36,295 nucleotides of DNA from assembly GCA_903882645.1 (NCBI GenBank), contig CAIRXZ010000079.1:1-36295 (forward strand), given 5' to 3'. This stretch comes from an uncultured Acidobacteriia bacterium. Its GTDB lineage: Bacteria > Acidobacteriota > Terriglobia > Bryobacterales > Bryobacteraceae. The position numbers and the translations under genes are program-made. The notes below the pieces were generated by a model that did no database searches, was not told the DNA's origin, and saw nothing but the letters and a program-made list of their open reading frames with translations. Below are positions 1 through 36,295 of this stretch, piece by piece (position 1 is the first letter of the stretch; every line of letters begins with the position of its first letter).

Positions 1-132
1 GGCCTCAACAACAAAATCCGAGTGGTTACCAGACGATCCTACGGCTTTCGCACCTTCGACGCCATGGAAATTGCCCTGTATCACAACTTGGGACGACTCC
101 CAGAGCCAGAATCGCCCCACAAATTCTGCTGA
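1..132 (+). mobile_element. C-terminal end of an IS transposase (probably ISL3 family)
   Basis: The first 43 codons form an open frame that enters from outside the window and stops with TGA at 130-132. It reads NNKIRVVTRRSYGFRTFDA and then ALYHNLGRLPEPESPHKFC. The NNKI...RR.YGFR pattern is typical of the C-terminus of DDE transposases of the ISL3 (IS204/IS1001/IS1096/IS1165) group; that match is from memory and was not searched. Peroxiredoxin homology on the other strand begins within about 10 bases of the stop, so the right end of the element must lie at about 132-140. The terminal inverted repeat and target duplication cannot be checked because the left end is outside the window. Confidence 0.65.
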
Positions 133-138
133 GGAAGC

Positions 139-462
139 GTTCTTCTCTTTCCACACGCCGAAGGCCTCGGCGGCGGCTTTCTCTTCATCGGCCAGCAGGG
201 TGAACGGCAGATCGTATTTCTGTTTGAACTTCGCCTGGGCGGCGGGCTTGTCGGGAGAAATGCCCACCACGACGGCGCCTTTCTTCGCGAACGCCTGGAT
301 GCAGTCGCGGAATTCGCACGCTTCCGTGGTGCAGCCGGGCGTATCGGCGCGCGGGTAGAAGTACAGCACCACGCGCTTGCCCTTATGATCCGAGAGTTTG
401 AACTCCGCCCCGGAATCCGTGCGCAGCCGGATGTCGGGCGCCTGGTCGCCTTCCTTTAGCAT
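139..462 (-). pseudogene. bcp: Peroxiredoxin (BCP/PrxQ type), C-terminus lost at an IS junction
   Basis: Thiol peroxidases of the BCP/PrxQ group reduce hydroperoxides in the cytoplasm. The start is ATG at 460-462. The kept part (about 108 residues) has the thioredoxin-like core, with YFYPRADTPGCTTEACEF carrying the peroxidatic Cys44 and a resolving Cys49 five residues later, then GISPDKPAAQAKFKQKYDLPF and the GVWKEKN segment. After GVWKEKN the usual MYGRKYMGIERTTFLI segment is missing and the frame runs into antisense transposase DNA. A full protein is about 150-160 residues, so the last third is gone. The gene starts 3 bases after the gatB stop, so the two probably share a transcript. A hybrid protein could still be made, since the frame stays open to base 1. 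An assembly join at the repeat is an alternative to a true insertion. Confidence 0.75.
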
Positions 463-465
463 GAA

Positions 466-1944
466 TCACCCCAGTTTCCGCTTGAAGAGTTCCGTCACCA
501 CCGCCACGTTGGCCTGGCCGCGGGTGGCCCGCATGACCTGGCCCACCAGGAAATTCAGGACCGTCGTCTTGCCGCCCTTGTACTGCTCCACCTGCTTGGG
601 ACTGTTCGCGATGGCGTCCTCGACGGCCTTCTCAAGCGCGCCGGAGTCGCTGATCTGCTTCAGCCCTTCGCGCTCGATGATGGCGCCGGGGGCTTCCCCC
701 GAGGCGGACATCTTGGCGAAAACCTCCTTCGCCAACTTGCCGGACAGCTCGCCCTTGGCGGTCAGGCCGACCAGTTCGCCCAGATGCCGCGCGCTCACCG
801 GCGATTCGGAGATCTCCTTGCCTTCGGCTTTGAGCAGGCCCATGAGGTCGCCCATCACCCAGTGGGCCGCGCTCTTGGGATCGCCCGAAACCGTGGCTAC
901 GGTCTCGAAGTACTCGCTGCCGGCGCGGGTGGCCGTCAGCACTTCGGCGTCGTATTCGCGAAGGCCGTAGTCCTCGATGAAGCGCGCGCGCTTACGGGCG
1001 GGCAACTCCGGCATCGCGGCCCGCAGACGATCGAGCCATGGTTCGTCGATGCGGAGCGGCAGCAGGTCCGGCTCGGGGAAGTAGCGATAGTCGTGCGCGT
1101 GTTCCTTGCCGCGCATGCCGGCGGTCTCTCCGGTATCGGGGTTATAGAGCCGCGTTTCCTGCTCCACCTGGCCGCCGCTTTCGATCAGCGCCACCTGGCG
1201 CGAGATTTCGTAGTCCAGCGCCAGCTTCAAGAAGCGGAACGAGTTCAGGTTCTTGACTTCCGCCCGCGTGCCGAACCGCTCCGCGCCCTTGAGCCGCACC
1301 GAAACGTTGGCGTCGCAGCGCAGGTGTCCCTTTTCCATGTCGCAGGTGGACACGCCGATGAACTGGAGCCTCTGCTTGACTTCCGTCAGGTACGCGTAGG
1401 CCTCGTCGGAGCTGCGCATATCGGGCTCGCTGACGATCTCGATGAGCGGCGTGCCGGAGCGGTTCAGATCGACGTAGGAACAGCCTTCGGAATCGCGGAA
1501 GCCTTCGTGAAGGAGCTTGCCCGCGTCGTCTTCCATGTGGACCCGCGTCACGCCGATGCGCTTGGGCGCGCCCTCCAGGACGATATCGACGTAGCCGTTC
1601 TCGGCGAGCGGCTCGTCGTACATGGAAATCTGGTAACCCTTGGGCAGGTCCGGGTAGAAGTAGTTCTTGCGCGCGAAACGCGATTGCGGACGGACGCGGC
1701 AGTTGAGGGCCAGCGCGGCTTTGACCGCCAACTCGACGGCCTCCCGGCTGAGCACCGGCAGCGCGCCCGGCAGCCCCAGGCAGACGGGGCACACGTTGGT
1801 GTTGGGCGGCGCGCCGAAGCTGGTGGGACAGCCGCAAAAGATCTTGGTCGCAGTGGCAAGCTGGACATGCACTTCGAGCCCGATCACAGGCTCATAGCGC
1901 GCAATGGCCTCGGGAGTAGCGGGCGCCGACGCGGAGAGGGACAT
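466..1944 (-). CDS. gatB: Asp-tRNA(Asn)/Glu-tRNA(Gln) amidotransferase subunit B
   Basis: GatB is the subunit of the GatCAB complex that binds and phosphorylates mischarged Glu-tRNA(Gln) or Asp-tRNA(Asn) before amidation with ammonia delivered from GatA. The 492 residues match the usual length. Visible landmarks are [13 protein letters not shown] near residue 18, the Cys-rich CGCPTSF...CPVCLGLPG segment near 40-60, and [14 protein letters not shown] near 285; the C-terminal YqeY-like domain ends with [17 protein letters not shown]. gatA and gatC are not in the window. An asnS gene lies at 10103-11410, so if GatCAB is complete its main duty is probably Gln-tRNA(Gln) formation; this is inference. 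The truncated bcp gene follows directly. Confidence 0.97.
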
Positions 1945-1955
1945 GGCGTTCTTCC

Positions 1956-1963
1956 ATTATAGT
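1956..1963. promoter_or_regulatory. Overlapping -10-like hexamers between gatB and rph operons
   Basis: The 77-base divergent gap holds ATTATA at 1956-1961, which reads as TATAAT leftward towards gatB, and TATAGT at 1958-1963, read rightward towards the small membrane protein and rph. No convincing -35 hexamer is seen for either. The leftward box lies only 11 bases from the gatB ATG, which would leave a very short or no leader. Confidence 0.3.
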
Positions 1964-2021
1964 GAGTGGCCCGGCGGGCGGTTCGGTAAGCGCGTCCGAA
2001 CCGGATGTTACCATCGGATGG

Positions 2022-2168
2022 ATGGCAAAGTTCAAGCCGGTGAAAGCCAAGGGGGCGAAGCCGCCCGCGCCAAAGGCCGGGCTTCCGTGCGTCGTCCTGG
2101 CGCTTCTGGGCTTTGTGCTAGTCATGCTTTTCTTGTACTTTGCGATGCGAGGCTTGTCTCCGGGGTAG
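2022..2168 (+). CDS. Small single-pass membrane protein of unknown function
   Basis: This 48-residue protein starts at the ATG of MAKFKPVKAKGAKPPAPKAG. The N-terminus is basic and Lys/Pro/Ala-rich and would stay in the cytoplasm. It is followed by one hydrophobic segment (LPCVVLALLGFVLVMLFLYF, residues about 21-40) and a short tail. An upstream in-frame ATG at 1962 would add 20 residues, but the later start gives the tidier positive-inside protein. The stop lies 3 bases before the rph ATG, so the two genes are probably co-transcribed. No function can be assigned from sequence. Confidence 0.65.
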   Translation: MAKFKPVKAKGAKPPAPKAGLPCVVLALLGFVLVMLFLYFAMRGLSPG

Positions 2169-2171
2169 ATC

Positions 2172-2888
2172 ATGCGAACCGACGGCCGAGAGTGTGGGCA
2201 GATGCGCCCGGTGGAGATCGTGACCGGCTACCTGATGACCGCGGAAGGCTCCGCGCTGATCAAGGTGGGAAACACGCAGGTTCTGTGCGCCGCCAGCGTG
2301 GAGGACGGCGTTCCGCAATTCCTGCGGAATACGGGGACCGGCTGGGTGACGGCCGAGTACTCCATGCTGCCGCGGGCTACCGCCAAACGCACGCCGCGCG
2401 AAATCTCGAAAGGCCGCGCCTCGGGGAGAACCCACGAGATCCAGCGCCTGATTGGCCGCTCGATGCGGTCCGTGGTCGATACGGCCGCGCTCGGCGAGCG
2501 TACCGTCATGATCGATTGCGACGTGCTGCAAGCCGACGGCGGGACGCGCACCGCGGCGATCACGGGCGCGTTCGTGGCGCTGGCGCTGGCATTGAGCAAG
2601 CTCGTCCAGTACAAGGCGCTCAAGACCATGCCGCTGCGCGACTACGTGGCCGCCACGAGCGTGGGATTGGTGGGTGGAACGCCCATGCTGGACCTTTGCT
2701 ACGAGGAGGATTCGCAGGCGGGCGTGGACATGAACGTAGTGATGACGCGCGCCGGAAAGTTCGTCGAAGTGCAGGCGACCGCCGAGCACACGCTTTTCGA
2801 CGAGGCCCAGATGGCGGGTTTGATCGAGTTGGCGCGCGGCGGAATCGCGCAGCTCGTCGAAGCGCAAAAGAGCGCGGTCCGGCTTTGA
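2172..2888 (+). CDS. rph: Ribonuclease PH
   Basis: RNase PH is a phosphorolytic 3'-5' exoribonuclease that trims the 3' ends of tRNA precursors and other RNAs, releasing nucleoside diphosphates; it works as a hexamer in the cytoplasm. The 238 residues match the family length. Landmarks are the N-terminal MRTDGR...MRPVEI, TGWVTAEYSMLPRAT near residue 60, GRASGRTHEIQRLIGRSMR near 80, and DCDVLQADGGTRTAAITGA near 117, which contains active-site and phosphate-binding residues. The stop TGA overlaps the TTG start of rdgB by two bases, a coupling often seen for this rph-rdgB pair. Confidence 0.97.
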   Translation: MRTDGRECGQMRPVEIVTGYLMTAEGSALIKVGNTQVLCAASVEDGVPQFLRNTGTGWVTAEYSMLPRATAKRTPREISKGRASGRTHEIQRLIGRSMRSVVDTAALGERTVMIDCDVLQADGGTRTAAITGAFVALALALSKLVQYKALKTMPLRDYVAATSVGLVGGTPMLDLCYEEDSQAGVDMNVVMTRAGKFVEVQATAEHTLFDEAQMAGLIELARGGIAQLVEAQKSAVRL

Positions 2889-3514
2889 TCCGCCTCTACT
2901 GCGTTACCGGAAACCCCGGCAAGCTGCGCGAATTCCGGCTGGCGGCCGGGAATGCGCCGGTGGAAATCGAGTTGCTGCCGGGGTTCAAGGACATTCCACC
3001 TTGCCTGGAGGATGGGGCCACATTCGAGGAGAATGCCATCATCAAGGCGCGGCATTACGCGCGGCTGGCAAGGGTCGGAAAGGGCGCCGGGCATGCCCGG
3101 CCCCTGCTGTTCGCCGACGATTCCGGGCTGGAAGTGGACGCCCTCGAAGGCGCGCCCGGCGTCCTTTCGGCGCGCTTCGCGGGATGGCATGGAGACGACC
3201 GGGCCAACAACCGCCTGCTGATTGAAAAGCTGCGCGGCGTGGAGCGCCGGACGGCGCGTTTCGTCTGCGCCATCGCGCTAGTCGAGGGCGAGCGTCTCCG
3301 CGGCGTCTACCGGGGAGCGGTGGAAGGCGTCATTGTCGACGATCCGCGCGGCTGCGGCGGCTTCGGCTACGATCCGCATTTCTACTACCCGCCGTTCGGA
3401 TGCACCTTCGGCGAGGCCGGCGCGGAAGAGAAGTTCTCCGTCAGCCACCGCGGCCAAGCCCTGCGCGCCATGCTGGCGGCGCTGGATCAAGAACCGCTCC
3501 CTCAGGAGCCGTGA
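2885..3514 (+). CDS. rdgB: dITP/XTP pyrophosphatase (non-canonical purine NTPase)
   Basis: RdgB hydrolyses dITP, XTP and related purine triphosphates to monophosphates and so keeps deaminated bases out of DNA. The start is taken as TTG at 2885-2887, which overlaps the rph stop, because homology begins at once (CVTGNPGKLREF). Other landmarks are ADDSGLEVDALEGAPGVLSARF near residue 78 and GFGYDPHFYYPP near 160; the protein is 209 residues. Two features look repeat-derived. A GHARP stretch at about residues 70-74 is encoded by a palindrome also found in mutL. The last codons (EPLPQEP) lie in a sequence resembling the start of the ACCGCTCCCTCA repeat. The gene converges on alaS. Confidence 0.93.
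   Translation: MIRLYCVTGNPGKLREFRLAAGNAPVEIELLPGFKDIPPCLEDGATFEENAIIKARHYARLARVGKGAGHARPLLFADDSGLEVDALEGAPGVLSARFAGWHGDDRANNRLLIEKLRGVERRTARFVCAIALVEGERLRGVYRGAVEGVIVDDPRGCGGFGYDPHFYYPPFGCTFGEAGAEEKFSVSHRGQALRAMLAALDQEPLPQEP
3086..3101. repeat. Family A palindrome (GCCGGGCATGCCCGGC) inside rdgB
   Basis: This is a perfect 16 nt palindrome, continued by CCC on the right, in frame within rdgB. It is read as A-G-H-A-R-P. The same core occurs at 13717-13736 (mutL), at 17253-17272 (intergenic) and as a half-site near 20476. In rdgB proteins the segment around residue 70 is a surface loop of variable length, which would tolerate an insertion; that is family knowledge, not an alignment made here. 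Confidence 0.7.
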
Positions 3515-3540
3515 ACGAAAAGCCAGCAAGCGGGCTCGGC

Positions 3541-3602
3541 AGGCGAAACCGCCTGCCCCGCCACCGCAGGACTTCCAGAGGTGGCGCAGGCGGTTTCACC
3601 TG
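3541..3602. terminator. Hairpin between convergent rdgB and alaS (repeat-derived)
   Basis: Left arm 3541-3565 (AGGCGAAACCGCCTGCC then CCGCCACC) pairs with right arm 3580-3602 (GGTGGCGCAGGCGGTTTCACCT), with a small asymmetry and a 14-base loop. Lying in the 123-base gap between converging genes, it could end transcription from both sides, although no T-run follows. The left arm is itself a small palindrome (GGCAGGCGAAACCGCCTGCC) of the same GCAGGC...GCCTGC type seen inside imuA, so it is probably a resident copy of a dispersed element. Confidence 0.6.
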
Positions 3603-3637
3603 AGTCAGGTAGTATTTGTAGCAGTGGCTCGCCTTTC

Positions 3638-6274
3638 TTACAGCTTGCTCTCCACTTCGCGGTACACGCTCTCGAGCGCGCCGGCGATGGCGGACGAATT
3701 GTTGCCGCCGCCCTCGGCCATGTCGGGGCGGCCGCCGCCTTTGCCGCCCACGGCTTGCGCCACCGCGCCAGCGAGCTTGCCGGCGTGAACCTTGCCGGTC
3801 AAATCCTTGGTGACCGCCGAGACCACAGCGACGTCGCCATCGTCGGCGGAAACCAGCACCACCACGGCGGTTTTCCACTTATTGCGCAGAGAATCCGCCA
3901 GCGCGCGCATCTGCTGCCGGTCCATTCCTTCGATTCGGGCGGCGAGCACCTTCGCGCCGTTCACCGTGCGCGCCTGGGCCTCCAGCGCCCCGGCGGACGC
4001 TTGCGCGAGCCTGGTCTTCAGATTGTCGACCTGCTTTCCGAGCGCGCGCTCGGCGGCCAGCAATTTCTCCACGTGCCCGATCAGCTCCGGCTCCGAGGAC
4101 TTCACCATCTCGGAGATGCGCCGCAGCGCGTCCGCCGACTCCTGATATTGCCGCAGGGCGGCTTCGCCGGTTATGGCTTCGATGCGCCGCACGCCCGCCG
4201 AAATGCTGCCTTCGTAGACGATCTTGCAGACGCCGATGTCGCCGGTGCGGCGAACGTGCGTGCCGCCGCACAACTCACGGCTGAAGTCCGGCACGGAGAC
4301 CACGCGAACCTCGTCGCCGTATTTTTCCCCGAACAGGGCCATGGCGCCGGTCGAGATGGCCTGGTCGAGCGGCATCACGTTGGTCTCCACCTGCGCGTTC
4401 TTCAGAATCTCGTCGTTCACGATCCGTTCGACTTCCGCGATTTCGGCGCGGTCCACGGCGGCGTAATGCGTGAAATCGAAGCGCAGGCGCCCGGGGTCCA
4501 CCACGCTGCCGGCCTGCTTGACGTGCGTACCCAGCGTCTGGCGCAAGGCGGCGTGCAGCAGGTGCGTGGCGGTATGATTGCGCCGCGTGGCGTCGCGCAA
4601 CGGCCGGGCGACCGCGGCGCGCAGCATATCGCCCGCGCGAATGGGGGCGCGCGTCACGACGGGATGCACCGTCAGGCCGGGAACGCCGGGGAAGGCGGTC
4701 TCGACATCCGCCACTTTCTCTCCGGCGGGCGAATAGAGCGCGCCGCGGTCGCCCACCTGTCCGCCGGATTCGGCGTAGAACGGGGTTTGATCGAGGACCA
4801 CCTCCGCCTGGACGCCGGCGGGAACCCGCTCGACAAGCTCGCGGTCCACCAGCAGCCCGGCCACGCGCGAAGCGGCTTCCGTATCCCCGTAGCCCAGGAA
4901 CTTCGTGCGTCCCAGTTCCAGCAGTTTCTGGTACGCCGGCGCCACCGCTCCCTTCTCCGCGCCCTTCCAACTGGCTCGCGCGCGCGCGCGCTGGCGCTCC
5001 ATTTCGCGCTCGAAGCCTTCGCGGTCGAGAGCGAAGCCGGCTTCGCGCGCCATTTCCTCCTGTTCGTCGAACGCCAGCCCGTAAGTGTCGTAGAGCTTGA
5101 ACGAGACCGCGCCGGACACCACAGGCCCCACCATCGACTTGATCTCCCGAAGGAAGATCGTTTCGGCCACCAGGTATGTCGTGGCATAGCGATGTTCCTC
5201 GTCCTTCACCACGCGGGCGACGCGCTCGACGCTCTCCGCCATCTCCGGATACGGCGCCCGCATCAACTCCGCCACGAAGCCGGTGAGTTTGTAGAGGAAC
5301 GGCTCCTCGACGCCCACAAGCCGCGCGTTACGCATGGCGCGCCGCATGATCTTGCGCAGCACGTAGCCGCGGCCGTCGTTGGCGGGCAGCACGCCATCGT
5401 GAATCAGGAAGGCGGCAGCGCGGGCGTGATCGGCCGCGATGCGCAGCGCCGTATCCACGCGCGCATCGCCGCCGGGGGACGCGCCGAACAGCTCGGCCGC
5501 CCGTTCGACGATAGGCCGGATCAGATCCGTATCGTAGTTGGAGAGCTTGCCCTGGAGCACGGCGGCGACGCGCTCCAAGCCCATTCCGGTGTCGATCGAG
5601 GGCTGCGGGAGGGGCGTGAGGACGCCGCTCGCATCGCGGTTGAACTGCATGAACACCAAGTTCCAGATTTCGACGAAGCGCCCGCCCGCGTCGTCCGGGA
5701 ATTCCTCAGTCTCCCGCCCCGGCTCGGCCGCCTCCGGCCCCAGATCGTAGTGAATCTCCGAGCACGGCCCGCAGGGGCCGGTCTCGCCCATCTGCCAAAA
5801 ATTATCCTTCTCGCCGAGCCGGAAAATGCGGCTTTGGGGCACGCCAGCCACCTTCCGCCAGAGCGCCTCGGCATCGTCGTCTTCGCGGAAGACGGTCACG
5901 TAGAGACGGTCCTTTTGCAGCCCGTACTCCTTGGTGATGAGATCCCAGGCGAACTCGATGGCCTCGGCCTTGAAGTAGTCGCCGAACGAAAAGTTGCCCA
6001 GCATCTCGAAAAACGTGTGGTGCCGCCGCGTGTATCCGACGTTCTCGAGGTCGTTATGCTTGCCGCCCGCGCGCACACACTTCTGCGAGCTGGCGGCGCG
6101 CGTATAGTCGCGCTTCTCAAGGCCCAGGAACACATCCTTGAACTGGTTCATCCCCGCGTTGGTGAACAGCAGGGTGGGGTCGTTCGCGGGCACGAGGGAA
6201 GAGCTCGGCACGACGCGGTGCCCCCGTTCGGCGAAAAAGTCGAGGAAACGCTGTCTGATTTCGTGACCTGTCAC
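3638..6274 (-). CDS. alaS: Alanyl-tRNA synthetase
   Basis: AlaRS charges tRNA(Ala) and clears mischarged Ser- or Gly-tRNA(Ala) through an internal editing domain. The 878 residues match the family. The class II catalytic core starts at MTGHEIRQRFLDFFAERGH, with LVPANDPTLLFTNAGMNQFKD near residue 30 and NVGYTRRHHTFFEMLGNFSFGDYFK near 75. The editing domain carries the zinc ligands HTATHLLH (near 566) and CGGTH (near 669). The C-Ala domain ends with KGGGRPDMAEGGG, the usual DHHA1-type motif. A TACAAT -10-like box lies at 6306-6311 (leftward), about 32 bases before the start, in the gap to the S41 protease gene. Confidence 0.98.
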   Translation of the reverse strand: MTGHEIRQRFLDFFAERGHRVVPSSSLVPANDPTLLFTNAGMNQFKDVFLGLEKRDYTRAASSQKCVRAGGKHNDLENVGYTRRHHTFFEMLGNFSFGDYFKAEAIEFAWDLITKEYGLQKDRLYVTVFREDDDAEALWRKVAGVPQSRIFRLGEKDNFWQMGETGPCGPCSEIHYDLGPEAAEPGRETEEFPDDAGGRFVEIWNLVFMQFNRDASGVLTPLPQPSIDTGMGLERVAAVLQGKLSNYDTDLIRPIVERAAELFGASPGGDARVDTALRIAADHARAAAFLIHDGVLPANDGRGYVLRKIMRRAMRNARLVGVEEPFLYKLTGFVAELMRAPYPEMAESVERVARVVKDEEHRYATTYLVAETIFLREIKSMVGPVVSGAVSFKLYDTYGLAFDEQEEMAREAGFALDREGFEREMERQRARARASWKGAEKGAVAPAYQKLLELGRTKFLGYGDTEAASRVAGLLVDRELVERVPAGVQAEVVLDQTPFYAESGGQVGDRGALYSPAGEKVADVETAFPGVPGLTVHPVVTRAPIRAGDMLRAAVARPLRDATRRNHTATHLLHAALRQTLGTHVKQAGSVVDPGRLRFDFTHYAAVDRAEIAEVERIVNDEILKNAQVETNVMPLDQAISTGAMALFGEKYGDEVRVVSVPDFSRELCGGTHVRRTGDIGVCKIVYEGSISAGVRRIEAITGEAALRQYQESADALRRISEMVKSSEPELIGHVEKLLAAERALGKQVDNLKTRLAQASAGALEAQARTVNGAKVLAARIEGMDRQQMRALADSLRNKWKTAVVVLVSADDGDVAVVSAVTKDLTGKVHAGKLAGAVAQAVGGKGGGRPDMAEGGGNNSSAIAGALESVYREVESKL

Positions 6275-6385
6275 GGAGATTCCTTGTGGAAGCGGGCTAA
6301 CTCCAATTGTAGCCGACGGCGCCGGGGCGCCTTCCGGCGGCCGGCGGGAAGCTGTCGGCTTCCAGCCGCTTGCGGCGCAGCGGCG

Positions 6386-7849
6386 CTACTGTTCCAAGAC
6401 CTCCAGCGCCTTTTGGATCACCGGGTCGCGGCGGGCCTCGACCTGGTCGCCCTTTTCCACGCCGAATGCCTGGTTGAAGATCTCGGTGAGCAGGCGGTTG
6501 GACACGAATTCGCGCTCCGCGAGCCACTCCCACGCGGCGGGTTGGATGCGGCGCTGCGCCAGGAAAACCCGAAACCGTTCGAGAAGCTCCGGCCCGAGCT
6601 CGAAGTCCGTGGCGATCTTGTTGTCGCGGAGGTACCCGGTCGCAAAATCGGTGAAGCAGCCGCCGGCGTCGAGCACCGCCCGCAGACGGTTCATGGGCGG
6701 GGGCTGAACCGTTAGATCCGGCTGAATGCCTCCGCCGCCGGCCACCGTCCGGCCCTTGTCCGTTCGGAACGACGACTTAGCGTTGGGATTCGCCGTGGCG
6801 CCGCCAAGCTCGAACCTCGCGGCATCGAGCGGCTTCTGGATGGAGCGTCCGCTGGGCGTGTAGTAGAGCGCCGTTGTGAGCGCCACGCCCGCGCCGCCGC
6901 TCAGCGGGAAAACGCTCTGGACCAGTCCCTTGCCATAACTGGCTTCTCCGAGGATCGTGGCGCGATCATGGTCCTGCATGGCCCCGGAGACGATCTCGGA
7001 AGCGCTGGCGGTCTTGCCGTTCACCAGGATCGCCAGCTTGAAATCGTATGGCTCCGCAATCGAAGGGACCACCTCGGTTTTCTCCGGCACGTTGCGGCCG
7101 CGCACCGTGACAACCTCTAATCCCGGCTGTAGAAACAGAGAGGCGGTCTGCACGGCCGCGGTCAGCAGCCCGCCCGGGTTGTTCCGAAGGTCGAGGACGA
7201 GGCCGGCGAGTCCCCGGCCGCCCAGTTTTCCGATGGCCTCCTTGAGTTGCTGGGCGGTGTTCTCCTCGAAGCTCGCGACCCGAATATAGCCGATCCCCGC
7301 CCCCACGAAAAACGCGCGATCCACGCTGGGAGACTGCATTTCCTCGGGCGTGAGGGTGAACCGGAGAATGCCGCCCGGCCGCCTCACCACGATCTGCGCC
7401 GGGCGCTCGCGCGATTCGGTGAGCAGCTCGGAGAGCTGATCGACGTCGAGCCGGGCGGTTTCGTAGCCGTTCACCGCCAGGATTTCGTCTCCCGGCGCGA
7501 GGCCCGCCTTGGCCGACGGCGTCCCGGGCAGGGTCTGGAGCACGATCACCCGTCCCGGCAAGATGGACACGACGCTCCCAAATCCCTTCTGTTCCGAGCG
7601 CTCCATTCTCTTGAGCTGCGCGAACTGATTCGGGTCGAAGAACACCGAGTGCGGATCCAGATTCCGCACCAATCCCGGAATGGCGCCCTGGTAGATAGCC
7701 TGGTCGGGGGTGACGGGGCCGGCCGCGTTCCGCTCGATGAGGGCGTACGCATCGGTCACGGCCTTCATCTGCGTTTCGAGGTCGTCCGTGCGCGCCTGGG
7801 CGGCAACGCAGAACGCGCAGGCCGCCAAGGCTATGGGAAGACGGACCAT
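6386..7849 (-). CDS. Secreted S41 family C-terminal processing peptidase
   Basis: S41 (Ctp/Tsp) proteases are periplasmic serine-lysine endopeptidases that trim or degrade envelope proteins. The start is taken as the ATG at 7847-7849, which gives a signal peptide (MVRLPIALAACAFCVAAQA); a longer frame begins at 7921 but lacks a credible leader. A PDZ domain spans about residues 85-160 (GFGSVVSI...GDEILAVNGYE). The catalytic core has GLVLDLRNNPGGLL, then NGKTASASEIVSGAMQDH with the nucleophilic serine near residue 280, and ILGEASYGKGLVQ with the general-base lysine near 306. The mature protein has a helical C-terminal extension. Its start overlaps the stop of a small upstream reading frame (TGATG). 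The protein is 487 residues. Confidence 0.92.
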   Translation of the reverse strand: MVRLPIALAACAFCVAAQARTDDLETQMKAVTDAYALIERNAAGPVTPDQAIYQGAIPGLVRNLDPHSVFFDPNQFAQLKRMERSEQKGFGSVVSILPGRVIVLQTLPGTPSAKAGLAPGDEILAVNGYETARLDVDQLSELLTESRERPAQIVVRRPGGILRFTLTPEEMQSPSVDRAFFVGAGIGYIRVASFEENTAQQLKEAIGKLGGRGLAGLVLDLRNNPGGLLTAAVQTASLFLQPGLEVVTVRGRNVPEKTEVVPSIAEPYDFKLAILVNGKTASASEIVSGAMQDHDRATILGEASYGKGLVQSVFPLSGGAGVALTTALYYTPSGRSIQKPLDAARFELGGATANPNAKSSFRTDKGRTVAGGGGIQPDLTVQPPPMNRLRAVLDAGGCFTDFATGYLRDNKIATDFELGPELLERFRVFLAQRRIQPAAWEWLAEREFVSNRLLTEIFNQAFGVEKGDQVEARRDPVIQKALEVLEQ

Positions 7850-7962
7850 CAATCGGGCCAAATGCCGGACACGGGCACTTGAACGCTGATGGCATCCTGC
7901 GCCTCGGGCATACGGAGCCATTCTTCGTAGGTGACCGTCTTTGGACTGGGAAGGCTTGCCAT
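7849..7962 (-). pseudogene. N-terminal remnant of a Uma2-type (DUF820) gene
   Basis: This 37-codon frame begins MASLPSPKTVTYEEWLRMPE. That opening is typical of Uma2 family putative restriction-endonuclease-like proteins, which run to about 180-200 residues; this identification is from memory. After PEAQDA the match ends and the frame stops. Its TGA at 7849-7851 overlaps the ATG of the S41 gene (TGATG), so if translated it would couple translation of the protease. It is best read as a truncated gene whose start region has become the leader of the next gene. Confidence 0.5.
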
Positions 7963-7982
7963 AACCGCTCGCTGTCTTGATT

Positions 7983-8960
7983 CTACCGCGTGAAGCGCGT
8001 GGCCTTTTGCCGCCGATGCCGCTCCAGCGCCAGCTCGATCAGCCGGTCGATCAGCGCGGCGAACGTCATCCCACAGTGTTCCCACATCTTGGGGTACATG
8101 CTGATGGAGGTGAACCCGGGGATCGTGTTTATTTCATTGATGTAGAGTTGGCCGGTGGCGGCCTCCAGCAGGAAATCCACCCGGCCCATGCCTTCGCATT
8201 CGACGGCGCGGTAGCATTCGACGGCCAGGCGGCGCACTTCTTCCGTCGTCCCGGCCGGCAGGTCGGCCGGGACCTTGGTCTCCGCGCGGTCGAGCAGGTA
8301 CTTGTCTTCGTAGTCGTAGAATTCGCGCGAGGGCAGGATCTCGCAAGGCAGGGAAGCCACGGGCGTTTCGTTACCCAGCACCGCGCACTCCAGTTCGCGT
8401 CCGGCGATGGCGCGTTCCACGATGATCTTCCGGTCGTACCGCGCCGCGAATGCCACGGCGGTCTTCAGTTCTTCCGCGTTGCGCGCCTTCGAAATGCCCA
8501 CCGAGGAGCCCAGGTTGGCCGGCTTCACGAACATCGGGAACGGCAGGCAACAGCACGCGTCCGCGACGTCCTGGTTGTCGCGCGTGACCGTGACGTAGTC
8601 TACAATCGGCAACATTCGTTCCTTGCAGACACGTTTCGTCATTTCCTTATCCATGGAAACCGAAGACGCCAGGACGCCGGCGCCCACGTACGGCAGGCCG
8701 GCCAGCTCCAGCAGACCCTGGATCGCGCCGTCTTCGCCGAAGGTTCCGTGCAGGACCGGAAACACCACGTCGATGCCGGGCTGGGCGCCCGGCTCGGGCA
8801 GAATCGGCCGCGGGTTCCACTTGCCCTCCTTGTCGATGAAGTACTCGATCTTCTCGTACCTTGCGGGGTCCAGGCCGTCCATGACGGCTTTGGCCGAGCG
8901 CACCGAGACCTCGTGCTCGCTGCTGCGCCCGCCGTACAGGACGGCTACTCGTAGTTTCAT
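7983..8960 (-). CDS. ddl: D-alanine--D-alanine ligase
   Basis: Ddl joins two D-alanines with ATP to supply the terminal dipeptide of the peptidoglycan stem. The chosen start is the ATG at 8958-8960 (MKLRVAVLYGGRSSEHEVS); eight more residues are possible upstream but add nothing. The ATP-grasp landmarks are HGTFGEDGAIQGLLEL near residue 75, VGAGVLASSVSMDKEMTK near 95, FVKPANLGSSVGISKA near 145 and INEINTIPGFTSISMYPKMW near 285. The 325-residue length is slightly below that of the longer VanA-like forms. It lies downstream of arginase on the same strand, separated by a repeat-bearing gap. Confidence 0.96.
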   Translation of the reverse strand: MKLRVAVLYGGRSSEHEVSVRSAKAVMDGLDPARYEKIEYFIDKEGKWNPRPILPEPGAQPGIDVVFPVLHGTFGEDGAIQGLLELAGLPYVGAGVLASSVSMDKEMTKRVCKERMLPIVDYVTVTRDNQDVADACCCLPFPMFVKPANLGSSVGISKARNAEELKTAVAFAARYDRKIIVERAIAGRELECAVLGNETPVASLPCEILPSREFYDYEDKYLLDRAETKVPADLPAGTTEEVRRLAVECYRAVECEGMGRVDFLLEAATGQLYINEINTIPGFTSISMYPKMWEHCGMTFAALIDRLIELALERHRRQKATRFTR

Positions 8961-8966
8961 GGAATT

Positions 8967-9102
8967 ATAGAATTCGCCTTCCAAGGGCTGGGTCTCAGCC
9001 CGCGATATTGTGCTCCTGCGGGAAACCGCTCCCTCACGGTCGCGGCTCTGACCGGGGCTTTGAGCGCCATTCGGGCCCTTTGGTTCATAGAATTCGCTTT
9101 CC
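8967..9102. repeat. Short gap flanked by 16 nt direct repeats and holding a family C repeat
   Basis: ATAGAATTCGCCTTCC at 8967-8982 and ATAGAATTCGCTTTCC at 9087-9102 match at 15 of 16 positions. The right copy covers the end of the arginase gene; the left copy lies just upstream of ddl. Between them, at 9024-9051, is a family C repeat (AACCGCTCCCTCACGGTCGC followed by GGCTCTGA). The layout is what remains after insertion with duplication of flanking DNA, or after a local duplication of the arginase end. Confidence 0.55.
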
Positions 9103-9999
9103 CAATCCGGACATGATCAGCTCCACGGCCAGGTCGGCGGTTCGGTTCACCTCGTCGATCACGGGGTTCACCTCCACCACCTCCAGCGAGGCCATGCGCC
9201 CTGAATCGCAGATCATTTCCATTGCCAAATGGGCTTCGCGATAGGTGACGCCGCCGCGAACCGGCGTGCCCACGCCCGGCGCGTCCTGGGGGTCCACGAA
9301 ATCCATGTCGAGCGAAAGATGGAACGCGGCCGTGCCGTCCGAGGCCAGGCGGATGGCTTCTTCCATCACCGAGCGCAGGCCGCGCTCGTCGATGTCGCGC
9401 ATGGTGAAGGCGTGCACGCCGGATTCCCGCACCTGCGGCTTCTCGGTCTTATCCACGTCGCGCAGACCGACGATTACGGCGTTTCCGGGCGCGATCTTGG
9501 GACGATAGCCAAGCAGGCCGGCGAGCTCCGGCGGGCCAAGGCCCACCAGGCAGGCCAGCGGCATGCCGTGCACGTTACCGCTGGGGCTCGACTCCGGAGT
9601 GTTCATGTCCGCGTGCGCGTCCAACCAGATCAACCCGGCTCTTTGACCACGTTCCCGAAAATGCAGCGATACGCCGCCGGCCGCGCCCACCGCCACGGAG
9701 TGGTCGCCGCCCAGCACCAGGGGCAGACTGCCGCGCGAAAGCGCCTCGCCAACCAGAGCCGCAAGCCGGCCGCAGGCGGCGGCGATCTGCGGCAGGTACT
9801 TGGCGCGCGGGTCGCCTTCCGGAAGGGATTCCGCCTGTTCCGTGGGGACATTGCCCAAGTCTTCTACCACGTAGCCGAGTGAAGCGACACGCCGGTTCAG
9901 GTTGGCGACGCGCAACGCCGAGGGTCCCATGTCGACGCCGCGCCGGCCCTGTCCCAAGTCCAGCGGCGCTCCAATGACGGCGACGTGCGATTGACGCAT
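9085..9999 (-). CDS. rocF: Arginase family ureohydrolase
   Basis: Arginase uses a binuclear manganese centre to split arginine into ornithine and urea. The start is taken as the ATG at 9997-9999 (MRQSHVAVIGAPLDLGQGRRG); the longer frame to 10068 is encoded by a repeat arm and lacks homology. Metal-binding motifs are complete: GGDHSVAVG near residue 100, WLDAHADMNTP near 127 and SLDMDFVDP near 228, followed by DAPGVGTPVRGGVTYREAH. HGMPLACLVG sits where expected for arginase, rather than agmatinase, and the protein is 304 residues. DMDFVDP instead of the usual DLDGLDP-like loop is a mild variation. An agmatinase-like or other amidinohydrolase activity cannot be excluded from sequence. Confidence 0.88.
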   Translation of the reverse strand: MRQSHVAVIGAPLDLGQGRRGVDMGPSALRVANLNRRVASLGYVVEDLGNVPTEQAESLPEGDPRAKYLPQIAAACGRLAALVGEALSRGSLPLVLGGDHSVAVGAAGGVSLHFRERGQRAGLIWLDAHADMNTPESSPSGNVHGMPLACLVGLGPPELAGLLGYRPKIAPGNAVIVGLRDVDKTEKPQVRESGVHAFTMRDIDERGLRSVMEEAIRLASDGTAAFHLSLDMDFVDPQDAPGVGTPVRGGVTYREAHLAMEMICDSGRMASLEVVEVNPVIDEVNRTADLAVELIMSGLGKRIL

Positions 10000-10019
10000 G
10001 GCGCTAACCTTTCCGACCA

Positions 10020-10098
10020 AAGACCGCTCCCTTACGGTCGCGGCTCTGAATGACGCACACGGCTGCAAACCGAGCCGCGACCGTCAGGGAGCGGTCTT
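10020..10098. repeat. Inverted pair of family C repeats, large hairpin downstream of asnS
   Basis: The left arm at 10020-10046 (AAGACCGCTCCCTTACGG and on) is the reverse complement of 10072-10098 over 27 bases with one mismatch, around a 25-base loop. It starts 5 bases past the asnS stop and ends 20 bases before the arginase start, both leftward genes. A transcript would fold into a very stable hairpin that could terminate, attenuate or protect RNA. The arms are two copies of the repeat found singly at 9024-9051. Confidence 0.75.
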
Positions 10099-10102
10099 CG
10101 CG

Positions 10103-11410
10103 CTATGGCCTCAGGCGGTACAGCATGCGAGGGAACGCGATGGTCTCCCGGATGTGCTCCAGGCCGCAGATCCACGCCACGCACCGCTCGATTCCCATGC
10201 CAAACCCGCCGTGCGGGACGGAGCCGTACTTACGCAGGTCGATGTACCAGTCGAAAGCCTCCTTCGGCAGCTTGTGCTCCTCGATCCGCTGGAGCAGCAG
10301 TTCGATGTTGTGGATGCGCTGCCCGCCGCCGATGATCTCGCCGTATCCTTCCGGCGCCAGCACATCCACCCCGAGCGCCAACTCGGGACGGTCGGGGTCC
10401 GGTTCGAAATAGAAGGCCTTGATCGCCGTGGGAAAACGGTCCACCATGATGCAGCGCTGCTGGTCCTCGGTGAGGATCGTCTCGTCGGTCCCGCCGAAGT
10501 CGCCGCCCCATTGGATCTCGCTTCCCTTGGATTGCAGGAGCTTGACGGCGTCGTCGTAGCTCATCCGCGGAAAGGGCGCCTGGATGGCTTCGAGCTTGGC
10601 CGTGTCGCGCTCCAGGCGCTTCAGCTCCTCGCGCCGGTTCTCCAGAACCCGGCCCACGATGAAAACGATCAGCTCCTCCGCCACGCGCTTCACGTCCTCG
10701 AGGGTCGCGTAGGCCATCTCCGGCTCCACCATCCAGAACTCCGTGAGGTGGCGCCGCGTCTTGGATTTCTCGGCGCGGAAGGTAGGCCCGAAGCAGTACA
10801 CCTTGCCGAACGCCATGGCGGTTGCTTCGTTGTAGAGCTGCCCGGATTGCGTCAGGTAGGCCTTGTTGTCGTCGAAGTAATCCACCTCGAACAACGTGGT
10901 GGTGCCCTCGCAGGCCGCGGGCGTGAAAATGGGCGTATCCACGAGCGTGAAGCCGTGCGAATCGAAATAATCGCGCACGGCCTTAATCACTTCGTGACGC
11001 ACCCGGATGACGGCGTGCTGTCTCTGGCTGCGCAGCCAGAGATGGCGGTGATCCATGAGGAACTCGGTGCCGTGCTCCTTGGGCGTGATCGGGTAGGGGT
11101 CGGACTCCGGGACGCGCTGCAATACTTCGACGCTTTCTACATCCATTTCGTAGCCGCCGGGAGCGCGCTGCTCGGCGCGGACCTTGCCGGTGACGATCAG
11201 CGACGATTCCTGCGTCAGGTTCTTGACGGTCTCGAACAGCTCCTCCGGCATACCGCTCTTCACCGCGACGCACTGCATCAGGCCGGAGCCGTCGCGGAGA
11301 ATCGGAAAGGCGATCTTACCCGAGCGGCGCAGGTTGTACAGCCAGCCGGCGATTTGCACGGTTTCGCCGGCGTGGCAGCCGGCTTCGGAGATTGAAATAC
11401 GGGGGATCAT
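10103..11410 (-). CDS. asnS: Asparaginyl-tRNA synthetase
   Basis: AsnRS is a class IIb synthetase that charges tRNA(Asn). The 435 residues hold an N-terminal OB-fold anticodon-binding domain ([24 protein letters not shown]) and the class II core: [19 protein letters not shown] near residue 122, motif 2 [21 protein letters not shown] near 217 and motif 3 [28 protein letters not shown] near 400. [10 protein letters not shown] and FPRMLYR favour Asn over Asp specificity. The gene follows the isomerase/epimerase gene by 21 bases and is probably in the same transcript. Confidence 0.96.
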
Positions 11411-11431
11411 GATCGGAGGCGAGCAGGCCCG

Positions 11432-12391
11432 CTACACCCACCACGCGGCGGCGGGCGGCTGCTTGATCGCGATGCCGTTCAGGAACGCCGCAGCCTTGGA
11501 AAGACCCTCTTCCGGCGAGAGCAGGCTGTCCTCGTGCTCGATCGAGAGCACGTAGTCGTATCCGAACATACGCAGCGTGGAAACGAACTCCTTCCACCAC
11601 CCCGCGTCATGGCCGTAGCCGCAGGTGCGGAAGATCCAGGCGCGATTGCGCTCGTCGGTGTAGCTCTTGGTATCGAGCACGCCGCTCATGGGCAGGTTGC
11701 GCTCGTAGATCTGGGTGTCCTTGGCATGCACGTAGAAAATGGCGTCGCCGAGTATGCGCACGGCGGCGATCGGATCGATGCCCTGCCAGAACATGTGGCT
11801 TGGGTCGAGGTTGCAGCCCACCGAGGGGCCGGCGATGGCGCGCAGCCTCAGCATCGTCTCCGGGTTATAAACCACGAATCCGGGGTGCATCTCAATCGCG
11901 ACCTTCACCCCGTAATCGGCCGCGAATTTCCCGTGTTCGATCCAGTAGGGCGTCACAACCTCATCCCACTGCCACTTCAGGATCTCCAGATAGTCCGGCG
12001 GCCACGGGCAAGTCACCCAGTTCGGCCACTTGGCGTTGGGCGAATCGCCGGGGCAGCCGCTGAAATCCACCACCACCGGAACGCCCAACTTCTCCGCCAG
12101 GCGAATCGTCTTACGGCTGGTTTCGCGGTCGCGCGCGGCGTGGTCCTTGTCGGGGTGCAACGGGTTGCCGTGGCAACTCAGGGCGCTGATGCTCACGCCG
12201 TGGTCTTCCAGGGTCTTCTTGAACTCGGCCAGCGCGGCGGGGTCGTCGAGCATCGAGAGCTTGCAGTGGGCGTTGCCGGGATAGTTTCCCGTGCCGAGCT
12301 CCACCGTGCGGATGTCGTATGTAGCGAGCTTCTTCAGTACGTCTTTAAGGGATAGTTGCGACAGTAGGGGGGTGAAAACGCCGACTCTCAC
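11432..12391 (-). CDS. Sugar phosphate isomerase/epimerase (xylose isomerase-like TIM barrel)
   Basis: The protein belongs to the AP-endonuclease-2-like TIM barrel superfamily of metal-dependent isomerases and epimerases acting on sugars or inositols. Visible signs are MRVGVFTPLLSQLSLKDVL, TVELGTGNYPG, ALSCHGNPLHP, and metal-ligand positions spread along the barrel: VAIEMHPGF (Glu), NLDPSHMFWQG (Asp, His), YVHAKDT (His) and SIEHED (Glu). The length is 319 residues, with no signal peptide. A strong AAGGAG-type ribosome site precedes the ATG. The substrate cannot be named. It heads the leftward group that contains asnS and is divergent from mutL. Confidence 0.85.
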   Translation of the reverse strand: MRVGVFTPLLSQLSLKDVLKKLATYDIRTVELGTGNYPGNAHCKLSMLDDPAALAEFKKTLEDHGVSISALSCHGNPLHPDKDHAARDRETSRKTIRLAEKLGVPVVVDFSGCPGDSPNAKWPNWVTCPWPPDYLEILKWQWDEVVTPYWIEHGKFAADYGVKVAIEMHPGFVVYNPETMLRLRAIAGPSVGCNLDPSHMFWQGIDPIAAVRILGDAIFYVHAKDTQIYERNLPMSGVLDTKSYTDERNRAWIFRTCGYGHDAGWWKEFVSTLRMFGYDYVLSIEHEDSLLSPEEGLSKAAAFLNGIAIKQPPAAAWWV

Positions 12392-12468
12392 GTGGTCTCT
12401 CCTTATGAGAAATGGTCTGGTGACGCCACCAACAGAATATCACGCGGAATTTCCGGCGAAATACACGC

Positions 12469-12474
12469 TATAGT
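12469..12474 (+). promoter_or_regulatory. Possible -10 element of mutL
   Basis: TATAGT lies 20 bases before the mutL ATG in the 103-base gap between the divergent isomerase and mutL genes. The same hexamer occurs at 1958, 15210 and 23541 upstream of other rightward genes. No good -35 is visible, so confidence is modest. Confidence 0.35.
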
Positions 12475-12494
12475 GGGGAAGAATTTCCACGCGC

Positions 12495-14510
12495 ATGGGC
12501 CATATCCGCATTCTTCCCGACCAGGTCGCCAACAAGATCGCCGCCGGTGAAGTGGTGGAGCGCCCCGCGTCGGTGGTCAAGGAGCTGCTTGAGAACTCGC
12601 TCGACGCCGGCGCGACGGACCTGCGGATCGAGGTCGAATCCGGCGGGCGCCGCCTGATTCGCATCGCGGACGACGGTTCCGGCATGTTGCGCGACGATGC
12701 CCTGCTGGCCTTTGAACGCCACGCCACCAGCAAGCTGCGTGACGTGAAGGACCTGCTCTCGATCGCCACTCTCGGCTTCCGGGGCGAAGCCCTGCCGTCC
12801 ATCGCTTCGGTGTCGCGCCTGCTGCTCGAAACGCGCTCGGCCGAGGAGACCACCGGGACGCGCATCGAAATCGCCGGCGGCAAGATGCTGCGCTGCGAAG
12901 AAGCCGCGCTGGGACGCGGCACGGCCATCACGGTGCGCGACCTCTTTTATAATGTTCCGGCCCGCCGGAAGTTCCTGCGCACGGAGCCGACGGAGCTGGC
13001 CCACATTGCGTCGCTCGCGACGCACTACAGCCTGGCGCACCCCGGCAAGACCTTTCGCCTCATCAGCGGCCCCACGGAGTTGCTGAGCGTGACGCCGGTG
13101 GCCACGTTGAAAGAGCGCGTTTACCAGGTGTTCGGCAGCCAGGTGTTGGAGGAACTGGTCGAGATCGGCACGCGGGAAAAGGAACTGCTTCTGCCGGCGC
13201 CCAGCGTTGCGCCGTCGCAGGCGATTTCGGACTACCGCTCCGAACCGGACGAGCCGCCTTCGCGCGCGTTCCGCCTCACGGGCTTCTTCTCGCGGCCCCA
13301 GGTGCAGAAGGGCAACCGCAATTCGATCTATGTTTTCGTGAACGGACGGCTCATCCGCGACCGTCTGCTGCTGCACGCGCTCTCCTCGGCGTATCACAAC
13401 CTGATGCCCGCGTCGGCCTATCCGTTCGCGCTGCTGTTCCTCGAGTGCGACCCGGAAGAGGTGGACGTCAACGTCCATCCTTCGAAAACCGAGGTGCGCT
13501 TCCGCCATGGTACGTTCGTGCACGATTTCGTCCGCGACACGATTCGCGAACGGCTGATGGAAAGCCGGCCCGCCCCCACGTTCTCCGCCGGGCCGGGAAC
13601 GCTCCCCGCCGCGCAACCCGGCGCGGCGCTGCCGTATTCCGAATTCAGCCAGATGATCGAGAACCAGGCACCGGAGGCAGAGAGCTTGGTGGACCCACCA
13701 GCGGTTCCCGCCGTAGGGGTCGGGCATGCCCGACCCTCTCTCGAAGAGCCGCCACTGCCCGAGTTCACCCTGCGCCCGGCCCGCGGCCCCGACCCGCGCC
13801 TGGATTTCACCGCGCCCCCCATCGCGGTTTCGCCAGGTCCGCCGCCTTCGGGCAAGCTTTCCCGCCATCTCGACATGCACGGCGAATTCCCGCCCGAAGC
13901 CATCCCGCCGCCCGAGATGTCGCTTTCGGTGCTCTCGGACCTGCGCCCGCTCGGCCAGATTCACGAAAGCTTTATCATTGCCGCCGGCCGCGACGGCCTG
14001 TGGATTATCGATCAGCACGTGGCCCATGAACGCATCCTGTTCGAACAGGTCCTGAAGCAGCGCGCGGCAGGCCGCGTAGAGATGCAGCGCCTGCTGATGC
14101 CGGTGATCGTGCAGCTCACGCCCGAACAGCAGATCGATTACGCGCGCATCGCCGATGAGCTGCACGCCTCCGGTTTCGAGACCGAGCCGTTCGGCAATCG
14201 CACCATCGCCGTGAAAGCCGCGCCCGCGGCTGTGAGCGGCCCGGACCTGGAGAGAATCCTGTTCGAGGTCCTGGAGATCGCCGAAGCCGAGCTGCGCGGC
14301 CCCTCGCTCGACGGCCTGCGCCGCGGCATTTGCGCCTCCATCGCCTGCCGGGCCGCCATCAAAATCAACACCCGTCTGGACGCCGCCAAAATGGAATGGC
14401 TACTGCGCGCCCTGGCCGCCACCGATTGCCCCATGAGCTGCCCCCACGGCCGGCCGATCGCGCTGCACTACTCCACGAGGGAGATATTGAAGGCGTTCCA
14501 CCGGATATAA
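12495..14510 (+). CDS. mutL: DNA mismatch repair protein MutL
   Basis: MutL links MutS mismatch recognition to strand removal. The 671-residue protein has the GHKL ATPase domain with KIAAGEVVERPASVVKELLENSLDAGA, IADDGSGM and TLGFRGEALPSIASVS in the first 100 residues. A proline-rich linker spans about 345-475, followed by a C-terminal dimerisation/nuclease domain. DQHVAHERILFEQ near residue 507 matches the endonuclease motif DQHAxxExxxxE (Ala to Val), and CPHGRP is near 648, so this MutL probably nicks DNA itself, as in bacteria without MutH. The linker carries an in-frame palindrome encoding VGHARP at about residues 408-413. The next gene, a DUF433 gene, follows 15 bases later. Confidence 0.96.
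   Translation: MGHIRILPDQVANKIAAGEVVERPASVVKELLENSLDAGATDLRIEVESGGRRLIRIADDGSGMLRDDALLAFERHATSKLRDVKDLLSIATLGFRGEALPSIASVSRLLLETRSAEETTGTRIEIAGGKMLRCEEAALGRGTAITVRDLFYNVPARRKFLRTEPTELAHIASLATHYSLAHPGKTFRLISGPTELLSVTPVATLKERVYQVFGSQVLEELVEIGTREKELLLPAPSVAPSQAISDYRSEPDEPPSRAFRLTGFFSRPQVQKGNRNSIYVFVNGRLIRDRLLLHALSSAYHNLMPASAYPFALLFLECDPEEVDVNVHPSKTEVRFRHGTFVHDFVRDTIRERLMESRPAPTFSAGPGTLPAAQPGAALPYSEFSQMIENQAPEAESLVDPPAVPAVGVGHARPSLEEPPLPEFTLRPARGPDPRLDFTAPPIAVSPGPPPSGKLSRHLDMHGEFPPEAIPPPEMSLSVLSDLRPLGQIHESFIIAAGRDGLWIIDQHVAHERILFEQVLKQRAAGRVEMQRLLMPVIVQLTPEQQIDYARIADELHASGFETEPFGNRTIAVKAAPAAVSGPDLERILFEVLEIAEAELRGPSLDGLRRGICASIACRAAIKINTRLDAAKMEWLLRALAATDCPMSCPHGRPIALHYSTREILKAFHRI
13717..13736. 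repeat. Family A palindrome inside the mutL linker
   Basis: GGGTCGGGCATGCCCGACCC is a perfect 20 nt palindrome, read in frame as part of GVGHARPS in the unstructured MutL linker. The centre GGGCATGCCC and its reading frame are the same as in the rdgB copy. The linker location would make the added residues harmless. Confidence 0.75.
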
Positions 14511-14525
14511 TCGAAGAGGGCGCCG

Positions 14526-14750
14526 ATGGACTACCGCAAGATAATCACTGTGGAGCCCGGTAAGATGGGCGGGAAGCCTTGCATCCGCGGAATGCGGATG
14601 ACTGTATACGACGTGCTGGATTATCTGGCGTCCGGCATGACGGAGGATGAGATCCTCCACGATTTTCCCGACCTCACCCGTGACGACCTCCTGGCCTGCC
14701 TGGCTTTCGCCGCCGATCGGGAGCGGCGGCTGGCGGGCATCCCAGCGTGA
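14526..14750 (+). CDS. DUF433 family antitoxin-like protein
   Basis: The 74 residues (DYRKIITVEPGKMGGKPCIRGMR, then VYDVLDYLASGMTEDEILHDFPDLTRDDLLACLAFAADRE) match the DUF433 family. These small winged-helix proteins are commonly encoded just before a DUF5615 PIN-like toxin and are regarded as its antitoxin. The length is typical, so the gene looks intact. Its stop overlaps the GTG of the next frame (GTGA), as in intact pairs, but that partner is truncated here. It therefore probably now serves only as an orphan DNA-binding protein, or is on its way to decay. Confidence 0.85.
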   Translation: MDYRKIITVEPGKMGGKPCIRGMRMTVYDVLDYLASGMTEDEILHDFPDLTRDDLLACLAFAADRERRLAGIPA

Positions 14751-14857
14751 GGCTGCTCTTCGATCAAAATCTTTCGGCCCTGCTATGCCGGTCTCTCGCA
14801 AAGCCGATGAACGCGGATCGTATCATTGGCCGTCATATTGGACCAGGGCCGACCTGA
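14747..14857 (+). pseudogene. Stump of a DUF5615 PIN-like toxin gene
   Basis: Starting from GTG in the overlap with the DUF433 stop, the frame reads RLLFDQNLSALLCRSLA. This is the N-terminus of DUF5615 PIN-like proteins, with the first catalytic Asp in LLFDQNLS. Homology then ends, and the frame stops after 36 residues instead of about 110. The 3' end overlaps the end of the oppositely oriented MNT gene by 35 bases, which places a rearrangement breakpoint near 14800. Confidence 0.65.
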
Positions 14858-15128
14858 CTACGTCATCTCTAAAATAGCGGCTGAGCTCGTCGGGCGTCCG
14901 CAGATCTACCTTGCGGCCGAACATAGATGAAAGCTCGCGCTCCAGCGCCGCCATTTTGAACAAGCCCACCCGCCGCGATGGCTCGAATTCCACGAGGATA
15001 TCCACGTCGCTCGATTCCGAAAAGCGATCCGTGAGCACCGATCCGAATAGAGAGAGCTTCCATATGCCATTGCACCGGCAGAATTCTGCCAACGCCGCCT
15101 CGGCTACGGGTATTCGCGCAGTCGCCAT
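14823..15128 (-). CDS. MNT-type nucleotidyltransferase (MntA-like antitoxin), no HEPN partner
   Basis: This 101-residue protein of the Pol-beta minimal nucleotidyltransferase group has the signature [24 protein letters not shown] (GS...DVD, the metal-binding core) and a C-terminal [19 protein letters not shown]. Such proteins usually neutralise an adjacent HEPN toxin by AMPylating it. Here the expected HEPN gene downstream (below 14823) is absent and replaced by the DUF5615 stump. The start is the ATG at 15126-15128, giving [18 protein letters not shown]; the longer open frame upstream to 15746 is antisense to imuA and not coding. It may be an orphaned antitoxin. Confidence 0.8.
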
Positions 15129-15179
15129 ACTGAATCCATTATGCGCGACGGCGGCCAATTGCCGCCTCACAACCCGGCC

Positions 15180-15220
15180 TTGACACCACCCCGCCCCATC
15201 CTGTAAAAATATAGTACAGG
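15180..15220 (+). promoter_or_regulatory. imuA promoter with a dyad operator (SOS-type candidate)
   Basis: A consensus -35 TTGACA lies at 15180-15185. CCTGTA (15200-15205) and TACAGG (15215-15220) form a perfect inverted pair around the AT-only-but-one spacer AAAATATAG. The dyad covers possible -10 sequences (TGTAAAAAT at 18 bases from the -35, or TATAGT at 15210-15215). A repressor bound there would block RNA polymerase. imuA-imuB-dnaE2 operons are LexA-controlled in the bacteria where this has been tested, so LexA is the obvious candidate, although the CTGT-N11-ACAG spacing differs from the CTGT-N8-ACAG site of enterobacteria. Confidence 0.6.
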
Positions 15221-15236
15221 CGAATAAAAGGCGAAT

Positions 15237-15941
15237 ATGAGCGGCGCGGCGGGGCTCAAAAAGCAGTTCGAATCGGTCCTCGGCGGGGCGTTGGAGTGGC
15301 AGGCCCGCCCGGCCCCGGAACTGGTTCGCAGCGGAGTTCCCGAAGTCGATCTGGCTACCGGCGGGCTGCCGCGCGGCTGCCTGACGGAAATCTTTGGGGC
15401 GGCTTCCTCGGGGCGCACCAGCCTGCTGGTCGCCATCCTCGCCGAAGCCGCGGCGCGCGAGGAGGTTTGCGCGCTGGTGGACGCCGAAGACGCTTTCGAC
15501 CCCGCCTCCACCGCCGCGGCCGGCGTGCGCCTCGACCGCCTCCTTTGGGTGCGCTGCCGCCATAACGCCGAGCACGCGCTCAAAGCGGCCGACCTGCTGG
15601 TTCAGGGCGGCGGTTTCGGGCTGGTGGCCATGGATTTCGGCGATACGCCGCCCGCCGCGGCGCGCCGCATTTCGCTCACCTCCTGGTTCCGGCTGCGGCG
15701 CGCGGTGGAACACACGCCCACCGTGCTGCTGGCCGTGGCGCGGCAATCGAACGCCAAAACCTGCGCCTCGTTGATGCTGGAATGCGCGAGGGAAGGGACG
15801 GAATGGGCAGGCGAATCGCCTGCCCCACCGGCAGGCCAGGAGGCCTGCCCCACTTTACTGCGCGGCATCCGCGTACACATCGCGCGCCGCAAGCCCGGAC
15901 GCGCCGTTGCTGCCTCGTTCCTTTGCGGAGCACTGGAGTAG
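15237..15941 (+). CDS. imuA: ImuA, RecA-like accessory protein of the translesion mutasome
   Basis: ImuA is a RecA/SulA-like protein that works with ImuB and the error-prone polymerase DnaE2 in damage-induced mutagenesis. The 234 residues contain [22 protein letters not shown] and the P-loop-like [11 protein letters not shown] near residue 53. [12 protein letters not shown]-like sequence follows ([19 protein letters not shown]), then [13 protein letters not shown] in the region of a RecA-like loop. Between about residues 190 and 205 an in-frame double palindrome adds [15 protein letters not shown] just before the final beta segment ([13 protein letters not shown]). The ATG follows a direct repeat AGGCGAATA that may supply the ribosome site. 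imuB starts 1 base after the stop. Confidence 0.88.
15805..15849. repeat. Two tandem family B palindromes inside imuA
   Basis: GGGCAGGCGAATCGCCTGCC and one more C form a 21-base hairpin at 15805-15825. GGCAGGCCAGGAGGCCTGCC at 15830-15849 is a second hairpin with an 8-bp stem. Both are open in the imuA frame and encode a Pro/Ala/Gly-rich insert. The same GCAGGC/GCCTGC theme occurs at 3538-3560. Confidence 0.75.
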
Positions 15942-15942
15942 C

Positions 15943-17223
15943 ATGTTTGCCTGTCTCCATGGCCCGGGCAATCTGGCGGCGCTGGCGTTCGAGTTCTCGC
16001 CGGTGGTGGAGCGGACCGCGCCCGATACCGTGACGCTGGACGCTTCCGGCCTCGACCGCCTCTTCGGATTCCCCCAGGACATCGCCGCCGCCATCGCGCG
16101 CCGGGCCGCCGAAACGGGCGTGAAGGCGAACCTTGCGCTGGCGTCCAACCCCGATACGGCCATTTGCGCCGCGCGCGGCTTTCCAGGCGTCGGCATCGTC
16201 CCATACGGCGATGAAGCCAAGTTTCTCGGCCCGCTGCCGGTCGCATCGCTCGCGCCTTCTCTCGAGTTGCTGGAAACGCTTGAGCGTTGGGGCATCCGCC
16301 GGCTTCGGGACCTGGCCGCGTTGCCGCCGCTGGGCATTGCCGAGCGGCTCGGCCCCGAAGGACTGCGCCTGCGCGAGCTGGCGCGTGGCGAGGCGCGGCG
16401 CAAGCTAGTCCCGCTCGAAGATCCGCCGCGCTTCGAAGACGGGATCGACCTGGACTATCCGGTGGACCTGCTGGAGCCGCTGGCGTTTCTGCTGGCGCGC
16501 CTGCTGAACGGATTGTGTACGCGTCTGGCCGCGCGCGCCCTGGCGGCCAATGAGCTGCGCCTGCGCCTGACGCTCGAGAATCGCGCGGCGCACGAGTGCA
16601 CGCTGCGGCTGCCCGTGGCCGCGCTCGATCCCAAAACGTTTTTGAAATTGCTGCAACTCGATCTGGCCGCGCATCCGCCCGCCGCGCCCGTCGTCCACGT
16701 TTGGATGGGGATGAACCCGGTAAAGCCGCGCTCCGCGCAGAGCGGGCTGTTCGTCCCCGCCGCGCCCGAGCCGGTGAAACTGGAGCTGACGCTGGCGCGC
16801 ATCAAAGCGATTGTCGGGGAAGAGCATGCAGGCTCGCCGGAACTGCTCGATACGCACCGCCCGGATGCGTTCCGGATGAGCCGGGTATTACAGCGCCAAC
16901 CCTCGGACACAGCGCGGCTTCGCCGCGTGGGCCGATTGACAATCGGCCCGCAGGTTTCCAACCTGCCCCACTTGGGTTTCCGCATCTTCCGTCCCCCGCT
17001 TCCCGCGCGCGTAGCCCTCGCTTCCGGGCGGCCGGGCTTCATCGCCGCCGAAGGCATTCGCGGCAAGGTGCTGGAACTGGCTGGCCCCTGGCGCACTTCG
17101 GGCGACTGGTGGACCTCCGACCCCTGGTCCCGCGACGAATGGGACATCGCCCTCAGCGACGGCGCCATCTACCGGGTCTACTGCGAGCCGCGGGGTTGGT
17201 TTGTGGAAGGCAGCTATGACTAA
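15943..17223 (+). CDS. imuB: ImuB, Y-family polymerase-like mutasome subunit (short N-terminus)
   Basis: ImuB resembles Y-family polymerases but usually lacks catalytic residues; it bridges the beta clamp, ImuA and DnaE2. The start is taken as the ATG at 15943 (MFACLHGPGNLAALAFEFSP), one base after imuA, giving 426 residues. Landmarks are VTLDASGLDRLFGFP near residue 35, LETLERWGIRRLRDLAALPP near 110, and the little-finger region to KPRSAQSGLFVPAAPEPVKLELTLARI near 280. The usual first 60-70 residues (palm with its metal ligands) are missing, so it is very probably non-catalytic. A triple hairpin at 16913-16966 inserts about 20 residues before the FRPPLPARV segment. A ribosome site overlaps the imuA end. 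Confidence 0.88.
   Translation: MFACLHGPGNLAALAFEFSPVVERTAPDTVTLDASGLDRLFGFPQDIAAAIARRAAETGVKANLALASNPDTAICAARGFPGVGIVPYGDEAKFLGPLPVASLAPSLELLETLERWGIRRLRDLAALPPLGIAERLGPEGLRLRELARGEARRKLVPLEDPPRFEDGIDLDYPVDLLEPLAFLLARLLNGLCTRLAARALAANELRLRLTLENRAAHECTLRLPVAALDPKTFLKLLQLDLAAHPPAAPVVHVWMGMNPVKPRSAQSGLFVPAAPEPVKLELTLARIKAIVGEEHAGSPELLDTHRPDAFRMSRVLQRQPSDTARLRRVGRLTIGPQVSNLPHLGFRIFRPPLPARVALASGRPGFIAAEGIRGKVLELAGPWRTSGDWWTSDPWSRDEWDIALSDGAIYRVYCEPRGWFVEGSYD
16913..16966. repeat. Three back-to-back perfect hairpins inside imuB
   Basis: CGCGGC-TTC-GCCGCG (16913-16927), GGGCCGATTG-A-CAATCGGCCC (16929-16949) and GCAGGTT-TCC-AACCTGC (16950-16966) follow one another almost without spacing, all with perfect stems. 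They are read in frame as part of ARLRRVGRLTIGPQVSNLP, a stretch that does not look like ImuB core sequence. The third hairpin shares the GCAGG/CCTGC theme of family B. Confidence 0.78.
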
Positions 17224-17234
17224 CGAACGCCGCG

Positions 17235-17272
17235 GGCGGGGCATGCTCGCCAGGGCCGGGCATGCCCGGCCC
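17235..17272. repeat. Family A palindromes between imuB and dnaE2
   Basis: GGGCCGGGCATGCCCGGCCC at 17253-17272 is a perfect 20 nt palindrome. It is preceded at 17235-17251 by a diverged relative (GGCGGGGCATGCTCGCC). Together they fill the 66-base gap between imuB and dnaE2. A hairpin here could tune the ratio of the two proteins. Confidence 0.7.
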
Positions 17273-17289
17273 CTACAGCGCATATAGGG

Positions 17290-20200
17290 GTGGCTGTGAT
17301 ACAACACGCCTACGTCGAGCTACACGCCCGCTCCGGCTTCAGCTTCCTGGAGGGCGCTTCCGTGCCCGAGGAACTGGTTGGCGCGTGCGCCGAAGCCGGC
17401 ATGCCGGCCATGGCCCTGGTGGACCGCAACGGCCTCTACGGCGCGCCGCGCTTCCACATGGCGGCGAAGAAAGCGGGCGTCCGCGCGCATATCGGCGCGG
17501 AGATCGATTGCGTCAACGGCGCCGCCTATCCCCTGCTGGCGGAAACGCGCGAAGGCTACCAGAACCTGTGCCGCCTGATTACGCGCATGAAACTGCGCGC
17601 CCGGAAAGGCGAGGGCGCGGCCACACTGGAAGAGCTCGCCGAATTCGCCCGCGGCCTGGTCTGCATCACGCGCCGCCCGGACGCGCGTCTGCTCGAAATC
17701 TTCGGCCGGGGCAACGTCTACGCCGAAATCGAGCGCCATTACAGCCGCGAGGAGGAGGCGCGCAACCAGGCCGTAGTCGAGCGCGCGCGGCGGCTCGGCA
17801 TTCCGCTGGTGGCGGCCAACGGCGCCGCCTACGCCACGCCCGCCCGGCGCGAGTTGCTCGACGTCTTCACCTGCGTGCGAAACAAAGTGACGCTCTCCGC
17901 GGCCGGCCGGCTGCTCGAACGCAACTCCGAGCGCCACGTCAAGACGCCCGCCGAAATGGCGCGCCTCTTCGCCGATCTGCCGGAAGCCATCGCCGCCACG
18001 CTCGAAATCTCCTCGCGGTTGCAATTCACCCTGGCCGATCTCGGCTACGAATTTCCGCGCTACCCCGCGCCCGAGGGTGAAACGCAGATGTCCTTCCTCC
18101 GCAAACGCGCCGATGAGGGCGCGCGCCGCCGCTACCAGCCCTATCACGAGCGCGCCCGCCGCCAGATCGAACGCGAGCTGGCGCTCATCGAAAAGCTCAA
18201 ACTGCCCGGTTACTTCCTCATCGTCTGGGACATCGTGCGGTTCTGCAAGGAGAACGGCATTCTGGCGCAGGGGCGCGGCTCGACCGCCAACAGCGCCGTA
18301 TGCTACGCCCTGGAAATCACCGCCGTCGATCCCGTGGGCATGGACTTGCTGTTCGAGCGCTTCCTCTCCGAGGAACGCGGCGAGTGGCCCGATATCGATC
18401 TCGACCTCCCCAGCGGCGAAAAGCGCGAGCGCGTCATCCAGTACGTCTACCAGCGGTTTGGAAAACTCGGCGCCGCCATGACCGCCAACGTCATCACCTA
18501 TCGCGGCCGCTCGGCCGCGCGGGAGGTGGGCAAGGCGCTGGGCTTCGAAATCGCCACGCTCGAAAAGCTCGCCGGGATGGCGCACTCCTGGGAATGGAAA
18601 GACCCCAAGGACACCAGCGAGCGCCAGTTCCAGGAAGCCGGCTTCGACCTCAACCGTCCGCGCGTGCGCAAATTCTTCGAGCTTTACCGCATGGCGCAGA
18701 ACCTGCCGCGCCACCTCGGCCAGCATTCGGGCGGCATGGTGATCTGCCAGGGCGCGCTCGATTCCGTCGTGCCGCTCGAGCCCGCCGCCATGCCCGACCG
18801 CGTGGTGGCGCAGTGGGACAAGGAAGACTGCGCCGATATGGGGATCATCAAGGTGGATCTGCTCGGCCTGGGCATGATGGCCGTGCTCGAAGACTGCCTC
18901 AAGCTGATCCCCGAAGCCTACGGCGAGGAAGTGGACCTCGCGCGCCTGCCGCCCGGCGATCCGGTCGTATTCGAAGCCCTGCAAAAGGCCGACACCGTCG
19001 GCATGTTTCAGGTGGAGAGCCGCGCGCAGATGTCCTGTCTGCCGCGTCTGATGCCGCGCTGCTTTTACGACATTGTGGTCCAGGTGGCCATCATCCGGCC
19101 CGGCCCCATCGTCGGTAAAATGGTGCATCCCTATTTGAACCGGCGGCAGGGCCGGGAAGCGCCCGATTGCCTGCACCCTTCGCTCGAACCGGTGCTCCGG
19201 CGGACGCTCGGCGTACCGCTTTTCCAGGAGCAGTTGCTGCGCATGGCCATGATCGCCGCCGGATTCACCGGCGGCCAGGCCGAAGAACTGCGCCGCGCCA
19301 TGGGCTTCAAGCGCTCCGAACAGCGCATGGCCGAAATCGAAGTGAAGCTCCGCGCCGGCATGGAGCGCAACGGCATCGCCGGCCCGGTGCAGGACGCCAT
19401 CGTCCGTTCCATCACCTCATTCGCCTTGTACGGCTTCCCCGAATCCCACGCCGCCAGCTTCGCTCTGATCGCCTACGCCAGCGCGTATTTGAAATGCCAC
19501 TACCTGGCCGCCTTCACCTGCGCCATGCTCAACAACCAGCCGATGGGCTTTTATTCCCCCGCCATCCTGATTAAAGACGCCCAGCGCCACGGCCTCCGCG
19601 TCCTGCCAGTGGATGTAACAATATCCGCCTGGGACTGCACCATGGAATTTGGTGGGGCGGACCCCCTGGTCTGCGGCCGGCCCCCTGGCCGGCCAGTCGG
19701 CCGGAAGGCCGACGAGGGCGTCGGCCGCGGACCAGGGGGTCCGCCCCACCTTCGTCTCGGCCTCCGCTATGCCCGCGGTCTCCGCGAGGACGCCGCCCGC
19801 GCTATCCTGCGCGCCCGCCCCTTCACCAGCATCGACGACCTTGCGCTCCGCGCGCCCGAGCTCCGCAAGGACGAAATCAACCGCCTGGCCGAAATCGGCG
19901 CGCTGAATTCGCTGGACAGAATCCATCGCCGCGGCGCCCTTTGGCAGACGCAGCGCGCCGTCCTGCCGGTAGGCCCGCTGCTGGCCCCGCTGGAAGAAAC
20001 GGGCGCTACTTCGCCGCTCGCGCCCATGAACACGGAAGAGCGCCTGCGGGCCGATTACAGCGGTACGGGCGTGAACATCGGCAAGCATCCCATGGCTCAC
20101 CGCCGCGAGGAGATGAATGCGCTGGGAGTGACCCCCGCCGCCGGCCTGCCGGGTACTCCCAACGGCCGCCTGGTGCGCATCGCCGGATCGGTGATCGTGC

Positions 20201-20439
20201 GCCAGCGCCCGGGCACGGCCAAAGGCTTCGTCTTTCTCAGCATGGAGGACGAAACCGGCATCATGAACGCGATCGTCGCGCCCGCCACCTACGACCGCTA
20301 CAAATTGACGTTGCTGACCGAGCCGTTCCTGATGGTCTTCGGCGTCCTGCAAAACCTGGACGGCGTGATCTCGGTGAAAGCCGCCCGCATCGACCCGCTG
20401 CACGCCGGCCCCGCCGCCGAATCGCACGATTTCCATTGA
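17290..20439 (+). CDS. dnaE2: Error-prone DNA polymerase DnaE2 (ImuC)
   Basis: DnaE2/ImuC is a C-family polymerase alpha subunit used for translesion synthesis with ImuA and ImuB. The 1049 residues start at GTG 17290 ([23 protein letters not shown]), after an AGGGG ribosome site. An N-terminal PHP domain is followed by the polymerase core with [19 protein letters not shown] near residue 330 and the catalytic Asp pair in [15 protein letters not shown] near 367. Further on come [26 protein letters not shown] and [13 protein letters not shown]-like [17 protein letters not shown], and a C-terminal OB fold ([18 protein letters not shown]). An in-frame 100-base palindromic element adds about 33 residues at about 788-820, between WDCTMEF and [11 protein letters not shown]. 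Confidence 0.96.
19651..19750. repeat. 100 nt palindromic element inserted in frame in dnaE2
   Basis: The 28-base arms at 19651-19678 (starting GGTGGGGCGGACCCCCTGG) and 19723-19750 are reverse complements with a single mismatch. The 44-base interior holds smaller GC hairpins (GGCCGGCC; GTCGGCC/GGCCGAC). The frame stays open throughout and encodes a Gly/Pro/Arg-rich stretch ([15 protein letters not shown], then [16 protein letters not shown]). DnaE2 proteins normally pass straight from the WDCTLE segment to LRLGLRYVKGL, which makes insertion clear; that comparison is from family knowledge. Confidence 0.82.
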
Positions 20440-20497
20440 ACTATCCAGGAGGGACAATGCGAGTCCCGCGGGTATCGGCATGCCCGGCCTCTACTCC

Positions 20498-20936
20498 GGA
20501 GTTTGTACATTTCACTTGTGCCTTTCATCTGATGGCCGAAGTCGGTCATCTTGCCGCCATTGAAATCCAGGTAGACGTCCTTGCCGGCGTTCATGGCGTC
20601 GATGGCGTGGTCCTTGTGCCAGTGATCGGGGGAGGCGATCAATACGGCGTCGACGGCGGCCAACTCCAGCAACTACCGGTGGTCGCCGAAGGTTTTGGCG
20701 TTGGGCGCGGACTTCTCGCGGGCCTGGTCGAGGCGCAAGCCGTAGACGTCGCACAGCGCCCGGACCTCCACGTCGCCGTTCTTCTGGAACAGGCCCATCA
20801 CGGCCGTTCCGCGCTCGCCCAGACCGATCACGCCCAGCCCGATGCGGTCGTTGGCGCCCAGTATTCTCGTATAGGAAAGGGCGGTGACGGCGGCCCCGGC
20901 CACCATGCCGCGTCGTGTCATCATCGAAGCCTCCAA
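20498..20936 (-). pseudogene. Decayed Gfo/Idh/MocA family oxidoreductase with Tat-type leader
   Basis: The frame starts at 20936 with MEASMMTRRGMVAGAAVTAL, a Tat-like leader, then IGLGVIGLGERGTAVMG (Rossmann nucleotide-binding fold) and CDVYGLRLDQAR. A TAG stop at 20673-20675 falls where HRKLLEL is usual (Lys to stop). Downstream, in the same frame, the sequence resumes with [35 protein letters not shown]. It then jumps to [11 protein letters not shown], which belongs much later in intact proteins, so there is also a large internal deletion. The C-terminus is lost near a family A half-site (GGCATGCCCGGCCTCT, 20477-20492). The intact relatives are secreted sugar oxidoreductases of about 430 residues. 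Confidence 0.8.
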
Positions 20937-21045
20937 GCGCGCCAGCAGCAGCTACACACCGCGGCGCTTCGAAACGCGCGTTCGTCAACCGGATAACACG
21001 TTTCGGCGGGTGGGGGCAAAGGCGCGGCCTGGAGCGCCGGCGCGA

Positions 21046-21579
21046 TCACTTATAGGTTCGGCCGAAGGCGCGGTAGCGCAGGCCGCGCACGAAGCTGTAG
21101 ATCCGGTTGACGTGCGGACACGGGTCGCCGCCAGCGCGGCCTTCTTCGAGAAGTGGCGGGAGAGACCCGATGACCTGGTCCTTGCGCTCCACCCACAGTT
21201 TCTTGTCGCCCGCCTTGCCGGCGTCCACGTCTACGATCACGCCGGACCCGCAAGACTCGCCGTCCAGCACCTGGAAGCTGGTGATAGGGGCGGCTTCCGG
21301 CCCCCAGTCCCGCATGAACGCGTCGAAGGGATAGTCGCGGCACGGCTTGGCTTGCGTGCAGCCCCACATGGCGTAGGCCTGTCGGTAATCGCGGACGGTC
21401 AGCAGTTGGAAGAACCGCGCCACCTGGCTTCGTTCGCCGAGGTTAGGGATGACGAAATGGAAGACGAAATAGAGCGCCGCGGCCACCGCCACGGCAGCGG
21501 CCCCCCACTTCACGATCCGCCCCCTGACTCGTTCGCGCTTTTCGTCGCCGGCCCCGTAGTTGTCGAGATAGCCGCTCAC
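21046..21579 (-). CDS. Membrane-anchored protein of unknown function
   Basis: This 177-residue protein has a basic N-terminal segment (GDEKRERVRGRIVKWG), one membrane span (residues about 25-47, AAAVAVAAALYFVFHFVIP), and an extracytoplasmic domain beginning FFQLLTVRDYRQAYAMWGC. The outer domain has four Cys (WGCTQAKPCRDYP, ESCGSG, DPCPHV), which could form disulfides. The FFxLLTxxDYxxAYxMWGC pattern suggests an NTF2-like (DUF4878/DUF4864-type) fold, but I do not recognise a specific family. It begins 17 bases after the OmpH-like gene and is probably co-transcribed with it. Confidence 0.75.
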   Translation of the reverse strand: MSGYLDNYGAGDEKRERVRGRIVKWGAAAVAVAAALYFVFHFVIPNLGERSQVARFFQLLTVRDYRQAYAMWGCTQAKPCRDYPFDAFMRDWGPEAAPITSFQVLDGESCGSGVIVDVDAGKAGDKKLWVERKDQVIGSLPPLLEEGRAGGDPCPHVNRIYSFVRGLRYRAFGRTYK

Positions 21580-21596
21580 GCTCCACCTCCGATGGA

Positions 21597-22151
21597 TTAC
21601 TTGCCCGCGGGTATGGCCGGGGCTGGGGCCGCTACCGGATAGGCCACGTCATACGCGGCTGTGGCGTCCTTTGTGATGTCCATTGCGTCCTTGAAGTAAA
21701 GAATGGTCTGGGCATCCACCACCATGTCGAAGCCGCGCTGCTCGGCGATCTTCCTGATGATCGCGGCCATCTTGTCCGTGCTCTTCCCCAGAACCTCGTT
21801 GCGGTCGCGCTCCACGTCGGCGCTCAGGTCCTCCTGCTTGCGCTGGATCTCGCGCTGAAGTTTCGCAATCTGCGATTGGAGATCGGCTTCTTGCAGATCC
21901 GTCAGCGTATCCTGGCCGGCTGCAAGTTTCTTCTGCGCGGCCGCGAGCTGGGACTTGGTCTGTTCGAGATCGGCGTCTCGCGCCTTGTACTTGGCCTGCA
22001 TCTCGACGTCGGCCTTCTTGATCTCAGCCGAATCGAAGACCGCCTGTTGCAAATTGACTACCGCCACCTTGGTCTGCGCGCCGGCAATTGGAACGATGGC
22101 AAGAAGGGCGGAACAGGCGACTAGCGGCCCGAGCCCCACGCGTAAGGACAT
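21597..22151 (-). CDS. OmpH/Skp family periplasmic chaperone
   Basis: Skp-like proteins are trimeric periplasmic chaperones that hold unfolded outer-membrane proteins. The 184 residues start with a signal peptide (MSLRVGLGPLVACSALLAIV, cleavage near AGA-QT). Then come the family opening KVAVVNLQQAVFDSAEIKKA, a long charged coiled coil (about residues 50-120: KYKARDADLEQTKSQLAAAQ, LQSQIAKLQREIQRKQEDL), and the closing strand region IAEQRGFDMVVDAQTILYFKD. A Pro/Ala-rich tail ends the protein. It fits a diderm envelope. Confidence 0.88.
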   Translation of the reverse strand: MSLRVGLGPLVACSALLAIVPIAGAQTKVAVVNLQQAVFDSAEIKKADVEMQAKYKARDADLEQTKSQLAAAQKKLAAGQDTLTDLQEADLQSQIAKLQREIQRKQEDLSADVERDRNEVLGKSTDKMAAIIRKIAEQRGFDMVVDAQTILYFKDAMDITKDATAAYDVAYPVAAPAPAIPAGK

Positions 22152-22211
22152 GAAGCAACTCCTGAAGCGGTATAAACGATTAGATTATCACAGCATTACG
22201 GCCCGGCCGCT

Positions 22212-22499
22212 CTATTCCAGGACGCCGAGTATCTCGTCTTCCTTCAGGATCAAGTACTCGACGCCCTCGATCTTGATTTCCGACCCCGAGTACTTGCCGA
22301 ACAGGATGCGGTCCCCGGCCTTCACATCGAGCGCCGCGCGCTCGCCGGATTCCAGCAGTTTGCCGTTGCCGGCGGCCACAACCTCCGCCTGCTGGGGCTT
22401 TTCCTTGGCCGTATCCGGAATAATGATTCCCCCGCGCAGTTGCTCGCCCTCGTCGAGCCGTCTCACCATCACGCGGTCATGCAGCGGACGTAAATCCAT
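22212..22499 (-). CDS. groS: Co-chaperonin GroES, not followed by groEL
   Basis: GroES caps the GroEL folding chamber. The 95 residues match: [20 protein letters not shown], then the mobile loop [38 protein letters not shown] and [14 protein letters not shown]. groEL normally follows groES directly, but here the downstream gene (towards lower coordinates) is the OmpH-like gene. groEL must therefore be elsewhere, or this is a second copy. The mobile loop reads GGIIIPDTA, like normal GroES. No CIRCE-type inverted repeat was noticed upstream. Confidence 0.95.
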
Positions 22500-22538
22500 C
22501 GATATGCTCCCAACCGATTATACTAGGCCTGGGAGCTG

Positions 22539-22598
22539 GAAGGGCGCGCCGGCAACCGCTCTGTTCCGTTGGCGGCTCCGAATCGCCGCGCGCCCTTC
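22539..22598 (-). terminator. Hairpin following galU, built around a diverged family C repeat
   Basis: GAAGGGCGCGC at 22539-22549 pairs with GCGCGCCCTTC at 22588-22598, immediately after the leftward galU stop. Inside the loop, 22554-22581 (AACCGCTCTGTTCCGTTGGC and on) has the length and ends of the 28 nt family C repeat. On the leftward transcript it would form a strong stem but with no U-run, so Rho-independent termination is only likely. Confidence 0.5.
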
Positions 22599-22600
22599 TT

Positions 22601-23497
22601 TCAACCCGCTGCCGGGGCTTTCGCGAGGATGCGCTCGAGGGCGCGGCGGAAACCCTCGCCATAGGCCGGGTCGGCCAGCGCGAATTCCACGAAGCTCTCA
22701 AAGTAGCTGGGGAAATTGCCGATGTCGTACCGTTTTTCCGCGGGCGGCAGCTTGACGGCGATCACGCGGCGGCCCTCTTCGCACATGAACTGAATGGCGT
22801 CGGTGAGCTGGATTTCACCCCGCCGGTCGGGCTGCACCCTCCGGATCATGTCGAAGATGACGGGCGAGAAAATGTAGCGGCCCGCGATGGCGAGGTTGCT
22901 GGGGGCGCTCTCCGGAGCGGGCTTTTCGACCAGGTTGGCGATGCGGAATACGTCGGCGGCGGTGCCGGCCGGTTGCACAATGCCGTAATGGCGCGTTTCC
23001 TGCGGGGGCACCTCTTCCACGGCGATCACGCAACTGGCGCGGCCGGAGTCGAAAACGTCGGCCATGCGCGCCACCGCCCGCGAAAGCGCATTTAGGCCGA
23101 GGATGGAATCGCCCAGCGCCACCACGAAGGGCTTCTCGCCGGCGAAGCTCTCGGCGTGGAGCACGGCGTCGCCCAGACCCTGCTGGCGCCGCTGGCGGGT
23201 GTAGAAGAAGTTGGCTTTCATGGCTTCGAAATCCAGCTCTTCGATCAGGTCGTCCTTGTTCGCCTCGGCCAGCGCCCGGAACAACTCGGGATCGTTGTCG
23301 AAGTGATCCTCGATGGATGTCTTATTGCGGCCCGTGACGAACAGGATTTGCCGAACGCCGTTCGAGACCAGTTCCTCCACCACGTACTGCACGATGGGCT
23401 TGCGCGCGACGGGCAGCATCTCCTTGGGCTGCGACTTGGTGGCCGGCAGAAGCCGCGTCCCAAGCCCCGCGACGGGAACCACTGCGCTTTCGATCAT
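22601..23497 (-). CDS. galU: UTP--glucose-1-phosphate uridylyltransferase
   Basis: GalU makes UDP-glucose for cell-surface polysaccharides and glycolipids. The 298 residues begin at the ATG of MIESAVVPVAGLGTRLLPATK, right after an AAGGAGA ribosome site, and contain the nucleotide-binding loop GLGTRLLPATKSQPKEMLP. They continue with KPIVQYVVEELVSNGVRQILFVTGRNK, VVALGDSIL near residue 130, RYIFSPVIFD, and the GEIQLTDAI segment near 226. All are normal for bacterial GalU. It is divergent from the exonuclease gene. Confidence 0.96.
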   Translation of the reverse strand: MIESAVVPVAGLGTRLLPATKSQPKEMLPVARKPIVQYVVEELVSNGVRQILFVTGRNKTSIEDHFDNDPELFRALAEANKDDLIEELDFEAMKANFFYTRQRRQQGLGDAVLHAESFAGEKPFVVALGDSILGLNALSRAVARMADVFDSGRASCVIAVEEVPPQETRHYGIVQPAGTAADVFRIANLVEKPAPESAPSNLAIAGRYIFSPVIFDMIRRVQPDRRGEIQLTDAIQFMCEEGRRVIAVKLPPAEKRYDIGNFPSYFESFVEFALADPAYGEGFRRALERILAKAPAAG

Positions 23498-23516
23498 TCT
23501 CCTTGAATATAGCAAC

Positions 23517-23546
23517 TTGAAACGTGGGGCTTCGAGCGGGTATAGT
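23517..23546 (+). promoter_or_regulatory. Promoter of the YprB-like exonuclease gene
   Basis: TTGAAA at 23517-23522 and TATAGT at 23541-23546 are 18 bases apart, which predicts a start near 23553 and a short leader before the GTG at 23568. It is the best sigma-70-type pair in the window and lies in the 70-base divergent gap with galU. Confidence 0.55.
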
Positions 23547-23567
23547 AGGCAAAGAAAAAGCGAATCC

Positions 23568-24848
23568 GTGGAAGATCTCCAGCAACAACTCGCCGATCTG
23601 CGGCGCCGCGTGGCGCGAATCGACCGCAAATGGGGCGGCGAAGCGGAACCCGGTTCCCCGCGGCCGGCGCCGGAAGCCGGACTGCCTCAAGCATCCCGTA
23701 TCTTCATTGAACAACTCATGAGCGGCGAAGTGGTCCGCACGCCGCACGGGGAGCACTTTGAGACCGAGAGGTTGTGGGAGCGCCACCGCCGCCACGGCAG
23801 CGTGGACATCTCGGACCTGGCGGAACTGCCGGAGGACCTTCTCGAGCAGCTCTCGGCCGGCGCCATCGCGCGGTCCCGCCCGGAACGGTGGGCATTCCTC
23901 GACACCGAGACCACGGGACTGGCAGGCGGCGCCGGCACGTACGCCTTTCTGATCGGGGTAGGGTCTATCGAGACGGCGGGCTTCCGCTTGCGCCAGTTCT
24001 TCATGCGCGATTATGGCGAGGAGGCCTCTCTCCTGGGGAGGCTGGCCGAGTACCTGGCGCGGTTCGACGTACTGATCACTTACAACGGCAAGTCGTACGA
24101 CCAGCCGCTGCTCGAAACGCGCTTCCGCATGGCCCGCCGCCAAGGGGCGCCAGAGCATCCTTTCGACCGCATGCAACACCTGGACCTGCTCTTTGGGGCG
24201 CGGCGGCTGTGGAAGCTGCGCCTGGAAAGCTGCCGCCTGGTGGACCTCGAGAACCAGGTTCTGGGAGTGGAGCGGCAAGGCGATCTGCCCGGCGAGATGA
24301 TCCCCTACTGCTACTTCGAGTTTCTGCGGACCCAGGAAGCCTTCCGCGTGGTTCCCATCTTCCACCACAACGCCATCGACATTCTCTCGCTGGCGTGCCT
24401 GACGGCCATCGTCCCATTCGCGTTCCGGTCGCCGGAAGACGCCCCGTTGCGCCACGGCGCCGACCTGATCGGCCTCGGGCGCTGGCTGGGGCAGGGGGGA
24501 CGCTGGGAAGAAGCCTTGAGCCTGTTCCGGCGGGCGGTGGACATGGGGCTACCCGATCACCTGCTGTTTCGCGCGCTGTGGGACATCGCGGCGGCGGAGA
24601 AGCGCTTGGGGCGCGAGGAGGCGGCGCTGGCCGCGGCCGCGGAACTGGCGGGTTCGCGCAACCCCTATCGCGTCCGCGCGCTCGAGGAGATGGCCAAGCA
24701 CTACGAACACCGCGAACGCGACTACGCCCGGGCGCTTGAGACCACCCGCCGGGCGCTCGCTCTGGAAGACACTTCCGCCCTCCGCCGCCGCGAGGAGCGC
24801 CTGAGGGCCAGAATCGATGGGCCGCGCCCGAGACGCTTGCCGCTGTAA
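23568..24848 (+). CDS. YprB-like RNase H-fold 3'-5' exonuclease with C-terminal TPR region
   Basis: The start is the GTG at 23568 (EDLQQQLADLRRRVARIDRKW), preceded by a purine-rich site (AAAGAAAAAG), which gives 426 residues. After a coiled-coil opening, a DEDD-type nuclease domain shows WAFLDTETTGLAGGAGTYAFLIGVG (Asp, Glu), FDVLITYNGKSYDQPLLETR (Asp) and FHHNAIDILSLACLTAI (His, Asp). The order and spacing fit the YprB RNase_H_2 family. Residues about 300-410 form helical repeats (LGRWLGQGGRWEEALSLFRRA; ARALETTRRALAL) that look like TPRs. It probably degrades single-stranded DNA or RNA, but the substrate is unknown. Confidence 0.83.
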   Translation: MEDLQQQLADLRRRVARIDRKWGGEAEPGSPRPAPEAGLPQASRIFIEQLMSGEVVRTPHGEHFETERLWERHRRHGSVDISDLAELPEDLLEQLSAGAIARSRPERWAFLDTETTGLAGGAGTYAFLIGVGSIETAGFRLRQFFMRDYGEEASLLGRLAEYLARFDVLITYNGKSYDQPLLETRFRMARRQGAPEHPFDRMQHLDLLFGARRLWKLRLESCRLVDLENQVLGVERQGDLPGEMIPYCYFEFLRTQEAFRVVPIFHHNAIDILSLACLTAIVPFAFRSPEDAPLRHGADLIGLGRWLGQGGRWEEALSLFRRAVDMGLPDHLLFRALWDIAAAEKRLGREEAALAAAAELAGSRNPYRVRALEEMAKHYEHRERDYARALETTRRALALEDTSALRRREERLRARIDGPRPRRLPL

Positions 24849-24904
24849 CAGCCTCCCAGGGAACTTCCCGCCCAGGTTTGCGTCTCTGTAGATCTGGAGG
24901 ATTC

Positions 24905-25276
24905 GTGAAGAGAGTATTGGCGTGCTTGATTCTGGTGGCTGCGGCCGCCCTGACCGCGGCGGCGGCCGATGTCACCGGGAAGTGGGCGGGGAGTTTCACC
25001 GCGGAAAATGGCGGGGACCAGTCCGCGCTCCTGGTTCTGAAGCAGAACGGAACGGCCATCACGGGAACGGCCGGGCCGGACGAAGACCGGCAGTGGCCGA
25101 TCCGCGTGGGCAAGATCGACAGCAACAAGGTTACGTTGGAGGTTCAATCCGAAGACGACGGCGCCGTGTACCGATGCGAGCTGGTACTGGACGGCGACCA
25201 CATGAAAGGCGACCTCACCGCCACGCAAGGCGACCAGACGATGAAGGCCAAGCTCGAACTATCGCGGGTGAAATAG
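24905..25276 (+). CDS. Secreted small beta-rich protein (lipocalin-like)
   Basis: This 123-residue protein starts at GTG 24905 behind a GGAGG site at 24896-24900. A signal peptide (KRVLACLILVAAAALTAAAA) precedes DVTGKWAGSFTAENGGDQSA and alternating strands with VLKQNGTAITGTAG, NKVTLEVQSEDDGAVYRCEL and MKGDLTA. The TGKW...G...G pattern and length resemble small lipocalin-like domains common in acidobacteria. No enzyme motif is visible. It converges with the next leftward gene, 23 bases away. Confidence 0.8.
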   Translation: MKRVLACLILVAAAALTAAAADVTGKWAGSFTAENGGDQSALLVLKQNGTAITGTAGPDEDRQWPIRVGKIDSNKVTLEVQSEDDGAVYRCELVLDGDHMKGDLTATQGDQTMKAKLELSRVK

Positions 25277-25299
25277 GCGGCGCGCGGAATCGGCGCCCT

Positions 25300-26223
25300 T
25301 CAGATCACGCGCCGGCTCTTGCTCCCGGTTCCCACGGAGACCGGCCCGTTGGCCGTGGAGAGCCGGACCGTGGCGTTCGATCCGTTCAGCTCGAGAATGC
25401 GGTGGTTTGAGGCGGCATCCGTGTGCGCGTTCCGGCAGGCGTCCAGGCCGCAACTGAGAGGCGCATAACCCGAAGTCTCGATGCGCACGCCGGAGCGAAA
25501 CGCGTCCGGCGCGCTCACGCTCAACGGGCCGTTGACGGTGCGGGCATCGAGCGCCGGGCCGCTCCATTGGTCGCCGGAGAGCTTCAGCGAAATCGGCCCG
25601 TTCTCGGCGTTCAGCCGGACGTCGCCCGCGCCGCCCGCGAAGGAGATTGGCCCGTTGGTCACGCGGGCGTCGACGGTCCCCGAGCAGTTGGCGATCGAGA
25701 TCGGCCCGCTCGCGGCGCGCATTTTGAGTGTCCCGCTCACATCGCGGACGCCTGTGGGGCCGTTCTTCGTCTCCAGGTCGAGCGATGCGCCCTTGGGCGC
25801 GCGCACCAGGAACACGACCAGCCATTCGAGGTCGCCAGCCGCCGGGCCGCTGGCTGAGAACCGGCCCCCGCTTCGGGTCACCGAGATGCTCTTGAGCAAC
25901 TGGCCGGCGGCAGCCTGGGTGAGCGCGGCGGCGAGCTTGCAGGCCTCCACGGAGTAGTCGGGACGATCCCAGCCGCGGACGCGGATGTTCGCCTTCTCCA
26001 GGCCGCTCACCTCGAGCGTGGGAGCTTCGCTCTTAGTGGCCGTGAAGCTTTCCGCCGCCTGGGCGACCTGGCCGCTGGAACGGACTTTCAGATCCGAGCA
26101 GCGGTCCGCGCCGTCCGGGAAGTCGATGTTGAAGTTCTGCCGCGCTTCGGTCCGCGCGGGCGCAATAATCCACGCGGCCGCCAGCGCCGCCGCTGCAATG
26201 TAACAAACGCCTTCGCTTTTCAC
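25300..26223 (-). CDS. Exported beta-helix/adhesin-like repeat protein (DUF4097-type)
   Basis: The start is taken as GTG at 26221-26223 (KSEGVCYIAAAALAAAWIIAP), giving a signal peptide and 307 residues; an ATG 33 bases upstream is also possible. The middle is built from short repeated units of the type NGP(I/L)S and SGPIS (residues about 155-230: [45 protein letters not shown]). This is the pattern of DUF4097 parallel beta-helix proteins. It would sit in the periplasm or at the surface; some relatives are encoded near anti-sigma factors. Function unknown. Confidence 0.75.
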   Translation of the reverse strand: MKSEGVCYIAAAALAAAWIIAPARTEARQNFNIDFPDGADRCSDLKVRSSGQVAQAAESFTATKSEAPTLEVSGLEKANIRVRGWDRPDYSVEACKLAAALTQAAAGQLLKSISVTRSGGRFSASGPAAGDLEWLVVFLVRAPKGASLDLETKNGPTGVRDVSGTLKMRAASGPISIANCSGTVDARVTNGPISFAGGAGDVRLNAENGPISLKLSGDQWSGPALDARTVNGPLSVSAPDAFRSGVRIETSGYAPLSCGLDACRNAHTDAASNHRILELNGSNATVRLSTANGPVSVGTGSKSRRVI

Positions 26224-26267
26224 CGTGCTCACCCCGTCAGTGGATAGACGCGCCACAGGGACTGTGG

Positions 26268-26720
26268 TTAGGGAGGATTGGAAAGGAGATTCAGCTCGAA
26301 CCGGTAGCCGAAGCGCCTGGAATTGTCGATGTAGCGGACCCAGGACGGCTCGAACACGTACAGTCTGCTGCGCGAGATGGCCGCCTGGAAGAAGCTCCCG
26401 AGATGAAAACGTTCGGCGTAGGCCCGCGCGATCGGGAGGCGGCCCGGGCCGGTGATCGCCGACACCGTTCCGCGCATCTGTACGCCGCGGATTTCCCTCC
26501 AGCTTTGCGCCGGCCGGAACACTGTAACCGCCGCCGCGGGGTTTCCCTTCAGAATTCTCGCGTGCTCGCTCGCGGCGGACGAGAACCAGTACAGCCGCAA
26601 GCCGTCGCCCGGCAGGTAGAAGAGCGGCGCGACGCGCGGAGCGCCGCCGGCCGCGGATGCCGCCAGCGCGAGCGTGTTCTGGCTCCTCAGCAGTTCGGCG
26701 ATGGTTTCCAGGCGGCTCAC
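26268..26720 (-). CDS. Pyridoxamine 5'-phosphate oxidase-like FMN split-barrel protein
   Basis: The 150-residue protein opens LRSQNTLALAASAAGGAPRVAPLFY, then LRLYWFSSAASEHARILKGNPAAAVTVF and IRGVQMRGTVSAI. This is the pattern of the flavin-reductase-like split beta-barrel family (YhbP/PNPOx-like), with cofactor-binding residues around APLFY and SSAASEHA. The C-terminus carries YVFEPSWVRYIDNSRRFG. Substrate unknown. Its ATG overlaps the stop of the dehydrogenase gene (ATGA at 26717-26720), so the two proteins are made from one message. Confidence 0.82.
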   Translation of the reverse strand: MSRLETIAELLRSQNTLALAASAAGGAPRVAPLFYLPGDGLRLYWFSSAASEHARILKGNPAAAVTVFRPAQSWREIRGVQMRGTVSAITGPGRLPIARAYAERFHLGSFFQAAISRSRLYVFEPSWVRYIDNSRRFGYRFELNLLSNPP

Positions 26721-27745
26721 CCGATCACGAGCTTCCCCACGCCATCGGCGTATTCCCCGGCGATCCGAAACGCTTCGGCGATGCGCTCAAGCGGGCGCTT
26801 GTGGGTAACCATGGGAGCGAACCAGCCGCTCCGGGAGATCAGCAGTTCCAGGGCGGCCTCGGGTTCGTGATTCGAGCGGCGCACGTTGAAAACCGCCAGT
26901 TCTTTGCGGCGCATGGGCGAGACCTCGAATGGAACCGTGACCCCGGAATGAATGCCGGTGAGGACCACCCGCCCGCCGCGGCGGACGCACCGGATCGCCC
27001 AATTGATGGTGTGCTCGCGCGCGGCGCAATCGATGGCGCAATCCACGCCGCGCCCGCCGGTATCGGCGAGAATCTGGCGCGCCGCGTCGATCCGGCTGGG
27101 ATCGAAGGCTTCGGCGGCGCCCATCGCCTTGGCCATTTCGCGCCGGTGGGCCACCGGTTCCACCACCCAGATGCTGCCCGCGCCGGCCGCCCTGAGGCAG
27201 GCCAGGGTGAGCAGCCCGATAGGGCCCGCGCCGAAGATGGCGGCGGTTTCTCCGATGCCGACCGAAGCGAACCGCATCGAGTGCAGCGCAACGGCCAGCG
27301 GCTCGACGAGCGTGGCAAGTTCCATCGGCAGGCTGTCCGGGATGCCCAGGAGATTGGCCGCCGGAAGGTCCACGAATTCGCGGAAGAAACCCGGATGAGC
27401 CGGCGTGCTGAGGAAACGAATGTTCTCACAGAGGTTGTGCCGCCCGGAATGGCAGGATTCGCAGTGGTAGCAGTAGAGCGCCGGCTCCATCGTGGCGCGG
27501 TCCCCGGGCGCCCATCCGGTCACGCCGGGACCGGCCGCGACCACCGTACCGGCGGGCTCGTGACCCAGTACCATGGGGTACACCGAGGGGGTGTCGCCCA
27601 CCGCCCCTTCCGAGTACGAATGCAGGTCCGACCCGCAGATACCCACTGCGTTTACGCGCACGCGCACCTCGCCGGGGCGCAGGTCCCCGATCTCCTGTTC
27701 CACCAGGCGGAATTGGCGCGGCGCGATCAGTTCGGCGACCAGCAT
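26717..27745 (-). CDS. Zinc-dependent alcohol/polyol dehydrogenase (MDR family)
   Basis: Medium-chain dehydrogenases oxidise alcohols or polyols with NAD(P). The start is the ATG at 27743-27745 (MLVAELIAPRQFRLVEQE), giving 342 residues. The catalytic zinc site is GICGSDLHSYSEG near residue 40 with GHEPAGTVV near 60. The structural zinc site is CYHCESCHSGRHNLCEN near 95 (four Cys), and the Rossmann loop is AIFGAGPIGLLTLACLRAAGA near 170. The pattern resembles sorbitol/threonine dehydrogenases, but the substrate is not predictable. It overlaps the following flavin split-barrel gene by 4 bases. Confidence 0.9.
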   Translation of the reverse strand: MLVAELIAPRQFRLVEQEIGDLRPGEVRVRVNAVGICGSDLHSYSEGAVGDTPSVYPMVLGHEPAGTVVAAGPGVTGWAPGDRATMEPALYCYHCESCHSGRHNLCENIRFLSTPAHPGFFREFVDLPAANLLGIPDSLPMELATLVEPLAVALHSMRFASVGIGETAAIFGAGPIGLLTLACLRAAGAGSIWVVEPVAHRREMAKAMGAAEAFDPSRIDAARQILADTGGRGVDCAIDCAAREHTINWAIRCVRRGGRVVLTGIHSGVTVPFEVSPMRRKELAVFNVRRSNHEPEAALELLISRSGWFAPMVTHKRPLERIAEAFRIAGEYADGVGKLVIG

Positions 27746-27866
27746 GATTTCTATTATGAAGCCGCCGCCGGGCGGCCGGGGGGCCGAGGCGTCATAGTAC
27801 CAAAGACCACCGCCGTTGGGACCATGAGCACAACCGGCAGGGGACTTCATCGCCGATAATGAGCGA

Positions 27867-28118
27867 ATGGAAGCCGTTCAGCCGGGCGCCTTCGTTTATC
27901 TGCTATGCGGATTCCTGATGCTCCTGTGCGCGGGCCTGCTGCGCCGGCGCGCCGGGAGACCGTCTTCCGGCCTTTCGAGCGGCGGTGATTCCCGCGGGTC
28001 CTCCCGGTCAGGTTGTAGAAATACCGCGTTTCCGCCGATGAGAGTGCTTGGGAGCCGATTGGCAGAGCAGCCACTCCCGACCAGGGTATCCATCCGAGGA
28101 GGCGCCCGATGGAACTAG
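27867..28118 (+). CDS. Possible remnant of a small membrane protein gene
   Basis: The 362-base gap between the dehydrogenase and the Cys-rich gene has one candidate. The frame starts MEAVQPGAFVYLLCGFLMLL with a membrane span and Arg-rich stop-transfer (CAGLLRRRAG). After about 35 codons it loses protein-like character (Ser/Gly/Arg strings) and its end overlaps the next gene's start by 10 bases. It may be a decayed gene or chance; no ribosome site supports it. The rest of the gap shows nothing I can assign. Confidence 0.25.
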   Translation: MEAVQPGAFVYLLCGFLMLLCAGLLRRRAGRPSSGLSSGGDSRGSSRSGCRNTAFPPMRVLGSRLAEQPLPTRVSIRGGARWN

Positions 28119-28378
28119 CCAGACTCGATCCGGCTGCCGCCTTCCCGCCGCATGCGGCAAATGCCAGGCCGGCCAGGTCCCGACGTGGTGGAGAGCCACC
28201 GGCCGGCCGCACCGAAGGCAAAGCCCCGAGGCGCCGGCGACGCCGCTGCCAGTGCGGCCATTGCGCCCAGTGCGTCGATAATGCGCGCTGGGAGCGAATC
28301 TTCGCCGAAAAGTTCGCCGACCCGGACTACTACGCGCGCCCGTATACGCGGTGCTCGTCGCCGTTGGAGTCTCTATGA
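28109..28378 (+). CDS. Small Cys-rich protein with CxCxxCxxC and a conserved ARWERIF..KFADPxYY tail
   Basis: This 89-residue protein starts at the ATG behind a strong ribosome site, GAGGAGG at 28096-28102. The first half is Ala/Pro/Arg-rich and ends in a run of arginines. The second half is CQCGHCAQCVDNARWERIF then AEKFADPDYYARPYTRCSSPL. The four Cys in CxCxxCxxC suggest a metal knuckle. I recall similar small CxCGxCxxCxxNARWERIF proteins in acidobacterial genomes, but no function. The stop TGA overlaps the next ATG (ATGA), so the next protein is translationally coupled. The Arg run could bind nucleic acid; that is speculation. Confidence 0.78.
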   Translation: MELARLDPAAAFPPHAANARPARSRRGGEPPAGRTEGKAPRRRRRRCQCGHCAQCVDNARWERIFAEKFADPDYYARPYTRCSSPLESL

Positions 28379-28659
28379 ATCATGGCCGGCCGGCTGGCCC
28401 GGCTCCGGACCCGGACAATTGCCCGCCCGACCCGCAAGAAACGGCCGAGGCCTATCTGCTCCACCACCTGCGGCCGGACGAAGCTGAGGCGTTTGAAGAC
28501 CACTACATCGCCTGCGCCCGGTGCGCCGCGGTTGTCGAAGAGACCGGCCGGTTCGTGGCTGCCATGAAGCAAGCCGCTCAGGGGCTTTGCAAGGTCTCGG
28601 ATACGCCGCGTGCGCGCGGCGCCGCGGCTGCGCCGGCCGGCGGTTCTCGCGGGAATTGA
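28375..28659 (+). CDS. Small zinc-finger protein, anti-sigma (zf-HC2)-like
   Basis: The 94-residue protein is coupled to the gene before it through ATGA. The core, AEAYLLHHLRPDEAEAFEDH followed by YIACARCAAVVEET, fits the acidobacterial anti-sigma zinc-finger opening (YLLGELSPEE...FEEHFFDCxxC). H..., CxxC supplies the HxxxCxxC zinc site (HYIACARC). Unlike typical anti-sigma factors it has no membrane segment, and no sigma factor gene is adjacent. It could be a soluble anti-sigma-like regulator working with the Cys-rich partner. Confidence 0.72.
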   Translation: MNHGRPAGPAPDPDNCPPDPQETAEAYLLHHLRPDEAEAFEDHYIACARCAAVVEETGRFVAAMKQAAQGLCKVSDTPRARGAAAAPAGGSRGN

Positions 28660-28719
28660 TCCGCGCGCCCGCGCCATGGCATCCCCGGCGTCCGCTGGGG
28701 CCTGCTATCGTGATGGTTG

Positions 28720-29040
28720 ATGATCACACTGGAAAGCGCGGACCGGCGGCTCCGGAGTATTGCCGGGCATGCCGCCGCGGGCGAATTTGAGCAGGCGGGG
28801 GCGCAGGCGAAGATTCTCGCTGAGGACCTCGGCCGGGCAAGCCGCCCGGTTTACCCGGATCATAAGACCGCCAGGAGCGGACACGCGCCCGCCTGGGACG
28901 CCAATCACCAGCGCTATGCGGCCGCTCTGCCGCATGTCAAAGCGGTCCTCGTGCGCGCCGCGCACTCGGATTCCGCCGGAACATTGGAGAGCATCGAGAA
29001 GGCGCGCGCCGTCCTCGCGCCGCGACAGGAAGCCACGTAA
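28720..29040 (+). CDS. Small helical protein of unknown function
   Basis: A 106-residue frame starts ATG at 28720 (MITLESADRRLRSIAGHAAA), with a TTG three bases earlier as an alternative. Codon use, rich in G or C at third positions, looks like its neighbours, but the ribosome site is weak. The protein is predicted helical, charged and without Cys or membrane segments (EFEQAGAQAKILAEDLGRAS; VKAVLVRAAHSDSAGTLESI). I do not recognise it. Confidence 0.5.
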   Translation: MITLESADRRLRSIAGHAAAGEFEQAGAQAKILAEDLGRASRPVYPDHKTARSGHAPAWDANHQRYAAALPHVKAVLVRAAHSDSAGTLESIEKARAVLAPRQEAT

Positions 29041-29089
29041 GCAGAGCGGCCGGCCGGCGTTTTCGAAGGCCCTCTGTCTCCAATGCGTC

Positions 29090-29467
29090 ATGGAATCGCC
29101 GCCACATGGCCGCCCAAACTCCGGCAGGCGCGCCGGTGGAATCTGCCCCAAGTGCGGTTCGGGCTACGCGCAACGGTCGCATCGCAGGGGTTGGAAGGAA
29201 CGCCTGGGCGTCCTGATCGCCTTGTATCCTTACCGTTGCTGGGATTGCGACCATCGGTTTTACCTGCGGTTCAATTCCGGATTCGCGCATCGGGGCCAGG
29301 CGGAGCGGCCGGCGGCGCGGGAAATGGAAGCGCGCTGGAACGCCCGGCCGGGAGGATCCAGCGTCCGCGCGCGGCGGGGACCCGGACGCCGCGAGATCCT
29401 GTTCTATGCCGCTATCATGCTGCTCCTTGTGGGCGTTCTGTGGTACTTCGCGCGCAAGACGCTTTGA
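29090..29467 (+). CDS. Zinc-ribbon membrane protein of unknown function
   Basis: The 125-residue frame starts at the ATG of MESPPHGRPNSGRRAGG; no strong ribosome site helps to fix it. A treble-clef-like zinc ribbon is formed by ICPKCGSGYAQRSHRR and PYRCWDCDHRFYLRFN (two CxxC pairs about 31 residues apart). The C-terminus has one membrane span (EILFYAAIMLLLVGVLWYFA), so the ribbon faces the cytoplasm if the basic residues before the span stay inside. This is the third small Cys-motif protein in a row. Confidence 0.68.
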   Translation: MESPPHGRPNSGRRAGGICPKCGSGYAQRSHRRGWKERLGVLIALYPYRCWDCDHRFYLRFNSGFAHRGQAERPAAREMEARWNARPGGSSVRARRGPGRREILFYAAIMLLLVGVLWYFARKTL

Positions 29468-29533
29468 CGGCCGGGCGAGAGATGCCGGCCGCGCGTGGCC
29501 GCCAACCGGGTCATGCGCGCCGTCCCGGCGAGT

Positions 29534-30415
29534 TCAGGAGGCCGGCCGCGGCGACTTGCGCGCTCCCGCCGGCCGCTTCGGGCGCGGCGCCGCGGGGGTC
29601 TGCTTTTTCGGTCCGCGCTTCCCCTTGGGCACCGCCTTTTCCGCGCGCTTTCGCTTGGCCGTTTTGCGCCCGGCCAACCCCGCGTCGGGACCGGCGCCGG
29701 GCGCCATGTCGAGGCCGAAAATCCCGGCGAGGTCTTCGCCTCCGAGAATCTTGCCGGCCGCCGGTCCTTGCTTCGCCAGCGGAGCCGCCTTGCCCGCATG
29801 CGCGATCAATTCCGCCTCGTCCACCGCGCGCAAGCGGAAGAGAAGTTCGGGTTGGTGGTCCAACCGCGCGCCGATGCCATACAGCACCGCCGCGACATGT
29901 TTGCACATGTCCGCCCAGTCGGGGCAACTGCACGAAAGCTGGATCTCGTCCGGCGAAGGAAACAGGCCGAGCTTCTGCCGGCAGATCCGCTCCATGACGC
30001 CCTTGGACAACCGTCCTTGCAGCAACTCGACCAGCGAATCGATCGCGCCCGCGCAGTCCTTGCAGATGGATTTCCACTGCTGTTTCGCGACCGGCGCCAC
30101 CTTCAGCGCGACCTTGTATAACTCCGAGCCGCTGACGTGGGCATGGATCTCGCCGGAGGTAATCTGCAGATCGACCACCGACCCGTTGCGCACATAGGTG
30201 CGCCCGCGCGGCAGCCGGTTCTCATAATCGCTGTACCCCTCGAGGTTTTCGCACCAGGCCTTGCCCCAAAAGGTCTTGGCGATCGCGCGGCCTTCGATGC
30301 TGACGGGCGATACGGCGTATCCCTGCTTCTTGCGCTTCTCCATCGCGCGCGCCGCTTTGCGCCGCCGTTCCGCAACCGATACATAGGGCCTCCACCCCCA
30401 ACCGTCGTATCCCAT
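29534..30415 (-). CDS. SWIM zinc-finger protein
   Basis: The 293-residue protein starts GYDGWGWRPYVSVAERRRKA, has YVRNGSVVDLQITSGEIHAHVSG, and carries a SWIM motif CSCPDWADMCKHVAAVLYGIG near residues 159-179 (CxC...CxH). The last 60 residues are a Lys/Arg/Pro/Ala-rich tail (TAKRKRAEKAVPKGKRGPKK) suited to nucleic-acid binding. SWIM proteins of this type are commonly encoded beside SNF2 helicases. Here it starts 3 bases after the helicase stop, so the pair is certainly co-transcribed. The shared role in DNA metabolism is inferred. Confidence 0.88.
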   Translation of the reverse strand: MGYDGWGWRPYVSVAERRRKAARAMEKRKKQGYAVSPVSIEGRAIAKTFWGKAWCENLEGYSDYENRLPRGRTYVRNGSVVDLQITSGEIHAHVSGSELYKVALKVAPVAKQQWKSICKDCAGAIDSLVELLQGRLSKGVMERICRQKLGLFPSPDEIQLSCSCPDWADMCKHVAAVLYGIGARLDHQPELLFRLRAVDEAELIAHAGKAAPLAKQGPAAGKILGGEDLAGIFGLDMAPGAGPDAGLAGRKTAKRKRAEKAVPKGKRGPKKQTPAAPRPKRPAGARKSPRPAS

Positions 30416-30418
30416 CGA

Positions 30419-33127
30419 TCACGCCTCCTTTAGCGCCTTGTTGATATCCAGCGCAACCATCTTGAGTAATTCGTCGTCTTTCAACTCCGTCAGCAGTAAG
30501 CCGGCGCCGCCCTCCAGCAACTCCCGTGAGAGGTGGCGCTTGGACTCGATGAGCTGATCGATCTTCTCTTCCACGGTGCCGCGGCAGACGAACTTATGCA
30601 CCAGCACGTTCTTGGTCTGGCCGATGCGGAAGGCGCGGTCCGTGGCCTGGTTCTCCACCGCCGGGTTCCACCACCGGTCGAAATGCACGACGTGCGACGC
30701 GGCGGTCAGGTTCAACCCGGCGCCGCCGGCCTTGAGGGAAAGCACGAAGAAGCCCACGGCCTCGTCTTCCTGGAACCGGCGGACCAGTTCCTTACGCTTC
30801 TTCACTTCGGTTTCCCCGTGCAGCACCAGGCCGGGCCGTTGGAAAACCGAGCCGAGGAAAGCGGCCAGCGGCGCGGTCACTTCGCGGAACTGGGTGAAGA
30901 CGAGCATCTTCTCCTGCCTGGCGGCCACCACCTCGGCAATGTCGCGCAGACGCGCCCATTTGCCGCTGTCGCTTTCGCCCCAGGCGCCGTCTCCCAACCA
31001 TTGCGAGGGATGGTTGCAGATCTGCTTGAAGCGCATCAGGAACGAGAGCACCAGCCCTTTGCGCCGTATCCCGGCGGCGGCCTCGAGTTGTTCGGCCAAC
31101 TCCGTGACCGCCTGTTCGTAGAGCGCCGCCTGGCGGCGGCTGAGCGCGCAGAACGCCTTAACCTCGGTCTTGTCCGGCAGGTCCGCGATCACCGTCTTGT
31201 CCGTCTTCAGACGCCGCAGAATATACGGCCGCACCAACTCGCGCAACGGCCCGTAGGAGCCGTCGAATCGTTCGCCCAGGCGCTTGGCGAAGGCGCCGAA
31301 CTCCTTCGAGGTTCCCAGCAATCCGGGGTTGACGAAATCGAAAATCGACCACAGATCGCCCAGCCGGTTCTCCACCGGCGTGCCTGTGAGCGCCAGTCTG
31401 GCGCCCGCTTTGAGCTTCTTGACGGCGCGGGTCTGTTTGGCGTCGGGGTTCTTGATGGCCTGCGCTTCGTCCAGGACGGCCAGGCGCCAGGGAACCTCCG
31501 CAATCCACGGCATGCGGAGCAGCGAGCCGTAGCTGGTGATGACCAGGTCGATGTTCCGCGGCAGCGCGCCTTCAAGAGCCTTCAGCTCGGCCACCGGCAG
31601 AGCCGACGGATGGGCGATGAGCGCCTTCAACCCCGGCGTGAAGCGCTCAATTTCCGCCGCCCAGTTGGCGAGCAGCGACGCTGGCGCAACCAACAGGCTC
31701 GGCTGCGGCCTGGCGCTGTCCTGGCGCTTGAGAACCAGCAGCAGCGAAAGCACTTGAATCGTCTTGCCGAGGCCCATATCGTCGGCAAGGCACGCTCCGA
31801 GGCCGAGTTTCGCGAGGAGATAAAGCCAGCGCACGCCGACCTGCTGGTAGGGCCGCAGCACGCCTTCGAGCGCATCGCCGGGGTCGATTTGCGCCAGCCC
31901 CTGCGGGTGGCGCAGCCCCTTCAAAGTCTCGGCCAGCCACGGACCGGCGACCACTTGCGCCCAGTCGGCCCCGGCCGCGGTCTCCGCATCCCCGGCGGCG
32001 ACGTCCGCGCCGGCCAGCAACCGCATGGCCTCGCCGAAGGCCAGGCCGTTCTCCTCCGCCGCGCGCTCCACTTCGCGGAAGCGCTCGATCATGCTTTGCA
32101 GGCGCTCGCGGTCGAGTTCGATCCACCGCCCCCGCACCAACGCGAGCCCGTCCGTCTTGGCCAGCAGGTCGCGGATTTCCGCGGGCGTGAGCGATTCGCC
32201 GTCGAGCGTGACTTCCATGCGGAAATCGAGCAGCGCATTGTGTCCCAGCCGCGACGGCGCCTTGGCTCCCACGGCGCCCGTCACTTGCGGCCGCGGCGGA
32301 CGATTGCTCCGCCACGCCGCCGGCATGCGAACCACCACGCCCGCCGTCTCCAGATGCGGGACGTCTCTCAGAAGCTGCAAGGCTTCCCGCGGCGTCCAGC
32401 GCAGCGGATGAAAGATCTCACCCGCGTCGACCATGGCCTTCAGCCACGGGCACGTCTCCGACGCCCGCTGCACCGGAACCAGCAGCGACAAGAGGCGTTC
32501 CTTGTTCGCCGCGCCCGCATACTCGCGCAACGCCTGCCCCAGGGGCAGATGTTGCGCCTTGGCCTGCGCCGAGAGCCTCGTGGTATAGGTGGCGAGAAAT
32601 GCGAACGGGGCGTCGGAGTCCTTGCGGTTCTCGGCAAGATTGAAATGCACGCGGCCCACCAGGTTCCATGCCGGATTCCGGCGCCGCAAGAAATCCTGCA
32701 CGCCGCAGTTGGATTCGGACAGCTCAATGCCAAAGGCCGCGTCAAGTCCCCGCCACAAAGCCTCAAGCGCCGCGGCGGTCAGATACTCCGCGCCCATCAT
32801 GGGCGGCGCCGCCAGCGCCATGCGCTCCAGTTCGCCGTCCGGAGGGGCCGCAACGCGCGCTCCCTTCCGCGGCGCATCGCTATCCTGCTGGGTGCAGAGA
32901 GCGGTCACGTAGCGCGCGCCGAATTCGCGCCAGTAGGAGAGCACGGGCGGCAGCGCGGTCCCAGCTTCGTCCGCTCCCAGCAGCAGAAGCCCGTGGCCCG
33001 ATCCGCGTTCGAATGCCCGCAGCAGACGGTCCGCAAGCCCGCTGTCGAGACGCGGCGCCCCGGCGTCGCCAGTCAAAACGAGCCGGCCGTGCGGAGTGAG
33101 ACTCAAGCGGAGAGAGACAGCGTCCAT
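30419..33127 (-). CDS. SNF2-family DNA-dependent ATPase/helicase
   Basis: The 902-residue protein has a long N-terminal region (about 1-420) of the bacterial SNF2-associated type, followed by the two RecA-like helicase lobes. Motif I is LADDMGLGKTIQVLSLLLVL near residue 450, motif II DEAQ near 552, and LALTGTPVENRLGDLWSIFDF near 580 is motif III. Motif V/VI is GGAGLNLTAASHVVHFDRWW followed by NPAVENQATDRAFRIGQ near 830. SNF2 ATPases translocate on duplex DNA and remodel bound proteins. It pairs with the SWIM protein. Roles in recombination or stalled transcription/replication are possible but untested. Confidence 0.93.
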   Translation of the reverse strand: MDAVSLRLSLTPHGRLVLTGDAGAPRLDSGLADRLLRAFERGSGHGLLLLGADEAGTALPPVLSYWREFGARYVTALCTQQDSDAPRKGARVAAPPDGELERMALAAPPMMGAEYLTAAALEALWRGLDAAFGIELSESNCGVQDFLRRRNPAWNLVGRVHFNLAENRKDSDAPFAFLATYTTRLSAQAKAQHLPLGQALREYAGAANKERLLSLLVPVQRASETCPWLKAMVDAGEIFHPLRWTPREALQLLRDVPHLETAGVVVRMPAAWRSNRPPRPQVTGAVGAKAPSRLGHNALLDFRMEVTLDGESLTPAEIRDLLAKTDGLALVRGRWIELDRERLQSMIERFREVERAAEENGLAFGEAMRLLAGADVAAGDAETAAGADWAQVVAGPWLAETLKGLRHPQGLAQIDPGDALEGVLRPYQQVGVRWLYLLAKLGLGACLADDMGLGKTIQVLSLLLVLKRQDSARPQPSLLVAPASLLANWAAEIERFTPGLKALIAHPSALPVAELKALEGALPRNIDLVITSYGSLLRMPWIAEVPWRLAVLDEAQAIKNPDAKQTRAVKKLKAGARLALTGTPVENRLGDLWSIFDFVNPGLLGTSKEFGAFAKRLGERFDGSYGPLRELVRPYILRRLKTDKTVIADLPDKTEVKAFCALSRRQAALYEQAVTELAEQLEAAAGIRRKGLVLSFLMRFKQICNHPSQWLGDGAWGESDSGKWARLRDIAEVVAARQEKMLVFTQFREVTAPLAAFLGSVFQRPGLVLHGETEVKKRKELVRRFQEDEAVGFFVLSLKAGGAGLNLTAASHVVHFDRWWNPAVENQATDRAFRIGQTKNVLVHKFVCRGTVEEKIDQLIESKRHLSRELLEGGAGLLLTELKDDELLKMVALDINKALKEA

Positions 33128-33247
33128 GCCGTAGACCCCTCAGGTTAGCAGACCGCCTTGGGGAGGCGGATTCAGTTTGGAGCTCGATCACGCCGCCTCG
33201 CCGTTCCGGGAGCGGCGAAGGTGTTAAATTTGAGTACAGGTCCGGTA

Positions 33248-33781
33248 ATGCACAGACTATGCGCTCTGGCGTTCCTCGGGTGCGCCGCGCTCGGCGCGCA
33301 AGACGGCGGCGCCGAAAAGCTCGCGCCCTACTATCCCACGCCCGAGACGATCGTGGAGAAGATGCTCCAGCTTGGCGGGCTGAAAGCGGGCGAGAAGATT
33401 TTCGACCTGGGATCGGGCGACGGCCGCATCGTGATCATGGCGGCGCGGAAGTTCCGCGCGAGCGCCGTGGGCGTGGAACTGGACAAGGACCTCTGGAAAT
33501 TGAGCGCGGACAGAATCCGGAAGCTCGGCCTGGAGAAGACCGCGGTCATCGTCAATGGCGATCTCCTCAAGCAGGATTACAGCTCCGCGGACCTGGTGAC
33601 GGTGTACCTCCTTCCCGGCTTCATCGACAAGGTCCAGCCGCTGCTCGACCGGCAACTGAAGAAAGGCGCCCGCGTGGTGTCCCACGATTTCGAATTCAAG
33701 AACTGGACGCCGGAAATATCCCAGAGCATCGCCGACGACGGCGAAGGGCGCAGCCACACGCTGTTCCTGTACCGGAAGTAA
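33248..33781 (+). CDS. Exported-type class I SAM methyltransferase (FAM173/ATPSc-KMT-like)
   Basis: The start is the ATG at 33248, giving a signal peptide (MHRLCALAFLGCAALGAQD); a longer frame upstream lacks one. The domain reads YYPTPETIVEKMLQLGGLKAGEK, then IFDLGSGDGRIVIMAARKF (SAM motif I), GVELDKDLWKLS and DLVTVYLLPGFIDKVQPLLD near residue 118, then ARVVSHDFEFKNW. This matches the small one-domain lysine methyltransferase-like family with YDLGSGDGR and YLLPE. A secretory leader on a SAM-dependent enzyme is odd, because SAM is cytoplasmic; the N-terminus may instead be a membrane anchor or the leader may not be cleaved. The kinase gene follows after 4 bases. Confidence 0.82.
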   Translation: MHRLCALAFLGCAALGAQDGGAEKLAPYYPTPETIVEKMLQLGGLKAGEKIFDLGSGDGRIVIMAARKFRASAVGVELDKDLWKLSADRIRKLGLEKTAVIVNGDLLKQDYSSADLVTVYLLPGFIDKVQPLLDRQLKKGARVVSHDFEFKNWTPEISQSIADDGEGRSHTLFLYRK

Positions 33782-33785
33782 TCCC

Positions 33786-34934
33786 GTGACATTTTCCCTG
33801 AAACTCGCCTGGCCGCGCTACCTCGCTTGCGCGCGCGCGTTGCTGGCGGGGGCCGGCCTGATCGCGTTCTACCGCTATGTGCCTGCCGCGCCTCCCGCCC
33901 TCCTCGGCGGGTTGGGCGTGTTCCTCGCGTATGCCCTGTTCCTGGCCATCCGGGGCTCCGGCCAGAGCGGCATGCTGGGGCTGCTGGCTCTCTTCGTGGA
34001 CGCGGTGTATTTCCTGGTTCTGGCGAGCTTCGGCGTCGAGGGCCTGCTGTGGCTCATCTCGATCCTCTTTCTCTACCTACTGACCGAGGCGCTGGCGTTC
34101 TACGGCCCCATAGAAGTGCTGGTCGTCGCCGCGGTGGGGAGCATTTTTTGCGCCGCGCTGCCCAACCAGGCCATCCGGCCGCTGGAGCGCGCGGTAACGG
34201 TGGCTGGAGCGCTGGCCTGCGGCTTCGCCGTGAGCAAGCGCCGCCAGGGCGCCGAGATCGGCGCCCTGCAAGATGCCCTGAAACAAGCGCGCGCCGAAGC
34301 GCAAACCGCGCGCGAGGTCGAGCGCCAGAGGATCGCTTCCGATTTTCACGACGGCCCGCTGCAAAGCTTCATCAGCCTGCAGATGCGCCTTGAGATCCTG
34401 CACAAGGTGCTCGAACGCGACACTGACGCCGGCAAGGAGGATCTCAAACAGCTCCAGGCGCTCGCGCAATCGCAGGTGCGCGATCTGCGCGCCTTCCTCA
34501 ACAGCATGCGCCCGGTGGATGTGGACGGCGCCAACCTGGTGGCCACCGCCCGCCGCGCCGCCGAAGCGTTTCAAAAGGAAAGCGGCATTCCGGTCGCTTT
34601 CCTGGGCGCGCACACGCCCGTGGGGTTGCCCCAGGAGATGACCCTCGAGGTGCTCCAGATGCTCGGCGAGGCGTTGCGCAACGTGCAGAAACACGCCGGC
34701 GCGACTCGCGTCGCCGTGGCCATGGAGAAGACCGGCGGCGGCCTGGAGATCTCGATCGACGACAACGGCCGCGGGTTCAACTTCTCCGGGGCTTACACGC
34801 TGGAGGATCTCGAACTCCTGCGGCTGGGGCCGGCCAGTCTCAAGCGCCGCGCGCGGTCGTTGAACGCCGATCTGCTGCTGGACTCGCGTCCGGGCCGCGG
34901 CGCCGGGCTTAGGTTCAGGATTCCGCTGCCGTGA
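33786..34934 (+). CDS. Membrane sensor histidine kinase (HisKA_3 type)
   Basis: The start is GTG 33786 (TFSLKLAWPRYLACARALL). Residues about 10-155 form five or six membrane spans with very short loops and no periplasmic sensor domain. The dimerisation helix follows: EVERQRIASDFHDGPLQSFI with phospho-acceptor His188, then DLRAFLNSMRPVD. The ATPase part has GEALRNVQKHAGATRVAVAM near 300 and SIDDNGRGFNFS near 325. This is the NarX/LiaS-like class that normally has a NarL-type regulator beside it; none is present here. It lies between the methyltransferase and bshA genes in the same direction. Confidence 0.9.
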   Translation: MTFSLKLAWPRYLACARALLAGAGLIAFYRYVPAAPPALLGGLGVFLAYALFLAIRGSGQSGMLGLLALFVDAVYFLVLASFGVEGLLWLISILFLYLLTEALAFYGPIEVLVVAAVGSIFCAALPNQAIRPLERAVTVAGALACGFAVSKRRQGAEIGALQDALKQARAEAQTAREVERQRIASDFHDGPLQSFISLQMRLEILHKVLERDTDAGKEDLKQLQALAQSQVRDLRAFLNSMRPVDVDGANLVATARRAAEAFQKESGIPVAFLGAHTPVGLPQEMTLEVLQMLGEALRNVQKHAGATRVAVAMEKTGGGLEISIDDNGRGFNFSGAYTLEDLELLRLGPASLKRRARSLNADLLLDSRPGRGAGLRFRIPLP

Positions 34935-34959
34935 CCGTCCCGGCCCTTGAGGAGGCGAA

Positions 34960-36090
34960 GTGAACGTCGGCATCACCTGTTATCCCACTTACGGCGGCAG
35001 CGGCATCGTGGCGACCGAGCTGGGCATGGAACTCGCCGGCCGCGGCCACGAAGTCCACTTCATCACCTACGCCAACCCGATTCGCCTGGATCCCGGCATT
35101 CCGCGCATTCACTACCACGAGGTCGAAGTCGCCACCTACCCGCTTTTTCAGTACCCGCCGTACAGCCTGGCTCTGGCGTCGCGCATGGCCGACGTGGCCG
35201 AGTCCTACCAGCTCGACCTGCTGCACGTCCACTACGCCATCCCCCATTCCATCTCCGCGCTCCTGGCCCAGCAGATGCTCGCTCCCCAGCGGCGCCTGCC
35301 CTTCGTCACCACGCTGCATGGCACGGACATCACCCTGGTGGGATCCGATGCTTCCTACTTCCCCATCACGAAGTTCTCCATTGAGCGGTCGGACGGCGTA
35401 ACCTCGGTCAGCGAGTACCTGCGGCGGCAGACCGTCGAAGTTTTCGGCGTGCGCAACGAGATCCGCGTCATCCCGAATTTCGTCAACTGCGACCTTTACC
35501 AACCCGACAACGCCAAGACAGGCGCCGCCGCTTACGCCCCGGCCGGGGAAAAACTGCTGATTCACCTCTCCAACTTTCGTCCCGTGAAGCGCGCCGCCGA
35601 TTGCATCCGCACTCTCGCCGAGGTTCGCAAGAGCGTACCGGCGCACCTCCTCATGGCGGGCGACGGACCGGACCGCGGCGCCGCCGAGCACCTGGCGCAT
35701 CAACTGAAACTGGACCGCCACGTCACGTTTCTCGGCAAGCAGAACCACATCGAGCGACTGCTCCCGCTGGCCCATGTGCTTCTGCTGCCGAGCGCGCTGG
35801 AATCGTTCGGCCTGGCGGCGCTGGAGGCCATGGCTTGCGGCGTCGTCCCGGTTGCGACCCGCGTCGGCGGCGTGGCCGAGGCGGTCACCGACGGAGAGGA
35901 CGGGTTCCTCGAAGCCGTCGGCGATATCGAGGCGCAAGCCGCGCGCGCCGCGTCGCTGTTGGCGGACGAGAACCTTCACTACCGCATGGCCAAAGCCGGG
36001 CGCTGGAACGCCGCCGCGCGCTTCTGCAGCGACAAGATCATTCCGCTATACGAGAAGTACTACGAGGACGTAGTGAACGCGGCGCCGTAG
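34960..36090 (+). CDS. bshA: Bacillithiol glycosyltransferase (GlcNAc-malate synthase)
   Basis: BshA transfers GlcNAc from UDP-GlcNAc to L-malate, the first step of bacillithiol biosynthesis. The 376 residues start at GTG 34960 after GAGGAGG (34949-34955). The GT4 fold opens NVGITCYPTYGGSGIVATEL, then HYHEVEVATYPLFQYPPYSL, LLHVHYAIPHSISALLA, TLHGTDITLVGSDASYFP, VIPNFVNCDLY and HLSNFRPVKRAADCI. The donor-site stretch is LPSALESFGLAALEAMACGV. These landmarks, especially TYGGSG and HGTDITLVG, are BshA-specific as far as I recall. bshB and bshC are not in the window. galU, at 22601, makes UDP-glucose and is unrelated to the GlcNAc donor. Confidence 0.93.
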   Translation: MNVGITCYPTYGGSGIVATELGMELAGRGHEVHFITYANPIRLDPGIPRIHYHEVEVATYPLFQYPPYSLALASRMADVAESYQLDLLHVHYAIPHSISALLAQQMLAPQRRLPFVTTLHGTDITLVGSDASYFPITKFSIERSDGVTSVSEYLRRQTVEVFGVRNEIRVIPNFVNCDLYQPDNAKTGAAAYAPAGEKLLIHLSNFRPVKRAADCIRTLAEVRKSVPAHLLMAGDGPDRGAAEHLAHQLKLDRHVTFLGKQNHIERLLPLAHVLLLPSALESFGLAALEAMACGVVPVATRVGGVAEAVTDGEDGFLEAVGDIEAQAARAASLLADENLHYRMAKAGRWNAAARFCSDKIIPLYEKYYEDVVNAAP

Positions 36091-36113
36091 GCGGTTTTCG
36101 ACTGCTATCTGGG

Positions 36114-36129
36114 CGAGCTGAACAGCTCG
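36114..36129. terminator. Short hairpin after bshA
   Basis: CGAGCTG AA CAGCTCG is a perfect 7-bp stem with a 2-base loop, 24 bases past the bshA stop. There is no U-tract, so terminator function is doubtful. Confidence 0.3.
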
Positions 36130-36295
36130 GCGCAGGCGCGCTGGCTGAGAACCGTCGAGGTCTTTAGCCGGTTTTCCGCAAACAGATGTAGTAGTTCGAC
36201 CATTTTAGAATCTCCGTCGTTGCAGCCATTGCGGTTAGGTTCCGAAAATCCAGAAAAACGATTGTAGTGACAAATCGTATTTGACCTATTGATCA
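36130..36295. other. Terminal region with no assignable gene, less GC-rich
   Basis: The last 165 bases have no open frame with a credible start. A rightward frame without a start runs to a TAG near 36267 (GELNSSAQARWLRTVEVF is part of it), and a leftward frame gives MAATTEILKWSNYYICLRKT and then stops. From about 36170 the base composition becomes clearly more AT-rich than the rest of the window. That would fit an intergenic region or the edge of acquired DNA. Confidence 0.4.

Follow-up and report, generated by a model that had tools for sequence, protein, structure and literature searches.

A palindromic element within the dnaE2 gene

The window considered herein is the whole 36,295-nt stretch of DNA that was analysed, which corresponds to contig C79 of a draft genome (G000, 5.27 Mb in 366 contigs) from a soil bacterium. 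It carries dnaE2, whose product matches the NCBIfam model NF004225 (“error-prone DNA polymerase”) with 1183 bits over residues 6–1049, contains the Pfam domains PHP, DNA_pol3_alpha, finger, HHH_6 and OB, and has its closest named relatives in Bryobacterales, Bryobacteraceae and other Terriglobia MAGs. Upstream lies a gene that we call imuB-like from its context, and the two genes presumably make up a mutagenesis cassette. An inverted repeat of 100 nt sits within the intact dnaE2 frame, where an initial annotation, made from the letters alone, had placed a palindromic element. The features are as follows.

15907–17223, plus strand: imuB-like gene (Y-family polymerase relative), upstream of dnaE2; weak NCBIfam DNA polymerase IV matches, IMS below the Pfam cut-off
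16927–16971, minus strand: a different REP, in frame in the imuB-like linker; GTGGGGCAGGTTGGAAACCTGC, stem 7, loop 3
17290–20439, plus strand: dnaE2 (error-prone DNA polymerase), open frame of 1049 aa; NF004225 and Pfam domains
19651–19750, no strand assigned: REPIN, an inverted REP doublet plus flanking G and C; from arm comparison, fold and family alignment
19652–19674, plus strand: left REP; GTGG, 1 nt, 7-bp stem, 4-nt loop
19657–19734, plus strand: codons 790–815, a low-confidence, apparently disordered turn (pLDDT <50) between strands 784–788 and 817–822
19675–19694, plus strand: left inner hairpin GGCCGGCCCCCTGGCCGGCC, from sequence; layout shared by other copies
19707–19726, minus strand: right inner hairpin GGCCGACGAGGGCGTCGGCC (as read on the plus strand), from sequence; layout shared by other copies
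19727–19749, minus strand: right REP, inverted

The arms of the repeat (19651–19694 and 19707–19750) are 44 nt each, 89% complementary and spaced by 12 nt, with five mismatches across all 44 nt and one (arm position 22) in the outer 28 nt. As RNA, the region folds at −99.9 kcal/mol, against a mean of −59.8 for shuffled sequences (z = −9.9, with 0 of 200 shuffles as stable). A REP is defined in the accessible part of PMC6006769 as GTAG or GTGG placed 0–2 nt 5′ of a stem of at least 7 bp with a loop of 2–5 nt, and with one G-T pair permitted such a unit was found at both ends of the doublet 19652–19749, in each case with GTGG, a spacer of 1, a 7-bp stem and a 4-nt loop (hairpin GTGGGGCGGACCCCCTGGTCYGC). 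Being inverted, the two REPs form a single hairpin, with two GC inner hairpins between them. The position of the palindrome, its 28-base arms with one difference and the further GC hairpins that they enclose had all been described in the initial annotation and agree with these data. On sequence grounds, the element is a REPIN, a known class in which, here, two inverted REP units surround two inner hairpins. An Rfam scan of the window returned no family at its gathering score.

Read in the dnaE2 frame, the element comprises 33 codons, and both of its flanks stay in one reading frame. The DnaE2 linker that holds it has 37 residues, compared to six in the shortest empty sites (G004, G086 and G113), which gives a net gain of 31 codons; at 93 nt, this change leaves the reading frame intact. 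About 33 added residues had been proposed earlier, a number that fits the element itself and slightly exceeds the net gain. It had also been proposed that the frame was restored by exact junctions or by a small target duplication. No target-site duplication of the kind that a MITE may leave, and no clean junction, is visible in ten pairs set side by side, in which the flanks differ between species, and from the linker lengths 5–7 nt of the empty linker were apparently replaced at insertion. The Gly/Pro/Arg-rich, in-frame peptide just before the LRLGLRY segment was recovered as previously described.

The AlphaFold2 model of DnaE2 (48 sequences) has a mean pLDDT of 83, while the insert averages about 32, versus 80 and 94 for the blocks 781–790 and 821–830. 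In this model the element lengthens a predicted beta-hairpin turn in the HHH_6 region, with the insert forming an apparently disordered turn that has a beta strand on either side. The 48-row DnaE2 alignment has its longest insertions at the element’s place (up to 37 aa, with 13 rows of at least 10 aa), whereas a second loop at residues 131–132 has more rows of at least 10 aa (21) but a maximum of only 23 aa.

The linker of the imuB-like neighbour

The REP at 16927–16971 is translated in frame as IGPQVSNLPH. The imuB-like linker could be read in the window and at 19 of 22 loci from relatives, with three contigs represented twice, and its length by the anchors used ranges from 11 to 78 aa. REPs by the above definition were found in this linker in the window and in G033 (L014, duplicate L086), the latter being of the type of the window’s DnaE2 element. 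These observations favour loops that are permissive wherever a genome is rich in REPs, rather than a target that is specific to DnaE2.

Two neighbouring GTGGGGCAGG hairpins lie upstream of the imuB-like gene (about 15800–15853, minus strand), and a palindrome around GGCCGGGCATGCCCGGCC lies between the imuB-like gene and dnaE2 (about 17238–17280). In G003 a similar palindrome, GGGACGGGCATGCCCGTCCC, is found inside the DnaE2 linker.

A dispersed family in the genome of the window

Contig ends hold several of the copies in the draft of G000 (366 contigs), so all copy counts given here are lower bounds. Seven further copies in G000 match 95–101 nt of the element region at 90–95% identity. A 23-nt arm pattern gave 141 genome matches at no more than one mismatch, 33 of them exact, versus 0 for the reversed control; among the matches listed, 67 were inexact, and most of these belong to a CCTCC sister type. 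The element thus occurs in many dispersed copies, as the REP/REPIN class requires. For the site survey 36 loci were fetched, and eight (L165–L172) were left out as they had no arm matching the pattern, so that the window element and 28 others of the same type in G000 were compared. Both inverted arms are kept at no fewer than 17 of these 29 sites examined in sequence (sorted by eye), and the other copies repeat the layout of REP and inner hairpin. The portion common to family members is 98 nt, GTGGGG...CCCCAC (19652–19749), and its flanks are mostly G and C, as in the window. The near-perfect arms, which the initial annotation had read as a sign of recent arrival or of selection for base-pairing, are a family trait and by themselves indicate neither in dnaE2.

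Across 17 doublets, 91 of 102 frames are free of stops, which means that in-frame survival is easy. Two of the other 28 sites lie clearly within genes, as judged by a rough codon score together with Pfam/NCBIfam for these two, which alone were scanned against the libraries, and by the rough codon score alone for the remaining 26, several sites being at contig ends; the score, which had six gene sequences as its training set, gives no more than a rough separation of frames. The two intragenic copies are in frame in an anhydro-N-acetylmuramic acid kinase gene and in a SNF2-like helicase gene. The helicase (L140, contig C46) resembles DISARM DrmD, although below the model cut-off.

Two further observations concern repeats in G000. 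Eight contigs (L151, L157, L152, L160, L162, L163, L164 and L165) start or end just past one of two related sequences (ATAAGCGCTAAGATAATGA...), and in each case this sequence abuts the GTGGGG side of a REPIN, a pattern that would fit a multi-copy insertion sequence with these REPINs as its target. In addition, positions 10070–10095 of the window hold a copy of GCTCCCTGACGGTCGCGGCTC, a repeat with which the DnaE2 loop is filled in another genome of the survey below (G093); matches in G000 to the insert of that loop number 103 in all.

RAYT genes flanked by REPs

In a genome of a different genus of the same family (G004, contig C78), a RAYT gene is bracketed by two inverted REPs of the window’s type, one of which is identical to the window’s right arm while the other differs by one loop base. 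Within G000, four of seven Y1_Tnp genes (one hit being below the Pfam cut-off) sit between inverted REPs of types other than the window’s. The nearest of them (contig C6) has CCTCC sister-type flanks, which are one loop base different from the window’s type. A RAYT gene of its own with the window’s REP type was not supported for G000, as none of the seven Y1_Tnp hits is flanked by that type; a draft genome leaves room for a cognate RAYT, and orphan REPs are possible as well. For both RAYTs that were scanned, the best NCBIfam hit is NF047646 (“REP-associated tyrosine transposase”), just below its cut-off (77.5 and 79.6 versus 80).

The DnaE2 loop is filled repeatedly across the family

We searched 150 genomes of the family, obtained a DnaE2 match at 1e-20 in 111 and could read the linker in 101, which together with 11 outgroups gave 112 linkers. 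Seven genomes without an anchor were dropped (G139, G105, G019, G153, G076, G090 and G125), and G069, G106 and G172 were also left out. For G119, which has two DnaE2 copies, the long-linker copy in a 450-aa open frame was the only one counted, and the named loci L077–L112, which partly duplicate the counted genomes, were kept out of the counts. The linker has 6–14 aa in 80 of the 101 family genomes and 15–50 aa in 21. Long linkers are concentrated in one clade (16/29, support 100/95) versus the rest of the family (5/72); the Fisher test (p = 4e-7) is descriptive only, the clade having been chosen after the tree was viewed. The initial annotation had asked for an alignment with relatives and had reasoned that the same residues in distant lineages would mark the sequence as native. 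The element, an acquired one, is absent from most family linkers, and similar residues occur in only G001 and, partly, G023 among the 112 linkers.

The fillings of the loop are diverse and include three REP sequences and two other dispersed palindromic families. The window’s REP type is present in G000 and G001 and, at one end, in G023; a GGGGCAGGCG REP fills the loop of G023 and G063, and a third REP doublet that of G088. The GCTCCCTGACGG palindrome fills the loop of G093, half of it is found in G171, and G103 carries another REPIN-like repeat. Sorting by eye added other palindromes (G158, G120) and tandem repeats (e.g., G087, G089, G079 and G133). Outside the family, the loop of L046 (G037) holds a tandem repeat of the GACGCGGG type that is about 35 aa long. 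The formal REP definition applies to 5 of the 23 family linkers of at least 14 aa and to 1 of the 78 shorter ones, and the fold test gave z under −4 for only some of the long linkers (G000, G001, G088, G093 and G120). Several fillings recur in their own genomes: the 53-nt filling of G088 has five more exact copies there (and no match in G063), that of G103 has one more copy at 92% identity across 121 nt, along with about thirty matches that are partial or weaker, and that of G093 has near full-length copies at 71–76%, with arms up to 100%.

Seven sister pairs with an ultrafast bootstrap of 100 differ in loop content (G023/G113, G103/G004, G093/G133, G158/G099, G079/G127, G063/G121 and G131/G087), which implies a minimum of seven changes in this loop. 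Two of these pairs are filled and empty sisters (G103/G004 and G023/G113), and the first is 95% identical across 720 nt of adjacent dnaE2. Because the contents differ, we take most of the changes to be probable gains, with loss possible in any single pair. The inserts of G000 and G001 might be a single inherited insertion. Their right junctions agree and a single base separates their left inner hairpins, but the right inner halves are not alike and the tree does not join the two genomes.

Proposed origin and possible consequences of the insertion

The explanation that we favour, with a probability of roughly 0.85 for the whole of it, is that a REPIN entered a turn of dnaE2 and has been tolerated as an in-frame disordered loop. 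On this view the doublet of inverted REP hairpins would be mobile but non-autonomous. A RAYT, which is an HUH tyrosine transposase that works on single-stranded DNA, would copy it in trans, and one copy would have entered the codons of the beta-hairpin turn in the HHH_6 region. A GC-rich family that is open in most frames, combined with a turn that accepts extra residues, would allow the net 93 nt to be tolerated. The insert would then be translated as a disordered Gly/Pro/Arg-rich loop within a full-length protein, with a near-neutral effect on the polymerase.

A rather unlikely alternative to this tolerated entry is that the loop is a preferred target, either because a local feature attracts REPINs or because a resident REP attracts more elements. 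G000, G001 and G093, which carry two repeat types, share one right junction, CCCCAC immediately ahead of the Leu codon of LRLGL. Together with the clade bias, in a clade picked with the tree in view, this speaks for such a preference. This common junction is the best hint of either site preference or an old scar, and a scar would account for CCCCAC also being present in G171 and in the short-linker G113. However, the left junctions differ among filled linkers, the loop is also occupied by tandem repeats, for which no transposase is required (G087, G089 and G079, by eye), and the imuB-like linker varies too, with the window’s REP type in G033, which points to loops that are permissive in general. 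That DnaE2 is native at this position, or that the insert is an assembly artefact, is extremely unlikely: although the genome is a draft whose contigs often end near REPINs, we rejected both on the short linkers of most of the family, the dispersed nature of the repeat, the single frame of both flanks and the inserts at the same place in other assemblies.

It is quite improbable that the insert is kept for a useful change of the polymerase, e.g., by giving the mutagenic complex a disordered loop of greater length. The seven sister pairs with differing content are in line with this, as is the available text of a 2013 survey that found REP tags in many repair genes, among them DnaE2, and raised the speculation that these might produce mutators (PMC3733652). 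Yet the fillings have no common sequence, the linker is short in 80 of 101 family genomes, and a neutral loop gives the same pattern. A broader reading, unlikely in our view, would make the DnaE2 turn and the ImuB-like linker recurrent landing pads for RAYT-mobilised hairpins, as a target or as a useful longer loop; if true, a transposon family would keep remodelling the cell’s mutator. The family offers a natural series: in close sister genomes, one polymerase occurs with and without inserts of differing origin, all of them at a single loop. This makes directly testable what was speculated in 2013, namely an effect on mutation rates of REPs within repair genes.

Comparison with known systems

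As in the REPINs and RAYTs of the accessible part of Bertels and Rainey 2011 (PMC3116915), the element is a doublet of inverted REP hairpins in many copies, with REPs beside RAYT genes. Unlike those described there, each REP is followed by a second, inner hairpin, the copy is intragenic and the host belongs to the Acidobacteriota, probably to the Bryobacteraceae; RAYT–REP pairs are here described in a lineage little covered by the literature that we found. The classic in-frame case is that of the Rickettsia palindromic elements (available part of PMC10969869), palindromes of about 100–150 bp in frame in protein genes. Our element likewise is an in-frame palindromic repeat in a protein gene, but from another lineage, and the likeness is one of description.

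Titles and abstract openings (subscription journals being mostly beyond reach) yielded no paper describing a recurrently filled DnaE2 loop. A close precedent is Di Nocera et al. 2013 (PMC3733652), whose accessible text reports GTAG/CGTC REPs and REP dimers in frame in DNA repair genes, DnaE2 among them, as well as different REPs at about the same recB site in two Xanthomonas species, and speculates that REP-tagged repair genes might produce mutators. Our element is similarly a REP structure in frame inside a repair gene. In that text other genes of the class carry their REPs at different sites, whereas here a single DnaE2 loop has received many fillings from several repeat families. The kind of event, an in-frame REP in DnaE2, has accordingly been known since 2013 from the available part of that survey, and its recurrence at one loop is the new part.
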